Positions 1 to 64,000 of a DNA stretch of 64,000 nucleotides are shown here, in pieces (positions within the stretch are counted from its first letter, which is position 1; each line of letters opens with the position of its first letter). A model generated the notes under the pieces. It saw only the letters and a list, made by a program, of their open reading frames with translations. It was not told where the DNA came from and searched no databases. Origin of the DNA: Acidaminococcus fermentans DSM 20731 (GTDB lineage Bacteria; Bacillota; Negativicutes; Acidaminococcales; Acidaminococcaceae); the NCBI RefSeq assembly GCF_000025305.1, contig NC_013740.1:372001-436000 (forward strand), read 5' to 3'. Made by a program: the position numbers and the translations under genes.

Positions 1-1
1 C

Positions 2-340
2 CTGAAAACCGGTCACGTAAGCAGCAAGATCGGCCGGGGGCGGCATACCACCCGGTTTGCAGAACTGCTGCCCTTTGCCGGAGGATATATTGTGGATACC
101 CCCGGTTTCGGGAACATCGACCTGTCCGAACTCCAGATGGACCAGGCGGCGGACGGGTTCCGGGAAATCCGGAAACAGGAGGGCCTCTGCCGGTTCACCG
201 GCTGCACCCATACCCATGAACCGGACTGTGAAGTGAAAGCGGCGGTGGAACGGGGAGAAATCGCCCCCAGCCGCTATGCTTCCTACTGCACCATCCGTCA
301 GGAACTGGCGGATCCAAAGAAAAGAGGTAAAAAATCATGA
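2..340 (+). CDS. rsgA: Ribosome small-subunit-dependent GTPase A, C-terminal part (5' end outside window)
   Basis: Only the last 112 codons are present; the open frame runs off the left edge. Visible are the circularly permuted GTPase motifs GRGRHTTR (switch region) and DTPGF (G3), followed by the RsgA zinc-binding tail with [14 protein letters not shown] and a later Cys. RsgA acts late in 30S subunit maturation and hydrolyses GTP on the ribosome. The stop codon overlaps the start of rpe (ATGA), so the two are translationally coupled; rsgA-rpe is a common pairing in Firmicutes. The family is clear, and only the missing N-terminal OB fold cannot be checked. Confidence 0.93.
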
Positions 341-978
341 CCATCATTGCTCCTTCCATTTTGTCTTCTGATTTTTCCCGTCTGGGGGAAGAAGTGGCCC
401 GCATCCAGGATGCGGGAGCTGACTGGTGCCATATCGATGTGATGGACGGCCAGTTCGTCCCCAACCTGACCTTCGGGGCCCCTGTGGTGAAATCCCTGCG
501 GAAACGGACGGAGATGTTTTTTGACTGCCACCTGATGGTGGAAAATCCGGAAAACTATGTGGACAGCTTTGCCGCAGCCGGGGCCGACCTGATCTGCGTC
601 CATGCGGAAGCCACCCACCATCTCCACCGGCTGCTCCAGAGCATCCACAGCAAGGGCATCCAGGCCGGTGTGGCGCTGAACCCCGCCACGCCGCTGTGCC
701 AGATCGAGGAAATCCTGCCTTATGCGGACATGATCCTGATCATGAGCGTGAACCCCGGCTTTGGCGGGCAGAAATTCATCCCCACCAGTGTGGACAAGAT
801 CCGCCGGCTGAAACAGATGATCCGGGAGCGGGACCTGAAGACCCTGATCGAAGTGGACGGCGGGGTCAATGGGGAAACGGCCAAAGCCTGCCGGGAAGCC
901 GGGGCCGATGTGCTGGTGGCCGGATCCTTTGTGTTCGGAGCGGCGGATATGCAGGAAGCGGTAGCGGCCCTGCGGTAA
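337..978 (+). CDS. rpe: Ribulose-phosphate 3-epimerase
   Basis: A 213-residue cytosolic TIM-barrel enzyme that interconverts ribulose 5-phosphate and xylulose 5-phosphate in the pentose phosphate pathway. Family signatures are all present: [12 protein letters not shown] near residues 33-44 with the metal-binding His/Asp, [18 protein letters not shown] with the phosphate-loop glycines, and EVDGGVN near the C-terminus. The length is normal. The ATG overlaps the rsgA stop by four bases, so the start is fixed by coupling. The next gene starts four bases downstream of the stop, suggesting one transcript. Confidence 0.96.
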
Positions 979-982
979 GACC

Positions 983-2302
983 ATGAAAGCCTTTCTGCAG
1001 AAACACCGGCGGAAAATCAAATGGATCCTGCTCTGCGTCCTGGCCAGTTTTCTGGTGCTGGCATGGCTGGCCTACATTGCCAGTATCCATGCGGCCCAGA
1101 TCTTCAACCGGGAAATGGCCAGGCAGCATTTCTTTGACGGGACCATTACCGTGGAACGGCTGACGGCCACCCCTCTGGGCCATGTACGGTTTGAAAATCT
1201 GGAATGGAAGGGCAGCCATGACGGCAACCGGGTATTCATCCCCAGAGGATCCTTCCAGGTGAAGCCCATGGATATCGTCCTGAGGAAAATCAGCACCCGG
1301 ACCATCCAGGAACTGGAGCTGAACGAGGCGGAAATCGATCTGACCTTTACGGAGCATATGCATATCCGGGGCATCCAGGCGGCGGAACTGTCCCAGCCGG
1401 CGGCCCGGAAGGGAAAGAAGAAATTCGACATCAAGCTGAAAAACGTGGATGCCCGGGTGAAACTGAATCACTGCCGGATGACCGCACGCTACAGACAGCG
1501 GATCCATACCTTCCAGGATGTGAATGCGGATCTTCGCTACAACAGCAATGACCGGCTCACCATTGATTTTTCCACCGGGGAACTGGGCGGGACCCTGGAA
1601 GGAAAAGGGGTGGACATCCAGGGCAGTGTGGATCTGAAGCCTCCGGTTTCTACCTATGATCTGAAACTGGGCATCAAGGAACTGAATCCCTCCTCTCTGG
1701 GTACGGGGCTGAATATCCGGGAACGGGTCACCGCCAGTGCCACGGTAACGGGAGAGCTGCCGAAACCGGTGATCGTGGGAGAACTGTATATGCCCAATCT
1801 GAATCTGCCGGGTCTGAAGTTCACCGAGGTCAAAGGAAATTTCAAATACGAAGATGGATACATCGATGCCCAGAATGTAACGGCGGACATCTTCGAGGGG
1901 AACTGTGATGCCCGGGGCGGCTTCAACATCGACACCAAGGCCTATACGGTCAGTGTCATGGGCCATGACCTCCACAGTGAAGATGCCACCAACATCCCCT
2001 ATTTCCGGACCCTGGTGCAGCTGGACCTGAAAATGCTCTGCGATGGGGACAACCGGTCCACCCTGACCTACGGGTCCTTCTATTCCGGCAAGGGCATCTA
2101 TGCCATCATCAAGTTCAACTCCATCAAGGGGACTTTTTCCAACCAGTACAAGCAGCTGAAGTTCAGCGATGTGGAAATCAAATCGGACGGCGGCGACATT
2201 GTGGCGCCTCAGTTCGAGCTGGTGGACGGGAAACTGCAGATGGGAAATCTGTACTATGTGGCGCCGGGAGGCGCCCGGGCACGGATCCACTTTTTCGGAT
2301 AA
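983..2302 (+). CDS. AsmA/TamB-like membrane-anchored protein
   Basis: 439 residues. A short basic N-terminus is followed by one membrane segment at about residues 13-34, then a long region rich in alternating beta strands with short repeats of the kind TFxGxLxGxG and predicted export to the periplasm. This architecture matches AsmA/TamB-type proteins, which in diderm bacteria are thought to help lipid or protein transport between the membranes. No exact family motif can be quoted, so the call rests on overall composition. It follows rpe by four bases and ends in a strong hairpin. It fits an organism with an outer membrane. Confidence 0.55.
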   Translation: MKAFLQKHRRKIKWILLCVLASFLVLAWLAYIASIHAAQIFNREMARQHFFDGTITVERLTATPLGHVRFENLEWKGSHDGNRVFIPRGSFQVKPMDIVLRKISTRTIQELELNEAEIDLTFTEHMHIRGIQAAELSQPAARKGKKKFDIKLKNVDARVKLNHCRMTARYRQRIHTFQDVNADLRYNSNDRLTIDFSTGELGGTLEGKGVDIQGSVDLKPPVSTYDLKLGIKELNPSSLGTGLNIRERVTASATVTGELPKPVIVGELYMPNLNLPGLKFTEVKGNFKYEDGYIDAQNVTADIFEGNCDARGGFNIDTKAYTVSVMGHDLHSEDATNIPYFRTLVQLDLKMLCDGDNRSTLTYGSFYSGKGIYAIIKFNSIKGTFSNQYKQLKFSDVEIKSDGGDIVAPQFELVDGKLQMGNLYYVAPGGARARIHFFG

Positions 2303-2305
2303 AAC

Positions 2306-2336
2306 AGGGGCTGTTGGAGAAACAGCCCCTTTCTTT
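2306..2336 (+). terminator. Intrinsic terminator after the AsmA-like gene
   Basis: A 10-bp perfect stem (2306-2315 with 2321-2330, AGGGGCTGTT arm) and a 5-base loop, followed by TTCTTT. The stem sequence belongs to a family of near-identical GGGGCTGTTGC terminators seen elsewhere in the window. Confidence 0.85.
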
Positions 2337-2356
2337 GGGTAAAAAGGAGGAAGAGA

Positions 2357-3313
2357 ATGAAACTGCTGCGGATCCTGGGGATCCTGTTCCTGCTGCTGTC
2401 TGCCGGATGCGGACCGGCCGCACCGGAACAGGGGGGCTATACGGTGACCGATGTGCGGGGAAAGACCGTGCATCTGCCCCGTCCGCCCCGGAAAATCCTT
2501 ACCGACTCCCTCCATCTGGATGAGACCCTGCTGACCCTGGTGCCGGCGGATCATCTGGCCGGCGCCTGTTACCTGGACCGGGAGTCGGGGATTTCCTTCA
2601 TTGCAGAAGAAACCCGGTCCGTGGAGCCGGTTCTCCGGGAGGTGACTCCGGAAACGGTGGCAGGGACCAAACCGGACCTGTTTCTTGCTTCCACCTGGTC
2701 CGACCCGGGGCTGATCCAGAAAGTGGAGGAACTGGGAATCCCGGTGGTGGTGTGCCGGGGTCCGGTGACCCTGGAAGAAATCCGGGAAAATGTCCGGCTG
2801 ATGGCCCGGGCCCTGGACCGGGAAACGGTGGGGGAAAAAGTCCTGGCCCGGATGGATGACCAGCTGGAAAGGACGGAAAAGACCCTGGCCGCGCTGAAGG
2901 AGCCGGAACCGGTGGGAATGCTGGTTTCGCTCATGAGCCGGTATGGAGGCGGCGGATCCCTGTATGACGACCTGTGCCGCCGGGCCCATGTGGGCAACGG
3001 GCTGAGCCGGGCCGGTCTGCAGAACGGACAGCCCCTGACCCGGGAAGCCATCCTCCAGGCGGATCCGGATTTCTTCCTGATTTCCCTGCCCTATGGGGAG
3101 GAAAAAGCGGACTATGAGAAATTCCAGCAGCAGTTCTTTGCCGATCCGGCTCTCCAGGGACTGAAAGGGTATGACCGCCGGGTGGCCCTGCCGGACCGGT
3201 ATGTGTATGATGCGTCCCCCATGGCGGTTTACGGTATCCAGGCCCTGGCCAACGGAGCCTATGGGAGACCGCTATTTCCCCTGGAACGGGAACCTCTGCT
3301 GAAAGGATACTGA
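2357..3313 (+). CDS. ABC transporter substrate-binding lipoprotein (iron-siderophore/cobalamin class)
   Basis: 318 residues. The signal peptide ends in a lipobox (LLSAGC, Cys near residue 18), so the protein is a lipoprotein. The mature part has the two-lobed Peripla_BP_2 pattern: an N-terminal VTDVRGKTVHLPRPPRKIL stretch, KPDLFLAS, and a C-terminal YDASPMAVYGIQALAN segment. Such proteins deliver ferric siderophore, haem or cobalamin to a FecCD-type permease. An AAGGAGG site lies just upstream of the ATG. It is first in an operon with the ATPase and ExbB/ExbD/TonB, so the substrate probably first crosses the outer membrane by a TonB-dependent receptor. The exact ligand cannot be told. Confidence 0.85.
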   Translation: MKLLRILGILFLLLSAGCGPAAPEQGGYTVTDVRGKTVHLPRPPRKILTDSLHLDETLLTLVPADHLAGACYLDRESGISFIAEETRSVEPVLREVTPETVAGTKPDLFLASTWSDPGLIQKVEELGIPVVVCRGPVTLEEIRENVRLMARALDRETVGEKVLARMDDQLERTEKTLAALKEPEPVGMLVSLMSRYGGGGSLYDDLCRRAHVGNGLSRAGLQNGQPLTREAILQADPDFFLISLPYGEEKADYEKFQQQFFADPALQGLKGYDRRVALPDRYVYDASPMAVYGIQALANGAYGRPLFPLEREPLLKGY

Positions 3314-3314
3314 T

Positions 3315-4142
3315 ATGGAACTGACAATGGCAAAAGGAAAGGTGGGCTATGGTGGGAAAACAGTCCTGGAGAATCTGGATCTGTGCCTGAAACCGGGAGA
3401 CTGCCTCGGCCTTGTGGGACCCAACGGGGCCGGGAAAAGCACCATGCTGAGGACTTTGGCGGGGATCCTGCCTCTCCAGGCCGGAGCACTGACCCTGGGA
3501 GACCGGCCCCTGGGAGAATGGAACCGGCGGGAATGGAGCCGGCAGGTGTCCTATCTGCCCCAGGAAAGAGAACTGCCCTTTGGCTATACGGCGGAATCCA
3601 CTGTGCTGATGGGCCGGTATCCCTATCTGGGCTGGCAGCAGCAGGAAGGCAGCCGGGAAAAAGCACAGGCCAGGGCCTGTCTCGGACTGTTCGGGCTGGA
3701 AAAAATGGCGGCACGGCCTGTCACGGAACTGTCCGGAGGGCAGCGGCAGCGGGTGCTGCTGGCCCGGATCCTGATCCAGCAGACCCCTGTGGTCCTGTTG
3801 GATGAACCTACGGCGGAACTGGATCTGGTCTATGAAAATACGGTACTGGGGCTGAGCCGGCAGCTGGCCCGTGCCGGACGGAGCGTGGTCCTGTCCCTCC
3901 ACGATATCGGTCAGGCTGCCCGGTACTGTACCCGGCTTGTTTTGCTGGGGCAGGGAGGGATGCTGGCCCAGGGGTCCCCCCGGGACGTGCTGACGGAAGA
4001 AAGGCTGGAGGCGGCCTATGGGGTACCGTTCCTGGTGCGGGAACAGGAGGGTGAACTGACGGTCCGGGTCCGGCAGGATCCGGACCGGGAAGCCCGGGAA
4101 GAAAAATGGCTGGAGCAGATTTTGGAAAACAGGGAGGCATAA
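3315..4142 (+). CDS. ABC transporter ATP-binding protein (FepC/BtuD class)
   Basis: 275 residues with Walker A GPNGAGKST (near residue 36), signature LSGGQRQR, Walker B VVLLDEPTAELD and the H-loop SLHDIGQAARYC. VLMGRYPYLGW is typical of the iron-complex and vitamin B12 importer subfamily. It starts one base after the stop of the binding protein. The expected FecCD-type permease gene is not between these genes or anywhere else in the window, so the membrane subunit must be coded elsewhere, or the pair serves a distant transporter. Confidence 0.88.
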   Translation: MELTMAKGKVGYGGKTVLENLDLCLKPGDCLGLVGPNGAGKSTMLRTLAGILPLQAGALTLGDRPLGEWNRREWSRQVSYLPQERELPFGYTAESTVLMGRYPYLGWQQQEGSREKAQARACLGLFGLEKMAARPVTELSGGQRQRVLLARILIQQTPVVLLDEPTAELDLVYENTVLGLSRQLARAGRSVVLSLHDIGQAARYCTRLVLLGQGGMLAQGSPRDVLTEERLEAAYGVPFLVREQEGELTVRVRQDPDREAREEKWLEQILENREA

Positions 4143-4146
4143 GCGA

Positions 4147-4785
4147 ATGATTGGATGGCTGGAGTATGGATGGATGTATTTTCTGCGGGGCGGGGTGGTG
4201 ATGTGGCCCCTGCTTCTGTGTTCGCTGGTTTCTCTGACCCTCATCCTGGAACGGGGGGCTTTTTTCCGGCGGGAAGATTCCGGCAGGGACTATCCCCGCA
4301 CCTTCTGCCGGATGGTGCGGCAGAAACAATGGCAGGACCTGCTGGCAATGAGCCGCCGGACCCGGGGTGCCCAGGCGGAACTGGGAATCCGGCTGCTGAC
4401 GGCTCCGCCGGAGGCCCGGGAGAAGGAAAGTTATATCCTGGGAGAAAGCCAGCAGCTGGTAAGCCGTTTTGACAAAGGGCTGAACTACCTGTCCGTCATC
4501 GTTACCCTGGCACCCATCCTGGGACTCCTGGGCACCATTACCGGCATGATGTCCTCTTTCCAGGCCCTGGGGGACCGGTGGGACAATCCCCTGGGGGTTA
4601 CAGCCGGGGTGGCGGAAGCCATGATCACCACTGTGTTCGGCCTGCTGATCGCCATTGGGACCATCTGCTTCCACACCTATTTTTCCCAACGGGTGAATAC
4701 GGTGCTGGAAGAAGTGGAACAGATGGACAATGCCTTTATGGAAAACGCCGGGGATATGCCCCGTGAGGGAGGGAAGAGAGTATGA
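4147..4785 (+). CDS. exbB: ExbB/TolQ-family proton channel subunit
   Basis: 212 residues with three membrane segments: near residues 15-35, then a pair at about 110-135 and 150-175, separated by a cytoplasmic domain. The MotA/TolQ/ExbB signature covers APILGLLGTITGMMSSF and VAEAMITTVFGLLIAIGTI. With ExbD it forms the inner-membrane proton channel that energises TonB. Its stop overlaps the exbD start by four bases. The order ExbB-ExbD-TonB right after an iron/B12-type ABC pair supports ExbB rather than TolQ. Confidence 0.9.
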   Translation: MIGWLEYGWMYFLRGGVVMWPLLLCSLVSLTLILERGAFFRREDSGRDYPRTFCRMVRQKQWQDLLAMSRRTRGAQAELGIRLLTAPPEAREKESYILGESQQLVSRFDKGLNYLSVIVTLAPILGLLGTITGMMSSFQALGDRWDNPLGVTAGVAEAMITTVFGLLIAIGTICFHTYFSQRVNTVLEEVEQMDNAFMENAGDMPREGGKRV

Positions 4786-5198
4786 TCCATCTCCATCGGT
4801 CAGGGGGAGAGAAACATCCCTCCATCCAGATTTCACCCATGATCGATATGGTGTTCCTGCTGCTGATTTTTTTCATCGTCTGTACCATGTACATGACCCA
4901 GCAGAAGGGTGTACCGGTGGAACTGCCGGCAGGACGGGGACAGCTGCAGCAGAAAGCCCAGGTGGAAGTGACCCTGCCCAGGGACGGGACTATCTGGTAC
5001 CAGGATCATCCGGTGACTGTGGAGGAACTGGTCCGGGAAGCGGCTGCGGCGGCCAGGGAAAACCCCCATCAGACCATAAACCTGCGGGCGGACAAGGAAG
5101 TCAGCTATGGCCGGGTCATGGGAATCATGGGGGAACTGAAACGGGCGGGACTGGAAGAATTTTCCCTTTCCGTTTCCACAGGTGAAGCCCATGGCTAA
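4782..5198 (+). CDS. exbD: ExbD/TolR-family protein
   Basis: 138 residues. A short cytoplasmic N-terminus is followed by one membrane helix containing the essential Asp (ISPMIDMVFLLLIFFIV, about residues 18-36), then a small periplasmic domain ending in a TolR-like beta-alpha pattern. It is the partner of ExbB in proton-driven TonB energisation. Four-base overlap with exbB upstream; the tonB start lies inside its 3' end. Length and motif are typical. Confidence 0.9.
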   Translation: MIHLHRSGGEKHPSIQISPMIDMVFLLLIFFIVCTMYMTQQKGVPVELPAGRGQLQQKAQVEVTLPRDGTIWYQDHPVTVEELVREAAAAARENPHQTINLRADKEVSYGRVMGIMGELKRAGLEEFSLSVSTGEAHG

Positions 5199-5961
5199 GC
5201 CGGAATGGAACCGGTATTTCAGCCTGTCCCTGCTGGCCCATCTGCTGATCCTGTCCTTGGGAGGGGCCCTGCTTTATGCCCATCGGTCCCTGCCGGAAAC
5301 GCCGCAGGAATCCATCCGGGTCCATCTGGCGGGGCCGGACAGAGGCAGGGGAAATGCCGGAACCCCGGGAAAAGGAAAGGATTCCGCAGCACAGCAGGGA
5401 AACGGGACGGCCCATGCCGGGACCGGAGAACAGGACAGGCTGTTGGAACAGCTGATGGAAGCCCCCAGCCGGGTCAATGACCGGGGTGAAGTGGAGCGCC
5501 CGGAAAGGAACGGCGCACAGGAATCGGGAGGAGAGCAGGCTGGGGTCAGTCCTTCTTCTGGCGGATCCGGAGAAACTGGGGGAAGCGGGAACCTGGCAGG
5601 AAACGGACAGGGGAACGGTTCCGGCGGTCCTGGTGCAGGGGATGGATCCGGAGCATCCCAGGGCGGCGGGGAAAGCCTGGAGGACCGGAGCCGTGATGCC
5701 AGTCTGGAAAGCTACAGCAAAATCTATCCCCAGGCCGCCCGGGCTTCGGGAGAAGAAGGGACGGCCCAGGTGGGGGTTGAAATCAGTGCCGGAGGAGAGG
5801 TGCTGTCCGCCTGGCTGGAAAGCAGCACCGGCTATGACCGTCTGGACCGGGCCGCTTTGAAAAGTGCCCGGCAGTGGACATTTTCCCCGGCCCTGGATGC
5901 AGCCGGACATCCTGTGCCTTCCCGGAAAAGCGTCACCGTGGTGTATTTCCTTACGGAGTAG
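5191..5961 (+). CDS. tonB: TonB-like energy transducer with a Gly/Ser/Asn-rich linker
   Basis: 256 residues from ATG 5191, which has AGGTG six bases upstream; an in-frame GTG at 5182 is possible. One N-terminal membrane segment (SLLAHLLILSLGGALLYAH) is followed by a linker of about 120 residues rich in Gly, Ser, Asn and Gln, then a C-terminal TonB domain (about the last 85 residues) with GTAQVGVEISAGGEV and ALKSARQWTFSPA. It passes proton-motive energy from ExbB/ExbD to outer-membrane receptors. The usual proline-rich spacer is missing, which is odd. Last gene of the operon; a receptor that could be a client lies at 42.3 kb. Confidence 0.85.
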   Translation: MAKPEWNRYFSLSLLAHLLILSLGGALLYAHRSLPETPQESIRVHLAGPDRGRGNAGTPGKGKDSAAQQGNGTAHAGTGEQDRLLEQLMEAPSRVNDRGEVERPERNGAQESGGEQAGVSPSSGGSGETGGSGNLAGNGQGNGSGGPGAGDGSGASQGGGESLEDRSRDASLESYSKIYPQAARASGEEGTAQVGVEISAGGEVLSAWLESSTGYDRLDRAALKSARQWTFSPALDAAGHPVPSRKSVTVVYFLTE

Positions 5962-5979
5962 AGGCGGAAGAATCCCGTC

Positions 5980-6008
5980 TTGCACCGGAAAAGGACTCTT
6001 TGTATAAT
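5980..6008 (+). promoter_or_regulatory. Sigma-A-type promoter
   Basis: TTGCAC at 5980-5985 and TATAAT at 6003-6008 with a 17-base spacer. It starts about 19 bases after the tonB stop and serves the gene at 6044. Confidence 0.75.
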
Positions 6009-6043
6009 ACAGACGATGGAGAAAAGGGAAAGGAAGATGTGCT

Positions 6044-6787
6044 ATGGTCCAGAAGAAAATCCGTACCCTTGCCTGCAGCACCCTGCTGGCAGGATTGTGG
6101 ATGCTGATGGGAGCGGGGGCTGCCCAGGCGCAGCCGGCCACCGCCTCGGAAGCCGCCCACCATGTAATCGAACAGGAGCTCCAGAGCCATGTGCCCGGAC
6201 AGGCTGTGTATGCCCGGAACGGAGTGGTGATCCGGAGTGGGATCCTGGGGGAAAAAGACCTGCTGATCCATTATCCCCAGGTAAGAGTCATGGGAAATCC
6301 CCAGGCATCCAGGAAGATTTCCCGGTATTTTGCAAAGCAGGCCAATCTGTCCCGGGAAAACTACAACAAGGCCAATACCATGGAAGAAAAACTGACTTCC
6401 CGGGTGGATTTCCAGGTAAGTTACCATGGAAACCGGTATCTGTCCTTCCAGACGTATGGCTATGACTATGTGGAACGGGCGGCCCATCCCACCAGCTGGG
6501 AACTGGGGAAGACCTTTGATCTGACCACCGGGGAACGGGTACCCTGGCAGAAAGTCATCCGTCAGGATCTGCGGGATCAGTTTACCCTGAAGAAAATCAA
6601 TGAAGCCCTCTGGAATACGGAATATGGGAAAGGTCATTATTTCTTCCAGGATTTCAAGGGCCTGGAAAAACTGCCGGAAAACTATTATCTGGACGAAAAG
6701 GGCCATGTCCATTTTGTCTTTGGACAATACGAAATCGCCCCCTATGCGGTGGGGATCATCGATCTGAATATGGGGCTGGGAGTGTAA
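6044..6787 (+). CDS. Secreted protein with DUF4163/DUF3298-like (RsiV C-terminal-type) region
   Basis: 247 residues. A signal peptide (basic MVQKKIR, hydrophobic core, cleavage near AQAQ/P) is followed by an exported domain. The pattern SVDF-like strand, YLSFQTYGYDYVERAAHPTSW and KTFDLTTGERVPW followed by a helix resembles the DUF3298 domain found in RsiV and PdaC, where the motif with a His before a Tyr/Trp and 'FDLxTGexv' is usual. AAGGAAG lies upstream of the ATG. It has its own promoter and a terminator downstream, so it is monocistronic. Function unknown; lysozyme or peptidoglycan-fragment binding is only an analogy. Confidence 0.6.
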   Translation: MVQKKIRTLACSTLLAGLWMLMGAGAAQAQPATASEAAHHVIEQELQSHVPGQAVYARNGVVIRSGILGEKDLLIHYPQVRVMGNPQASRKISRYFAKQANLSRENYNKANTMEEKLTSRVDFQVSYHGNRYLSFQTYGYDYVERAAHPTSWELGKTFDLTTGERVPWQKVIRQDLRDQFTLKKINEALWNTEYGKGHYFFQDFKGLEKLPENYYLDEKGHVHFVFGQYEIAPYAVGIIDLNMGLGV

Positions 6788-6816
6788 CGAAGGATACGTT
6801 CTTTTCGGCAGCCGGA

Positions 6817-6854
6817 GCAGACAGCGGGCAAAAGTGGCCTGGCTGTCTGTTTTG
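6817..6854 (+). terminator. Intrinsic terminator
   Basis: Stem CAGACAGC (6818-6825) with GCTGTCTG (6842-6849), followed by TTTTGG. It ends transcription of the secreted-protein gene. Confidence 0.65.
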
Positions 6855-6913
6855 GTTTACAATAACAGAAGAAGGGAATTCCGGTCAGAACAAGGAAGAA
6901 GGAGAGGATAAAG

Positions 6914-7996
6914 ATGAAACTGTGGAAGAAGGAACTGATGGGGTGTGCCCTGGCAGGACTGGTGGGGCTGGGGACTGCATTTGGAGCCGTACCGGCTTCT
7001 CAGGCGGAAGCCGGCGGCGTGCTGGTGGATGTGCTGGGAACCGCCATTGCCGGGACTATGTACCGGGACAAGGTCATGGGGGTCTACAAGACGTACAACA
7101 ACACCGACAAAGGCCGGCAGGAATGGTTCGAACATATGAAGGAAGAAGAAGGGGTGGTGGACAATGAGTATCTGAACAGCCGTCTGGATACCATTATGGC
7201 CAACGTAACCGCGGGAATCGGGGCCGTGGATCCTACGGTATACAAGAAACCCTATCATTATTTCATCAGCCCCCATGATGATGCCAACGCGTACTGCACC
7301 ATCGGACACAATGTGAATGTATACAAGGGGATCTTCAATCTGTTCCCCACCGATGATGAAATCGCAGTGGTGATTGGCCATGAACTGGGCCATGGCCAGA
7401 AAGACCATCCCATCCAGGGCGTGAAAAAATCCCTGAATGCAGCGGTACTGGCAGAGATGGCCAATGCAGCCACCGGAGGTATAGCCAGCGGAGCCATTGG
7501 ACAGCTGTATACCTATACCCGGAACGTCCATTTGTCCAAACCCATGGAATGGGAAGCGGACAATCTGGCTTTTGACTATATCACCCACACCAATTACAAT
7601 CCGGGCGCCACGGCAGCCGTATGGCAGCGGTTCCTGGAAAAATATGGGAATATGAACGTCCATTGGAGCGACCATCCCACCTGTACCGAACGGCGGGAGA
7701 ACTACGTGAAAAAACTCAACGCCTGGAGCAACAAACATGTGGATGACAAAGACGGCGTGGTGTATGTGAACAAGAAAGAATTCATCACCCCCAGCGCCAC
7801 CGGCTCCATGTCCAGCAAGGAACGGTCCTACTTCGTCATGGGGAATCTGGCCGCCGTGTACCACAACAACAAGACGGCCCCGGAAGCTTATGCCAATGGA
7901 GATACAGTGATGATGGGAGAACAGCCTATTATGACCAGTACCGGGGATGATCCTACGGCAGAAGAATTGGCAGCCAAACTGAATCGAATCAAATGA
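6914..7996 (+). CDS. Secreted M48-type zinc metallopeptidase
   Basis: 360 residues with an N-terminal signal peptide (MKLWKKELMGCALAGLVGL, cleavage after SQA). The zinc site HELGHGQKDH lies at about residue 156, and a downstream EWEADNLAFDY supplies the third ligand, as in M48 peptidases (HEXXH plus ExxxD). PTDDEIAVVIGHELGH is the classical core. No membrane helices follow the signal, so it resembles the soluble periplasmic BepA/LoiP type rather than HtpX. These proteases deal with misassembled envelope proteins. It has a good Shine-Dalgarno and is monocistronic, closed by a bidirectional terminator. Confidence 0.85.
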   Translation: MKLWKKELMGCALAGLVGLGTAFGAVPASQAEAGGVLVDVLGTAIAGTMYRDKVMGVYKTYNNTDKGRQEWFEHMKEEEGVVDNEYLNSRLDTIMANVTAGIGAVDPTVYKKPYHYFISPHDDANAYCTIGHNVNVYKGIFNLFPTDDEIAVVIGHELGHGQKDHPIQGVKKSLNAAVLAEMANAATGGIASGAIGQLYTYTRNVHLSKPMEWEADNLAFDYITHTNYNPGATAAVWQRFLEKYGNMNVHWSDHPTCTERRENYVKKLNAWSNKHVDDKDGVVYVNKKEFITPSATGSMSSKERSYFVMGNLAAVYHNNKTAPEAYANGDTVMMGEQPIMTSTGDDPTAEELAAKLNRIK

Positions 7997-8011
7997 TGGA
8001 ATAAATAAAAT

Positions 8012-8061
8012 AAAAGAGCGTTTAATTGTCCGTGACAGGCCGAACAATTAAACGCTCTTTT
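8012..8061. terminator. Bidirectional terminator, 18-bp perfect stem
   Basis: Arms 8012-8029 and 8044-8061 are exact reverse complements (AAAAGAGCGTTTAATTGT), with a 14-base loop. The A/T ends give a U-run on either strand. Confidence 0.85.
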
Positions 8062-8480
8062 AAAAATAGAACGAGTTGAAATGAAACAAAGAGTAAAAGA
8101 ATGTAAAAAATACATATGAAAGTAAAATATACGTAAATAACCGTAAATAAGAAAAATATAAACGATAATATGGAATTTGAAGGATCGATATAAGTATGGT
8201 ATTATAATTAAGCGTTCTCGAGAGAGAATGCAGTCAGAAATCAGCTTCAACAACCAGATGTTTTCAAAAGAAAATAAAAAAGTTGTTGACAGAAACAATG
8301 ATTCCTGATAAAATAAAAAAGCTGTCGCTGAGACAGTGAGACGAACTTTGAGAACTGAATATTGTTGACAGATGTGCGGGTCAAGTCACTTTTAGTGATG
8401 AGATCGAGTCACCTGGATGACAACCAGGTTAAAAAATCAAAGCTAGTTTTTCGAGAGCCAAGCGGCTCTTCAAAATATCT
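8062..8480 (+). other. rrn operon leader and promoter region
   Basis: An AT-rich stretch with no gene. It holds the rrn promoter (8286-8314) and perhaps a second -10 (TATAAT, 8203-8208, no good -35). It also holds the 5' strand of the 16S processing stem (8351-8378), which pairs with 10085-10115 across one small bulge. Small hairpins near 8385-8475 may be antitermination or assembly signals, but I cannot identify a boxA with certainty. Confidence 0.7.
8286..8314 (+). promoter_or_regulatory. rrn promoter with extended -10
   Basis: TTGACA (8286-8291), 17-base spacer, TAAAAT (8309-8314) preceded by TGA. This near-consensus extended -10 promoter fits rRNA transcription. Confidence 0.85.
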
Positions 8481-10039
<1,559 letters not shown>

Positions 10040-10297
10040 ATGGAGAACCGAAGGAGTCCAAGGACTTACTTCTATTCTCGTCGACGCACATCTGTCAGGA
10101 ACAATATTCGGTTCTCAGGGCTCGTCCCTGAACATGAACCTTGAAAACTTCATAGAAGAGACAAAACAAAGTCTTAGACATTGTGATGAATGTCTAAGCA
10201 CCTCTGATCTAAATGCGAATTTAGAAACGAGTAACGAGAATACCAGGGAACGTAAGTTCCTTAGTAAACTGAACCAGAAAATTGCGAAAGCAATTTT
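10040..10297 (+). other. 16S-23S spacer without tRNA genes
   Basis: 258 bases with no tRNA cloverleaf. It holds the 3' strand of the 16S processing stem (10085-10115, pairs with 8351-8378) and the 5' strand of the 23S processing stem (10139-10163, pairs with 13390-13412). A small hairpin AAATTG/CAATTT (10280-10297) lies just before the 23S. An apparent 63-codon frame across this spacer is not a gene. Confidence 0.8.
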
Positions 10298-13204
<2,907 letters not shown>

Positions 13205-13433
13205 AGTGAGTCGCCGATTGTTTGCAAGCGGAAGCGTAGCAAAGAATCGTGCCAGCGAACTTACTCAGAAGGATGCGACGAAAAGGAGCATCCGTGAGTA
13301 TCCTCTACCGCGAAGCGGCTGAGGTATACGAAATAAGAGAGTAAGTGAGCGAAAGAAGCTCGTAACGTTACGTCCGAAAGAACGTATATGTCTCTTCATG
13401 AAGTTTTGAGGGCTCATGCCTTCAGTAACATAA

Positions 13434-13550
13434 TCCGGTGGCGATAGCTAAGGGGATCCACCTGTTCCCATGCCGAACACAGCAGTTAAGCCCTTATACG
13501 CCGAAAGTACTCGACTGGAAACGGTCCGGGAGGATAGGGAGCTGCCGGTT
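13434..13550 (+). rRNA. rrf: 5S ribosomal RNA
   Basis: 117 nt. The terminal helix TCCGGTGGC/GCTGCCGGT closes the molecule, and the conserved CCTGTTCCCATGCCGAACAC and AGTTAAGC are present. It lies about 230 bases after the 23S with no tRNA between, and the rrn terminator follows four bases later. Confidence 0.95.
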
Positions 13551-13553
13551 AAG

Positions 13554-13588
13554 AAAATTCCGCATCTGATGGATGCGGAATTTTTTTT
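13554..13588 (+). terminator. rrn operon terminator
   Basis: 13-bp stem AAAATTCCGCATC (13554-13566) with 13572-13584, then a run of T to 13588. Confidence 0.93.
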
Positions 13589-13610
13589 GTCAACGGTCAG
13601 CTGTCACTCG
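13583..13610 (-). repeat. Heptad array 1 (four 7-bp units)
   Basis: Read on the minus strand: CGAGTGA, CAGCTGA, CCGTTGA, then CAAAAAA, running straight into the rrn terminator hairpin. Three of four units fit CNNNNGA. It is the mirror image of array 2 across the BIME-like repeat. Confidence 0.7.
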
Positions 13611-13614
13611 GACC

Positions 13615-13699
13615 CGTAGGGGCTGCACGCCGGGCAGCCCGTCTGGATGCCGGTTGCCGGTGCACAGGGCGGGACGCCGGGCTTGCGCCCCCTACGGTT
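13615..13699. repeat. BIME-like palindromic repeat, copy 1
   Basis: An inverted pair: the plus strand starts CGTAGGGGCTGCACGCCGGG and the minus strand, from 13699, starts CCGTAGGGGGCGCAAGCCC. Both arms begin with GTAGGGG and then form a GC-rich hairpin, the layout of REP/BIME repeats. A second copy is at 44301-44384. Confidence 0.75.
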
Positions 13700-13711
13700 T
13701 CTACTGTTTCA

Positions 13712-13735
13712 AAATCAATTTGCAAAAATTGATTT
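13712..13735. repeat. AT palindrome, copy 1
   Basis: AAATCAATTT-GCAAA-AATTGATTT, followed by a heptad array. The same palindrome followed by a heptad array is found at 38598-38620. Confidence 0.7.
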
Positions 13736-13742
13736 CTAGCGG

Positions 13743-13770
13743 CTGTTGACAGCTGACGACTGACCGCTGA
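13743..13770 (+). repeat. Heptad array 2 (four 7-bp units)
   Basis: CTGTTGA, CAGCTGA, CGACTGA, CCGCTGA; all four fit CNNNNGA. It is preceded by GCGG and followed four bases later by the 17-bp hairpin at 13774-13810. Confidence 0.8.
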
Positions 13771-13773
13771 CCG

Positions 13774-13810
13774 AACGAGGGTGTTGCACCGTCGGTGCAA
13801 CACCCTCGTT
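13774..13810. terminator. 17-bp perfect hairpin abutting the arsenite transporter stop
   Basis: Arms AACGAGGGTGTTGCACC and its exact complement with a GTC loop. On the plus strand CTTTATTT follows. On the minus strand, where the transporter ends at 13813, there is no U-run, so it may act only as a stabilising or convergent terminator. Confidence 0.6.
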
Positions 13811-13812
13811 CT

Positions 13813-14838
13813 TTATTTGTTGGCTATTTTCACCAAACTCAGCATTACCGGCACTTCTGTCAGCACACCTACCGTGGTGGCCAGGGCGGCGGGACTGGTG
13901 ACGCCGAACAGGGCGATGGCTACGGCTACAGCCAGTTCGAAGAAGTTGGAGGCTCCGATCATCCCGGCCGGGGCTGCGATGTTGTGGGGCAGATGGAGCA
14001 GGTTGCTGGCCTCGTAGGCGATGGCAAAGATCAGATAGGTCTGGAGCACCAGGGGAATGGCGATCAGGAGGATATGGAAGGGATTGGACAGGATTACCTG
14101 GGCCTGGGAGCTGAAGATGATCACCAGGGTCAGCAGCAGCCCCCAGGTGGTCGCCTGGTCGAATTTGTGGATGAACACCTGATTGAAATACGCTTCGCCT
14201 TTCTGCCGGATCACTGTCATCCGGGTCAGGATCCCGCCTGCCAGGGGAATCACCACAAACAGGAAAATGCTCAGGAACAGGACGCTGTAGGGGACGGTTA
14301 CGTGGGATACACCCAGGAGAAATTTTACAATGGGGACAAAGGCCGCCAGGATGATCAGATCATTGGTGGCCACCTGGACCACCGTATAGGCCGGATCCCC
14401 TTTGGTCAGGGTACTCCACACAAAGACCATGGCGGTGCAGGGGGCAGCGCCCAGGACAACGGCTCCTGCCAGGTACTGGGTGGCCAGATCCTGAGGAATG
14501 AAGGCCTGGAAAACATGGAAAAAGAAGAAGGCCGCCAGGGCGTACATGGTGAAGGGTTTGATCAGCCAGTTGGTGATCCAGGTGACAAAGAGCCCTTTCG
14601 GGTGTCGGCCCACTTCCCGGATGCTCTGGAAATCCACCTTCATCATCATGGGATAGATCATGATCCAGATCAGGATGGCAATGGGGATGGAGATCCCGTC
14701 AATCTGGAGCCGGTCCAGGAAACGGGGAACAGCGGGCAGGAAATGGCCCACCAGCACACCGGCCACCATACAGAGAAAGACCCAAAGAGAAAGATACCGC
14801 TGGAACGGGCTGATGCCCGAGTTTTTTTCTGATGACAT
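13813..14838 (-). CDS. acr3: Arsenite efflux transporter, ACR3 family
   Basis: 341 residues with about ten membrane helices. The ACR3 hallmark segment GAAPCTAMVFVWS carries the essential membrane Cys (about residue 128). GASNFFELAVAVAIALFG and TEVPVMLSLV near the end are also characteristic. It expels arsenite (and in some members antimonite) from the cytoplasm using the proton-motive force. It lies 68 bases downstream of arsR on the same strand, separated by a copy of the ArsR operator, so it may be transcribed both with arsR and from its own site. No arsenate reductase gene is nearby. Confidence 0.93.
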   Translation of the reverse strand: MSSEKNSGISPFQRYLSLWVFLCMVAGVLVGHFLPAVPRFLDRLQIDGISIPIAILIWIMIYPMMMKVDFQSIREVGRHPKGLFVTWITNWLIKPFTMYALAAFFFFHVFQAFIPQDLATQYLAGAVVLGAAPCTAMVFVWSTLTKGDPAYTVVQVATNDLIILAAFVPIVKFLLGVSHVTVPYSVLFLSIFLFVVIPLAGGILTRMTVIRQKGEAYFNQVFIHKFDQATTWGLLLTLVIIFSSQAQVILSNPFHILLIAIPLVLQTYLIFAIAYEASNLLHLPHNIAAPAGMIGASNFFELAVAVAIALFGVTSPAALATTVGVLTEVPVMLSLVKIANK

Positions 14839-14870
14839 AGAATCGACTCCTTATAACTTATTAAATTTAT

Positions 14871-14890
14871 AGATTTAAATTCATCAATAT
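14871..14890 (+). promoter_or_regulatory. Second ArsR operator copy, between arsR and acr3
   Basis: AGATTTAAATTCATCAATAT, 19 of 20 bases identical to the operator upstream of arsR read on the other strand. Confidence 0.6.
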
Positions 14891-14906
14891 ATCAAGGTAA
14901 AAATAA

Positions 14907-15227
14907 TCACCGGCAGCGGGAGCACTGGCAGTCATCAGGCTCTGCGGCAGTCTTTTCCTGGAACAGCTCCTGGAGCAGGGCCTCCAGTTCTCCGGCAGCC
15001 TGATGGTTCAGGGTATAGTAGACCCATTTGCCTTCTTTCCGGCCGGTGACAAAGCCTGCGTCGCACAGGATCTTCATATGATGGGAAAGGGTGGGCTGGG
15101 ACAGATGGAGGTTTTCCAGCAGCACACAGGCGCACCGTTCACCCCGCTGGAGCAGTTCCAGGATGTGGAGCCGGTTTTCATCGGCTAAAGCCTTGAACAG
15201 GCGGGCCGTTCCCCCCAGATTTTTCAT
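14907..15227 (-). CDS. arsR: ArsR-family arsenite-responsive repressor
   Basis: 106 residues from the ATG at 15227, which has AAGGAGG seven bases upstream; a longer open frame upstream is not coding. Winged-helix fold with the recognition region LSQPTLSHHMKIL. The metal-site helix carries ERCACVLLENL (Cys32 and Cys34), and a second cysteine cluster CQCSRC ends the protein, a plausible arsenite sensor. It represses its own operon and dissociates when arsenite binds. The promoter and a 20-bp operator lie just upstream. Confidence 0.92.
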   Translation of the reverse strand: MKNLGGTARLFKALADENRLHILELLQRGERCACVLLENLHLSQPTLSHHMKILCDAGFVTGRKEGKWVYYTLNHQAAGELEALLQELFQEKTAAEPDDCQCSRCR

Positions 15228-15243
15228 AACCCAGCCTCCTTTC

Positions 15244-15263
15244 ATATTGATCAATTTAAATCT
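15244..15263 (-). promoter_or_regulatory. ArsR operator upstream of arsR
   Basis: AGATTTAAATTGATCAATAT on the minus strand, between the -10 box and the arsR start. It matches the intergenic copy at 14871-14890 at 19 of 20 positions. Confidence 0.65.
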
Positions 15264-15272
15264 GTTAGCTGC

Positions 15273-15301
15273 AGTATAGGATGTTTTTCGGCGGGTGTCA
15301 A
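15273..15301 (-). promoter_or_regulatory. arsR promoter
   Basis: On the minus strand TTGACA (15301-15296), 17-base spacer, TATACT (15278-15273). Confidence 0.85.
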
Positions 15302-15371
15302 GGTTGCTTTTTTGTTTTTTCTCCCGGTATACTGTTTCCGTATGAAAAATAATGACCATAAAGTATTTGTA

Positions 15372-15400
15372 TTGGACTGCGGAATCTTTTATGCTATAAA
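15372..15400 (+). promoter_or_regulatory. Promoter of the metallophosphoesterase gene
   Basis: TTGGAC (15372-15377), 17-base spacer, TATAAA (15395-15400), with an extended -10 TGC directly upstream. Confidence 0.75.
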
Positions 15401-15435
15401 CAGACAAGTACAGAACAAAAGGAGTGAACAATAGG

Positions 15436-16773
15436 GTGAAAAGGAACGTTTCCATAAAAAATAGCCGGATCCTGGTGGGGATCCTGGTACTGCTGGGCGC
15501 TGTGCTGGCAGGGACCTGGCGGTTTTCCCCCTGGTTCCGTACCTGGGCCATGGGCAAGGCGGAACAGGCCCGGGGCGCAGCCATCCATTATGATCTGCTG
15601 GATGAAGTGGAAGCCCGGAACATCCGGCAGGTGATGACAGCGGATCCTGCCCACAGCCGGGTGATCATGTGGCAGTCGGACTATGCCGTGAAGGAACCGG
15701 TACTGGAATACCGGATGGAAGGAAAAGAAAACGGGGAAACGGTGCCGGTGCAGGCGGAAAAATTCACGGATGGGGGAAAGAACACCTGGATCTACCGGGC
15801 CCGGATCAGCGGCCTGGAACCAGGACAAACCTATGGATATCGGATCCGGGACGGAAAGAAGGCCACAGCATGGATGTCCCTGAAGGCTTTTGCCGGGAAT
15901 ACGTTCAAAGCCCTGGTCTTTCCCGATTCCCAGTCGGCGGACTATTCCGCCTGGAAGGCTACGGCCCAGCCGGCCTGGCAGCGGAACCAAGATGCCCAGT
16001 TCTTTGTGAACATGGGGGATCAGGTGGATAACGGCCAGGATGCCAGCCAGTGGAATGCCTGGTTCGATGTGGTGGAACCCATGGCTGAGAAGATCCCCAT
16101 GGCCACGACGGTAGGCAACCATGAGACCTATGACCTGAACTGGAAGGTCCGCCGCCCGGAAGCCTATATGAAACTGTTCAATCTGCCGCAAAACGGCTAT
16201 GCCCAGTATCCCAACCGGTTCTATTCCTTTACGGTGGGGGATGTGCATTTCGTTGTGCTGGATACGGTGTTTTCCGAAATGAAGGACCTGGAGCCCAACC
16301 TGGAACAGGACGAAATCCAGTGGTTCCGGAAGGACATGGAACAGAACCGGCAGAAATGGAATATTGTGGTGATGCACAAGGATCCTCTCCGGTATGCCTT
16401 CAATCCGGCTACGGGCCGTACAGGTCGTGATGAGGGCATCGAACAGGAAGGGAAGGTCTGGATGCCGCTCTTTGATGAATACGGCATCGACCTGGTGCTC
16501 AGCGCCCATCTCCACACCTACCGGAACCGGGGCCATATCCGGGATTTCCGCCACAATCCCGACGGGCCTCTGTACATCCTCACCGGGGTGGCCGGCGATG
16601 TGCGCTATCCCGGCCTGTGGAAGCAGCATCCTCTGGATGAATACGTGGCGCCCCAGCCGGAAACAGACAACTATCTGGTCATGACTAAGACGGATGATGA
16701 GCTGCAGCTCCAGGCCTTCCTGCCCGATGGAACCCTGCTGGACACGGCCACCATGGAAAAAAAGGCCCAGTGA
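15436..16773 (+). CDS. Membrane-anchored metallophosphoesterase with fibronectin-like N-domain
   Basis: 445 residues from GTG 15436; an in-frame GTG at 15424 sits on the Shine-Dalgarno itself and is less likely. One N-terminal membrane segment (ILVGILVLLGAVLAGTW) is followed by a beta-sandwich like the N-terminal domain of purple acid phosphatases (SGLEPGQTYGYRI), then the calcineurin-like catalytic domain: PDSQ, NMGDQVDNG, VGNHETYD, VVMHKDP and SAHLHTY, in the expected order of metal ligands. The enzyme probably acts outside the cytoplasmic membrane on a phosphoester. The substrate is not predictable. Monocistronic start with its own promoter. Confidence 0.85.
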   Translation: MKRNVSIKNSRILVGILVLLGAVLAGTWRFSPWFRTWAMGKAEQARGAAIHYDLLDEVEARNIRQVMTADPAHSRVIMWQSDYAVKEPVLEYRMEGKENGETVPVQAEKFTDGGKNTWIYRARISGLEPGQTYGYRIRDGKKATAWMSLKAFAGNTFKALVFPDSQSADYSAWKATAQPAWQRNQDAQFFVNMGDQVDNGQDASQWNAWFDVVEPMAEKIPMATTVGNHETYDLNWKVRRPEAYMKLFNLPQNGYAQYPNRFYSFTVGDVHFVVLDTVFSEMKDLEPNLEQDEIQWFRKDMEQNRQKWNIVVMHKDPLRYAFNPATGRTGRDEGIEQEGKVWMPLFDEYGIDLVLSAHLHTYRNRGHIRDFRHNPDGPLYILTGVAGDVRYPGLWKQHPLDEYVAPQPETDNYLVMTKTDDELQLQAFLPDGTLLDTATMEKKAQ

Positions 16774-16800
16774 ACGGAACGTGTGAAAGGAGAAATCCGG

Positions 16801-17121
16801 ATGATCCATTTTGACGGGAAAACCTATGACTGTCCTTTTGATTGTTTCCTTGCCGTCCTGAAAGGGAAATGGCGGACGGATCTGCTGCTGGCTCTTTCTG
16901 CCCATCCCTGCCATTTCCGGGAACTCCAGCGGACCCTTCCCGGAATCAGCGCCAAGGTCCTGACGGAGAACCTGCGGATTCTGGAGCGGAACCATCTGAT
17001 GGAGCGGAGAGAACAGGATGTTCCTTCCGGAATGGTGGAATACCGTCTTTCGCCAGAAGGAAAACAGCTTGTCCAGGTCATGGAGCAGATCAATCAGTGG
17101 GTGGAACGCTGTTTGGGATGA
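16801..17121 (+). CDS. HxlR-family winged-helix transcriptional regulator
   Basis: 106 residues from ATG 16801, with AAAGGAG nine bases upstream (a GTG at 16783 is less likely). The N-terminal CPFDCFLAVLKGKWRTDLLLAL and the HFRELQRTLPGISAKVLTENLRIL helix-turn-helix are typical of HxlR/YodB proteins, and the N-terminal Cys suggests redox or electrophile sensing as in YodB/HypR. It is followed by a strong bidirectional terminator and a convergent gene. Targets are unknown; the secreted protein next door is a candidate only by proximity. Confidence 0.88.
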   Translation: MIHFDGKTYDCPFDCFLAVLKGKWRTDLLLALSAHPCHFRELQRTLPGISAKVLTENLRILERNHLMERREQDVPSGMVEYRLSPEGKQLVQVMEQINQWVERCLG

Positions 17122-17160
17122 AAAGAGGGGGCTGTTGCATGAGCAACAGCCCCCTCTTTT
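17121..17160. terminator. Bidirectional terminator, 18-bp stem
   Basis: Arms 17121-17138 and 17143-17160 are exact complements (AAAAGAGGGGGCTGTTGC) with loop ATGA. It serves the HxlR gene and the convergent gene ending at 17161. Confidence 0.92.
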
Positions 17161-17622
17161 TTAAAACATGGTATTGTTGTTTTCTGTTTTTTCCGGGATA
17201 TCCTGGATCACATCCCAGTGTTCCACGATTTTGCCCTTTTTGATCCGGAAAATGTCCACGGCCGCCTGGCCACGGTCCTGAGCGTTCAGTTTGATATGGT
17301 TGTGGATGAATACCAAGTCCCCATCTGCACCCATGTGCTTGATTTCTGCGGTGCTTTCCGGGAATTCCTTCAGGAATCCGGTGATCCCGTCCTTAAAGGC
17401 CTGTTTCCCGTCGTTGAAACCAGGGTTGTGCTGGATATAGTGATCGTCCGTCAGTTGGTCAATGACTTCCGGATGGTGTTCATTGAAGATCTGGTTCCAG
17501 AAATAGGCAGCCAGTTCTTTGTTGTTCTTGAAATGGGGAGCTGCGCCAGCAACACCCGGCAGCATCCCGCACAGCAGCAGTCCCAGGGACAGGGTGAGTA
17601 ATTTTTTCTTCAGCATAGTCAT
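17161..17622 (-). CDS. Secreted SnoaL/NTF2-like protein
   Basis: 153 residues. A signal peptide (MTMLKKKLLTLSLGLLLCGMLPGVAGA) is followed by a SnoaL-type fold: YFWNQIFNEHHPEVIDQLTDDHYIQHNPGFNDGKQAF, then a beta-strand series VFIHNHIKL and FRIKKGKIVEHWDVIQ. That last motif is the family hallmark ('iveHWDv.Q'). Cytoplasmic relatives are aldol condensation cyclases or proteins of unknown role; an exported form is less usual. AAGGAGG lies four bases before the first ATG and ten before the second (17616), so the start is ambiguous by two codons. Confidence 0.8.
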   Translation of the reverse strand: MTMLKKKLLTLSLGLLLCGMLPGVAGAAPHFKNNKELAAYFWNQIFNEHHPEVIDQLTDDHYIQHNPGFNDGKQAFKDGITGFLKEFPESTAEIKHMGADGDLVFIHNHIKLNAQDRGQAAVDIFRIKKGKIVEHWDVIQDIPEKTENNNTMF

Positions 17623-17720
17623 ACAGCCTCCTTTGTTTTGGTTAGCTTACCATAACTTCTGCAAAAATAAAAGAAGGCACTTTCAGGTAACTCCCTACCC
17701 GTGCAGGTATGGGGCTTTCA

Positions 17721-17729
17721 TGATATAAT
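17721..17729 (+). promoter_or_regulatory. Extended -10 promoter element of dapF
   Basis: TGATATAAT (TGn plus TATAAT at 17724-17729), 34 bases before the dapF ATG. No clear -35. Confidence 0.6.
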
Positions 17730-17762
17730 GAAGATTCAATAGAAGATAAGGGGGAAAACTCC

Positions 17763-18653
17763 ATGAAAATGAAATTCACCAAAATGCATGGCTGCGGCAA
17801 CGATTACGTCTATGTGGACTGTATGGACCGGATGCTGCCCAATCCGGGAAAAATCTCTGAATTCGTCAGCCGCCGTCGTTTTGGCATCGGGTCTGACGGA
17901 CTCATCTGCATCTGCCCGTCGGACAAGGCGGACTTCCGGATGCGGATGTTCAATGCGGATGCTTCGGAAGGGAAAATGTGCGGGAACGGATCCCGGTGCA
18001 TTGCCAAATATGTCTATGACAAGGGACTGACCCGGAAGGACACCATCACCCTGGAAACCCTGGGGGGCATCAAGACCATCCATATGACAGTGGAACAGGG
18101 AAAAGTGGTGCTGGCGGAAGTGGACATGGGACAGGCGGTTGTCCGGACAGCGGATGTACCCATGGACTGGCCGGAAGAAACCTGTGTGGACCAGCCGGTG
18201 GTTTTTGCCGGACCGGACGGGAAAGGATTCACGGTCCGGGGGACGGCGGTCTCCATGGGCAATCCCCACTTTGTCACCTTTGTGGAAGACGTGGAAACGG
18301 CGCCGGTGGAAGCTGTGGGCCGGATTATTGAAACCTCTCCGGTATTTCCGGAACGGACCAATGTGGAATTTGTCCAGATCGTGGATGAAAACCATGTAAA
18401 GTTCCGGGTCTGGGAGCGGGGCAGCGGAGAAACCTGGGCCTGCGGCACCGGGGCCTGCGCTGTGGGGTATACCTGCGTGACCCTGGGCAAAGCCGGGAAA
18501 CGGGGGGAATTCCTGAAGGTGGAAGCCAAGGGCGGCATGCTCCAGGTCCGTACGGGAGAAGGGGATGCCATGACCCTGAAGGGACCGGCCACCACGGTTT
18601 ATGAAGGGGAAATCGAACTTCCGGAAGAACTTTTGGAAGAAAGTTTGAAATAA
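17763..18653 (+). CDS. dapF: Diaminopimelate epimerase
   Basis: 296 residues. Cofactor-independent racemase converting LL- to meso-diaminopimelate for lysine and peptidoglycan synthesis. Both catalytic cysteines are in context: CGNGSRC (Cys73) and WACGTGACAVG (Cys227). The N-terminal MHGCGNDYVYVD is typical. Two pseudo-symmetric domains of normal length. It is followed 83 bases later by dapL, which supplies its substrate. Confidence 0.97.
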   Translation: MKMKFTKMHGCGNDYVYVDCMDRMLPNPGKISEFVSRRRFGIGSDGLICICPSDKADFRMRMFNADASEGKMCGNGSRCIAKYVYDKGLTRKDTITLETLGGIKTIHMTVEQGKVVLAEVDMGQAVVRTADVPMDWPEETCVDQPVVFAGPDGKGFTVRGTAVSMGNPHFVTFVEDVETAPVEAVGRIIETSPVFPERTNVEFVQIVDENHVKFRVWERGSGETWACGTGACAVGYTCVTLGKAGKRGEFLKVEAKGGMLQVRTGEGDAMTLKGPATTVYEGEIELPEELLEESLK

Positions 18654-18682
18654 TTGACATTCCTTCAGGGCTACTTTACAAT
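18654..18682 (+). promoter_or_regulatory. dapL promoter
   Basis: TTGACA (18654-18659), 17-base spacer, TACAAT (18677-18682). It starts one base after the dapF stop, so dapL can be expressed independently. Confidence 0.82.
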
Positions 18683-18735
18683 AAATAAAGGTTCCCCATC
18701 GGAATACATTGATTTGCATTAAAGGAGAGTACAAT

Positions 18736-19935
18736 ATGGCCTTAGTGAATGGAAATTTTGCCAAATTAAAGGAAAGCTATCTGTTTTCGGATATTGCTGC
18801 ACGGGTCAAGGCTTTTACGGAAGCCCATCCGGACAAAAAACTGATCAAAATGGGTATCGGGGATGTGACGCTGCCCCTGGCTCCTTCCGTTGTGGAAGCC
18901 ATGACCAAGGCGGTACAGGAAATGGGCCACAAGGAAACCTTCCGGGGTTACGGTCCGGAACAGGGATATGAATTCCTTCACGAAGCCATTGCCAAATACT
19001 ATGCCCGCCATGGGGTGGAACTGGAAACCAAGGAAATCTTCGTCAGCGACGGGGCCAAAAGCGACTGCGGGAACATTACCGACCTGTTCGATGACAGCAA
19101 TGTGATCCTGGTTCCGGATCCGGTTTACCCGGTGTATGTGGACACCAATGTGATGCGGGACCGGAAGATCCTGTACATGAACGGGACCCCGGAAAACGAT
19201 TTCCTGCCCATGCCGGATCCTGCGGTGAAGGCGGACATCATCTATCTGTGTTCCCCCAACAACCCCACCGGGGCAGCCTACAATAAGGAACAGCTGAAGG
19301 CCTGGGTGGACTATGCCCTGAAAAATGACGCCATCATCCTGTATGATGCCGCTTACGAAGCCTTCATCACCAATCCGGAAATGCCCCGGAGCATCTATAC
19401 CATCCCCGGCGCCAAGGACTGCGCCATCGAATTCTGCTCCTTCTCCAAGACCGCAGGATTCACCGGTACCCGCTGCGGCTATACTGTGGTGCCTCTCCAG
19501 CTGACCCGGAAATCTCCGGAAGGCAACGAAATGAGCCTGAACAAAATGTGGCTCCGCCGGCAGACCACCAAGTTCAACGGGGTGAACTACATTGTCCAGA
19601 GAGGGGCGGAAGCCGCCATGTCTCCCGTAGGCGAAAAGGAATGCGGCGACATGCTGGCCTACTATCGGGAAAATGCCCGGATGATGATGGAAACCTTCGA
19701 CAAGAAGGGCTACAAATACTACGGCGGTGTGTATTCTCCCTATGTGTGGGTGAAATGCCCCAACGGCATGGGCAGCTGGGAATACTTTGACCATCTGCTG
19801 AACGACCTGGCCATTGTGGGGACCCCCGGGGCCGGTTTCGGCACCATGGGCGAAGGATACCTGCGGCTCAGTGCGTTCGGGACCCATGAAGGCACCAAAG
19901 AAGCCATGGAACGGATCGAGAAAGACAATATCTGA
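18736..19935 (+). CDS. dapL: LL-diaminopimelate aminotransferase
   Basis: 399 residues from ATG 18736 with AAAGGAG upstream. A class I/II PLP aminotransferase that makes LL-diaminopimelate directly from tetrahydrodipicolinate and glutamate, bypassing DapD/C/E. CSPNNPTGAAY, DAAYEAFI and SFSKTAGFTGTRCG (PLP Lys238) are present, as is VPDPVYPVY near residue 130, which is characteristic of DapL. The dapF-dapL pairing supports this assignment over a general aspartate aminotransferase. Confidence 0.95.
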   Translation: MALVNGNFAKLKESYLFSDIAARVKAFTEAHPDKKLIKMGIGDVTLPLAPSVVEAMTKAVQEMGHKETFRGYGPEQGYEFLHEAIAKYYARHGVELETKEIFVSDGAKSDCGNITDLFDDSNVILVPDPVYPVYVDTNVMRDRKILYMNGTPENDFLPMPDPAVKADIIYLCSPNNPTGAAYNKEQLKAWVDYALKNDAIILYDAAYEAFITNPEMPRSIYTIPGAKDCAIEFCSFSKTAGFTGTRCGYTVVPLQLTRKSPEGNEMSLNKMWLRRQTTKFNGVNYIVQRGAEAAMSPVGEKECGDMLAYYRENARMMMETFDKKGYKYYGGVYSPYVWVKCPNGMGSWEYFDHLLNDLAIVGTPGAGFGTMGEGYLRLSAFGTHEGTKEAMERIEKDNI

Positions 19936-19958
19936 TATACGGAAAGGATGGATTAGAT

Positions 19959-20399
19959 ATGAAAAAAATCATCATGATGCTGACGGCCGTCCTGTCTCTG
20001 GGCATGGCCAGCCTGGGCTTTGCCAGCCCGGCCAGTGACCTGCTGGCCCAGGAAGAAACCACCACCACCAAGGTGATCAGCCTGATCCAGGGTAAAGGCC
20101 AGCTGGCGGAAGTGTCCACCGGTTTCTCTCCGGCCCTCCAGAAGAACTTCAACGCAGCGGCTCTGGCCAACATGAAAAAAGGCGTAACGGAACAGCTGGG
20201 GGGCATCAGCAACCTGAAGCTGGTCCGTCTGGACAAATTTGCGGATGCTGACCGTCTGATCTACATCGGGGATGCCAAAAAAGCCCCCAATGTGCAGATG
20301 ACCTTCGTATTCAGCGTCAAAGGCAAAAAAGCCGAACTCCAGGGTCTGAACCTGATCCCCGTGGAAGTGAAACAGGTAAAGAACAACCAGGCAAAATAA
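19959..20399 (+). CDS. Small secreted protein, DUF3887-like
   Basis: 146 residues with a clear signal peptide (MKKIIMMLTAVLSLGMASLGFA/S). The mature part has a helix-rich start, then FSPALQKNFNAAALANMKKGVTEQLGGISNLKLVRLDKF and a beta-rich end, a pattern like DUF3887 domains. It starts 23 bases after dapL and shares its terminator, so it may be co-transcribed, but no link to lysine synthesis is evident. Function unknown. Confidence 0.6.
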   Translation: MKKIIMMLTAVLSLGMASLGFASPASDLLAQEETTTTKVISLIQGKGQLAEVSTGFSPALQKNFNAAALANMKKGVTEQLGGISNLKLVRLDKFADADRLIYIGDAKKAPNVQMTFVFSVKGKKAELQGLNLIPVEVKQVKNNQAK

Positions 20400-20406
20400 A
20401 AACCAA

Positions 20407-20440
20407 GGGGCTGTTGCGTATGCAGCAGCCCCCTCTTTTT
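20407..20440. terminator. Terminator between convergent genes
   Basis: Stem GGGGCTGTTGC (20407-20417) with 20422-20432 (one G-U pair), followed by TCTTTTTTTT. The complementary A-rich side also gives a U-rich tail for potD on the minus strand. Confidence 0.85.
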
Positions 20441-20441
20441 T

Positions 20442-21503
20442 TTACCGTATCGTCTTCAGTTCCGTCCAGTACTTGTCGTACAGGGTAATGCCGTCGCCGA
20501 TGTCCCGGAGCCATTCTCCCTCTTTCAGATGGGTGATGGCGGTGTTCAGCATGGGGTCTTCCAGATATTCTTTGGAATGGTATTTCCGTGCATTGCTGTT
20601 GGGATCATTGTAGCCGATGGCTTCGTAGTTTTTGGCACTGACTTCCGGATCAAACAGGAAGTTGATGAATTTCTCCGCCAGGGCCTTGTGTTTGGCGCCC
20701 TTGGGAATGGCCAGGGTATCCGCCCACACCAGGGTTCCCTCTTTGGGGATCACGAAGCCCAGGTTGGGGTTTTCCCGGTAGCTGAAGGAGGCGTCTCCGG
20801 ACCACATGGTGCCGATCCAGCCTTCTTCCGCAATGAATTTCTGCTTCAGGCTGTCCGTATCGTAGGCCAGCACGCTGGGAGCCAGTTCTTTCAGGTCCTG
20901 GAAGGCTTTGGCCAGCTGGTCCGGATCCGTGGAGTTGTTGGACCAGCCGTTTTTCTTCAGGGCCATGCCGAACACTTCCCGGCTGTCGTTCAGGAGGATC
21001 ACCCGGCCCTTGTAGGCCGGGTCCCACAGATCGTTCCAGGAGGTGGGCGGTGTTTTTACATATTTCTTGTTGTAGATGATCCCGGTCATGCCCCAGGTGT
21101 AGACTACGGAATATTCTCCCCTGGGATCGAACTGGGGGTGCTGGAGGGTATCCATCATGTGTCGGGTGTTGGGGAGGGCATCCTTGTCCAGCTTTTCCAG
21201 CATGCCCAGCTTGATCATGGTGGACACCATGTAATCGGAAGGCTGGATCAGATCGTACTGGGCGCCTCCCGCCTGGATCTTGGCCAGCAGTTCCTCGTTG
21301 TTGGCGAACACATCGTAGTTGACTCTGCAGTTGTACTTCTTTTCAAAGGCTTTGATCATCTCCGGGTCGAAATTGTCCGCCCAGCTGAAGATATTCAGTA
21401 CCTGTTTCCCGTCTTCGGCCGGTTTCTTTTCACTGCCGCAGCCGGTGAGGACCAGGAGCAGGGAAACCAGGCAGAGGGCCAGGAGCCAGAAACGCTTTTT
21501 CAC
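20442..21503 (-). CDS. potD: Spermidine/putrescine ABC transporter substrate-binding lipoprotein
   Basis: 353 residues. Starts at GTG 21503 (MKKRFWLLAL). Lipobox LVLTGCGS at about residue 21. The mature sequence has QVLNIFSWADNFDPEMIKAFEKKY, AQYDLIQPSDYMV, WGMTGIIYNKKYV and NEAIGYNDPN-like C-terminal segments typical of PotD/PotF. It binds polyamines outside the membrane for PotABC. Last gene of the minus-strand potABCD operon, seven bases after potC. Confidence 0.93.
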   Translation of the reverse strand: MKKRFWLLALCLVSLLLVLTGCGSEKKPAEDGKQVLNIFSWADNFDPEMIKAFEKKYNCRVNYDVFANNEELLAKIQAGGAQYDLIQPSDYMVSTMIKLGMLEKLDKDALPNTRHMMDTLQHPQFDPRGEYSVVYTWGMTGIIYNKKYVKTPPTSWNDLWDPAYKGRVILLNDSREVFGMALKKNGWSNNSTDPDQLAKAFQDLKELAPSVLAYDTDSLKQKFIAEEGWIGTMWSGDASFSYRENPNLGFVIPKEGTLVWADTLAIPKGAKHKALAEKFINFLFDPEVSAKNYEAIGYNDPNSNARKYHSKEYLEDPMLNTAITHLKEGEWLRDIGDGITLYDKYWTELKTIR

Positions 21504-21509
21504 ACAGCA

Positions 21510-22307
21510 TCAGTCCTTTCGGGAAGAATGGTAGCCCTTTTTCTGCAGCAGCTGGGAAATCACCACCAGGGAGACGGTGACCAGCATCATGCAGGTGGAC
21601 AGGGCGTTGATCTGGGGAGAGATCCCCCGTTTGACCATGGCGTAGATGTACAGAGGCAGGGTGGTGGAATTGGGACCGGCCACAAAGAAGCTGATCACAA
21701 AATCATCGATGGACAGGGTGAAAGCCATCAGGGCTCCGGCCACCACCCCGGGCAGGATCATGGGGAAGGTCACATACCGGAAGGCCTGCCAGGGGGTGGC
21801 GTACAGATCGCTGGCGGCTTCTTCCAGATCCTGCCGGCAGCCTTCCAGCCGGGCACCTACGGTGATGATCACAAAGGAAATACAGAAGGTGATGTGGGCG
21901 ATGATCAGGGTGGTCTTTCCCAGGGGAACGCCGGTCTGGGAGAACAGCACCAGCAGGGACAGGCCCATGACGATTTCCGGGATCAGGATGGGCAAGTACA
22001 GCAGGCTGTTGATGAGGATTTTGCATTTGTACTGGTACCGGTGGAGGGCCAGAGCCGCCAGGGTCCCCATGACGGTGGTGACCGCCGTGGTGATGGAGGC
22101 GATGAGCAGGCTGTTTTCCAGGGCTTCCAGCACCCGGTCGTTCTGGAGCAGGGATACATACCATTTCAGGGTGAACCCGGTCCAGACCGCATTGATCCGG
22201 GAATCGTTGAAGGAATACAGGGACAGGATCAGCAGAGGCAGGTACAAAAAGGCCAGGATGGCCAGGGAATAGGCCAGGAGGGTGGCGTTACGCCAGCTTT
22301 TCTGCAT
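21510..22307 (-). CDS. potC: Spermidine/putrescine ABC transporter permease PotC
   Basis: 265 residues, six membrane helices, with the ABC importer EAA loop DLEEAASDLYATPWQAFRYVTFPMILPG. The N-terminus with LPLLILSLYSFNDSR is typical of PotC. GGAGG precedes the ATG, inside the 3' end of potB (20-base overlap). Pairs with PotB in the membrane channel. Confidence 0.93.
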   Translation of the reverse strand: MQKSWRNATLLAYSLAILAFLYLPLLILSLYSFNDSRINAVWTGFTLKWYVSLLQNDRVLEALENSLLIASITTAVTTVMGTLAALALHRYQYKCKILINSLLYLPILIPEIVMGLSLLVLFSQTGVPLGKTTLIIAHITFCISFVIITVGARLEGCRQDLEEAASDLYATPWQAFRYVTFPMILPGVVAGALMAFTLSIDDFVISFFVAGPNSTTLPLYIYAMVKRGISPQINALSTCMMLVTVSLVVISQLLQKKGYHSSRKD

Positions 22308-23148
22308 GGGATTTCCCTCCTTTCTGGGCTTCCAGGGCTTTGTAGTACAGGACGATCATCACCAGGGACAGCAGCGCCAGGATGATGGACAGGGCGGAAC
22401 CGAAGGGCCAGTCCCGGGCAGCCAGGAACTGATTCTGGATCACGTTCCCCATAAGGGCGCTTTTGGCACCGCCCATGATGTCCGGCACCACGAACATTCC
22501 CAGGGAGGAGATGAACACCAGGATGGAGCCGGCGGCCACTCCCGGCAGGGTAAGGGGAAGGGTAATCTTCCGGAAAGCGGTGAAGGGAGCGGCCCCCAGG
22601 TCGCTGGCCGCTTCCAGCAGCCGTTTGTCCATCTGTTCCAGGGAAACGTAGATGGGCAGCACCATAAAGGGCAGCAGGGCATACACCATTCCCAGCATTA
22701 CCGCATAATTGTTGTAGAGAAGGCTCATGGGCACCTGGATCACTCCCAGGTGGAGGAGGAAGGTGTTCACCAGCCCCTGGGCCCGGAGAATGATCACCCA
22801 GGAATAGGACCGGATCAGGAAATTGATCCAGAAGGGGATCATCACCAGGATGATCCCGGCCTGCTGCCATTTCTTGGGAAGCACCATGGCAATGGTGTAG
22901 GCCACCGGATATCCCATGGCAAAGGTGAACAGGGTGGTGATCAGGGCCGTGGCCAGGGTGGACACGAAAATGGTCAGGTACAGGGGTTCCAGGAACCGGG
23001 CATAATTTTCCAGGGTCCAATGGAACACCACCTGGCCGTAGGCGGTGCGGGAGGCAAAGGAGACGCCCACCACGATTAGGAGCGGCAGGGCAAAGAACAG
23101 CCCCAGCCACACCATGGACGGCAGCACCAGCATCTTCCCCCGCTTCAT
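22288..23148 (-). CDS. potB: Spermidine/putrescine ABC transporter permease PotB
   Basis: 286 residues with six membrane helices and the EAA motif [42 protein letters not shown] is the usual PotB periplasmic-loop region. The start overlaps the potA stop by four bases (ATGA-type coupling), and its end overlaps potC. Confidence 0.93.
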
Positions 23149-24149
23149 TTCGTCACCTGGACGCCGTCTTTGGCATCCCAGCTGATGGCCACCCGGTCAT
23201 CCACTTCCCACTTCCGGTATTCATCATAATATTGGTAGGCTGTGATGGTTTCCCGGGTGGCGTCCAGCCGGATGAACAGTTTGTCCAGGGTGCCGCAGAA
23301 CTGGATCTGTTCGATGGTTCCGGTATGGACGGGCCGGCTTTCTTCCGCCGGGACTTCGTCCAGGGAACGGACATTGATAAACTGGGGCCGCACGGCCATC
23401 AGCCGGCTGTCATCCCCGGGGATGGGGAAGAAATTGTTTTCCCCGATGAACCCGGCGGCAAAGCGGCTCCGGGGATACTGGTAGATCCGGGCCGGGGGAT
23501 CGTCCTGCTCGATGCGGCCGCCGTTGACAATGATGACCCGGTCGCTCATGGTCAGGGCTTCTTCCTGGTCGTGGGTCACGTAGATGAAGGTAATGCCCAG
23601 CCGCTGCTGGAGGTTCTTCAGTTCCAGCTGCATGGTCTTCCGCAGTTTATAATCCAGGGCTCCCAGAGGTTCGTCCAGCAGCAGGACCTTGGGATTGTTC
23701 ACCAGGGCCCGGGCTATGGCCACCCGCTGCTGCTGCCCGCCGCTCATCTGCTGGGGTTTCCGGTACCGGAGCTCTTCCAGCTGGGTCAGCTGGAGCACTT
23801 CGGCCACCCGTTTCTGCTGTTCCTTCCGGGGCACTTTTTTCATCATCAGGCCGAAGCGGATATTCTCTTCCACAGTCATGTGGGGGAAGAGGGCATAGTG
23901 CTGGAACACCATGTTCACATTCCGCTTATAGGGGGCCAGATGGGTCACGTCTTCATTATCCAAAAAAATATGGCCCGCCGTAGGCGTTTCCAGACCGGCG
24001 ATCATGCGCAGCATGGTGGTTTTCCCACAGCCGGAAGGGCCTAAGAGGGTCACGAATTCCCCGTCATAGATTGTCAGGTTCAGGGTAGGGATGATCAGGT
24101 TGTCTTCGAATTCCTTGGTGATTCCAACCAGACGGATCATTTCTTTCAT
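23145..24149 (-). CDS. potA: Spermidine/putrescine ABC transporter ATPase
   Basis: 334 residues. Walker [11 protein letters not shown]-loop [13 protein letters not shown], signature [15 protein letters not shown], Walker [13 protein letters not shown], and a C-terminal TOBE-type regulatory region. First gene of the potABCD operon. Alternative ATG four codons in (24137). A divergent promoter region of about 250 bases separates it from rplU. Confidence 0.94.
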
Positions 24150-24189
24150 CTTTGATTCTCACGACCTTTCTGCAGTTTGCAATTTAATT

Positions 24190-24198
24190 ATTATAGCA
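24190..24198 (-). promoter_or_regulatory. Extended -10 of the potABCD promoter
   Basis: TGCTATAAT on the minus strand (24198-24190), about 40 bases before potA. No good -35. Confidence 0.6.
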
Positions 24199-24271
24199 TG
24201 TTTCCCCGTTGAGGAATACAGAAAAAACAGCGAATTGTCCAGAGAAAAACTCATGAAAGAAAGGAAAAAAC

Positions 24272-24300
24272 TTGCTTTTTTCCGTTTTTCGTAGTATACT
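24272..24300 (+). promoter_or_regulatory. rplU operon promoter
   Basis: TTGCTT (24272-24277), 17-base spacer, TATACT (24295-24300). Confidence 0.8.
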
Positions 24301-24305
24301 AGCAA

Positions 24306-24406
24306 GGCTGAATGTGAATTTGGCACTACCGCCCGGAGAGGTTTCCCAAAAACTCCGGAAGGAGTTACCGTATTCGGCGAGTCTTGAAATGAGGGAGGTG
24401 CAGAAT
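24306..24406 (+). promoter_or_regulatory. Ribosomal protein L21 leader (candidate)
   Basis: A conserved-looking 5' leader just before rplU: CACTACCGCCCGGAGAGG, then TTTCCCAAAAACTCCGG, a small hairpin AACTCC-GGAA-GGAGTT (24352-24367), and GGCGAGTCTTGAAATG before the Shine-Dalgarno. This agrees with what I remember of the Firmicutes L21 leader RNA (an autoregulatory element). A covariance search would settle it. Confidence 0.6.
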
Positions 24407-24718
24407 ATGTACGCTATTATCCGTACAGGTGGCAAACAGTACCGCGTCAGCGAAGGCGATGTACTGAACGTTGAAAAACTGAACGTTGAAGAAGGCCAGG
24501 AAGTCGTTTTTGACGAAGTTCTGACTGTTGTCAACGATGGCGATGTGAAAGTAGGGGCTCCTACCGTAGCCGGCGCCAAGGTAACCGCCAAGGTTGCCAA
24601 ACAGGGCAAAGCCGATAAGATCTTTGTTTTCAAATACAGAGCAAAATCCAACTATCGGAAACGCCAGGGTCATCGTCAGCCGTTCACCCAGGTTGAAATC
24701 ACTTCTATCGAAGCCTAA
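24407..24718 (+). CDS. rplU: 50S ribosomal protein L21
   Basis: 103 residues from ATG 24407, with GGGAGGTG upstream. It starts [18 protein letters not shown] and ends with the [19 protein letters not shown] region that binds 23S rRNA. First gene of the conserved rplU-prp-rpmA operon. Confidence 0.97.
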
Positions 24719-24721
24719 GCC

Positions 24722-25051
24722 ATGATTGCCGTAGATATCTACTACAACAGACATGGCAGAATCAGACGGTACAGAGTGTCGGGGCATGCAGAGTACAATC
24801 CGGAAGGGTTCGACGAAGTGTGCTACGCTGTATCGCTGAATACCCAGGTGGCCGCCAATGGCCTCAATGAAGTCCTTCACCGGAAGGTGGACTACTCCAT
24901 TGACCAGGAAGACGGCAGCCTGGCAGTAAGACTGGTGGATGAGCCTGATGCAAAGACGGATGCAGTGCTGAAGACTATGGTCTGCGGCCTGCGCCATCTG
25001 CAGAAGACCTATTCCCAGGATTATCTCATGATCAAGGAACACAGGAGGTGA
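24722..25051 (+). CDS. prp: Ribosomal-processing cysteine protease Prp
   Basis: 109 residues. The catalytic pair lies in [19 protein letters not shown]: His22 and Cys34, the same numbers as in the characterised S. aureus enzyme. Prp removes the N-terminal extension of L27 in Firmicutes and related groups. It sits between rplU and rpmA, and its stop codon overlaps the rpmA Shine-Dalgarno. The downstream L27 does carry an extension, though with an altered sequence. Confidence 0.95.
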
Positions 25052-25056
25052 ACATC

Positions 25057-25347
25057 GTGTTCGAATTAATCCTTCAATTACACGCTCATAAGAAAGGGTC
25101 CGGTTCTACCCACAACGGCCGTGATTCCAACGCACAGCGCATGGGGACCAAAGCCCATGACGGTCAGCTGGTAACCGCAGGTTCCATCATCGTCCGTCAG
25201 CGCGGCACCCGTTTCCATATGGGCCAGAACGTTGGCATGGGCAAGGACTACACCATCTATGCGAAAGTGGCCGGCAAGGTTGCTTTTGAAAGATGGGGCA
25301 AGGACCGCCGTACCATCAGCGTTTATCCGGTGGAAGCCGAAGCTTAA
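25057..25347 (+). CDS. rpmA: 50S ribosomal protein L27 with cleavable N-terminal extension
   Basis: 96 residues from GTG 25057, placed eight bases after AGGAGG (25043-25048). The protein starts (V/M)[20 protein letters not shown]. The mature L27 begins at about HKKGSGS, so the first nine residues form an extension to be cut by Prp before L27 can reach the peptidyl-transferase centre. The usual Firmicutes motif is LNLQFFA; here FF is replaced by LH. Confidence 0.96.
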
Positions 25348-25355
25348 AGACCAGA

Positions 25356-25388
25356 AGGGCTGTCGCTTTGCGGCAGCTCTTTTTTTTC
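25356..25388 (+). terminator. Terminator of the rplU operon
   Basis: 11-bp stem AGGGCTGTCGC (25356-25366) with 25370-25380 (two G-U pairs), loop TTT, followed by eight T. Confidence 0.85.
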
Positions 25389-25407
25389 TGTCCAACAGGA
25401 GGGAAAG

Positions 25408-25794
25408 ATGGAGGAAGCCATGCGGGAACAGGTGCGGGCCTTTGCCGCCCGGGGCCTGGAAAGCCTGGAACAGGAAGATCTGCCGGACGCACGGGGGAAC
25501 CTGGTGCTCACCTGTGAGGCCCTTCGGGACCGGAAGGGAGCGGAGACCTGCTGCAGCCGGGAGGAAATGGAAGCACTGGACCGGGTGCTCCGGGAACTGG
25601 AAGCCTTCCCCAAACTGGCGGCCAATGCGGGGGATTCCCTGCTGGATCTGGAAGGGGTCCGGTGCTATGGAGCCGGCCGATTCCTGATCTTCTACCGGTA
25701 CAATTCCAATTACGGTCTGGTCACGGTGATCCGGCTGGCCCTGGACCATCCGGAATGGAACGGGCTGATCCGGGACGGGAAAAAATTCCATTAA
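25408..25794 (+). CDS. Hypothetical protein, possibly RelE/ParE-like
   Basis: 128 residues, ATG preceded by AGGAGG. The N-terminal half is helical and charged. The C-terminal half (LLDLEGVRCYGAGRFLIFYRYNSNYGLVTVIRLALDH) has the alternation of GR(F/Y)LIFYR and VTVIRL strands seen in RelE/ParE toxins. It lacks a recognisable antitoxin gene next to it and is longer at the N-terminus than those toxins. It lies between the rplU operon terminator and the rpoB promoter, so it depends on read-through or its own weak promoter. Function not assigned. Confidence 0.55.
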   Translation: MEEAMREQVRAFAARGLESLEQEDLPDARGNLVLTCEALRDRKGAETCCSREEMEALDRVLRELEAFPKLAANAGDSLLDLEGVRCYGAGRFLIFYRYNSNYGLVTVIRLALDHPEWNGLIRDGKKFH

Positions 25795-25822
25795 AAGTTT
25801 CACGGAAAATTCACATATACAA

Positions 25823-25852
25823 TTGGCGAAAAACCGTATTATATGATATAAT
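25823..25852 (+). promoter_or_regulatory. rpoBC promoter with extended -10
   Basis: TTGGCG (25823-25828), 18-base spacer, TGATATAAT (TATAAT at 25847-25852). About 230 bases before rpoB. Confidence 0.8.
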
Positions 25853-25977
25853 TATCGTCCATGAAGTTTGCAAAAGCAGGATTATATAGGTTTCGCGAGT
25901 GCTCAGTGGTTGGACATCGCGTTCCCGCTCAAGTGAGGAGAGGAGCACGAAATGCTGACTGAGAGACATTGCAGGAT

Positions 25978-26022
25978 ACAAGGCTGATCAATCTTGATTG
26001 TGTTGACTGCCTTGTTTTTTTT
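25978..26022 (+). terminator. Leader attenuator upstream of rpoB (candidate)
   Basis: ACAAGGC (25978-25984) pairs with GCCTTGT (26009-26015), enclosing a second helix ATCAA/TTGAT, and is followed by an unbroken run of T to 26022. It lies between the rpoB promoter and its start codon, so it would act as an attenuator. Confidence 0.7.
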
Positions 26023-26085
26023 GTGTAATAGATTTCTTGGTACTTTCTTCGAATACCTGCCTAGAGAAAAGGAGTGAGAGACCAC

Positions 26086-29000
26086 ATGTTTAAGCCGGTA
26101 CATAATGGCGACCGCATCCGGTACAGTTATGCTCGGATCAAAGAAGTCCTGAAGATGCCTCATTTGATCGACCTGCAGAGAAAATCTTATGAGTGGTTCA
26201 TAAGAGAAGGACTGCACGACGTTTTCAAAGACGTTTCTCCCATCAAGGATTTTACGGACAACCTGGAACTGAGTTTTGAAAACTTCACCATCGGGGATCC
26301 CAAATACGATATCGAGACCTGCAAGGAAAAGGACGCCACCTATGCGGCTCCTTTGAATGTGGACGTCCGTCTGCTGTACAAAGATACGGGCGAAATCAAG
26401 GAATCCACCGTATTCATGGGGGACTTCCCCCTGATGACCGATACCGGTACCTTCGTGATCAACGGGGCGGAACGGGTCATCGTCAGCCAGCTGGTCCGTT
26501 CTCCCGGTGTGTATTATGCCAAAGACATGGATCCCATGGGGAAATTTCTCTACGGGACCACGGTCATCCCCAACCGGGGTGCCTGGATCGAATATGAAAC
26601 CGATCTGAACGACATCATCTATGCCCGTGTGGACCGGACCCGGAAACTGCCGGCAACGGCATTGCTCCGTGTCATGGGGCTGCCCACCAACGATGACATC
26701 ATCCAGACCTTCGGGGAACATCCTTTCCTGATGGCTACCCTGGCCAAGGATACCACCAAGAACGAAGAAGATGCCCTGCTGGAAATCTACCGGAAACTCC
26801 GTCCGGGCGAACCGGCCAACCTGGAAAACGCCGCCCAGCTGATCAAGAACATCTTCTCCGACAACCGGCGGTATGACCTGGCCAATGTGGGCCGGTACAA
26901 GGTCAACAAGAAACTGGGCTGGCGCCAGCGCCTGCTGGGCAAAGAACTGACTTCTCCCATTGCCTTCGAAAATCCCGACGGCACCCGGGGCGAAGTGGTC
27001 CTGCCGGCCGGCACCATCATCGGTGATGAAGAAATCGACAAAATTGAACAAAGCGGCATCTACAGCCAGCCCGGCTATGCGGAAGTCTGGGTGAAATATC
27101 AGGAAAAACCGGAACAGATGATCGTGACCAAGGACATCGATTCTTCCGTCCGGGTGATCACCCCTGCTGACGTAATCGCTTCCTTTGCTTACCTGCTGAA
27201 CGTAATCGACGGCATGGAAGGCAAGGACGATATCGACCACCTGGGCAACCGGCGTGTCCGCTGCGTAGGGGAACTGCTCCAGAACCAGTTCCGGATCGGT
27301 CTGAGCCGTATGGAACGGGTGATCCGGGAACGGATGACCCTCCAGGATGCCGATGTGATCACGCCCCAGGCTCTGATCAACATCCGTCCGGTGGTGGCCG
27401 CCGTGAAGGAATTCTTCGGCAGCAGCCAGCTGTCCCAGTTCATGGACCAGAACAACCCTCTGGCTGAACTGACCCACAAACGCCGTCTGTCCGCTCTGGG
27501 GCCCGGCGGTCTGTCCCGGGAAAGAGCCGGTTACGAAGTCCGTGACGTGCACGTTTCCCACTACGGCCGTATGTGTCCTATTGAAACCCCTGAAGGTCCG
27601 AACATCGGTCTGATCGGGTCTCTGGCCGCCTACGGGGTGGTGAACCGGTACGGCTTCATCGAAACTCCTTACCGGAAAGTGGACAAGAAGACCGGCAAGG
27701 TCACCAACGAAATCGTCTACATGACTGCGGACGAAGAAGACAACTACATCGTGGCACAGGCCAACGAACCCCTGAACGATGACGGGACCTTCGTGAACTC
27801 CCACGTAACCTGCCGGGAACGGAACGACGTACTGTCCATTCCTCCCAGCCGGGTGGACTTCATGGACGTATCCCCGAAACAGGTTATGTCCATCGCCGCC
27901 GCTCTGATTCCTTTCCTGGAAAACGACGACGCCAACCGGGCTCTGATGGGTGCCAACATGCAGCGGCAGGCAGTGCCTCTGCTGAACCCCAAGGCTCCTG
28001 TGGTGGGGACCGGGATGGAATACAAGGTGGCTGTGGACTCCGGTGTCTGCATCCTGGCCAAACACGCCGGGACGGTGAAATACGTCAGCGGCGACAAGAT
28101 CATCGTGACCCGTGCCGACGGTGCCGGTATTGATGAATACAACGTACTGAAATTCAAACGCTCCAACCAGAGCACCTGCGTGAACCAGCGTCCCATCGTC
28201 TTCAAGGGCGACAAGGTGGAAGAAGGCCAGGTACTGGCTGACGGTCCTGCCACCGATCACGGCGAACTGGCCCTGGGCCGCAATGCCATTGCCGCCTACA
28301 TGCCCTGGGAAGGCTACAACTATGAAGACGCCGTACTGCTCAGTGAAGACCTGGTGAAGGAAGACGTTTTCACTTCCATCCATATTGAAGAATACAACTG
28401 CGACGCCCGGGATACCAAACTGGGGCCTGAAGAAATCACCCGGGATATCCCCAACGTTTCGGAAGAAGCCCTGAAGGACCTGGATGAAGACGGGATCATC
28501 CGCATCGGTGCGGAAGTCCGTCCCGGGGACATCCTGGTAGGGAAAGTCACCCCCAAAGGGGAAACGGAACTGAGCGCGGAAGAACGGCTGATCCGGGCCA
28601 TCTTTGCCGAAAAGGCACGGGAAGTCCGGGACAGCTCCCTGCGGGTACCCCATGGGGAATCCGGGATCATCGTCAGCGTACAGATCTTCACCCGTGAAAA
28701 CGGCGACGAACTGCCCCCTGGCGTAAGCAAACAGGTCCGTGTCCACATTGTCCAGAAACGGAAGATCAGCGAAGGGGACAAGATGGCAGGCCGTCACGGG
28801 AACAAGGGTGTCGTTTCCCGGATCATGCCCCGGGAAGACATGCCTTTCCTGCCCAACGGCGAACCGGTCCAGATCGTACTGAACCCTCTGGGCGTACCTT
28901 CCCGTATGAACATCGGGCAGATCCTGGAAGCCCATCTGGGCTGGGCTGCCTGTGCACTGGGCATGCGGATCGAATCCGGAGACCCGAAACTGGCCGGCGA

Positions 29001-29820
29001 ACTGAAGGAAGCCGGTTACGATGTGGATAAATACGGCATGCCGGAAACCGTTGATCATGCGGTTCCTGTGGCTGTGCCCGTGTTCGATTCCGCACGGGAA
29101 GACGATATGGAAAAGACCCTGCAGCTGGCCGGTGTGGATCCCAGCGGGAAGACCACTCTGTACGACGGCCGTACCGGGGAACCCTTCGACAACCCGGTTA
29201 CCGTAGGCTGCATCTACTACCTGAAGCTCCACCATCTGGTTGCTGATAAGATCCATGCCCGTTCCACCGGTCCGTACTCCCTGGTTACCCAGCAGCCTCT
29301 GGGTGGTAAAGCCCAGTTCGGCGGACAGAGATTCGGGGAAATGGAAGTGTGGGCCCTGGAAGCATACGGGGCTGCCTACACCCTGCAGGAAATCCTCACC
29401 GTGAAGTCCGATGACGTGGTGGGCCGTGTGAAGGCTTACGAAGCCATCGTGAAGGGCGAAAACATCCCTGAACCGGGTGTGCCTGAATCCTTCAAGGTGC
29501 TGGTGAAAGAAATGCAGAGCATCGGTCTGGACATCCAGGTGCTGGATGAAGACGATGATGAAATCGATCTGGACGATGAAGACGAAGATATCGGAATGGG
29601 CGACATCGCCAGAGAGCTGGATATGGACATGGCCAACAAGGCTCCCCATACCGCAGCCAATGTGGGCGAAGAACACCCGGAACAAAACAGCGGTGAAGAA
29701 CTGAGCCCGGATGAAGACCAGCCGGAAGGCAGCGACTTCGACGTGATTGCCGATATCGGGAACATGAGTCTGGATGATTCCCATGATGATGGCGATGACA
29801 ACGGGTCTGATGCAGAGTAG
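26086..29820 (+). CDS. rpoB: DNA-directed RNA polymerase beta subunit
   Basis: 1,244 residues from ATG 26086, with AAAAGGAG eleven bases upstream (a GTG at 26074 is in the Shine-Dalgarno). Core subunit forming one claw of RNA polymerase. The rifampicin-binding cluster near residues 446-475 reads [13 protein letters not shown]...[13 protein letters not shown] with the wild-type Asp, His and Ser, so no common resistance change is seen. The last 90 or so residues form a strongly acidic tail (many DDE runs) after the conserved [16 protein letters not shown] end. The usual rplL neighbour is absent upstream. Confidence 0.98.
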
Positions 29821-29836
29821 GAAGGAGTGAGCGCTC

Positions 29837-32800
29837 TTGTTGGACGTAAATAAATTTCATTCTATGAGAATCGGTCTGGCCTCCCCGGAGAAGATCAGAG
29901 CCTGGTCCCACGGGGAAGTGACCAAACCGGAAACCATCAACTATAGAACCCTGAAACCGGAACGGGACGGTCTGTTCTGCGAACGGATCTTTGGGCCCAC
30001 CAAGGACTGGGAATGCCACTGCGGCAAGTACAAACGCATCCGTTACAAGGGCGTTGTCTGCGACAAATGCGGCGTGGAAGTCACCCGCTCCAAGGTCCGC
30101 CGTGACCGTATGGGCTCCATCGAACTGGCTGCTCCCGTATCCCACATCTGGTATTTCAAGGGGATTCCCTGCCGGATGGGGGCCATCCTGGACATCGGCC
30201 AGAGAGCCCTGGAAAAAGTCCTGTACTTTGCCAGCTACATCGTCCTGGATCCCGGTGACACCAACCTGACCAAGAAACAGCTGCTCACCGAAGCGGAATA
30301 CCAGGAAAAACTGGATGAATACGGTCCCACCTTCCGGGTTGGCATGGGTGCAGAAGCCATCAAGGAACTGCTCCATGAAATCAACGTGGAAGAACTGACC
30401 AAAGAACTGCGGGCTGCCCTGAAGACCGAAACCAGCCTCCAGAAGAGACGGAACATTGTCCGCCGTCTGGATGTGTGCGAAGCCTTCCTGAAGAGCGGCA
30501 ACAAGCCGGAATGGATGATCATGGACGTGATCCCGGTCATCCCTCCCGACCTGCGCCCCATGGTCCAGCTGGACGGCGGCCGTTTCGCCACCAGTGACCT
30601 GAACGACCTGTACCGCCGGGTCATCAACCGGAACAACCGTCTGAAACGGCTCCAGGAACTCCAGGCTCCGGACATCATCGTCCGGAACGAAAAACGGATG
30701 CTCCAGGAAGCCGTAGATGCCCTGATCGACAACGGCCGCCGCGGCCGTGCCGTAACGGGTCCCGGCACCCGTCCTCTGAAATCCCTGTCCGATATGCTGA
30801 AAGGGAAGCAGGGCCGTTTCCGTCAGAACCTGCTGGGGAAACGGGTTGACTACTCCGGCCGTAGCGTAATCGTGGTAGGGCCTGAAATGAAGATGCACCA
30901 GTGCGGCCTGCCGAAAGAAATGGCACTGGAACTGTTCAAGCCCTTTGTGATGAAGCGCCTGGTGGAAACCGGCGCCGCCACCAACATCAAGAGCGCCAAA
31001 CGGATGGTGGAACGGGCCACCAATGCCGTATGGGATGTACTGGAAGATGTCATCAAAGAACATCCTGTACTGCTGAACCGTGCTCCGACCCTGCACAGAC
31101 TGGGCATCCAGGCCTTCGAACCGATCCTGTCCGAAGGCCGGGCCATCAAGCTGCATCCTCTGGTCTGCACCCCCTACAACGCCGACTTCGATGGGGACCA
31201 GATGGCTGTCCATCTGCCCCTGTCCGCTGAAGCCCAGGCCGAAGCCCGGGTGCTGATGATGTCCGTCAACAACATCCTGGCACCCAAAGACGGGAAACCC
31301 ATTACCGTTCCTACCCAGGATATGGTTCTGGGGGCCTACTACCTGACCATCTTCAAGGATGGAGCCAAAGGCGAAGGCCGCCGGTTCATCAGCTTTGACG
31401 AAGCCCGTCTGGCTTATTTCAACCATGTGATCGACCTCCAGGCCCGGATCAAGGTGAAGGTTCCCAATGCGGAAATCTTCCCGGAACCCTCCGACCAGGG
31501 CGAAAGCCTGGTGACCACCTCCATGGGCAACATTATCTACAACTGCGAACTGCCTGTGGAAATGCGGTATTATTCCAAGCAGGAAGACGGCACCTGGCTG
31601 CTGGGCAAACTGATCGACAAGAAGGAACTGGGCCGCCTGGTTGCCAAAGCCCACAAACTGTACGGCAACTTCGGTACTGCCCGGGTCCTGGATATCGTCA
31701 AGAAGCTGGGCTATGACAACGCCTGCAAATCCGGTCTGTCCATCGCCGCTTCCGATATCAAGATCCCGAAAGAAAAGGCTTCCATCCTGGCCGCCGCTGA
31801 AAAGCAGGTCGACAAAGTGGAAACCATCTTCAACCGCGGTCTCATGAGTGATGACGAACGGTACCGCAAGGTCATCGCCATCTGGGACAAAGCCACCGAA
31901 GACGTGGCCAACGCCCTGATGAAACACACCATGGACCCCTTCAACCCTGTATACATGATGGCCAACTCTGGTGCCCGTGGTAACGTGCAGCAGATCCGTC
32001 AGCTGGCCGGTATGCGTGGTCTGATGGCTGACCCTTCCGGCCGGATCATCGACCGACCCATCAAATCCAACTTCCGTGAAGGCCTGACCATTCTGGAATA
32101 CTTCATTTCTTCCCACGGTGCCCGGAAAGGTCTGACCGATACCGCACTGCGTACCGCTGACTCCGGTTACCTGACCCGCCGTCTGGTAGACGTGGCCCAG
32201 GACGTTATCGTCCGGGAAGACGACTGCGACGTGACCGGCATGAATCTGGTCCGGGAACGGGCACGGTTCTGCAAAGCCGTCCTGGGTTCCAGCCAGCATA
32301 AACTGAAGGACTATGCCATTGGCCGTACCCTGGCTGCCAGCGTGATGGATCCGGAAGGGGATTCCATCCTGGCCGAAGCCGATACGGTGGTGACGGAAGA
32401 AGTGTACGACCGTCTCATGGCCGCCCATATCCTGGAAATCAGCCTGTATCCGGCTGACGAGGAAAGCGGCGAAGAACCGGAAACTCTGGCCATCAACGTG
32501 CCGGAAGACAAAGTCAAGGCTGCCTTCCGGGAACACATGACCCATCACTTCCTGGACAAACAGGTGGAAGAAGACATTGTCAACGAAAAGGATGAAGTCC
32601 TGGCCAAAGCCGGCGACAAGTTCACCGCTGACGTGATCGAAAAGATCCTGGAAGACGGGACTGTGAAGGAACTGAAAATCCGGAACAACGAAGTGGATGG
32701 TGTCTATGTGGAAGCCATCACCTCCGGCAAAAACAAGAGCACGGTGCTGGAATCTCTCCGTGACCGTCTGGTGGGCCGTACCCTGGCCGAAGACATTGCT

Positions 32801-33892
32801 GACAAAGACGGCAAGGTCATCTACCATATCAACGACTACATCACCGAAGACATGGCCGATGTGATCGCTGACCTGCGGGAAAAAGTGAAGATCCGTTCCG
32901 TACTGACCTGCAAATCCCACTTTGGGGTCTGCCGTGCCTGCTACGGCCGCAACCTGGCCACCGCCAAGAAGGTGGAAGTGGGCGAAGCCGTCGGCACCAT
33001 CGCTGCCCAGGCCATCGGCGAACCGGGTACCCAGCTGACCATGAGAACCTTCCACACCGGCGGTGTTGCCGGTGCTGACGATATCACCCAGGGTCTTCCC
33101 CGTGTCGAAGAACTGTTCGAAGCACGGAAACCGAAACATCCTGGTATCCTGACCGAAGTGGCCGGGACTGTGGATATCCAGGAAAAGGACGAAGGCCGTT
33201 TTGTGGTCATCCGCAAGGAAGATGGTACGGAAGAATCCTACCATATTCCGTATGGTGCCAAGATCCATGTGGCAGAAGGGGACAAAGTGGAAGTGGGCGA
33301 CCGGCTCACCGAAGGTTCCCTGAACCCCCACGACATCCTGCGGATTTCCGGTCCTGCCGCCACCCGGCATTATCTGGTGCAGCAGGTTCTGGGCGTTTAC
33401 AAATCCCAGGGCGTGGAAATCAACGACAAACACGTGGAAGTCATGGTCCGTCAGATGATGCGGAAGTACAAGATCGACGAAGCCGGCGACACCAACATGC
33501 TGCCGGGCTCCGTAGTGGATATCGCCCAGTTTGAAGACGAAAATGATGAAGTCCTGGCCGAAGGGAAACAGCCGGCTACCGGCCATCCCATCCTGCTGGG
33601 GATCACCAAGGCTTCTCTGGCCACCGATTCCTTCCTGTCCGCCGCTTCCTTCCAGGAAACCACCCGGAACCTTACCGATGCCGCCATCAAGGGCAAGGTG
33701 GATCCGCTGCTGGGCCTGAAAGAAAACGTTATCATCGGGAAACTGATCCCGGCTGGTACGGGCATGCCCAAGTACCGGAACATCCAGCTGAAGATCCATC
33801 GTCCGGCAGAAGCCGCCGAGGAAGCTCCCGCTGTGACATCCGAAGCCCCTGCCGCAGAAGCTCCTGCTGCAGAAGCACCGGTGGAAGAATAA
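29837..33892 (+). CDS. rpoC: DNA-directed RNA polymerase beta' subunit, with an extra repeat region
   Basis: 1,351 residues from TTG 29837 with AAGGAG upstream. Zinc site 1 has Cys60, Cys62, Cys75 and Cys78; the catalytic [12 protein letters not shown] carries Asp450, Asp452 and Asp454. Zinc site 2 starts at Cys797 but its partners ([13 protein letters not shown]) come only at Cys1025 and beyond. The spacing is about 150 residues longer than the roughly 74 of E. coli, because of a repeated segment. The C-terminus is an Ala/Pro/Glu-rich tail. It follows rpoB by 16 bases and ends at a strong terminator; rpsL/rpsG do not follow. Confidence 0.98.
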
Positions 33893-33903
33893 ACAATACA
33901 AAA

Positions 33904-33944
33904 GAAGAGAGTGTTGCACGAAACGTGCAACACTCTCTTCTTTT
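33904..33944. terminator. rpoBC terminator, 17-bp perfect stem
   Basis: Arms 33904-33920 and 33924-33940 (GAAGAGAGTGTTGCACG) are exact complements, loop AAA, then TTTT. Confidence 0.9.
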
Positions 33945-33966
33945 GTCAACTGTCAACAGTCAGCGG
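33939..33966 (-). repeat. Heptad array 3 (four 7-bp units)
   Basis: Minus-strand units CCGCTGA, CTGTTGA, CAGTTGA, CAAAAGA, all CNNNNGA, leading into the rpoC terminator hairpin. The TGA of the first unit is the stop codon of the minus-strand gene. Confidence 0.8.
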
Positions 33967-34589
33967 CCAAAGACAGCCAGGATTTCCTGGCGTTTTTTTT
34001 CGGTGATGGGATCCAGGTTCCGCTGGCGGATCCATTTTTTCAGTTCCGGCAGGCTCAAGGCGTGGGACCGGGCTCCTTCGTCCAGCTGGAACACCGGTTC
34101 TGCATAATTATCCGCTCCGATGACGAAGGTATGGATGGGCAGCTGGGGACTGTGGGCGGCTTCCAGCGATTTTTCCAGCTTTTCCCGCTCTTTCTCCAAA
34201 AGCTGCAGGGGATTGGGTACGGAAATGATTCCAGAATTGTCTTTCAACTCCCATTGTTCACTCCGTTCCGAACCTTGTATCCTGTATCCATGATACACTA
34301 CCCGTAACAACAGGATGTCATGGGGAAGGAGAATACAGAGGGAATCCGGGGAAAAATCGAATGTATAGGAAGAAACATCGGTGAAATCCTTCCGGGATCC
34401 CGATTTTACCGCATCCAATGTCCTTTTTCTGCCGCCTTCCCATGTCCGGTTCTTTTTCATCCGGCGGATCCAGAACCGGAACACCAGGAATCCGCCCAGG
34501 AGCATCAGAAAGAAAACCAGGTATTCCTTCAGGGAATGTAGCTTCCACACGGTCATATTGGGGAAAATCTGTATCACAACTTCTTCCAT
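33960..34589 (-). CDS. Membrane-anchored protein, weakly NERD-like
   Basis: 209 residues. One membrane helix near residues 21-42 (YLVFFLMLLGGFLVFRFWI) is followed by a basic stretch and a cytoplasmic domain. FDFSPDSLCILLPHDILLLRV, YRIQGSERSEQW, PNPLQLLEKEREKLEKSL and LPIHTFVIGADN follow the order of NERD (nuclease-related) domains, but the usual acidic/Lys catalytic residues are not visible, so it would be a degenerate member if related at all. The C-terminal helices are charged. The stop codon lies inside a heptad array. Function unknown. Confidence 0.5.
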   Translation of the reverse strand: MEEVVIQIFPNMTVWKLHSLKEYLVFFLMLLGGFLVFRFWIRRMKKNRTWEGGRKRTLDAVKSGSRKDFTDVSSYTFDFSPDSLCILLPHDILLLRVVYHGYRIQGSERSEQWELKDNSGIISVPNPLQLLEKEREKLEKSLEAAHSPQLPIHTFVIGADNYAEPVFQLDEGARSHALSLPELKKWIRQRNLDPITEKKRQEILAVFGR

Positions 34590-34774
34590 TTTTGTGTTCC
34601 GCCCTTTCCTGTTACAAATTTATAAGTGAAAACTTGTACAGATTATAACATATTGAAAGTATACACGTCCAGAGGAAAGAATCACTGGACAAGGAAAGGA
34701 AAACAGTGCTATTATATAAACGATTCAAGGACTATGAATAAAAATGTTTGATATTCTGGTTGCGATGCAGTTTT

Positions 34775-34783
34775 TGATATACT
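34775..34783 (+). promoter_or_regulatory. Extended -10 of the first abgT gene
   Basis: TGATATACT (TATACT at 34778-34783), 44 bases before the ATG; only a weak -35 (TTCTGG at 34754). Confidence 0.55.
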
Positions 34784-34826
34784 GCATTCAGCATACAAAT
34801 ATTTTATTTAAGGGGGTTGTCATTCA

Positions 34827-36371
34827 ATGGTTGCAAAAAACGCAGCAAAGCAAACGTGGGTGGACCGTTTCCTGAATACCATCGAAACGGTATGCAACAA
34901 ACTGCCGCCGCCCGCCATCCTTTTCGTGGTCTTATTCCTCATTACTGCTGTGATTGGTGCCGGATTGACCAGTACGGGCTTCAGCCTGACAAACCCGGCA
35001 ACGGGGAAAGCCGTTGTCTCTCAGAATCTGTTCTCCAAAGCGGGGGTCCAGTGGCTTTTGACCAACCTGGTCAAGAACTTTACCGGATTCGCTCCTCTGG
35101 GTCTGGTAATCACCATGACCATGGCCATCGGGTTCTGTGAAGAATCCGGTCTGCTGGTGGCCATGCTGAGACGGTCTCTGAAAAATGTGCCGCCCGGTGT
35201 GGTTCCGTATCTGATCGCTTTTCTGGGAACCTGCGGGAACATCGCATCCGATACGGCCATGATCGTCATTCCTCCTCTGGCAGCCATTGTGTACATCGGG
35301 GTCAAGAAACACCCGGTAGTGGGCATGATGGTGGGGTATGCCGGGGCACAGGCCGGGTTCACCGCCAACCTGATGGTGGCCGGTACTGACTCCCTGCTCC
35401 AGGGCCTGACCAACCAGGCCATCGATGCGTTCCTGGGAGCGCCCGGGCTGTTTGCTGTGGATGTTACCTGCAACTGGTACTTCCTGTTTGTATCCACCTT
35501 TCTCTGCGGTGCCGTCATCGGCTGGGTTTCCATCCACATCATCGAACCCCGGTTCCCGAAATATGAAGGATCCGAAGAAGAATCCCTGATGGAAGAAGTG
35601 ACTCCCCTGGAAATCAAGGGGCTGCACAATGCCGGCCTGGCCTGCCTGGTCTACATTGCCATCGTTATCGTGGGCTTCAAGACCCAGGTCCTGTCCAAGG
35701 ACGGTGTGACCGTGGTGGGATCCCTGATGCTGAAAGGCCTGATCCCGCTGCTGTTCTTTCTGTTCAGTATTGCGGGTATTGTATATGGGAAGACCACCGG
35801 AAAGTTCACCAATGTGAAGAGCATCAACTCCGCCATGGTGAAACAGATGAGCGGAATGGGTGCCTATGTGGTGTTCTGCTTCTTCTGCGGCCAGTTCCAG
35901 GGTCTGTTCAACTGGACCAAACTGGGCACCCTGCTGGCCATCAGCGGGGCAAACTTCCTGAAGGGTGTGGGCTTCACCGGGATTCCCATGTGTATCGCCT
36001 TCATCCTGATCTCCGCCATCGTGAACATCTTCGTGTCTTCCGGTTCTGCCAAGTGGGCCATTTTCGCCCCCATCTTCGTTCCCATGTTCATGCTGCTGGG
36101 TTACCATCCTGGCTTTACCCAGCTGCTGTATCGGTTGGGTGACTCTCCGGGCAACTGCTTCACGCCCATGAGCCCCTACATCTGGATGATCCTCAGTGTG
36201 GCTCAGGAAAAATACATGCCGGACTGCGCCATCGGGACCCTGATTTCCAACATGATCCCCATTGCCGTTGTCCTGCAGATCGCCTGGATCATCTTCCTGG
36301 TGATCTGGATGATGCTGGGTCTGCCTTTCGGACCGGGCGTGGGCATTGCCCTGCCGGCCGGAGTGCTGTAA
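34827..36371 (+). CDS. AbgT-family transporter, paralogue 1
   Basis: 514 residues with about 11-12 membrane segments and two re-entrant regions. Family motifs include FTGFAPLGLVITMTMAIGFCEESGL, CGNIASDTAMIVIPPLAA, GTDSLLQGLTNQ and YRLGDSPGNCFTPMSPY. AbgT members import p-aminobenzoyl-glutamate (folate breakdown) or, as MtrF/YdaH, expel sulfonamide-type antimetabolites with cation coupling. No AbgA/AbgB hydrolase lies nearby. A near-identical paralogue follows on the same strand, so this is a tandem duplication. Substrate not assigned. Confidence 0.88.
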   Translation: MVAKNAAKQTWVDRFLNTIETVCNKLPPPAILFVVLFLITAVIGAGLTSTGFSLTNPATGKAVVSQNLFSKAGVQWLLTNLVKNFTGFAPLGLVITMTMAIGFCEESGLLVAMLRRSLKNVPPGVVPYLIAFLGTCGNIASDTAMIVIPPLAAIVYIGVKKHPVVGMMVGYAGAQAGFTANLMVAGTDSLLQGLTNQAIDAFLGAPGLFAVDVTCNWYFLFVSTFLCGAVIGWVSIHIIEPRFPKYEGSEEESLMEEVTPLEIKGLHNAGLACLVYIAIVIVGFKTQVLSKDGVTVVGSLMLKGLIPLLFFLFSIAGIVYGKTTGKFTNVKSINSAMVKQMSGMGAYVVFCFFCGQFQGLFNWTKLGTLLAISGANFLKGVGFTGIPMCIAFILISAIVNIFVSSGSAKWAIFAPIFVPMFMLLGYHPGFTQLLYRLGDSPGNCFTPMSPYIWMILSVAQEKYMPDCAIGTLISNMIPIAVVLQIAWIIFLVIWMMLGLPFGPGVGIALPAGVL

Positions 36372-36376
36372 GTTTT

Positions 36377-36397
36377 GTGTGCCGCCAGGCGGCACAC
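36377..36397. terminator. GC-rich hairpin after abgT paralogue 1
   Basis: GTGTGCCGCC-A-GGCGGCACAC, 10-bp perfect arms. No T-run on the plus strand; it is the hairpin to which heptad array 4 points. Confidence 0.5.
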
Positions 36398-36399
36398 GG

Positions 36400-36427
36400 T
36401 CTTGGGTCTCGGGCCATGAGTCTCGAG
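36400..36427 (-). repeat. Heptad array 4 (four 7-bp units)
   Basis: Minus-strand units CTCGAGA, CTCATGG, CCCGAGA, CCCAAGA, preceded by CCATCGG. Three of four fit CNNNNGA. It is followed by the hairpin at 36377-36397. Confidence 0.75.
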
Positions 36428-36436
36428 CCGATGGAT

Positions 36437-36469
36437 AGAACCCGTCCCAAACGGACGGGTTCTTTTTTT
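36437..36469 (+). terminator. Terminator of abgT paralogue 1
   Basis: Stem AGAACCCGTCC (36437-36447) with 36453-36463, loop CAAAC, then TTTTTT. Confidence 0.88.
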
Positions 36470-36938
36470 ATTGCAGAATCCATAGTGGAGAAGAGGGGCA
36501 TCCGAACGATGATCCTTGTTGCCGGAACCATGGGGAAACTGGATGGAAATGACAGGGGACAGTGCTGGCGGATGGTGCTGTTCTTTCCGGGGCATTGGGG
36601 AATACACTTTAGAGTGGAAAAGCAAGAAAGTACAATATTCTGTAAAAAGTATAAAAAGGTGTACTTACAGTAGGGCTAACGGGACTGAAAACAGGAGGGC
36701 ACAGGAACCGGAACAAAAAACGGAAAATAATCTGACAATGTCCGTATGAAATGGACTTTTCTTCAGAAAAGTATTGAAAATTCAACAATTCTGTCCCGCT
36801 TTCTGGTATAATATAAAGGAATTCTTGTAATTTTTTTAACATTGTCTCTGAAAAATCTTTCGGAGAACAAAGGGCTCTTTTGCAGAGAGAAAGGAACTGT
36901 CTCTTCCCAAAGGAACCTGGATCAAAGGAGGACTCTCA
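36470..36938. other. Intergenic stretch between the two abgT genes
   Basis: About 470 bases. It holds the promoter of the second abgT gene near its end. I see no gene: short open frames here (for example 54 codons from 36509) have no Shine-Dalgarno and no recognisable product. The right half is AT-rich compared with the flanking genes. Confidence 0.6.
36804..36812 (+). promoter_or_regulatory. Extended -10 of the second abgT gene
   Basis: TGGTATAAT (TATAAT at 36807-36812). No convincing -35. It leaves a leader of about 120 bases. Confidence 0.65.
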
Positions 36939-38483
36939 ATGGAAACAAAGAACGCAACAAAAGGCAGTCTGCTGGACCGTTTTCTCAATACCGTGGAACG
37001 GGTCTGCAACCGGCTGCCGCCCCCGGCCATCCTGTTCTGCATCCTGTTTGTGATCACAGCCGTGGTGGGGGCCATCTGCACCCAGGCGGGATTTGCTCTG
37101 GAAAACCCCGCTTCCCACAAAATCGTCACCTCCCAGAACTTTTTCACCAAGGCCGGCATCCAATGGCTGCTGACCACCCTGGTGAAGAACTTTACCGGGT
37201 TTGCTCCTTTGGGCCTGGTGATTACCATGACCCTGGCCATCGGGTTCTGTGAAGAATCCGGCATGCTGGCGGCTCTGCTCCGCCGGTGCATGAAAGGGGT
37301 ACCGCCTTCCCTGGTGCCCTTCATCGTGGCGTTCCTGGGGGTCTGCGGCAACATCGCCTCCGATACGGCCATGGTGGTGATCCCGCCCCTGGCGGCCGTT
37401 GCTTACATCGGGGTGCGGAAACATCCTGTAGTGGGGATGATGGTGGGCTTTGCCGGGGCAGAAGCCGGCTTCGGGGCCAACCTGATGATCGCCGGTACTG
37501 ATTCCCTGCTCCAGGGGCTGACCAACCAGGCCATTGACGGGTTCTTCGGCAAGGCCGGGGTCTTTGCGGTGGATGTAACCTGCAACTGGTACTTCATGTT
37601 CGCATCCACCTTCCTCTGTGCCCTGATCATCGCCCTGGTATCCATCAAGATCGTGGAACCCCGTTTCGGGGTCTATGACGGACCGGGGGCCGATGAAGAA
37701 CTGGGAGAGGTGAAGCCCATCGAAGTGAAGGGGCTGAACCGGGCCGCTCTTGTGGTGGTGATTTATATCCTGATCCTGGCTGCCGGGTTCTTCACCGGTG
37801 TGCTGTCCAAGGACGGGCACACTTTTGTGGGTTCCCCGCTGCTGAAAGGCCTGATTCCCCTGCTGTTCGTCATGTTCAGCCTGGCCGGGCTCACCTATGG
37901 CTTCACCACCGGTTCCTTCACCTGCATCAAAGATGTGAACAAGGCCATGGTCCATCAGATGAGCGGCATGGGCGCCTTTGTGGTGTTCTGCTTCTTCTGC
38001 GGCCAGTTCCAGGCCCTGTTCAGCTGGACCCATCTGGGGACCCTGCTGGCCATCGGAGGCGCTGACTTCCTGAAGAACGTGGGCTTTACCGGACTGCCCA
38101 TGTGCGTGCTGTTTGTGCTGATTACCAGCCTGGTGAATATCTTCATGTCCTCCGGGTCCGCCAAGTGGGCCATCTTCGCCCCCATTTTCATCCCCATGTT
38201 CATGCTGCTGGGGTATCATCCGGGCTTTACCCAGCTGCTGTACCGGCTGGGGGATTCTCCCACCAACTGCTTTACGCCCATGAACCCCTATCTGTGGATG
38301 ATCCTCAGTGTGGCCCAGGAAAAATACATGCCCAAGGCCGCCATCGGGACCCTGGTCTCCAACCTGATCCCCATTGCCGTCTGCCTGCAGATCGTCTGGA
38401 TCATCTTCCTGATTGTCTGGATGACCCTGGGCCTGCCCATCGGACCGGGAGTGGAAATGACTCTGCCCGCAGGGGTGCTGTAA
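36939..38483 (+). CDS. AbgT-family transporter, paralogue 2
   Basis: 514 residues, the same length as paralogue 1 and, by eye, about three quarters identical (not computed). The same motifs are kept: CGNIASDTAMVVIPPLAA, GTDSLLQGLTNQ, YRLGDSPTNCFTPMNPY. AAGGAGG lies seven bases upstream of the ATG. Differences cluster at the N-terminus and in the cytoplasmic loop near residues 245-262. It has its own promoter, so the two may be expressed under different conditions. Substrate unknown. Confidence 0.88.
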   Translation: METKNATKGSLLDRFLNTVERVCNRLPPPAILFCILFVITAVVGAICTQAGFALENPASHKIVTSQNFFTKAGIQWLLTTLVKNFTGFAPLGLVITMTLAIGFCEESGMLAALLRRCMKGVPPSLVPFIVAFLGVCGNIASDTAMVVIPPLAAVAYIGVRKHPVVGMMVGFAGAEAGFGANLMIAGTDSLLQGLTNQAIDGFFGKAGVFAVDVTCNWYFMFASTFLCALIIALVSIKIVEPRFGVYDGPGADEELGEVKPIEVKGLNRAALVVVIYILILAAGFFTGVLSKDGHTFVGSPLLKGLIPLLFVMFSLAGLTYGFTTGSFTCIKDVNKAMVHQMSGMGAFVVFCFFCGQFQALFSWTHLGTLLAIGGADFLKNVGFTGLPMCVLFVLITSLVNIFMSSGSAKWAIFAPIFIPMFMLLGYHPGFTQLLYRLGDSPTNCFTPMNPYLWMILSVAQEKYMPKAAIGTLVSNLIPIAVCLQIVWIIFLIVWMTLGLPIGPGVEMTLPAGVL

Positions 38484-38488
38484 GTGTG

Positions 38489-38516
38489 CAGGGCTGTTGC
38501 ATATGCAACAGCCCTG
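38489..38516 (+). terminator. Hairpin after abgT paralogue 2
   Basis: Perfect 14-bp stem (arm CAGGGCTGTTGCAT) without a T-run. Same GGGCTGTTGC core as other terminators here. Confidence 0.6.
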
Positions 38517-38597
38517 TCAACGGCCAAATGAAGCCAGCAAAGCTGGCTTTGAACAACGATGAAACGATTTCGGAGAATCATTGGTTTTCCCATTTCG

Positions 38598-38620
38598 AAA
38601 TCAATTTGCAAAATTGATTT
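38598..38620. repeat. AT palindrome, copy 2
   Basis: AAATCAATTT-GCA-AAATTGATTT, followed by a heptad array, as at 13712-13735. Confidence 0.7.
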
Positions 38621-38627
38621 CCAACGG

Positions 38628-38648
38628 CTGCTGACCGCTGACTGAGAA
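38628..38648 (+). repeat. Heptad array 5 (short)
   Basis: CTGCTGA, CCGCTGA and a degenerate CTGAGAA, followed by the hairpin at 38649-38677. Confidence 0.55.
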
Positions 38649-38677
38649 GGAGCTGTGAAAAAATTATCCACAGCGCC
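38649..38677. terminator. Hairpin of the repeat module
   Basis: GGAGCTGTG (38649-38657) with CACAGCGCC (38669-38677), one mismatch, then TTTATTT. The same hairpin type recurs at 42142-42177 and 52390-52422. Confidence 0.6.
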
Positions 38678-38710
38678 TTTATTTCGCTTGCGTCAGCTGG
38701 CTTCCATCGG

Positions 38711-38738
38711 CTAGTGACTAGAGACTAGTGACTAGTGA
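38711..38738 (+). repeat. Heptad array 6 (four 7-bp units)
   Basis: Three units CTAGTGA and one CTAGAGA (second), preceded by GGCTTCCATCGG and followed by the hairpin at 38740-38769. All units fit CNNNNGA. Confidence 0.85.
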
Positions 38739-38739
38739 C

Positions 38740-38769
38740 GGGGTGTGAAAAAGCATTTTTTCACACCCC
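38740..38769 (+). terminator. Terminator hairpin of the repeat module
   Basis: GGGGTGTGAAAAA (38740-38752) with 38757-38769, followed by CCTTTTTT. It insulates the ecf operon promoter directly downstream. Confidence 0.8.
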
Positions 38770-38778
38770 CCTTTTTTA

Positions 38779-38808
38779 TTGACTGATTCCAGTAAACGAA
38801 GCTATAAT
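38779..38808 (+). promoter_or_regulatory. ecf-truA operon promoter
   Basis: TTGACT (38779-38784), 18-base spacer, TATAAT (38803-38808). Confidence 0.82.
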
Positions 38809-38828
38809 TTAACTTTATGGAGGATGTT

Positions 38829-39665
38829 ATGGAACCGATCATTGAAACGAAAAATCTGACCCATACCTATGTGGATGGGCAAAATCAGGAAATGACGGCA
38901 CTCCAGGGAATCGACCTGTCCATTGCTCCCGGCGAATTTGTGGCTATTATCGGGACCAACGGCAGTGGAAAATCCACCCTGGCCCGTCATTTCAACGGTC
39001 TCCTGACCCCCACCAGCGGTCATTGCCTGGTGGGCGGCCTGGATACCGCCATAGAAGAAAATCTCTGGCCCGTGCGCCAGACCGTGGGCATGGTGTTCCA
39101 GAACCCGGACAACCAGATCGTGGCAGCCATTGTGGAGGAAGATGTGGCTTTCGGGCTGGAGAACATCGGTGTCCCCGGGCCGGAAATCCGTCCCCGGGTG
39201 GAAAAAGCCCTGGCGGCCGTGGATATGCTGGATTATGCCAAACGGGCCCCTCACCGGCTGTCCGGAGGCCAGAAACAGCGGGTGGCCATTGCCGGGGTGC
39301 TGGCCCTGGAACCCCGGTGCATCGTCTTTGACGAGCCCACCGCCATGCTGGATCCCAAGGGACGGAAGGAAATCGTCTCCACGGTGCTGAAGCTGAACAA
39401 AGAAAAGCATATCACCATTGTGTACATTACCCATAAAATGGAAGAGGCCATCCTGGCCGACCGGATCATCGCCATGGAAAAAGGGAAGATCGTCCTGGAA
39501 GGGACACCCAAGGAAGTATTCACCCAGGTGGACCGGATCCGGGGCCTGGGGCTGGAATGCCCCCTGGCGGCGGAAGTGGCAGATGCCCTGGACAAACAGG
39601 GCCACCGGCTGCCGCCCATCATTACCCATAAGGAGTTGTGTGAAGCATTATGTCCATCCAAGTAG
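38829..39665 (+). CDS. ecfA1: ECF transporter ATPase subunit EcfA1
   Basis: 278 residues from ATG 38829 (GGAGG five bases upstream; the ATG at 38817 has no ribosome site). Walker A GTNGSGKST, Q-loop VFQNPDNQIVA, signature LSGGQKQRV, Walker B CIVFDEPTAMLD. One of two ATPases of the energy-coupling module used by group II ECF vitamin/metal importers. The VFQNPDNQ motif is typical of EcfA1. It overlaps ecfA2 by 16 bases. Confidence 0.93.
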   Translation: MEPIIETKNLTHTYVDGQNQEMTALQGIDLSIAPGEFVAIIGTNGSGKSTLARHFNGLLTPTSGHCLVGGLDTAIEENLWPVRQTVGMVFQNPDNQIVAAIVEEDVAFGLENIGVPGPEIRPRVEKALAAVDMLDYAKRAPHRLSGGQKQRVAIAGVLALEPRCIVFDEPTAMLDPKGRKEIVSTVLKLNKEKHITIVYITHKMEEAILADRIIAMEKGKIVLEGTPKEVFTQVDRIRGLGLECPLAAEVADALDKQGHRLPPIITHKELCEALCPSK

Positions 39666-40513
39666 ACCATATCTCCTATACCTATATGACCCATACCAGC
39701 CTGGAAAAGAAGGCCCTGGATGATGTGAGCTTCACCCTGGAAAAAGGGGAGTTCGTGGCTCTCATCGGCCATACCGGCAGCGGCAAATCCACCCTGGCGG
39801 AGCATCTCAACGGACTGCTCCATCCCATGGCGGGGAAGGTGCTGGTGGACGGGGTGGACCTGGCGGCAAAGACTCCGGAAGCCAAGACGGCCCGGAACCG
39901 GGTGGGTATGGTGTTCCAGTATCCGGAACACCAGCTGTTTGCGGAAACCATCTACGAAGACATCGCTTTCGGGCCCCGGAACCAGGGAAAGTCCGAACCG
40001 GAGGTGGAAGAAGCGGTGCGCAGCGCTATGGAATTCGTGGACCTGGATTTCGACACCTTCGCCCAGCGGTCACCCTTCCAGCTTTCCGGGGGGCAGATGC
40101 GCCGGGTGGCCATTGCCGGGGTGGTGGCCATGGAACCGGATTACCTGATCATGGACGAACCCAGTGCCGGGCTGGATCCCATCAGCCGGGACAGCATCTT
40201 CGGCCAGTTGCGGAAAATCTTCGAGAAACGGAAAATGGGGGTGCTGCTGATTACCCACAGCATGGAAGAAGCCGCCCAGTACGCCAGCCGGCTCCTGGTC
40301 ATGAGTGACAGCCGGCTCCAGCTGGACGGTCCGGCCCGGGAGCTGTTCACCCATGAACGGGAAAAACTGGAATCCCTTTCCGTGGACGTGCCGGAAAGCG
40401 TGAAACTGGCGGAAGAACTCCGGAACCAGGGCCTGCCCATTGAAGGGACGCCCCTCACCAAAGAAGAACTGATCCGGGCCATTGACAAAGCAAAGGGGTG
40501 GAAAACATGCTGA
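39650..40513 (+). CDS. ecfA2: ECF transporter ATPase subunit EcfA2
   Basis: 287 residues. Walker A GHTGSGKST, Q-loop VFQYPEHQLFAETIYEDIAFGPRN, signature LSGGQMRRV, Walker B YLIMDEPSAGLD. The 'QYPEHQLF' motif distinguishes EcfA2 from EcfA1. It overlaps both neighbours, so the three subunits are translated together. Confidence 0.93.
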   Translation: MSIQVDHISYTYMTHTSLEKKALDDVSFTLEKGEFVALIGHTGSGKSTLAEHLNGLLHPMAGKVLVDGVDLAAKTPEAKTARNRVGMVFQYPEHQLFAETIYEDIAFGPRNQGKSEPEVEEAVRSAMEFVDLDFDTFAQRSPFQLSGGQMRRVAIAGVVAMEPDYLIMDEPSAGLDPISRDSIFGQLRKIFEKRKMGVLLITHSMEEAAQYASRLLVMSDSRLQLDGPARELFTHEREKLESLSVDVPESVKLAEELRNQGLPIEGTPLTKEELIRAIDKAKGWKTC

Positions 40514-41313
40514 CAGACATTACCCTGGGACAGTACTATCCCGGGAATTCCTGCATCCACCGGCTGGATCCCCGGACCAAGATCCTGGCGGTGCTGTTCT
40601 ATATGGTCATGGTATTCCTGGCCAATTCGCCCCTTTCCTACGGGATCCTCATCGGGTTCATCGTGCTGGGGGCTGCCCTGGCCAAACTGCCGGCAGGACT
40701 GCTGCTCCGGTCCATCAAGCCCCTGTGGATCATCATCCTGCTGACCATGGTGATCCATTTTGTCACGGATCCGGGGGAAGCCCTGTGGCACTGGAAGTTC
40801 ATCACCGTCACCAGAGAAGGGATCGTGCTGGGGGTGAAGATGTCCCTGCGGCTGGTCCTGCTGCTCCTGGTGTCTTCCCTGATGACCTTCACCACGTCTC
40901 CCATTGTGCTGACCGACGGCATTGAATCCCTGCTCCGTCCCTTCAAAAAAATCGGGGTGCCGGCCCACGAACTGGCCATGATGATGACCATCGCCCTCCG
41001 GTTCATTCCCACCCTGCTGGAGGAAACAGACCGGATCATGAAGGCCCAGATGTCCCGGGGGGCGGATTTTTCCTCCGGGAACATCATGAAGCGGGCCAAA
41101 AACATGCTGCCCATCCTGATTCCCCTGTTCATCTCCTCCTTCCGCCGGGCGGACGAACTGGCTCTGGCCATGGAAGCCCGGTGCTACCGGGGCGGGGAAG
41201 GACGGACCCGGATGCATGAACTGGTCTACGGCAAAGCCGATGCCCTGACCGGGCTGGTGATGCTGGCCCTGTTTGTCCTGCTGGCTTTCCTGCGCTGGGG
41301 GATCCCCGCATGA
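40507..41313 (+). CDS. ecfT: ECF transporter transmembrane subunit EcfT
   Basis: 268 residues from ATG 40507. Membrane helices at the N-terminus (HRLDPRTKILAVLFYMVMVFLAN) and C-terminus, with the two coupling-helix motifs near SRGADF and ARCYRGGEGRT that contact the ATPases. No S component is coded in this operon, so the module must be shared by separate S components, for example the one at 52.5 kb. The stop overlaps truA by four bases. Confidence 0.92.
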   Translation: MLTDITLGQYYPGNSCIHRLDPRTKILAVLFYMVMVFLANSPLSYGILIGFIVLGAALAKLPAGLLLRSIKPLWIIILLTMVIHFVTDPGEALWHWKFITVTREGIVLGVKMSLRLVLLLLVSSLMTFTTSPIVLTDGIESLLRPFKKIGVPAHELAMMMTIALRFIPTLLEETDRIMKAQMSRGADFSSGNIMKRAKNMLPILIPLFISSFRRADELALAMEARCYRGGEGRTRMHELVYGKADALTGLVMLALFVLLAFLRWGIPA

Positions 41314-42047
41314 TCCGGACCATTAAAGCCACAGTGGCCTATGACGGAACCCGTTACCAGGGGTTCCAGCGGCAGAAAAACGGGGTGGGGGTCCAGCAGG
41401 TGCTGGAAAAGGCCCTGACGGAAGTGTTGAAGGAACCCATCCTGATCAAGGCCGCCGGACGGACCGATGCAGGGGTCCACGCCCTGGGCCAGGTGATTTC
41501 CTTTGCCACCAGTTCCCGGATCCCGCCGGAAAACTACCGCCGGGCACTGGAACCCCATCTGCCGCCGGACATTGCCATCCGGGAAGCGGAAGTGGTCCGG
41601 GATGATTTCCACGCCCGGTTCGACGCGGTGGACAAGACCTACCAGTATAAAATCTATTATTCCCCCCTGCCGGATCCCACCCAGCGGAACACTACCTGGG
41701 AGATCCGGGAGAAACTGGATGTGGAGGCCATGAACCGGGCGGCGGCCCTGCTCCTGGGAAAGCATGACTTCACCTCCTTCAAGAACCAGGGAAGCCAGGA
41801 TACCTCGCCGGTGCGGACCCTGACCGAAGCCCATTGGGTCCAGGACGGAAATCTGTACACCTTCACCATTACCGGGGACGGGTTTCTGTACCGGATGGTC
41901 CGGAACATCGTGGGCTGCCTGGTCCGGGTGGGCACGGGCCAGTGGAATGAAGAAGATTTCGCCCGGGTGATGGCGGCCAAAAACCGGAAACAGGCCGGCA
42001 TGGCTGCCCCGGCCCAGGGGCTGTATCTGATGCATGTGAGTTATTGA
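41310..42047 (+). CDS. truA: tRNA pseudouridine synthase A (positions 38-40)
   Basis: 245 residues. The catalytic Asp53 lies in GRTDAGVHALGQV; YDGTRYQGFQRQKN at the start and YRMVRNIVGCLVRVG near the end are family signatures. It modifies uridines 38-40 in the anticodon arm. The position downstream of ecfA1-A2-T is the standard Firmicutes arrangement. Confidence 0.96.
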   Translation: MIRTIKATVAYDGTRYQGFQRQKNGVGVQQVLEKALTEVLKEPILIKAAGRTDAGVHALGQVISFATSSRIPPENYRRALEPHLPPDIAIREAEVVRDDFHARFDAVDKTYQYKIYYSPLPDPTQRNTTWEIREKLDVEAMNRAAALLLGKHDFTSFKNQGSQDTSPVRTLTEAHWVQDGNLYTFTITGDGFLYRMVRNIVGCLVRVGTGQWNEEDFARVMAAKNRKQAGMAAPAQGLYLMHVSY

Positions 42048-42052
42048 GACAG

Positions 42053-42082
42053 GGGGTGTGAAATAATGCTTTTTCACACCCC
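42053..42082. terminator. Terminator hairpin of the repeat module (inverted copy)
   Basis: GGGGTGTGAAA (42053-42063) with 42072-42082, directly after truA. It is the reverse-oriented copy of the hairpin at 38740. Confidence 0.65.
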
Positions 42083-42083
42083 G

Positions 42084-42111
42084 TCACTAGTCACTAGTCA
42101 ATAGTCACTAG
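42084..42111 (-). repeat. Heptad array 7 (four 7-bp units)
   Basis: Minus-strand units: CTAGTGA three times and one CTATTGA (second), all CNNNNGA, preceded by GGCTTCCATCAG. It is the inverted counterpart of array 6, so the two bracket the ecf-truA operon. Confidence 0.85.
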
Positions 42112-42141
42112 CTGATGGAAGCCAGCTAACGCTGGCGAAAT

Positions 42142-42177
42142 AAAGGCGCTGTGGATGATTTTTTCACAGCGCCTTTT
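42142..42177 (+). terminator. Outer hairpin of the inverted repeat module
   Basis: AAAGGCGCTGTG (42142-42153) with CACAGCGCCTTTT (42165-42177), ending in TTTT. Confidence 0.8.
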
Positions 42178-42287
42178 GCTATTCCTTTAATCTATAGGAG
42201 TCCATAACTTCAGTCTACTTGTGTTATAACAGCAGATAGGATAGACTAATAGAAAACTATTCTATGAAAAAGAAGGGAAGTTATCGG

Positions 42288-44231
42288 ATGAAAGAAGTGT
42301 GGAATCAAAAACTGGCTGCCGCCGTGCTGACGGCCGTACTGGCCGGCAGTACGTCTGTGGTGTGGGCCGCAGAACAGGAACAGGCAGAAAAACCTGCCCA
42401 GGAAATTGTGATCACGGCCAACCGGCTGAAGAACCAGAAGGTGGATACGCCGGCGGATGTAACCGTGATCACCAGCCAGCAGATCTCCGACCGGGGCTAC
42501 CGGACGGTCATCGATGCCCTGGAGGATGTGCCAGGGGCACGGGTCTTGGATGCCAGTGGTCCGGCTTTTGAACGGCGGGTGATTCTGAACGGGGACGACC
42601 GGGTGGTCGTGATGGTGGATGGCCGCCGGATCAACTACAGCATGGGCTCCACCAATGGGAAATCCACTTTTGACGCCAATACCCTTCCTGGGGTCAGCAT
42701 GATCGAACGGATCGAAGTGGTGAAAGGCGGGGCTTCCACCCTGTACGGGGCTGATGCGGTGGGAGGTGTCATCAACATCATCACCAAGACTCCGGAAGAG
42801 ACCACCGGCACAGTCCATGTGGGTTATGGCTCCTGGGGTACCCAGGACTTGGGACTTTCTTTCGGCGGAAAGCAGGATAAGACCGGCTTCCAGGTAGGAA
42901 TCAACCGGAACAAGGCTTCTTACCTGAAATACAAAGACACCAATGGGGATACCAAAAGATGGGACGGACAGTCCAACTACACCCAGGATTCCATTTCCCT
43001 GAAACTGACCCAGGATTTTACCAAAAGCGACGGCTTGACGGTGAACTACGATTACTCCAATCTGGACGGGAATTTCCGTTCCGGACTGTATACCTATGAT
43101 TCTTATTCAAAAGCGTATTATCCCAATACGGACCAGCGTCATGCAACGAAAAAGACCAACAATGTGGGAATCCGGTATGAATGGAATCGGGAGGCCGGGA
43201 ATGCCGGATATGTGCAGGCTTACCGAAATTACTATGGATATACCAATTTCGGGACATTCTCTTATAATGATGGTGACATGAATGAAACAGACTGGGGACT
43301 GGAAGGACAGCAGAATTTCGTCCTCAGCGATACCAATACTTTGGTGGCAGGTCTGGAATACCGGAATGCCAAAGTGGATCATGTGGGGATCTATACTGAT
43401 GGCAAATACAACAACAAAGCCGTGTTCCTCCAGGATCAGTGGAAATTCGCTCCCACCTGGCAGCTGAATACCGGCGTCCGGTATGATGACCACAGCAAGG
43501 CCGGGAACCGGACCACCGGCAGCGTGGCGGTGAACAAGAAATTCAGCAAGGACAGCAATGCCTATATCAGCTGGAACTCCGTATTCAGAGCACCTACCAC
43601 TGATGATCTGTTCTATCGGGATTCCTATGATTTCATGCGGGGCAATGAAAATCTGAAACCGGAAACCGGGAATGTATGGAGCGCCGGATACAACTTCAAA
43701 ATCGATTCAAAAACCGACGTTGGTATTACCGGTTTCTACAGCCAGCTGAACGATGCCATCCGGTGGGCTGATTATGGGTATTACTGGCAGGCAGAAAACA
43801 TCAACAAGCAGAAGAAACGGGGCATGAGCCTGTCCGTCACCCATCACCTGAACAAACTGTGGGAACTGAATGCCGCCTACACCTATGTGAAGGTGGAAGA
43901 CAACAGGAATGACGGAAAGGGCTATGTGAAGGATGTGAATTATGCCCCCAATTACTACCAGGCCGGGGTCCGCTACCACGACACCAAGTGGAACGTGTCC
44001 CTGACGGGTCGGGGCGGTTCCGGGCTGTCCGGCGAAAAGTATGGGGAACACAATTACTTCACCCTGGACCTGGCTGCCCGGTACAAGTTCACCCACAACT
44101 GGACCGGCTTTGCCAACTTCTACAACCTGAACAATGCAGCCTACGCGGAATACAGCGGTGTATTCAAAAACCAGGACATCTATCCCATGCCCGGCCGGCG
44201 GATCATCGTAGGGGCGGAATACTCCTTCTGA
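42288..44231 (+). CDS. TonB-dependent outer-membrane receptor
   Basis: 647 residues from ATG 42288, which has an AAGGGA site nine bases upstream (an ATG at 42264 lacks one). A signal peptide (cleavage after VVWAA) is followed by a TonB box-like EIVITANR, a plug domain (VIDALEDVPGARV, STLYGADAVGGVINIITK) and a 22-strand barrel ending in the aromatic C-terminal EYSF. The size and plug resemble colicin I/siderophore or BtuB-type receptors. It uses TonB energy (a TonB system lies at 4-6 kb) to import an iron complex or cobalamin. It sits alone, between repeat elements. The ligand cannot be told. Confidence 0.92.
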   Translation: MKEVWNQKLAAAVLTAVLAGSTSVVWAAEQEQAEKPAQEIVITANRLKNQKVDTPADVTVITSQQISDRGYRTVIDALEDVPGARVLDASGPAFERRVILNGDDRVVVMVDGRRINYSMGSTNGKSTFDANTLPGVSMIERIEVVKGGASTLYGADAVGGVINIITKTPEETTGTVHVGYGSWGTQDLGLSFGGKQDKTGFQVGINRNKASYLKYKDTNGDTKRWDGQSNYTQDSISLKLTQDFTKSDGLTVNYDYSNLDGNFRSGLYTYDSYSKAYYPNTDQRHATKKTNNVGIRYEWNREAGNAGYVQAYRNYYGYTNFGTFSYNDGDMNETDWGLEGQQNFVLSDTNTLVAGLEYRNAKVDHVGIYTDGKYNNKAVFLQDQWKFAPTWQLNTGVRYDDHSKAGNRTTGSVAVNKKFSKDSNAYISWNSVFRAPTTDDLFYRDSYDFMRGNENLKPETGNVWSAGYNFKIDSKTDVGITGFYSQLNDAIRWADYGYYWQAENINKQKKRGMSLSVTHHLNKLWELNAAYTYVKVEDNRNDGKGYVKDVNYAPNYYQAGVRYHDTKWNVSLTGRGGSGLSGEKYGEHNYFTLDLAARYKFTHNWTGFANFYNLNNAAYAEYSGVFKNQDIYPMPGRRIIVGAEYSF

Positions 44232-44300
44232 TTGCAGGAAAAAGGGAAGAGTGCAGAGTGAAGAACGGGACGGCTGGAATCCGATACCCCGTTGCGATCC

Positions 44301-44384
44301 TGTAGGGGCTGCACGCCGGGCAGCCCGCCAAACCGCTGCTTGTCCGTGCATCCAGCGGGCCGCCGGGCCTGCGGCCCCTGCGGT
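44301..44384. repeat. BIME-like palindromic repeat, copy 2
   Basis: It starts TGTAGGGGCTGCACGCCGGG and ends in the inverted arm CGCCGGGCCTGCGGCCCC. It is homologous to copy 1 at 13615-13699, with a diverged central loop. The flanking 44232-44300 holds nothing else I recognise. Confidence 0.7.
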
Positions 44385-44480
44385 TCGATATGAGTTTTTC
44401 AAGGCGCACCGCGCCGTATCTGGCTTCTTGCAATCCCATACAGATATGATATAATATTTCCGGAACAACATCATAAGTTT

Positions 44481-44587
44481 TGTCTTTGGGGAGGGGTGCG
44501 ATTCCCTACCGGCGGTAAAGTCCGCGAGCCTTGGCACGAATCGGTGAAATTCCGATACCGACAGTACAGTCTGGATGAGAAAAGACA
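44481..44587 (+). promoter_or_regulatory. FMN riboswitch (RFN element)
   Basis: The closing stem TGTCTTT (44481-44487) pairs with AAAGACA (44581-44587). Inside are the conserved blocks GGGGAGGGTG-like, CCCTACCGGCGGTAAAG, CGCGAGCC and GATACCGACAGTACAGTC followed by GGATG. It senses FMN and controls the riboflavin operon downstream. Confidence 0.95.
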
Positions 44588-44606
44588 GGTTCGGAAAAGT
44601 ATATTT

Positions 44607-44640
44607 GCCGTGCTATCCTCCCCGGATGGCACGGCTTTGT
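44607..44640 (+). terminator. Riboswitch expression platform (terminator)
   Basis: 12-bp stem GCCGTGCTATCC (44607-44618) with 44624-44635, one G-U pair, followed by TTTGTATTT. It is expected to form when FMN is bound, cutting off ribD expression. Confidence 0.75.
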
Positions 44641-44670
44641 ATTTGGCAAATCATGAAAGCGGGTGAAACA

Positions 44671-45768
44671 GTGACAGACGAAGAATATATGCAGATGGCC
44701 CTGGACCTGGCGGAAAAAGCCCGGGGCTGCACCAGTCCCAATCCTCTGGTGGGCTGCGTCATCGTAAACCCGGAAGGGCAGATCGTTGGCAAAGGCTACC
44801 ACCACAAAGCCGGCCAGCCCCATGCGGAAATCATGGCCATGGCGGATGCCGGGAACCAGGTGGAAGGCTGCACCGCCTATGTGACCCTGGAGCCCTGCTC
44901 CCATTACGGCCGTACGGGCCCCTGCTGTGAGGCCCTGATCCGGGCCGGCATCAAAAAAGTGGTGGCGGCGGCGGACGATCCCAACCCGAAAGTGGCCGGA
45001 CGGGGCTTTGCCCGGCTCCAGGAAGCGGGGGTGGAAGTGGTCCGGGGGGTACTGGCGGACAAAGCCAACCGGCAGAACGAAGTGTTCATGCACTGGATGA
45101 AGACGGGCCGTCCTTTTGTGGCCCTGAAATACGCCATGACCCTGGACGGGAAAATCGCCACGGCCTCCGGAGATTCCAAATGGATCTCCAATGAGCAGTC
45201 CCGGACTTATGCCCACAAGCTCCGGAGCATCTACGACTGCATCCTGGTGGGAAAGAACACGGTGCTCAACGACGATCCGTCCCTGACCTGCCGGCTGGTG
45301 GAAGGAAAGAATCCCCTGCGGATCGTCCTGGACAGCCACTGTCAGCTGCCCATGGACCGGAAGGTGTTCACCGACGGGGAAGCCAGGACCCTCCTGGTCA
45401 CCTCCCTGAAAGCGGACCGGGACAAAGCGGCAGCCTTCCAGGCCCTGGACCAGGTGACCGTATGGCAGATCCCGGAAAAGAACGGGGCCCTGGATCTGGG
45501 CATCCTGCTGGACAGACTGGGACAGCAGGAAAAGACCAGCGTGCTGGTGGAAGGAGGCAGCCAGGTCCATGGTGCCTTCTTTGACGGCAGGCTGGCCCAG
45601 CGGGTCTATGCCTTCATCGCTCCCTGCCTGATCGGGGGCAAGCGGAACCTGGGTGCCATCGGGGGCCGGGGGGCCCGGAACATGGACCTGCGGGTGACCC
45701 TCCAGGAACCTCAGTACGAAGCCTTCGGCACGGACCTGATGGTCACGGGCCTGTTGGAAAGGAGCTGA
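44671..45768 (+). CDS. ribD: Bifunctional diaminohydroxyphosphoribosylaminopyrimidine deaminase/reductase
   Basis: 365 residues from GTG 44671; an in-frame ATG at 44653 is possible. The deaminase domain has the zinc motif HAEIMAM and PCSHYGRTGPC. The reductase domain begins at about residue 147 (RPFVALKYAMTLDGKIATASGDSKWIS) with the NADPH-binding part to VEGGSQVHG. It carries out the second and third steps of riboflavin synthesis. First gene of ribD-ribE-ribBA-ribH under the FMN riboswitch. Confidence 0.95.
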   Translation: MTDEEYMQMALDLAEKARGCTSPNPLVGCVIVNPEGQIVGKGYHHKAGQPHAEIMAMADAGNQVEGCTAYVTLEPCSHYGRTGPCCEALIRAGIKKVVAAADDPNPKVAGRGFARLQEAGVEVVRGVLADKANRQNEVFMHWMKTGRPFVALKYAMTLDGKIATASGDSKWISNEQSRTYAHKLRSIYDCILVGKNTVLNDDPSLTCRLVEGKNPLRIVLDSHCQLPMDRKVFTDGEARTLLVTSLKADRDKAAAFQALDQVTVWQIPEKNGALDLGILLDRLGQQEKTSVLVEGGSQVHGAFFDGRLAQRVYAFIAPCLIGGKRNLGAIGGRGARNMDLRVTLQEPQYEAFGTDLMVTGLLERS

Positions 45769-45772
45769 GGCC

Positions 45773-46411
45773 ATGTTTACGGGACTCATTGCGGAACTGG
45801 GCAAGGTGGAGGACCTGCGCCGGGAACAGAATTCCTACCGGCTCACCATTGCCGCCCAGACCATTCCGCCCCTGCTGAAAATCGGGGAAAGCGTCTGCTG
45901 CAACGGGGCCTGCCTGACGGTGACGAAGTTTGACAGCCAGCGCTTCACCGTGGATGTGATGCCGGAAACCGCCCGGCGGACCACCATCGGTTCCCTGAAG
46001 AAGGGGGACCGGATCAACCTGGAACGGACCCTCCATGTAGGGGACGGACTGGATGGGCACATTGTCAGCGGCCATGTGGACGGGGTGGGAACCATTGTGA
46101 AGATCCGCCCGGAAGGCATTGCCAAAGTCACCACCATCAGCTGCAGCCCGGAGCTGCTCCGGGGCATGGTCACCAAGGGATCCATTGCCATCGATGGCAT
46201 CAGCCTGACCATCACGGAAGTGACGGACACCACCTTTTCCGTCTCCCTGATCCCCCTCACCGTCCAGTTCACCACCCTGGGCTTCAAAAAGACCGGAGAC
46301 AAGGTGAACCTGGAAACGGACATCCTGGGGAAATATGTGGAACGGATGCTGGAAACCAGAAAATCCGGGGGGCTGACCAAAGCCACCCTTTTCGAAAATG
46401 GATTTATGTAA
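45773..46411 (+). CDS. ribE: Riboflavin synthase, alpha chain
   Basis: 212 residues made of two lumazine-binding repeats: MFTGLIAELGKVE with VCCNGACLTV in the first, and GHIVSGHVDGVGTI with SIAIDGISLTI in the second. It converts two 6,7-dimethyl-8-ribityllumazine to riboflavin plus the pyrimidine precursor. Four bases after ribD. Normal length. Confidence 0.95.
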   Translation: MFTGLIAELGKVEDLRREQNSYRLTIAAQTIPPLLKIGESVCCNGACLTVTKFDSQRFTVDVMPETARRTTIGSLKKGDRINLERTLHVGDGLDGHIVSGHVDGVGTIVKIRPEGIAKVTTISCSPELLRGMVTKGSIAIDGISLTITEVTDTTFSVSLIPLTVQFTTLGFKKTGDKVNLETDILGKYVERMLETRKSGGLTKATLFENGFM

Positions 46412-46423
46412 GGAGAGAAAATC

Positions 46424-47650
46424 ATGGATAAAAAATTTCAGTTTGCCCCCATTGAACAGGCCATTGAAGACATCCGGGCCGGGAAAATGGTCCTGGTCAC
46501 TGACGATCCCGACCGGGAAAACGAAGGGGACCTGATCATGAGTGCGGAGTATGTGACTCCGGACGACATCAATTTCATGGCCACCCACGCCAAAGGCCTG
46601 ATCTGCATGCCCTGTGACGGGGCCATCCTGGACCGGCTCCAGATGGAACCCATGGTGGCCAACAACACGGACAACCATGAAACGGCCTTCACCGTTTCCA
46701 TCGACCACAAGGACACCACCACCGGGATCTCTGCCGTGGAACGGGCCTACACCATCAAGAAATGCACCGACGAAAGCGCCAAACCGGAAGATTTCCGCCG
46801 GCCCGGCCATGTGTTCCCTTTGCGCAGCCGGGAAGGCGGGGTGCTCCGGCGTACCGGCCACACGGAAACCACTACGGACCTGTGCCGGCTGGCCGGACTG
46901 AAACCGGTGGGTATCTGCTGCGAAATCATGAGCGCAGACGGCACCATGGCCCGGACTCCGGAACTGATCGAATTCGCCAGGAAATTTAACCTGACCTTCA
47001 TCACCGTGGCGGATCTCATCGCCTACCGGAAGAAAAATGAAAAAATGGTCCACCGGATCGCCAATGTGGCCCTGCCCAGCAAATACGGCACCTTCCGGGC
47101 CATCGGCTACGAAAACGACCTGGACGACAAATGCCATGTGGCCATCATCAAAGGGGATGTGGCCGGCAAGAAGGATGTGCTGGTCCGGGTCCATTCGGAA
47201 TGCCTCACCGGGGATGCCCTGGGGTCCCTCCGCTGCGACTGCGGGGATCAGCTGGCCACCAGCCTGAAGATGATCGAAAAGGAAGGCTGCGGCGTGGTGC
47301 TGTACATGCAGCAGGAAGGCCGGGGTATCGGCCTGGCCAACAAACTCCGGGCCTATGAACTTCAGGATCAGGGGCTGGATACGGTGGATGCCAATGTGAA
47401 GCTGGGCTTCAAACCGGATATGCGGGATTACGGCATCGGGGCACAGATCCTGGCGGATCTGGGGCTCACCAGCATCCGGCTGATGACCAACAACCCGGCC
47501 AAACGGGCAGGGCTTTCCGGTTATGGGATCACCATTACGGAAACCGTACCCATCATTATGAAAGACAATTGCTACAACCATCGGTACATGGTTACCAAAC
47601 AGGTCCGGATGGGCCACGAATTACATGAAGATGTGGAGGATGCAAAATGA
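46424..47650 (+). CDS. ribBA: Bifunctional 3,4-dihydroxy-2-butanone 4-phosphate synthase/GTP cyclohydrolase II
   Basis: 408 residues. The N-terminal RibB domain (to about residue 205) has [11 protein letters not shown] and [23 protein letters not shown]. The C-terminal RibA domain has [20 protein letters not shown] (zinc cysteines) and [11 protein letters not shown]. It provides both starting units of the pathway. The stop overlaps ribH by four bases. Confidence 0.96.
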
Positions 47651-48108
47651 AAATTCTGGAAGGTCAACTGTTAGCGGAAGGTCTGAAAATCGGGATCGTG
47701 GTGTCCCGTTTCAACGAATTCATCACCAGCAAACTGCTCAGCGGGGCGGAAGACACCCTGCGCCGGCATGGGGCCAATGAGGACGACATTACTGTGGCCT
47801 GGGTGCCCGGTGCCTTTGAAATCCCCCTGATTGCCAAGAAAATGGCCAAAAGCGGCAAATATGACGGCATCATCTGCCTGGGCGCCGTGATCCGGGGTGC
47901 CACCAGCCATTACGACTACGTGTGCAACGAAGTGTCCAAAGGGGTGGCCCTGGTGAACATGGAAACGGAAGTCCCCACGGCTTTCGGGGTGCTGACCACT
48001 GAAAACATCGAACAGGCTGTGGAACGGGCCGGCACCAAGGCCGGGAACAAGGGTTCCGATGCGGCCATGGCAGTCATTGAAATGGTCAACCTGACCAAGG
48101 AACTGTAA
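47647..48108 (+). CDS. ribH: 6,7-dimethyl-8-ribityllumazine synthase
   Basis: 153 residues. [22 protein letters not shown] and [17 protein letters not shown] (with the catalytic His) are the family landmarks. It assembles as a pentamer or icosahedral capsid. Last gene of the rib operon; hslO follows nine bases on. Confidence 0.96.
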
Positions 48109-48117
48109 GAGGTGCCT

Positions 48118-48978
48118 ATGGAAGACGTGTTAGTCAAGGCCACTGCCGGGGATGCCCGGATCTATGCCGTGACCACCACCCATCTGACCCAGCACATGAA
48201 CGAGATCCATCACTGTACCCCTCTGGCAGCGGCGGCCCTGGGCCGTACCGCTGCCGGGGCCCTGCTGCTGGCCGCCACCATGAAGGCCGGGGAAGCGGTG
48301 ACGGTCCGGTTCAAGGGGGATGGCCCCCTGGGCCAGGTGATGGCCGATGCCCGGGATTATCAGGTCCGGGGCTTTGTGATGCATCCGGAAGTGATGCTGC
48401 CGCCGAAAAACGGCAAGCTGGACGTGGGCGGCGGCGTGGGCCACTATGGGGTGGTCACCGTGACCCGGTGCCCTCTCCAGGGAGAACCTTTCACCGGGGT
48501 TTCCACCCTGAAAAGCGGGGAAATCGCAGCGGATCTCACCCGGTACCTGGCGGTGTCCGAACAGACTCCCTCCAGTGTGGCCCTGGGCGTGCTCATTGAA
48601 AAAGACGGGTCCGTGGCTGTTTCCGGCGGGTACTTCGTCCAGCTGCTGCCGGATGCTTCGGAAGAAACCATCAAGACCCTGGAAGACAATATCCTGACCC
48701 TTCCCTATGTGACGGAGCTGCTCCAGACCGGTCTGGATGCGGAAGGGATGATCCGGAAGGTGGCCAAGGGGCTGCCGGTGGAAATCCTGGAATCCCATCC
48801 TGTTTCCTTCCACTGCGGCTGCAGCCGGGAAAAGGTGGCCGGGATGCTCTGCGGTCTGCCTCAGAAAGACTTTGAAGAGATCCTCCAGGATCCCCAGACC
48901 GAAGTCCACTGCCAGTACTGCAACAAATCCTACGTATTCACCCAGCAGGAACTGAAAGATCTCCCCAGAAAAGCTTGA
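48118..48978 (+). CDS. hslO: Redox-regulated chaperone Hsp33
   Basis: 286 residues from ATG 48118, preceded by AGAGGTG (a GTG at 48112 overlaps this site). The C-terminal redox switch has C-x-C (Cys233, Cys235) and C-x2-C (Cys265, Cys268), which bind zinc when reduced and form disulfides under oxidative stress, activating the chaperone. It sits close behind ribH and probably shares its transcript. Confidence 0.95.
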
Positions 48979-49003
48979 CTTTACGAACAAACGTTTATAT
49001 ACT
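48975..49003 (+). promoter_or_regulatory. recA promoter with LexA (SOS) box
   Basis: TTGACT (48975-48980), 17-base spacer, TATACT (48998-49003). Within the spacer CGAACAAACGTTTA (48984-48997) fits the Gram-positive LexA box GAACN4GTTC with one mismatch, so LexA would block polymerase. The -35 overlaps the hslO stop codon. Confidence 0.82.
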
Positions 49004-49037
49004 AGATAGAGCAACTGTGGTACAAGGAGATGACAAC

Positions 49038-50126
49038 ATGAGTTTGGATGCGGAGAAAAATAAAGCGCTGGATGCGGCCCTGAAACAGATCGAAAAGGAT
49101 TTCGGCAAGGGATCTATCATGAAGCTGGGAGCCGCCAGCGCCAAAATGAATATTGAAACCATTCCCACCGGGGCCCTGTCCCTGGATATTGCACTGGGGG
49201 TCGGGGGGATTCCCCGGGGCCGGATCATTGAGATCTACGGACCGGAATCTTCCGGGAAGACCACCGTGGCCCTGCACATGATCGCCGAAGCCCAGAAACG
49301 GGGCGGCTATGCGGCTTTCATCGATGCGGAACACGCCCTGGATCCGGAATATGCCCGGCACCTGGGAGTGGACATCGACAACCTGCTGATTTCCCAGCCG
49401 GATACTGGGGAACAGGCTCTGGAAATCTGTGACGCCCTGGTGCGCAGCGGTGCCATCGACATCATCGTCATCGACTCGGTGGCGGCCCTGGTGCCCAAAG
49501 CGGAAATCGAAGGGGATATGGGGGATTCCCATGTGGGCCTCCAGGCCCGGCTCATGAGCCAGGCCCTGCGGAAACTCACCGGGGTCATTGCCAAATCCCG
49601 GACGGCGACGGTGTTCATCAACCAGATCCGTGAAAAAGTAGGGGTCATGTTCGGAAATCCGGAAGTGACCACCGGGGGCCGTGCCCTGAAGTTCTACTCC
49701 ACCATCCGGATGGATGTGCGCCGGGTGGAAAGCCTGAAGAGCGGCAACGACATCATCGGGAACCACACCCGGGTGAAAGTGGTGAAGAACAAGGTGGCGC
49801 CTCCCTTCAAACAGGCGGAATTCGACATTATGTACGGGGAAGGGATTTCCCACGAAGGCTGTCTGGTGGATCTGGGGGTCCAGTACAACATCCTGAACAA
49901 GAGTGGTGCCTGGTATTCCTACGGAGACCAGCGGATCGGTCAGGGACGGGAAAATACCAAGACCTTCCTGAAGGAACATCCGGATATGGCCGCAGAAGTG
50001 GAAGCCCGGATCCGGGCGGCTGCCGGCCTGCCGGCGGACGGAAAACCGGTGCCGGTCCAGGAAACGGCCCAGGAACCGGACGGACTGGTGATGACTCCGG
50101 AAACGGATGGAGACCATGTGGAGTAA
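49038..50126 (+). CDS. recA: Recombinase A
   Basis: 362 residues from ATG 49038 with AAGGAG upstream. Walker [10 protein letters not shown] near residue 68, Walker [13 protein letters not shown], loop L2 region [22 protein letters not shown], and a C-terminal tail rich in acidic residues. Strand-exchange protein and LexA co-protease. An SOS box lies in its promoter. recX overlaps the 3' end. Confidence 0.98.
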
Positions 50127-50613
50127 ATCCAAAAAATCCCTGACCACCCATGCGGAAGCCTACAATTACTGCCTGGACAAACTGGCCCTCCGGGACCACA
50201 GCACCCGGGAACTGCGGCAGAAGCTGGGGGAACGGGGCTGCCCGGAAGAACTCCAGGACCAGGTGATCCAGAAGCTGGCGGACCATCATTTTGTGGATGA
50301 TTTTCGCTGTGCCCATTCGGTGCTGGACGCCTGGCGCCGGAAAAAGTTTTACGGGAAGCAGTACCTGCGGCTGATGCTTACCCGGCGGTGCCTGTCCGGG
50401 GAAGAGGCCCGGGACGCGCTGGGAGACGTGACGGAAGAGGAAGAAACCCAACGGGCCCTGGCCCTGGCGGAAGCCCAGGGGGAAAAAATCCGGCGGAAAT
50501 ATCCGGAAGATCACCGGAAAGCCAAGGCCGCTCTGGCAAGGATGTTGGCCAGCCGGGGCTTCGGCAGCGGCGCCATAGCCAGCGCACTGGAAGATTTTTC
50601 AAAGGATTTATAG
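50107..50613 (+). CDS. recX: Regulatory protein RecX
   Basis: 168 residues. Three-helix repeats typical of Rec[52 protein letters not shown] and the last repeat [23 protein letters not shown]. It binds RecA filaments and restrains recombination. It starts inside the recA end (ATG 50107 or 50116), the usual recA-recX arrangement. Confidence 0.9.
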
Positions 50614-50633
50614 GAACCCGCAGCCCGGGTTCC
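50613..50633. terminator. Hairpin at the recX stop
   Basis: GGAACCCG-CAGCC-CGGGTTCC right at the recX stop codon. No T-run; a second, true terminator follows at 50673. Confidence 0.5.
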
Positions 50634-50642
50634 CTCCACTGG

Positions 50643-50670
50643 CTAGAGACTGGGGACTAGTGACTAGAGA
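50643..50670 (+). repeat. Heptad array 8 (four 7-bp units)
   Basis: CTAGAGA, CTGGGGA, CTAGTGA, CTAGAGA, all CNNNNGA, preceded by CCACTGG and followed by the terminator at 50673. Confidence 0.85.
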
Positions 50671-50672
50671 CT

Positions 50673-50708
50673 AAAAAGGGGCTGTTGCCCAGGCAACAGC
50701 CCCTTTTT
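50673..50708. terminator. Terminator of recA-recX
   Basis: AAAAAGGGGCTGTTGCC with its complement to 50708, ending in TTTTT; the A-run makes it bidirectional. Same GGGGCTGTTGC core as at 2306, 17121 and 20407. Confidence 0.88.
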
Positions 50709-50709
50709 A

Positions 50710-50738
50710 TTGACACCTCTGTGAAAATACTATAAAAT
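50710..50738 (+). promoter_or_regulatory. rny promoter
   Basis: TTGACA (50710-50715), 17-base spacer, TAAAAT (50733-50738). It directly follows the T-run of the terminator. Confidence 0.8.
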
Positions 50739-50767
50739 ATTTCTGTCCAATCGTGTTCATTGGGTGT

Positions 50768-50795
50768 TAAGGCGACCTCGGGTTGCCTTATTTAT
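50768..50795 (+). promoter_or_regulatory. Leader hairpin of rny (possible attenuator)
   Basis: TAAGGCGACC-TCG-GGTTGCCTTA, 10 bp with one G-U pair, followed by TTTATTGTAT. It lies in the untranslated leader, about 60 bases before the start region. Confidence 0.5.
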
Positions 50796-50853
50796 TGTAT
50801 GAGTAGGGTTTGATGAAAAATACGCAAAAGAGGAGGTGCTCATCATAGATCCC

Positions 50854-52383
50854 ATGAGTGTAGTTATTGCTGTAGTCCTTTGTTTATTAGGCGTTGGAGG
50901 CGGATATCTGGCTCGTAAAAACGTAGCAGAAGGCAAAATCGGTTCCGCAGAAGAGACTGCCAAACAGATCCTGGAAGAAGCAAAAAAAGCAGGCGATGCC
51001 AAAAAGAAGGAAGCGCTGCTGGAAGCCAAGGAAGAAATCCACCGTCTCCGGTCCGAAATGGAACGGGAAAACAAGGAAAGAAGAGCAGAGCTCAGTAAAA
51101 ATGAACGGCGTCTGGTCCAGAAGGAAGAAAACGTCGACAAAAAGATGGATGCTTATGAAAAGAAGGAAGAAAAACTTCTGGAACAAAGCAACCGCCTGCG
51201 GGAAGCCCAGGCCAAAGTCGATGCCCTGTATGACCAGCAGATGGTGGAACTGGAACGGATTTCCGGGCTCACCAGCGAAGAAGCCAAACAGGAATTGCTG
51301 GACAATGTGCGGGAAGAAGTCAAACATGACAAAGCCCGCCTGATCAAGGAAATGGAACAGGAAGCCAAGGATACCGCGGACCAGAAGGCCCGGGAAATCA
51401 TCTCTCTGGCCATCCAGCGGTGTGCGGCGGATCAGGTGGCGGAAACCACGGTTACGGTAGTGCCCCTGCCCAACGATGAAATGAAGGGCCGGATCATCGG
51501 CCGGGAAGGCCGGAACATCCGGACCCTGGAAACCCTGACCGGCATCGACCTGATCATCGACGATACGCCGGAAGCGGTGATCATTTCCGGCTTCGACCCT
51601 GTGCGCCGGGAAGTGGCCCGGATCGCCCTGGAGAAGCTGATCAACGACGGCCGGATCCATCCGGCCAGGATCGAGGAAATGGTGGAAAAAGCCCAGAAGG
51701 AACTGGATCAGAAGATCAAGGAAGCCGGGGAACAGGCCACCTTCGAGGTGGGTGTCCATGGCATCCATCCGGAACTGATCAAGCTGCTGGGCCGGCTGAA
51801 ATACCGGACCAGCTACGGGCAGAATGTGCTGAAGCATTCCACGGAAGTGGCTCATCTGGCCGGCCTGATGGCCGCCGAACTGGGCGTGGACGTGAACTCG
51901 GCCAAGCGGGCCGGGCTGCTCCACGACATCGGCAAGGCCGTGGACCACGAAGTGGAAGGGTCCCATGTGGACCTGGGGGCGGAAGTGGCCAAACGGTATC
52001 ACGAATCCGATATCGTGATCAACACCATCATGTCCCACCACGGGGACTGCGAACCCACGTCCGTCCAGGCCGTGCTGGTTTCTGCCGCCGACGCCATTTC
52101 GGCTGCCCGTCCGGGAGCCCGTCGGGAAACCCTGGAAACGTATCTGAAACGGCTGACACGATTGGAAGAAATTGCCGAATCCTTCGACGGCGTGGAAAAA
52201 TGCTATGCCGTCCAGGCCGGTCGGGAAATCCGGATCATGGTGAAACCGGAAAAGGTGGACGACGATGCCGCCACTATCCTGGCCCACGATGTGGCCAAGA
52301 AGATCGAAGAGGATATGGAATATCCGGGACAGATCAAAGTGGTCATCGTACGGGAAACCAGAGCGGTGGATTACGCAAAGTAA
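50854..52383 (+). CDS. rny: Ribonuclease Y
   Basis: 509 residues from ATG 50854. An N-terminal membrane helix ([18 protein letters not shown]), a long coiled coil to about residue 200, a KH domain ([15 protein letters not shown]) and an HD domain ([21 protein letters not shown]). Membrane-anchored endonuclease that starts mRNA decay in Firmicutes. Start uncertain: AGGAGG (50831-50836) is 17 bases from this ATG and overlaps a GTG at 50836, while ATC (50842) or ATA (50845) would have ideal spacing. Confidence 0.95.
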
Positions 52384-52389
52384 GACAAA

Positions 52390-52422
52390 AAGGCGCTGTG
52401 AAAAAATCATTCACAGCGCCTT
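52390..52422. terminator. rny terminator, part of the repeat module
   Basis: AAGGCGCTGTGA (52390-52401) with TCACAGCGCCTT (52411-52422), perfect 12-bp stem. The same hairpin type as at 38649 and 42142. Confidence 0.75.
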
Positions 52423-52453
52423 AAATTTGCCAGCGTAAGCTGGCTTCCATCGG

Positions 52454-52481
52454 CTGGAGACTAGTGACTAGAGACTAGTGA
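52454..52481 (+). repeat. Heptad array 9 (four 7-bp units)
   Basis: CTGGAGA, CTAGTGA, CTAGAGA, CTAGTGA, preceded by GGCTTCCATCGG and followed by the hairpin at 52483. All fit CNNNNGA. Confidence 0.85.
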
Positions 52482-52482
52482 C

Positions 52483-52519
52483 GGGGATGTGAAAATCATT
52501 TTTTCACATCCCCTTTTTT
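52483..52519. terminator. Terminator hairpin of the repeat module
   Basis: GGGGATGTGAAAA (52483-52495) with 52501-52513, then TTTTTT. Close relative of the hairpin at 38740. It separates rny from the convergent ECF gene. Confidence 0.8.
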
Positions 52520-53078
52520 ATATCCGGATGCTTTTTTCTGCAACCTTGTACAGGATTACCGTCAGCACCACGGACACCACATTGCTTACGGCCATGCTTA
52601 CGGCGCAGTTGAGGGCGCTTATGTAGGCAATCTGCCGGGGCATCCCCAGGATGAAGAACTTGAAGCTGAACCGGATCAGGGGTTCGGTGACCACGTTGAC
52701 CACGGAACCGAAAACGGCCGCCAGGGCTGCGGCCCGGAGCCGGGCTCTGTCATCGGTCTGCCGGTCCAGATGGCACAGGTGCTGAGCGGCCCAGGCGGTG
52801 GACCAGCCCAGGAGGAACTTGGCCAGGAAGGTGGGGGGCGCGGAGGTGGTGTATCCGGCCAGCAGATCTGCCAGGGCCAGGCCGATGGCCCCGGAAAGGG
52901 CTCCGTATTTTGCTCCCAGCACCAGGGCGGACAGCAGGATGAAGGCGTGGCCTACGTAGATTTTCCCGGTGAGCCCCAGGCCCATGGGGATTTCGATCCG
53001 GAGATAGGAAAAGCAGGCGAAGGCCAGAGCGGCGAACATCCCTGCCAGGGTCAGTTTTTTGATTTTTTGTTCCTGCAT
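52518..53078 (-). CDS. ECF transporter S component (substrate-binding membrane protein)
   Basis: 186 residues from ATG 53078, with AAGGAG nine bases upstream; a much longer open frame across the region is spurious. Five to six membrane helices and the ECF S-component pattern KLTLAGMFAALAFACFSYLRIEIPMG, VGHAFILLSALVLGAKYGALSGAIGLALADLLAGY. The N-terminal KKLTLAG helix matches the AxxxA-type interface with EcfT. It likely uses the EcfA1A2T module at 38.8-41.3 kb. The vitamin or metal it binds cannot be told, and there is no riboswitch upstream to help. Confidence 0.82.
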   Translation of the reverse strand: MQEQKIKKLTLAGMFAALAFACFSYLRIEIPMGLGLTGKIYVGHAFILLSALVLGAKYGALSGAIGLALADLLAGYTTSAPPTFLAKFLLGWSTAWAAQHLCHLDRQTDDRARLRAAALAAVFGSVVNVVTEPLIRFSFKFFILGMPRQIAYISALNCAVSMAVSNVVSVVLTVILYKVAEKSIRI

Positions 53079-53103
53079 GGGTATCAACTCCTTACAGCCC
53101 TCT

Positions 53104-53109
53104 ATTATA
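53104..53109 (-). promoter_or_regulatory. -10 element of the ECF S-component gene
   Basis: TATAAT on the minus strand, 26 bases upstream of the start. -35 weak (TTTCCA). Confidence 0.45.
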
Positions 53110-53206
53110 GTGGGGGAACCGGTGTATGGAAATGCACAGTTTGAACGATTTTGTGCAAAAAATGTGCTTCTTTTGAAAAGATTTGTTTCTCCTTCTGATT
53201 TCCTTG

Positions 53207-53215
53207 TGGTATACT
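53207..53215 (+). promoter_or_regulatory. Extended -10 of the HD-protein gene
   Basis: TGGTATACT (TATACT at 53210-53215), 31 bases before the start codon. Confidence 0.6.
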
Positions 53216-53246
53216 GGGGATAATGACACGGGAAGGAGAGACAGAA

Positions 53247-53837
53247 ATGCCGAATACAAGAGAAGAAGCATGGGAACTGCTGAAGGAATACAACCAGGAA
53301 CCCTTCCATCTCCAGCATGGGCTGACGGTGGAAGGCTGCCTGCGCTATTTTGCCCGGGAACTGGGCTATGGAGAGGAAGAGGATTTCTGGGGCCTGGTGG
53401 GGTTGCTCCACGATCTGGACTTTGAAAAGTATCCGGAACAGCACTGCCGGAAGGAAGCGGAGATCCTGAAGGAAAAGGGCTGGGACGACCGGCTGATCCA
53501 TGCGGTGGCCAGTCACGGCTGGCCCCGGTGCAGCGATGTGGAACCCAAAGAGGAAATGGAAAAGGTCCTCTATGCGGTGGACGAACTGTCCGGGCTCATC
53601 GGGGCAGCGGCCCTTATGCGGCCCAGCAAAAGCGTCCAGGATATGGAAGTGAAATCCCTGAAGAAGAAGTTCAAGGACAAACACTTTGCCGCCGGCTGCA
53701 GCCGGGACGTGATCCAGCAGGGGGCGGACCTGCTGGGCTGGGATCTGAACAAACTTTTTGAACAGAGCATCCTGGCCATGCGGTCCTGTGAAGAAAGCGT
53801 ACGGGAAACCATGGAAAAGGAAGAAGGAAAGGCCTGA
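53247..53837 (+). CDS. HD-domain protein (putative phosphohydrolase)
   Basis: 196 residues from ATG 53247 with GGAAGGAGAG upstream. HD-superfamily pattern: an early His (LQHGLTVEGC), LLHDLDFEKYPEQH (HD pair), and VASHGWP, then KVLYAVDELSGLIGA with the final Asp. This resembles the small 'HDIG-like, YfbR/YedJ-type' proteins that act on nucleotides or phosphoesters, but no substrate can be named. It is divergent from the ECF S-component gene. Confidence 0.8.
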   Translation: MPNTREEAWELLKEYNQEPFHLQHGLTVEGCLRYFARELGYGEEEDFWGLVGLLHDLDFEKYPEQHCRKEAEILKEKGWDDRLIHAVASHGWPRCSDVEPKEEMEKVLYAVDELSGLIGAAALMRPSKSVQDMEVKSLKKKFKDKHFAAGCSRDVIQQGADLLGWDLNKLFEQSILAMRSCEESVRETMEKEEGKA

Positions 53838-53854
53838 GGGCTGAAAAACGGGGG

Positions 53855-53886
53855 AGCGGGACCTTGAACAGGGGTCCTGCTCTTTC
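53855..53886 (+). terminator. Terminator after the HD-protein gene
   Basis: GAGCGGGACC (53855-53864) with GGTCCTGCTC (53874-53883), one G-U pair, then TTT. The udp promoter overlaps its loop. Confidence 0.65.
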
Positions 53887-53894
53887 GTATAATA
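53865..53894 (+). promoter_or_regulatory. udp-deoB promoter
   Basis: TTGAAC (53865-53870), 18-base spacer, TATAAT (53889-53894). The -35 sits in the loop of the preceding terminator. Confidence 0.7.
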
Positions 53895-53927
53895 GGAGAA
53901 AAGAGCACTGTAACAGGAAGTGATACC

Positions 53928-54728
53928 ATGGATCATCATTATGCGGAACCTCATGAAGTGATGTACCACACCCAGCTGTCCCGGGAAATGCTGATGGGGG
54001 CGGATACGGCCCTGCTGCCGGGAGATCCCGGCCGGGTCCGGTCCCTGGCGGAAGCCATGGGTCCCACGGTGGATCTCACCAGCCACCGGGAATACACCAG
54101 CTGCCTGACCCAGGTCCAGAACCGGCCGGTACTGGTGTGCTCCACCGGCATGGGCGGCCCTTCCACCGCCATCTGCCTGGAAGAACTGGCCCGGCTGGGC
54201 ATCAAACGGGTGATCCGGGTGGGGACCACCGGTTCCATCCAGGAAGGGCTGGAACTGGGGGATGTGGTGATCATCAAGGCCGCCGTACGGCTGGAGGGAA
54301 CCAGTGCCCACTATGCCCCCCTGGAATTCCCGGCAGTGGCGGATTTTGAGCTGACCCAGCTGCTGGCCTATGCGGCCCTGGTGGAAAGTGTGCCCCATCA
54401 GGTGGGCATCTGCTGCAGTTCCGATACGTTCTGGCCCGGCCAGGAACGGTATGACAGCTTTACCGGCTATGTGCTCCGCCGGTTCCAGGGGAGCATGAAG
54501 GAATGGCAGCAGCTGGGCGTCACCAACTATGAAATGGAAACAGCCACCGTGTTCGTCACCGCCCAGGCACTGGGGCTGCAGGCAGCCAGCCTGTGCGGAG
54601 TGGTGGCCAAACGGACGGAAAGTGAAAGCATTGCCTCGCCGGAAATCTACCGGCTGGCGGAGAACCGGTTCCAGACCATTGTCCGCCGGGCATTGAACGA
54701 ATTGCTGGCAAGGGAGGGAAAAAAATGA
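53928..54728 (+). CDS. udp: Nucleoside phosphorylase, uridine phosphorylase type
   Basis: 266 residues of the PNP/UDP family. LLPGDPGRV phosphate loop, CSTGMGGPSTAICLEEL, RVGTTGSIQEGLELGDVVI and NYEMETATVF (ribose-binding MEME-type motif). Splits uridine (perhaps also other nucleosides) to base and ribose 1-phosphate. The stop overlaps the deoB ATG by four bases; deoB then converts the ribose 1-phosphate. Uridine over purine specificity is my reading of the VGTTGSIQ region. Confidence 0.86.
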   Translation: MDHHYAEPHEVMYHTQLSREMLMGADTALLPGDPGRVRSLAEAMGPTVDLTSHREYTSCLTQVQNRPVLVCSTGMGGPSTAICLEELARLGIKRVIRVGTTGSIQEGLELGDVVIIKAAVRLEGTSAHYAPLEFPAVADFELTQLLAYAALVESVPHQVGICCSSDTFWPGQERYDSFTGYVLRRFQGSMKEWQQLGVTNYEMETATVFVTAQALGLQAASLCGVVAKRTESESIASPEIYRLAENRFQTIVRRALNELLAREGKK

Positions 54729-55945
54729 AACGCAGCATCATCCTGATGATGGATTCTTTTGGCATCGGCGGCGCGGAAGACGCCGGACGGTTCGGAGACC
54801 AGGGAGCGGATACCCTGGGGCACATTGCCCGCTGGTTCGGGAAAGAACGGGCCAAGGACCCGTCCGCCCCGCTGCTGGCCCTGCCCAATCTGGCCCGATA
54901 CGGGCTGGAACGGGCCCATGAAATGAGTACCGGACAGAAACTGGCGGTATCCATCGGGGCCGCGGAGCCCCTGGAAGGGGCTTACACCTATGCCCGGGAA
55001 GTGAGCAGCGGCAAGGATACCCTCAGTGGCCACTGGGAACTGACCGGGGTGCCGGTGATGTTCGACTGGGGCTATTTCCCGGACAAACCCCACTGTTTTC
55101 CCCCGGACATCATCGACGGGCTGATCCGGGAAGGCCATCTCCCCGGAGTGCTGGGAGAAAAGCATGCCTCCGGCACGGTGATCATCCAGGAACTGGGGGA
55201 GGAACACATGCGCACCGGCAAGCCCATTGTGTATACGTCGGCGGATTCGGTGCTCCAGATTGCCGCCCATGAAAAGACCTTCGGCCTGGAGAACCTGTAC
55301 AAACTCTGTGAAATCGCCTACAAACTGGTCCAGCCCTACCACATCGCCCGGGTCATCGCCCGTCCCTTTGTGGGAGAAAAGGCCGGGGAATTCACCCGCA
55401 CCGGCAACCGGCACGATTATGCCGTGCCGGCCCCGGAAAAGACCCTGCTGGATGAGGTGTATGAAAAGGCCGGAGGGGTCTATGCAGTGGGGAAAATTGC
55501 CGATATCTTCGCTCACCGGGGTATTACCCGGGCCTGGCATGCCACCGGTCTGGATGTACTTTTCGATGCCACACTGGAGGCCCTGGAGGCTGCCGGGGAC
55601 GGGAGCCTGATTTTCACCAACTTTGTGGATTTCGATTCCACCTACGGCCACCGGCGGGATGCCAAAGGCTACGGGGAAGGGCTCATGACCATCGACCGGA
55701 GACTGCCGGAACTGGCGGCCCGGCTCCAGCCCGGAGATCTGGTGCTGGTCACCGCGGATCATGGCTGCGATCCCACCTGGAAGGGAACGGATCATACCCG
55801 GGAACACGTGCCCATGCTGTTCTTTGGTCCCGGAGTCAGACCGGGGGCCCTGCAGCCCATGGATACCTATGGTGATGGGGGACAGATCCTGGCCCGCCAT
55901 CTGGGGCTGGAACTGACCCGGGGAAAAGCCCAGGAGGTGTATTGA
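54725..55945 (+). CDS. deoB: Phosphopentomutase
   Basis: 406 residues of the alkaline-phosphatase superfamily. IILMMDSFGIGGAEDA (first metal Asp), SSGKDTLSGHWELTG (with the phosphorylated Thr), DFDSTYGHRRD, and TADHGCDPTWKGTDHTREH with the metal Asp/His set. Interconverts (deoxy)ribose 1- and 5-phosphate in nucleoside salvage, coupling to the phosphorylase upstream. Confidence 0.96.
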   Translation: MKRSIILMMDSFGIGGAEDAGRFGDQGADTLGHIARWFGKERAKDPSAPLLALPNLARYGLERAHEMSTGQKLAVSIGAAEPLEGAYTYAREVSSGKDTLSGHWELTGVPVMFDWGYFPDKPHCFPPDIIDGLIREGHLPGVLGEKHASGTVIIQELGEEHMRTGKPIVYTSADSVLQIAAHEKTFGLENLYKLCEIAYKLVQPYHIARVIARPFVGEKAGEFTRTGNRHDYAVPAPEKTLLDEVYEKAGGVYAVGKIADIFAHRGITRAWHATGLDVLFDATLEALEAAGDGSLIFTNFVDFDSTYGHRRDAKGYGEGLMTIDRRLPELAARLQPGDLVLVTADHGCDPTWKGTDHTREHVPMLFFGPGVRPGALQPMDTYGDGGQILARHLGLELTRGKAQEVY

Positions 55946-55946
55946 A

Positions 55947-56558
55947 ATGAAAAGGATAAGAAACCTGCTGCTGACCCTCTGTTTCCTCCTGGGAGGACTG
56001 TTCCTGCTGGTGCCGGCGGAAGCAGCGGGGACGGCGGGAAGGGAACCTCTGGCCCGGAAAAACATCGCCTTTGTGGTCTATGACCATACGGGAGAGGCCA
56101 CGGCTTCCATGAAGGAAGTGTGGAAGCGCCAGGTGCGCCAGGCCTATCCCCGGTCCCAGTTCGCCTTCCTGCCCGATCCCCAGGCGGCGGAAGGGGCCAA
56201 CGAAGTACTGACCCAGTTCGGGGGAGACGGATATCCCATCGCAAAGGAGGTGATGGAGAAAATCGCGGACCGGACCGGCGCCGATGTGGTGGGGATCCTG
56301 GTGGTCCGGGCCATGGACGAATTCTACATCCAGCCCCTGTTCTACGGCGGCTGGGATGACGACGGACCGGATACCCTGCTGCGGGTGATTTCCGGGGCGG
56401 ACATGTACCTGTACCGGAAGGATACGGGGAAATACATGAAGAAGAAGCTCCGGAAGGTGGAAACCACCGATGTGGCCCTGGCGGTCCATCCGGAAAAAGA
56501 GATCCAGTACGCCCTCAGCAACCTGGCCATGACCATGGAGGGCAAGGAACTCATTTGA
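55947..56558 (+). CDS. Secreted protein of unknown function
   Basis: 203 residues with a signal peptide (MKRIRNLLLTLCFLLGGLFLLVPAEAAG). The mature part has alternating helices and strands: RKNIAFVVYDHTGEA, QFAFLPDPQAAEGANEVL, GADVVGILVVRAMDEFYIQPLFYGGWDDDGPDTLLRV and ISGADMYLYRKDTGKYMKKKLRK. I do not recognise the family. It starts one base after deoB and may share its transcript, but its role appears envelope-related rather than metabolic. The Asp-rich GWDDDGPD motif could bind a metal; this is speculation. Confidence 0.6.
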   Translation: MKRIRNLLLTLCFLLGGLFLLVPAEAAGTAGREPLARKNIAFVVYDHTGEATASMKEVWKRQVRQAYPRSQFAFLPDPQAAEGANEVLTQFGGDGYPIAKEVMEKIADRTGADVVGILVVRAMDEFYIQPLFYGGWDDDGPDTLLRVISGADMYLYRKDTGKYMKKKLRKVETTDVALAVHPEKEIQYALSNLAMTMEGKELI

Positions 56559-56592
56559 GTTCTTTGGGACTCACTAAAAAGGAGGTGACCCA

Positions 56593-57378
56593 TTGATCAG
56601 TGCAGATGTCTGGAAGGGGATCCTGATTCCCTTTCTTGGGACCAGCCTGGGAGCCGGCTGTGTCTATTTCATGAAAGAACAGCTCCACCGGAATGTCCAG
56701 CGGGGACTGACCGGTTTTGCCGCCGGGGTCATGGTGGCGGCCTCTATCTGGAGCCTTTTGATCCCGGCCCTGGAAGAAAGTGCGGCCCTGGGGCATTTCG
56801 CCTTTGTGCCGGCGGTGGTGGGATTCTGGGCCGGAATCCTGTTCCTGCTGCTGCTGGATGTGGCGATCCCCCATCTCCACATGAACACCGATGAACCGGA
56901 AGGACCCCGGAGCCATCTGGGCCGGACCACCATGATGCTGCTGGCGGTGACCCTCCACAACATCCCGGAAGGAATGGCGGTGGGGATGATCTACGCCGGG
57001 TTCGTCACGGATCCGGGTTCCATTTCCCTGGGCAGTGCCATTGCCCTGTCCCTGGGGATCGCCATCCAGAATTTTCCGGAAGGGGCCATCATTTCCCTGC
57101 CCCTCCGGGCGGCGGGGATGAACCGGCACAAGGCTTTTGCCGGCGGGGTACTGTCCGGCATCGTGGAACCCCTTGCGGCCCTGGGGACCATCCTGGCCTC
57201 CAGCATCATCGGGCACCTGCTGCCCTATTTCCTCAGCTTTGCCGCAGGGGCCATGCTCTATGTGGTGGTGGAGGAAATGATCCCGGAAATGTCCGAAGGA
57301 GAACATTCCAACATCGGCGTGCTCACCTTTGCCCTGGGGTTCACCGTGATGATGACCCTGGACGTGGCACTGGGGTAA
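56593..57378 (+). CDS. ZIP-family divalent metal transporter
   Basis: 261 residues from TTG 56593 with GGAGG seven bases upstream. Eight membrane helices with the metal-site helices HNIPEGMAVG and IQNFPEGAII (TM4 and TM5), plus EEMIPEMSEGEHSN. A His-containing loop (PHLHMN) lies between TM3 and TM4. Resembles ZupT/GufA, importing zinc or iron. Preceded by a secreted protein of unknown function and followed by a terminator. Confidence 0.9.
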   Translation: MISADVWKGILIPFLGTSLGAGCVYFMKEQLHRNVQRGLTGFAAGVMVAASIWSLLIPALEESAALGHFAFVPAVVGFWAGILFLLLLDVAIPHLHMNTDEPEGPRSHLGRTTMMLLAVTLHNIPEGMAVGMIYAGFVTDPGSISLGSAIALSLGIAIQNFPEGAIISLPLRAAGMNRHKAFAGGVLSGIVEPLAALGTILASSIIGHLLPYFLSFAAGAMLYVVVEEMIPEMSEGEHSNIGVLTFALGFTVMMTLDVALG

Positions 57379-57427
57379 AGGGGCAGCAGCCGGAAATGCG
57401 GTTTCCCCGCTGCTCCGTAATTTTTTA
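57379..57427 (+). terminator. Terminator after the ZIP gene
   Basis: GGGGCAGC (57380-57387) with GCTGCTCC (57410-57417), an inner helix, then a run of T from 57421. Confidence 0.6.
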
Positions 57428-57432
57428 AGTAT

Positions 57433-57474
57433 GTTGTTCAAACAACGGATTGTTTTTTTATACCGGACTATAAT
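57433..57474 (+). promoter_or_regulatory. hcp promoter with FNR/HcpR-type palindrome
   Basis: GTTGTT-CA-AACAAC (57433-57446) is a perfect inverted repeat. TATAAT lies at 57469-57474, and there is no good -35. If transcription starts near 57481, the palindrome centre lies at about -41.5, the classical class II activator position. Confidence 0.6.
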
Positions 57475-57536
57475 AGAGCCATCGAGTGAAGAAAACAACC
57501 TGCGAGAGTTTCAATCAGAAAAGGGGAGTTATACAA

Positions 57537-59174
57537 ATGGAAAACAAGATGTTCTGCTATCAATGTCAGGAAACCGCCGGCTGCAAAGGCTGCACCATCG
57601 TGGGTGTCTGCGGCAAGAAGCCGGAAGTGGCTGCTATGCAGGATCTGCTGATCTACGTGACCAAGGGTCTGTCTGCTGTGACCACCGCTCTGCGGGCTGC
57701 CGGAAAGAACGTTGACCGCAACGTGAACCATCTGGTGACTGTCAACCTGTTCACCACCATCACCAACGCCAACTTCGATCGGGAAGCCATCATCGACCGG
57801 ATCAAAGATACCCTGAAAGTGAAAGCTGACCTGCTGGCTCAGCTGGGTGACACCGCTGACCTGCTGGAAGCTGCTCTGTGGAACGGCGCTGAAGCAGAAT
57901 TCGATGCCAAAGCCAAGACCGTGGGCGTACTGGCTACCGAAAACGAAGACATCCGTTCCCTGCGGGAACTGATCACCTACGGCCTGAAAGGTCTGTCTGC
58001 CTACAGCAAACATGCCAACGTACTGGCCCAGGACGACGAAGAAGTGGATGCTTTCATCCAACGCGCTCTGGCTGCTACCCTGGATGATACCAAATCCGTG
58101 GACGACCTGGTTGCCCTGACTCTGGAAACCGGTAAATACGGCGTACAGGGCATGGCTCTGCTGGACAAAGCCAACACCACGGCTTACGGCAACCCTGAAA
58201 TTACCACTGTGGACATCGGCGTGCGCAAGAACCCGGGCATCCTGATTTCCGGTCACGACCTGAAAGACCTGGAAATGCTGCTGGATCAGACCCAGGGCAC
58301 TGGCGTGGATGTATACACCCATTCCGAAATGCTGCCGGCTCATTACTATCCTTTCTTCAAGAAATACAAGAACTTCGCCGGCAACTATGGCAACGCCTGG
58401 TGGAAACAGAAGGAAGAATTCGAAAGCTTCAACGGCCCCATCCTGATGACCACCAACTGCATCGTTCCTCCGAAAGACAGCTACAAGAACCGTCTGTGGA
58501 CCACCGGTGCTGCCGGCTATCCTGGCTGCAACCATGTAGCTGCTGACGAAAACGGGCACAAGGACTTCAGCGCCCTGATCGAACAGGCCAAGACCTGCCC
58601 GGCTCCTACTGAAATCGAAACCGGTTCCATCGTGGGCGGCTTCGCTCATGAACAGGTCTTCGCCCTGGCTGACAAAGTGGTCGACGCTGTGAAATCCGGC
58701 GCCATCAAGAAGTTCGTGGTCATGGCTGGCTGCGACGGCCGTATGAAGAGCCGTGAATACTACACGGAATTTGCCAAAGCTCTGCCGAAGGATACCGTCA
58801 TCCTGACCGCCGGCTGCGCCAAATACAAATACAACAAACTGAACCTGGGCGACATCGGTGGCATTCCCCGTGTCCTGGATGCCGGTCAGTGCAATGACTC
58901 TTACTCCCTGGCTTTGATCGCTCTGAAACTGAAGGAGGTCTTCGGTCTGAAAGACATCAACGACCTGCCTCTGGTATTCAACATTGCCTGGTACGAACAG
59001 AAAGCTGTCATCGTGCTGCTGGCCCTGCTGTACCTGGGTGTGAAGAACATTCATCTGGGACCCACCCTGCCGGCCTTCCTGAGCCCGAACGTGGCCAACG
59101 TCCTGGTGAAGAACTTCGGCATCGCTGGTATCGGCACGGTGGAAGACGACATGAAACTGTTCTTCGGTGCCTAA
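57537..59174 (+). CDS. hcp: Hydroxylamine reductase (hybrid-cluster protein)
   Basis: 545 residues from ATG 57537 with AAGGGGAG upstream. N-terminal cluster cysteines Cys7, Cys10, Cys19 and Cys25 (C-x2-C-x8-C-x5-C), the arrangement of the anaerobe type. Later ligands are visible in [22 protein letters not shown] and [10 protein letters not shown]. Codon use is unusually regular, suggesting high expression. It reduces hydroxylamine and is linked to NO detoxification. A candidate operator lies upstream and a small cysteine-rich gene directly downstream. Confidence 0.95.
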
Positions 59175-59175
59175 T

Positions 59176-59337
59176 ATGATTAAACTGTACGATCCGGACA
59201 CCTGCCCGTGCAAGAATTTCGACTGCCCCCGGTATAAGGACTGTGAACCCTGCATCGAGTTCCATCACAATTCCGACCGCTACCCTCTGACGGCCTGTGA
59301 ACAGGTGGCCGAAAAGGAAAAACGGCAGGCGAAATAA
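59176..59337 (+). CDS. Small cysteine-rich protein (53 residues)
   Basis: Starts ATG 59176, one base after the hcp stop, so translation is likely coupled; no strong ribosome site of its own. Sequence begins MIKLYDPDTCPCKNFDC and has six Cys (10, 12, 17, 23, 26, 41), then CIEFHH and a Lys/Glu-rich end. The pattern CxxxxCPRxxxCxxCxxFH...C resembles a widespread class of short clostridial proteins of unknown function that may bind zinc or an iron-sulfur cluster. It could assist Hcp, but this rests on position only. Confidence 0.7.
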   Translation: MIKLYDPDTCPCKNFDCPRYKDCEPCIEFHHNSDRYPLTACEQVAEKEKRQAK

Positions 59338-59355
59338 CAGAAAGAAGGCTTTTCC

Positions 59356-59727
59356 ATGGGAAAGCTGCAAGTGAAACGGATTTATGAAGCTCCGGAAGAA
59401 ACGGACGGCAGCCGGGTCCTGGTGGACCAGCTGTGGCCCCGGGGCATCAAGAAGGAAAAGGCAGAGCTGACCGCCTGGGAGAAAGCCATCGCTCCCACGA
59501 ATGAACTGCGGAAGGCGTTCGGCCATGATCCGGAAAAGTTCCCGGCCTTCGCCCAGAAGTATGAGGACGAGCTGGAAAAGAGTCCGGAAAGTGGTGCCTT
59601 TCTGGAAAAAATAAAATCGTTCCTGGAGACCGGCAACGTAACGCTTCTCTATGGTGCCAAAGATCCGGAACACAACAATGCGGTGGTCCTGAAAGAGTGG
59701 ATCGAAAAAAAGAGTGCTGCGCAATGA
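59356..59727 (+). CDS. DUF488 family protein
   Basis: 123 residues. VKRIYEAPEETDGSRVLVDQLWPRGIKKEKAEL and VTLLYGAKDPEHNNAVVL are the DUF488/YeaO signatures. Small cytosolic protein with no proven reaction. The ATG lies 18 bases after the cysteine-rich gene, so the three genes from hcp form one probable operon. The last codons and the stop fall inside the terminator stem. Confidence 0.85.
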   Translation: MGKLQVKRIYEAPEETDGSRVLVDQLWPRGIKKEKAELTAWEKAIAPTNELRKAFGHDPEKFPAFAQKYEDELEKSPESGAFLEKIKSFLETGNVTLLYGAKDPEHNNAVVLKEWIEKKSAAQ

Positions 59728-59744
59728 GCGCGGCACTCTTTTTT
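59706..59744. terminator. Bidirectional terminator overlapping the DUF488 3' end
   Basis: AAAAAAGAGTGCTGCGC (59706-59722) with 59728-59744 (one G-U pair), loop AATGA containing the stop codon; A-run and T-run on either side. Confidence 0.88.
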
Positions 59745-59756
59745 GATGCCCCGGAA

Positions 59757-60593
59757 TCAGTCTACCACGACTTCCTGGATCCATTGGCCCATGGTCCGGA
59801 TGAGCTCCAGACGGGCGTTGTCCAGGCCGTGGTTGGTATCCAGCAGCACTTTTTTATGATGGCTTTGGGTGGGCATGGCTTCCAGCTCTTGCCACAGGGG
59901 CTCGATCATCCATTCCGGCGGAGCCACCGTGTCCCGGCGGCCGCCGATGAGCAGCAGGTTCCGGTCCTGGAACCGGTGGGCATTGGCGGTAAAGCTCCAT
60001 TCGCTGGCGTGCTCCACACTGTCCTGCCACAGGTCTTCGAACCGGCCCACATGGAGCACAGCGGCGGCTTCCTCGAAGGCAGTCTTCAGGTCCTGGTGGG
60101 GGATGTGCTCCAGTCCGGCCTGGTGGTCGTAGGGACAGAAGGCGATGACGCCCCGCAGGAACGGCAGGTAGCGGGCAGCGTTCAGTACCGTGTTGCCCCC
60201 GTTGGAATGGCCGGCCAGGAAGATGTTCTTCGGGTCGATGTCATAGGCTTTCGCCACCTCTTCCCGGGCCCAGCGGGCCAGGGCAATGGCATCTTCGATA
60301 CAGTGGGAGAAGGAATAGATCCCCTCGCTGCCCCAGGCACCCCGGTGGTAGGGCCGGATCACCACACAGCCCATCCGGCGCAGACACTGGGCCAGGTCGT
60401 CATTGTTGTTGGTGCCCGGGATACCGTGGCACAGGATCACTGCCGGGTGGGGGGCATCATAGATCCCTGCCGGCAGGTAAATCTCTCCCAGCACCCGGTC
60501 CCCTTCGATGGGCAGGTCCAGTTCCAGGGAATCGGGCAGGGCGGCGTCACCCAGTTCCGGTTCTTCCAGCAGATAGCGGGCATCAATTTTCAT
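59757..60593 (-). CDS. Alpha/beta hydrolase (dienelactone hydrolase/S9-like)
   Basis: 278 residues. Nucleophile elbow GHSNGG, oxyanion region VILCHGIPGTNNN, acid in GGRRDTVAPP and the catalytic His in DTNHGLDNAR, in the expected order. Cytosolic, no signal peptide. The start overlaps the end of the upstream symporter gene by 11 bases, so both are in one minus-strand operon; perhaps it acts on an imported compound, but no substrate can be named. Confidence 0.85.
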   Translation of the reverse strand: MKIDARYLLEEPELGDAALPDSLELDLPIEGDRVLGEIYLPAGIYDAPHPAVILCHGIPGTNNNDDLAQCLRRMGCVVIRPYHRGAWGSEGIYSFSHCIEDAIALARWAREEVAKAYDIDPKNIFLAGHSNGGNTVLNAARYLPFLRGVIAFCPYDHQAGLEHIPHQDLKTAFEEAAAVLHVGRFEDLWQDSVEHASEWSFTANAHRFQDRNLLLIGGRRDTVAPPEWMIEPLWQELEAMPTQSHHKKVLLDTNHGLDNARLELIRTMGQWIQEVVVD

Positions 60594-61872
60594 GGACGAG
60601 AGCTTCCTTTCCGGGCAGATTTCCGTTGAGATTCTTTTTATACCAGTCTTTGCCGTAGAAAATGCGGCTGATCATCATGGACACCACCGTATCGCCGCAG
60701 GAGTTCAGCAGGGTGCACCCGGGGTCGAACAGCTCGATGACCATGAGCAGGATGGGGAACGCACTTTCCGGCAGGTGGAACACGGAGACGATCATGGTTT
60801 CACCGGCTGCACCACCACCGGGTACGGAGGAGGTGGCTACGGATGCGCACACGCCCAGGAACAGGGCCAGGATGAAGTCGAAACCGGCCAGAGGATGGCC
60901 GAACAGAGCCGTGGCCAGCACTTCAGAGTACACCACGGCGATGCAGGCACCGTCCATGTGGCAGGTGGCACCCATGGAAACCACCACGGAAGAAATCTCC
61001 CGGGGCACGCCCAGCTTGTCGCAGGCTTCCATCTGCAGAGGGATGGTGGCGGCGGAGGAACGGGTACCCAGGGCGGTCAGGGCCGGAGCCAGGATGACCT
61101 TGAAGTAGTTCCGAACGCCCCAGCTGCCGGCGGCCAGCCAGGCGTAGAAGCCCAGGAACACGAAGAAGTAGACGAACACCACGGTGTAGAACACGGCCAT
61201 GGCGCTTCCGTACGTCTTCAGCAGATCCACCCCGTAGGTACCGGTAAGATCCGCAAAATAGGCACCCAGACCGATGGGAGCCGCCTTCATGAGGATGGCC
61301 ACCATTTTATAGCAGATCAGGCTCATGGCGTTCATCCAGTCCACCACCGGTTTGGCCGCTTCCCCGATCATGGAAACGCAGATGCCGAAGAAAATGGTCA
61401 GGATGATCAGCGGCAGCACGTGGAACCGGGAAATCAAAAGGGGCAGATCCCCCACCGTCAGGGTGTTGACGATCTGGTCCGCGATGGTCACCGGTTTCCC
61501 GGCGGCGGCACCGGCGGCAGCTGTGGGCACACTAAAGGATGTGGGCACTCCGGTGAAGTGGGTCACCAGCAGGATCAGGCCACCGGAGATGGTGGCCGTG
61601 ATGATGAAGATGATCAGGGTGTAGCCGATCATCTTCCCCACCTTGCCCGTATCCTTGGTGTTGGCGATGGAACCGGCGATGGAGAAGAAAATCAGAGGAA
61701 CGATGAGGCAGAACAATAAGTTCAGGAAAATCTGGCCGATGGGCTTCAGGAACGCGGCCTTGGGCCCCAGTTGCAGTCCCAGGATGGCGCCCAGGACGCA
61801 GAACGTGATCAGGATGATGGGATCCCGGTAGTTGGCCAGTGTGGACCGGGATTTGCCGTTTGCGGCTGTCAT
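60583..61872 (-). CDS. Dicarboxylate/amino acid:cation symporter (DAACS family)
   Basis: 429 residues, GGGGGAG upstream of the ATG. Membrane protein with the DAACS signature region TRSSAATIPLQMEACDKLGV, VVSMGATCHMDGACIAVVYSEV, SSVPGGGAAGET and NSCGDTVVSMMISRIFYG. The 'xATxxxDG' and 'NxxGDxxxS' motifs line the substrate/Na+ site. Likely takes up glutamate, aspartate or C4-dicarboxylates. The hydrolase gene follows on the same transcript. Confidence 0.92.
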   Translation of the reverse strand: MTAANGKSRSTLANYRDPIILITFCVLGAILGLQLGPKAAFLKPIGQIFLNLLFCLIVPLIFFSIAGSIANTKDTGKVGKMIGYTLIIFIITATISGGLILLVTHFTGVPTSFSVPTAAAGAAAGKPVTIADQIVNTLTVGDLPLLISRFHVLPLIILTIFFGICVSMIGEAAKPVVDWMNAMSLICYKMVAILMKAAPIGLGAYFADLTGTYGVDLLKTYGSAMAVFYTVVFVYFFVFLGFYAWLAAGSWGVRNYFKVILAPALTALGTRSSAATIPLQMEACDKLGVPREISSVVVSMGATCHMDGACIAVVYSEVLATALFGHPLAGFDFILALFLGVCASVATSSVPGGGAAGETMIVSVFHLPESAFPILLMVIELFDPGCTLLNSCGDTVVSMMISRIFYGKDWYKKNLNGNLPGKEALVHEN

Positions 61873-62099
61873 ACAAATCTCCCCCTTGTATAAAATGGAT
61901 TATGAAGATATGAACAAATTATAGAACTTTACTAGGGTAAATTCAAGAATTTGTGAAAAATATGTACTGACAATCAAATGGTTGCGGACTGCATGGATTT
62001 CTGTTCTTTTCCTGCCAGCGCCTCTCCCTGTATAATGAACACAACGAAACGAACCAAAGAGCAAGTTGCCTTGAGAAGGCATTTTAGGAGGTAGATCAT

Positions 62100-62897
62100 A
62101 TGAAAATCGAACAGATCCGCAACGCAACCAATAAGATCCAATTCGGGGACAAAACATTCCTGCTTGACCCCTGGCTGGCGCCGCAGTATGGCATTGGCAC
62201 GGTTGCTACCATTCCCGGCCATCCGTTTACGGTGCCGGATCCGGTGAAGGAGCAGATCCCTATGCCGTTATTCGGTCTGCCGGAATCAGTGGAATCCATC
62301 CTGGCCGGCGTGGACGCCTATATCCTGACCCATATCCATCCCGATCACATCGACATGGATATGGCCCAGGGGACCATCGGTGCTCCTCTGGACCACAGCC
62401 TGCCGATCTTCACCCAGGATGAAGCCGATGCGGCGGTCCTGCGGAAATCCGGCTTTACGGATGTCCGTCTGCTGACGGCAGAAGGCGTCTCTTTCGGGAA
62501 CGTGACGCTGCATCGCGCTCCGGCCCGTCACGGTCTGGTCAAGGCATCCTGTGAAGCCTGCGGGGTGGTTTTCGAGGCAGCCGGCGAAAAGAAACTGTAC
62601 GTCACCGGGGATACGGTCTGGTATCAGGGCGTCCAGGATACGCTGCTCCAATACAAGCCCGATGTGGTGACGCTGAACGCCTGTGCCGCGGAACTGGTGG
62701 GCTTCGGCCGTCTGATCATGGATGACGAAGATGTGGATTGCGTCCACCAGACTCTGCCGGAAGCGAAGCTCTTCCTCACGCACTTTGACAATGTATCCCA
62801 TGCTTCCATTACCCGTATGGAAATGCGCGGCCGTCTGCAGAAGCGGGGCATCACCGATTACGATATGCCGGAAGACGGGGAGACTGTAGAATATTGA
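62100..62897 (+). CDS. MBL-fold metal-dependent hydrolase
   Basis: 265 residues with AGGAGG upstream of the ATG. Metallo-beta-lactamase core: FGDKTFLLDPWL, HIHPDHIDM (HxHxDH), a His in RAPARHG, and YVTGDTVWY (metal-bridging Asp). Resembles the UlaG-like/'L-ascorbate lactonase-type' hydrolases that lack a fused domain. Substrate unknown. Its 3' end overlaps the convergent LysR gene by 40 bases. A -10 TATAAT is at 62031-62036. Confidence 0.85.
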   Translation: MKIEQIRNATNKIQFGDKTFLLDPWLAPQYGIGTVATIPGHPFTVPDPVKEQIPMPLFGLPESVESILAGVDAYILTHIHPDHIDMDMAQGTIGAPLDHSLPIFTQDEADAAVLRKSGFTDVRLLTAEGVSFGNVTLHRAPARHGLVKASCEACGVVFEAAGEKKLYVTGDTVWYQGVQDTLLQYKPDVVTLNACAAELVGFGRLIMDDEDVDCVHQTLPEAKLFLTHFDNVSHASITRMEMRGRLQKRGITDYDMPEDGETVEY

Positions 62898-63811
62898 GCT
62901 CCTGGCCAGGCAATCTGATCTTTGCCATGGGCTGGGATCCAGTCCAGCAGAAATTGCCGGAACTGGCGGGCGCTTTTCCGGGGCAGGGTATTCTTCAAGG
63001 TGACCAGATAGAGCTCCGAGCCCGATTCGGAAGCGTCCAGGGGACGGACGGCGATGTCCGGGGCGGGATGCAGCAAATCCATATAGTCGTAACCGATGGA
63101 GATGACCCCTTCCTTCCGGATCAGGTCCAGAGCGATGGTTTCATCCGACGTTTCGGCAAAAATATCCACGGCGATGCCGGCACCCAGAATCTTTTCATCC
63201 ATATGGGTGCGGAAACAGCGGTACGCCCGCCCCTTGCTGATGATTTTCTGACCTGCCAGATCCTGGTAGGTCAGTTTTTCTTTGCGTGCCAGCGGATGAT
63301 CGGCGGCCATGCGGAAGCAGAAACGGGAATAGAACAGAGGGCCAGCGGTAAAACGGGTGCTGTCGATGGGACCGGTGGTGATGGCGAAATCGGCTTCCTG
63401 CGCAAGCAGGCCGTTGAGCGCTCCTGTATCCGTACTTTCCACCGTACTCAGGATCGTATGGGGGAACGCTTTCCGGAAATCCCGCAGGAAATCCGCAGAC
63501 AGGTATTCCAGGACATGGTCCAGTGCATACAGGGTGACCACGTTCTGCTTCTGGCCGGCCAGGGTGTTCATGCCGGTGATGCACGCGTATTCGTCCAGCA
63601 GGTTCCGGGCATGGGGAATCAGAGAAAACGCAAAATCCGTAGGTTCCAGCCCCTTTTGGGAGCGGTGGAACAGCGGTGTCCCCAATTCGGTTTCCAGGTC
63701 CCGGATCATTTTGCTGACGCCCTGACGGGAGACAAAAAGCCGGTCCGCCGTCTTTTGCATGTTTTTTGTTTCGCAGCAATCGAGAAAATATTGCAGCTGT
63801 TTCTGGTTCAT
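62858..63811 (-). CDS. LysR-family transcriptional regulator
   Basis: 317 residues from ATG 63811, with AGGAGGG six bases upstream; an ATG two codons earlier abuts the ribosome site. N-terminal HTH: LQYFLDCCETKNMQKTADRLFVSRQGVSKMIRDLETELG. The C-terminal effector domain has FRKAFPHTILSTVESTD and DFAITTGPID. It lies tail to tail with the MBL-fold gene rather than divergent from a target, so its regulon is unclear. An extended -10 (TGGTATCAT, 63852-63844) precedes it. Confidence 0.92.
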   Translation of the reverse strand: MNQKQLQYFLDCCETKNMQKTADRLFVSRQGVSKMIRDLETELGTPLFHRSQKGLEPTDFAFSLIPHARNLLDEYACITGMNTLAGQKQNVVTLYALDHVLEYLSADFLRDFRKAFPHTILSTVESTDTGALNGLLAQEADFAITTGPIDSTRFTAGPLFYSRFCFRMAADHPLARKEKLTYQDLAGQKIISKGRAYRCFRTHMDEKILGAGIAVDIFAETSDETIALDLIRKEGVISIGYDYMDLLHPAPDIAVRPLDASESGSELYLVTLKNTLPRKSARQFRQFLLDWIPAHGKDQIAWPGAQYSTVSPSSGIS

Positions 63812-63843
63812 AACCATCCCTCCTGCCGTGCCGTATTTTCTCT

Positions 63844-63852
63844 ATGATACCA
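63844..63852 (-). promoter_or_regulatory. Extended -10 of the LysR gene
   Basis: TGGTATCAT read on the minus strand, 33 bases before the start codon. Confidence 0.5.
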
Positions 63853-64000
63853 TAGTTACCGGGAAAGAGAGGGTGTTTCCACGCATTTTTGCACCCACCG
63901 GCCCATTCTTGGTTCACATAACAGGCATTGATTTTCATGGAAAGGCCTCCTCTTTGTTCAGATGCCTTGATTATACAATTTACGGAACGTCGGCAGGCTG

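Follow-up and report, generated by a model that had tools for sequence, protein, structure and literature searches.

Introduction

REP and BIME elements are intergenic palindromes that occur in pairs and in tens to hundreds of copies. Short intergenic repeats are also described from Streptococcus pneumoniae, where BOX, RUP and SPRITE are enriched between convergent genes; BOX has a modular build, with inner units that vary in number, and SPRITE resembles a terminator and is found close to the 3′ ends of genes (PMC3049150). Arrays of the heptamer TAACTGA are described from Beggiatoaceae, Cyanobacteria and Bacteroidetes, mostly just 5′ of start codons (PMC4679880). Families of repeated intergenic stem-loops built on DNA uptake words are presented as possible terminators (PMC2267715), and RepRanger sets terminators apart from REPs (surveys PMC2267715, PMC12306157).

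Here we analysed a stretch of 64,000 nucleotides from the gut bacterium Acidaminococcus fermentans DSM 20731 (the window), in which inverted copies of a dispersed repeat of about 125 bp (the module) bracket the ecfA1-ecfA2-ecfT-truA operon. A description of the module was not found in searches of an open-access library. The explanation that we favour, with a probability of about 0.7 for the whole, is that the module is a two-way terminator cassette that spread recently by replacement and that brackets the operon by chance.

Three copies of the module in the window

A sequence-only reading of the window had reported three copies of one module. These proved real, with coordinates good to about 2 nt except for the right edge of copy 1, which had been placed 7 nt short. 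The copies and their surroundings are listed below; the hairpins in the window were located by reading the sequence.

36939–38483, plus strand: transporter gene, AbgT family, upstream of the operon (best model TIGR00819, below cut-off)
38491–38640, no strand assigned: extra hairpin with a CTGTTGC stem (38492–38513) and GAC heptads, just 5′ of copy 1; probably older 3′-end material
38647–38776, plus strand: copy 1, type A, GCTTGCG sub-lineage, 3′ of the transporter gene and 5′ of ecfA1 (hairpin 1 38647–38679; heptads 38711–38739; hairpin 2 38740–38769; T-tract 38772–38777)
38779–38808, plus strand: promoter-like site of ecfA1 (11/12 match), one base past the T-tract of copy 1
38817–42047, plus strand: ecfA1-ecfA2-ecfT-truA operon, in the same place and orientation in relatives
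42052–42175, minus strand: copy 2, type A, older GCCAGCG form, inverted and 3′ of truA (hairpin 2 42052–42082; heptads 42083–42111; hairpin 1 42143–42175)
42264–44231, plus strand: TonB-dependent receptor gene, downstream of the operon (best model TIGR01779, below cut-off)
50635–50706, no strand assigned: heptads fused to a CTGTTGC-stem hairpin, the rest of the module being absent
52390–52519, plus strand: copy 3, type B, between the convergent rny and a minus-strand gene (hairpin 1 52390–52422; inner hairpin 52429–52444; heptads 52459–52482; hairpin 2 52483–52513)

The two ECF ATPases (TIGR04520, TIGR04521), TruA (TIGR00071) and RNase Y (TIGR03319) scored above the NCBIfam cut-off, and the T component, ecfT, matched CbiQ (TIGR02454) below it.

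The similarity of the three copies is far beyond chance. In a repeat search of the window, copies 1 and 2 appeared as inverted arms of 124 nt (38647–38770 and 42052–42175) that are 90–93% identical, the 93% being the ungapped value over 124 nt. Copies 1 and 3 form a direct repeat of 130 nt at 84% (38647–38776 against 52390–52519), and copies 2 and 3 are contained in an inverted repeat of 138 nt, also at 84% (42051–42188 against 52377–52514).

Architecture and predicted termination

In the module, a small inner hairpin and an array with GAC every 7 nt connect two hairpins that resemble terminators. In the consensus the outer hairpins are constant across copies and the inner units vary in number, with 1 to 6 GACs per copy at period 7 and four in 45 of 71 copies. 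In the window the period-7 arrays comprise 4.1 units (38711–38739), 4.1 units (42083–42111) and 3.4 units (52459–52482). GAC arrays were also found outside the module.

The T-tracts of the module lie at its two outer edges, so transcription entering the module on one side would stop at the opposite edge, whichever side it came from. Paired hairpins with outer T-tracts thus suggest a two-way terminator. Both strands of the module folded far better than shuffled sequences (z −6.0 and −5.3). The stems were retained in 70 aligned copies, with compensatory changes in 4 of 27 pairs and a small covariation term (−0.47). A simple terminator scan called copy 1 on the plus strand and copy 3 on both strands, and in these cases a GC-rich hairpin was followed by a T-tract, as in an intrinsic terminator. 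Copy 2, with a weaker T-tract, was called on neither strand. Hairpin 1 of copy 1 has one mismatch and lacks a clear T-tract. No Rfam family was found at the module at gathering scores, and the sole Rfam match in 38450–38820 was at chance level (E 0.87) and outside the module. We infer that the module terminates transcription in the cell.

Copy number and placement at gene 3′ ends

The whole A. fermentans genome (G000) gave 50 module matches at E<=0.001. Near-full distinct copies (at least 100 bp) numbered at least 31 in A. fermentans and at least 39 in a sister species (G008), and one was found in another congener (G004); these counts, from genus and family searches with one genome per species, are lower bounds. 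Among the matches listed for the other 6 genus genomes and 50 family genomes there was no near-full-length copy. Copies below 100 bp were excluded from the counts and those below 115 bp from alignment A1, and L101 (= L029) and L104 (= L015) were removed as duplicates before counting. A plasmid or phage carrier was sought with blastn, which gave no match at E<=0.01, and the exact 19-nt core of the module was absent from viral contigs. Contigs of 84,980 species, among which records near the window's own may be missing, held one exact match to the core, in a Pseudomonas, against a chance estimate of about two.

Gene contexts were derived from codon-usage ORF calls rather than annotation; that of copy L028 depends on an ORF that overlaps the module by 35 nt. 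All 70 copies were faced by the stop codon of a called gene, which lay within 20 nt in 55 of them. Convergent genes flanked 40 of 67 classifiable copies and divergent genes none, compared with 4 convergent and 6 divergent settings among the window's gaps of at least 30 nt (n=31). Both stops lay within 20 nt of the module in 24 of the 40 convergent cases, which leaves no room for an older terminator. Placement between convergent genes is also typical of harmless parasites.

Two subfamilies and recent spread

The copies fall into two subfamilies, type A, which includes the copy upstream of the operon, and type B, which includes the rny copy. The GCTTGCG variant was present in 19 of 31 copies in A. 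fermentans and in 0 of 39 in the sister species, and the sites of 18 of these 19 have no counterpart among the 39 copies of the sister species. A sub-lineage that is confined to one species and sits almost wholly at unshared sites looks like the product of recent spread, and the module looks to have multiplied recently in A. fermentans and its sister species. One-sided flank matches were not scored as shared sites (L004/L081, L010/L035, L013/L068, L020/L062, and the short ones of L023 to L031 and L066). Unshared sites might also be losses, or the sister species might lack the flanking genes. The earlier suggestion that the module simply spreads by itself into 3′ ends was supported by the many copies at gene ends and by lineage-specific variants at unshared sites.

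Replacement or transposition

The cassettes would spread by replacing existing terminators rather than by clean insertion. Direct repeats of at least 5 nt, as expected of target duplications, flanked 0 of 67 copies; the mean longest flanking direct repeat was 2.45, compared with 2.32 in shuffled pairings (P 0.04, 67 copies). All 10 orthologous junctions that were parsed in relatives lacked the module core and carried another hairpin instead, whose stem exceeded the longest found in 40 shuffles. At site L021, three different hairpin-and-heptad arrangements occupied the same position in G000, G004 and G008, with the genes on both sides conserved. Since target duplications were absent and another hairpin stood at 10 of 10 junctions, we infer that cassettes replace one another. 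Replacement might proceed by copy-and-replace recombination using homology in the A-tract and stems. Excess change in the outer hairpin arms was considered as a sign of breakpoints and rejected, because outer and inner arms vary about equally by eye. In L069 and L082 the outer arm resembles that of the other hairpin, which is suggestive only.

An unlikely though serious alternative is that the module is a MITE-like non-autonomous element moved by an unseen transposase, the 3′ ends being merely sites where it is tolerated. High copy number, near-identity and copy turnover between species would all fit such an element, as would the presence of both orientations (19 plus and 12 minus in G000; 14 plus and 25 minus in G008) and a site, L018/L065, at which the module has opposite orientations in the two species. 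The module ends are imperfect inverted repeats (16/18 by eye, in the consensus), and each of them doubles as one half of its hairpin. However, the missing target duplications argue against transposition, as do the tight stop-to-stop fits that leave an older terminator no space, and no larger element with these ends occurred among the 50 own-genome matches listed.

BIME-like repeats moved by a RAYT (Y1 transposase) are far less probable. There is one Y1-family gene in G000, but it adjoins a TnpB-like ORF, presumably the layout of an IS605 element, with no module nearby, and G004, with its one near-full copy, has no Y1 match; RAYT or IS200/605 was therefore rejected as the mover.

The operon keeps its place and orientation in related species

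The sequence-only reading had proposed that the operon could be inverted by recombination between its flanking modules or could have moved as a unit, and had named synteny with related genomes as a check. By that check the operon has one orientation in all species where both neighbours could be located. Transporter, ecfA1, ecfA2, ecfT, truA and TonB receptor follow one another in this order and with unchanged relative orientation in G000 and in the five relatives concerned (G001, G003, G004, G005 and G008). In G005 the transporter match is about 4 kb distant. In G002, G006 and G007 the operon was intact, with at most one neighbour traced. The operon was present in 9 of 9 genus genomes, A. fermentans included, of which seven showed no module copy at the operon. 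Copy 2 occurs at the same site and orientation in G008, which is without copy 1. Each flanking copy has at least 48 of the 70 other copies closer to it than its partner.

An invertible segment is scarcely credible: two inverted copies, 93% identical ungapped over 124 nt and 3.4 kb apart, could in principle recombine, but one orientation was found throughout the six genomes, 51% of random 31-copy layouts are expected to contain, by chance, neighbouring inverted copies no more than 3.6 kb apart, and the promoter-like site of ecfA1 lies within the segment, so that flipping it would have no switching effect. It is equally hard to credit that the operon and the two inverted copies bracketing it moved as a composite unit, since the operon occupies the same place, between conserved neighbours in five relatives, also where modules are lacking, and the flanking copies are only 90% identical, come from different lineages and are represented in G008 by the truA-side copy alone. 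Both proposals were dismissed on synteny and the relatedness of the copies.

Across the genome, three close inverted pairs were counted where 0.69 would be expected (P about 0.03); this mild excess, which a composite unit could claim in its favour, is not particular to the ecf-truA operon. With two flanking copies among at least 31 at gene ends, the bracketing looks like a coincidence of separate arrivals.

Discussion

We propose that the module stops transcription from both directions at the 3′ ends of genes, for the most part where two genes converge. A broader picture is possible but more doubtful: in one Acidaminococcus branch, twin-terminator cassettes with the plan hairpin, GACNNNN heptads, hairpin may form a shared, exchangeable stock from which gene 3′ ends are supplied. 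They would overwrite each other through copy-and-replace driven by homology, with no transposase involved; every species would amplify a family of its own, and the cassettes would mark where DNA tracts exchanged among species end. What appeared to be an operon switch would instead show terminators that behave as selfish repeats do. If replacement is true, transcription terminators can be exchanged and can spread as whole units, a point relevant to the insulation of convergent genes and to the persistence of repeats in compact genomes. The case also cautions against proposing an invertible switch from inverted repeats around an operon until their copies have been counted genome-wide.

Like REP and BIME elements, the module is a paired intergenic palindrome present in tens to hundreds of copies; in contrast to them, it has no linked RAYT that we found, and its T-tracts would make it a terminator. 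The heptads share with the described TAACTGA arrays (PMC4679880) a 7-nt period and many intergenic arrays, whereas TAACTGA is one fixed heptamer and in the module GAC recurs at 7-nt intervals with variable bases in between, the array lying between terminator-like hairpins at the ends of genes. The uptake-word families described in PMC2267715 resemble the module as repeated intergenic stem-loops that possibly serve as terminators. In the window the stem word GGCTGTTGC occurs only inside hairpins; since there are no single copies, it gives no sign of being an uptake word, and that candidate was rejected.

By analogy, the module would be akin in kind to the pneumococcal BOX and SPRITE repeats. 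As described in PMC3049150, BOX, RUP and SPRITE are likewise short, intergenic and enriched between convergent genes, with a burst of spread in one lineage. With BOX the module shares fixed outer parts and variable inner units, a likeness in plan. It differs from all three in its sequence, in its two outward terminator-like hairpins with heptads between them, in often fitting from stop codon to stop codon, and in bearing signs of replacement rather than insertion.

Structure and predicted function of the module

The three module copies that the sequence-only reading had reported in the window are real and each about 125 bp long. Two of them flank the ecfA1-ecfA2-ecfT-truA operon.

34827-36371 and 36939-38483: tandem paralogous AbgT-type transporter genes, the second of which precedes module copy 1
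38647-38776, plus strand: module copy 1
38817-42047, plus strand: ecfA1-ecfA2-ecfT-truA operon, whose upstream neighbour is the AbgT-family transporter gene (best model TIGR00819, below cut-off)
42052-42175, minus strand: module copy 2
52390-52519, plus strand: module copy 3, adjoining rny

The module consists of hairpin 1 (consensus from aligned copies, GGCGCTGTGAAAAAATCATCCACAGCGCC), a short segment containing an inner hairpin, a GAC array with a period of 7 nt, and hairpin 2 (consensus likewise from aligned copies, GGGGTGTGAAAAAGCATTTTTTCACACCCC). Two subfamilies were distinguished, A (TTTATTTCGC), to which the copy upstream of the operon belongs, and B (TTAAATTTGC), to which the rny copy belongs. 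When folded by itself, copy 1 was far more stable than its shuffles (z -6.0 for one strand and -5.3 for the other), and RNAalifold on 70 aligned copies gave 27 column pairs, with a compensatory change in four and a small covariation term. Over 67 copies the left flank was A-rich (81% A over 5 nt) and the right flank T-rich (67% T over 6 nt), so that plus transcripts would meet a T-tract after hairpin 2, at the right edge, and minus transcripts one after hairpin 1, at the left edge. A simple terminator scan called copy 3 on both strands, copy 1 on the plus strand and copy 2 on neither; hairpin 1 of copy 1 has one mismatch and is without a clear T-tract. We infer that the module terminates transcription. 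Because the T-tract of copy 1 (38772-38777) ends 1 base before the -35-like hexamer (38779) of a promoter-like site for ecfA1, this copy would plausibly shield the operon from read-through from upstream.

Distribution and probable recent spread

The module is a dispersed repeat. At E<=0.001, a search of the A. fermentans genome itself (G000, a single contig of 2,329,769 bases) gave at least 50 matches, including at least 31 distinct ones of at least 100 bp. In a search of nine genus genomes including this one, the sister species G008 had at least 49 matches (at least 39 of at least 100 bp), G004 had one near-complete copy plus fragments (at least 30 matches), G003 had at least 13 partial matches and G006 had one short match; none from G001, G002, G005 or G007 were among those listed. 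The only further matches listed when 59 family genomes, including the nine, were searched were two of 25-26 nt in G049, to a hairpin end. At one A. fermentans locus (L095, G000:C1:1568608-1568840), a GACTAGT/A heptad array is far longer than the module arrays, with module parts flanking it on both sides.

The module appears to have spread recently. The variant GCTTGCG was found in 19 of the 31 A. fermentans copies and in 0 of 39 sister-species copies. When the flanks of 33 A. fermentans entries (31 distinct) were compared with those of the 39 sister-species copies, five sites were common to both. At four of them (L002/L085, L014/L058, L022/L089 and L023/L090) the two copies agree in orientation; at the fifth (L018/L065), the same convergent junction in both species, they are oppositely oriented. 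Only one of the 19 GCTTGCG copies (L002) lies at a common site. For the other 18, a sister-species match may be missing because the flanking genes are absent there, and copies at single sites may have been lost.

Placement at gene ends

Gene context was taken from codon-usage ORF calls for 70 copies (31 from A. fermentans and 39 from the sister species). The stop codon of a called gene faced the module in all 70, although for L028 the call depends on an ORF that shares 35 nt with the module, and it lay within 20 nt in 55. After removal of three copies at contig or locus edges, the neighbouring genes were convergent in 40 of 67 cases, tandem in 27 and divergent in none. Window gaps of at least 30 nt, called in the same way, comprised 4 convergent (including that of the rny module), 21 tandem and 6 divergent ones (Fisher P 1e-5 for the convergent class and 7e-4 for the divergent class). 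Both stops lay within 20 nt of the module in 24 of the 40 convergent cases, so that the module occupies the whole junction between the two stop codons. The dispersed copies and the facing stops supported the earlier suggestion that the module spreads by itself at 3' ends.

The two other suggestions from the sequence-only reading, that the operon could be inverted or had moved as a unit, found no support. Searched together with its neighbours, the operon was in one piece in all nine genus genomes, and the synteny check gave one order and relative orientation, from the transporter gene to the downstream TonB receptor, in G001, G003, G004, G005 and G008. Movement as a unit was likewise disfavoured by these same neighbours in five relatives, by the 90% identity of copies 1 and 2 in a gapped alignment, and by G008, which has a module after truA, oriented as in A. 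fermentans, and none upstream of the operon. Each of the two copies had at least 48 closer relatives among the 70. At the module positions, G003 and G004 have other hairpins on both sides of the operon, and G008 and G001 have another hairpin in place of copy 1; no hairpin was visible after truA in G001. In 51% of random layouts of 31 copies, two neighbouring copies lay inverted within 3.6 kb of each other, and three such pairs were seen among the 31 A. fermentans copies versus 0.69 expected (P about 0.03). Among the 39 listed sister-species copies, two pairs were close, an inverted one at 1.6 kb and a direct one at 2.8 kb.

Possible modes of movement

The flanks of eight A. fermentans sites were searched in G008, G004 and G003. 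Six sites led to adjacent orthologous junctions, L008 to one with an extra ORF between, and L016 to none in these three genomes. The module core was found in 0 of 10 parsed orthologous junctions, and all ten held a stem, 12 to 21 bp long, that was longer than any in 40 base shuffles of the same junction. The L006 junction in G008 has a single hairpin whose arms are those of module hairpin 1. By eye, the hairpin-heptad-hairpin plan recurred in unrelated sequence between conserved gene ends at L006 and L025 in G003 and at L021 in G004; a strict array finder, which requires three or more units, passed L021 in both G004 and G008 as well as L025 in G008. Several A. fermentans modules adjoin GAC or GTC arrays that are older and of a different type (e.g. 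L007, L027, L024, L028 and L094). The stems or same plan at module-less junctions and the older arrays abutting modules would fit a spread in which cassettes overwrite one another.

Alternatively, the module may transpose or may itself invert. Its ends are imperfect inverted repeats, and the opposite orientations at L018/L065 may mean either that the module flips or that it arrived twice. Target duplication was not seen, with a flanking direct repeat of at least 5 nt in 0 of 67 copies; the longest flanking direct repeat averaged 2.45 nt versus 2.32 in shuffled pairings (P 0.04, 67 copies).

Divergence between A. fermentans and the sister species changed at the module in three of the five common sites. 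At L018/L065, one side was 98-100% identical for 400 bp and the other 78-89% over 500 bp; at L022/L089, identity was 96-99% for 300 bp on one side versus 80-93% on the other; and at L014/L058 it was near 100% from 200 bp outward versus about 92% on the other side. At these sites near-100% tracts stop at the module or close to it, and the sequence on the far side is diverged. L002/L085 and L023/L090 showed no divergence change at the module. Judged from these steps, the module may mark edges of between-species recombination. A ComEC-family gene is present, which permits natural transformation but does not show it.

A wider class of repeats

Matches to GACNNNN x4 on both strands numbered 139 in A. 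fermentans (long arrays being counted repeatedly), 80 in G008, 71 in G004 and 56 in G003, and a reversed control pattern gave 1 to 5 in these genomes. The other five genus genomes had 0-8 and 50 other family genomes 0-1; G005, G006 and G007, together with G040 and G041 of another genus, had the reversed pattern instead. G003 also contains about eight inverted GAC heptad array pairs, 180-216 bp apart (e.g. C4:662625-662857 and 2299733-2299964), which appear to form a further repeat family in that species. The terminator stem GGCTGTTGC-N4-GCAACAGCC, with many loops, occurred 30 times in A. fermentans, 31 in G003, 61 in G004 and 4 in G008; each of the five remaining genus genomes had 0-1, and the control gave 0; window hairpins with this stem and varied loops are at 17130, 20409, 38492 and 50680. 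The heptad and stem counts suggest that terminators in this Acidaminococcus branch form repeated families.

The window also holds another dispersed element, an 87-bp intergenic direct repeat (13613-13699 and 44299-44385, 78% identity), and an FMN riboswitch (44478-44590) ahead of riboflavin genes.

By kind, the module is akin to BOX and SPRITE (PMC3049150); it differs from them in having a new plan and possibly in spreading by replacement.
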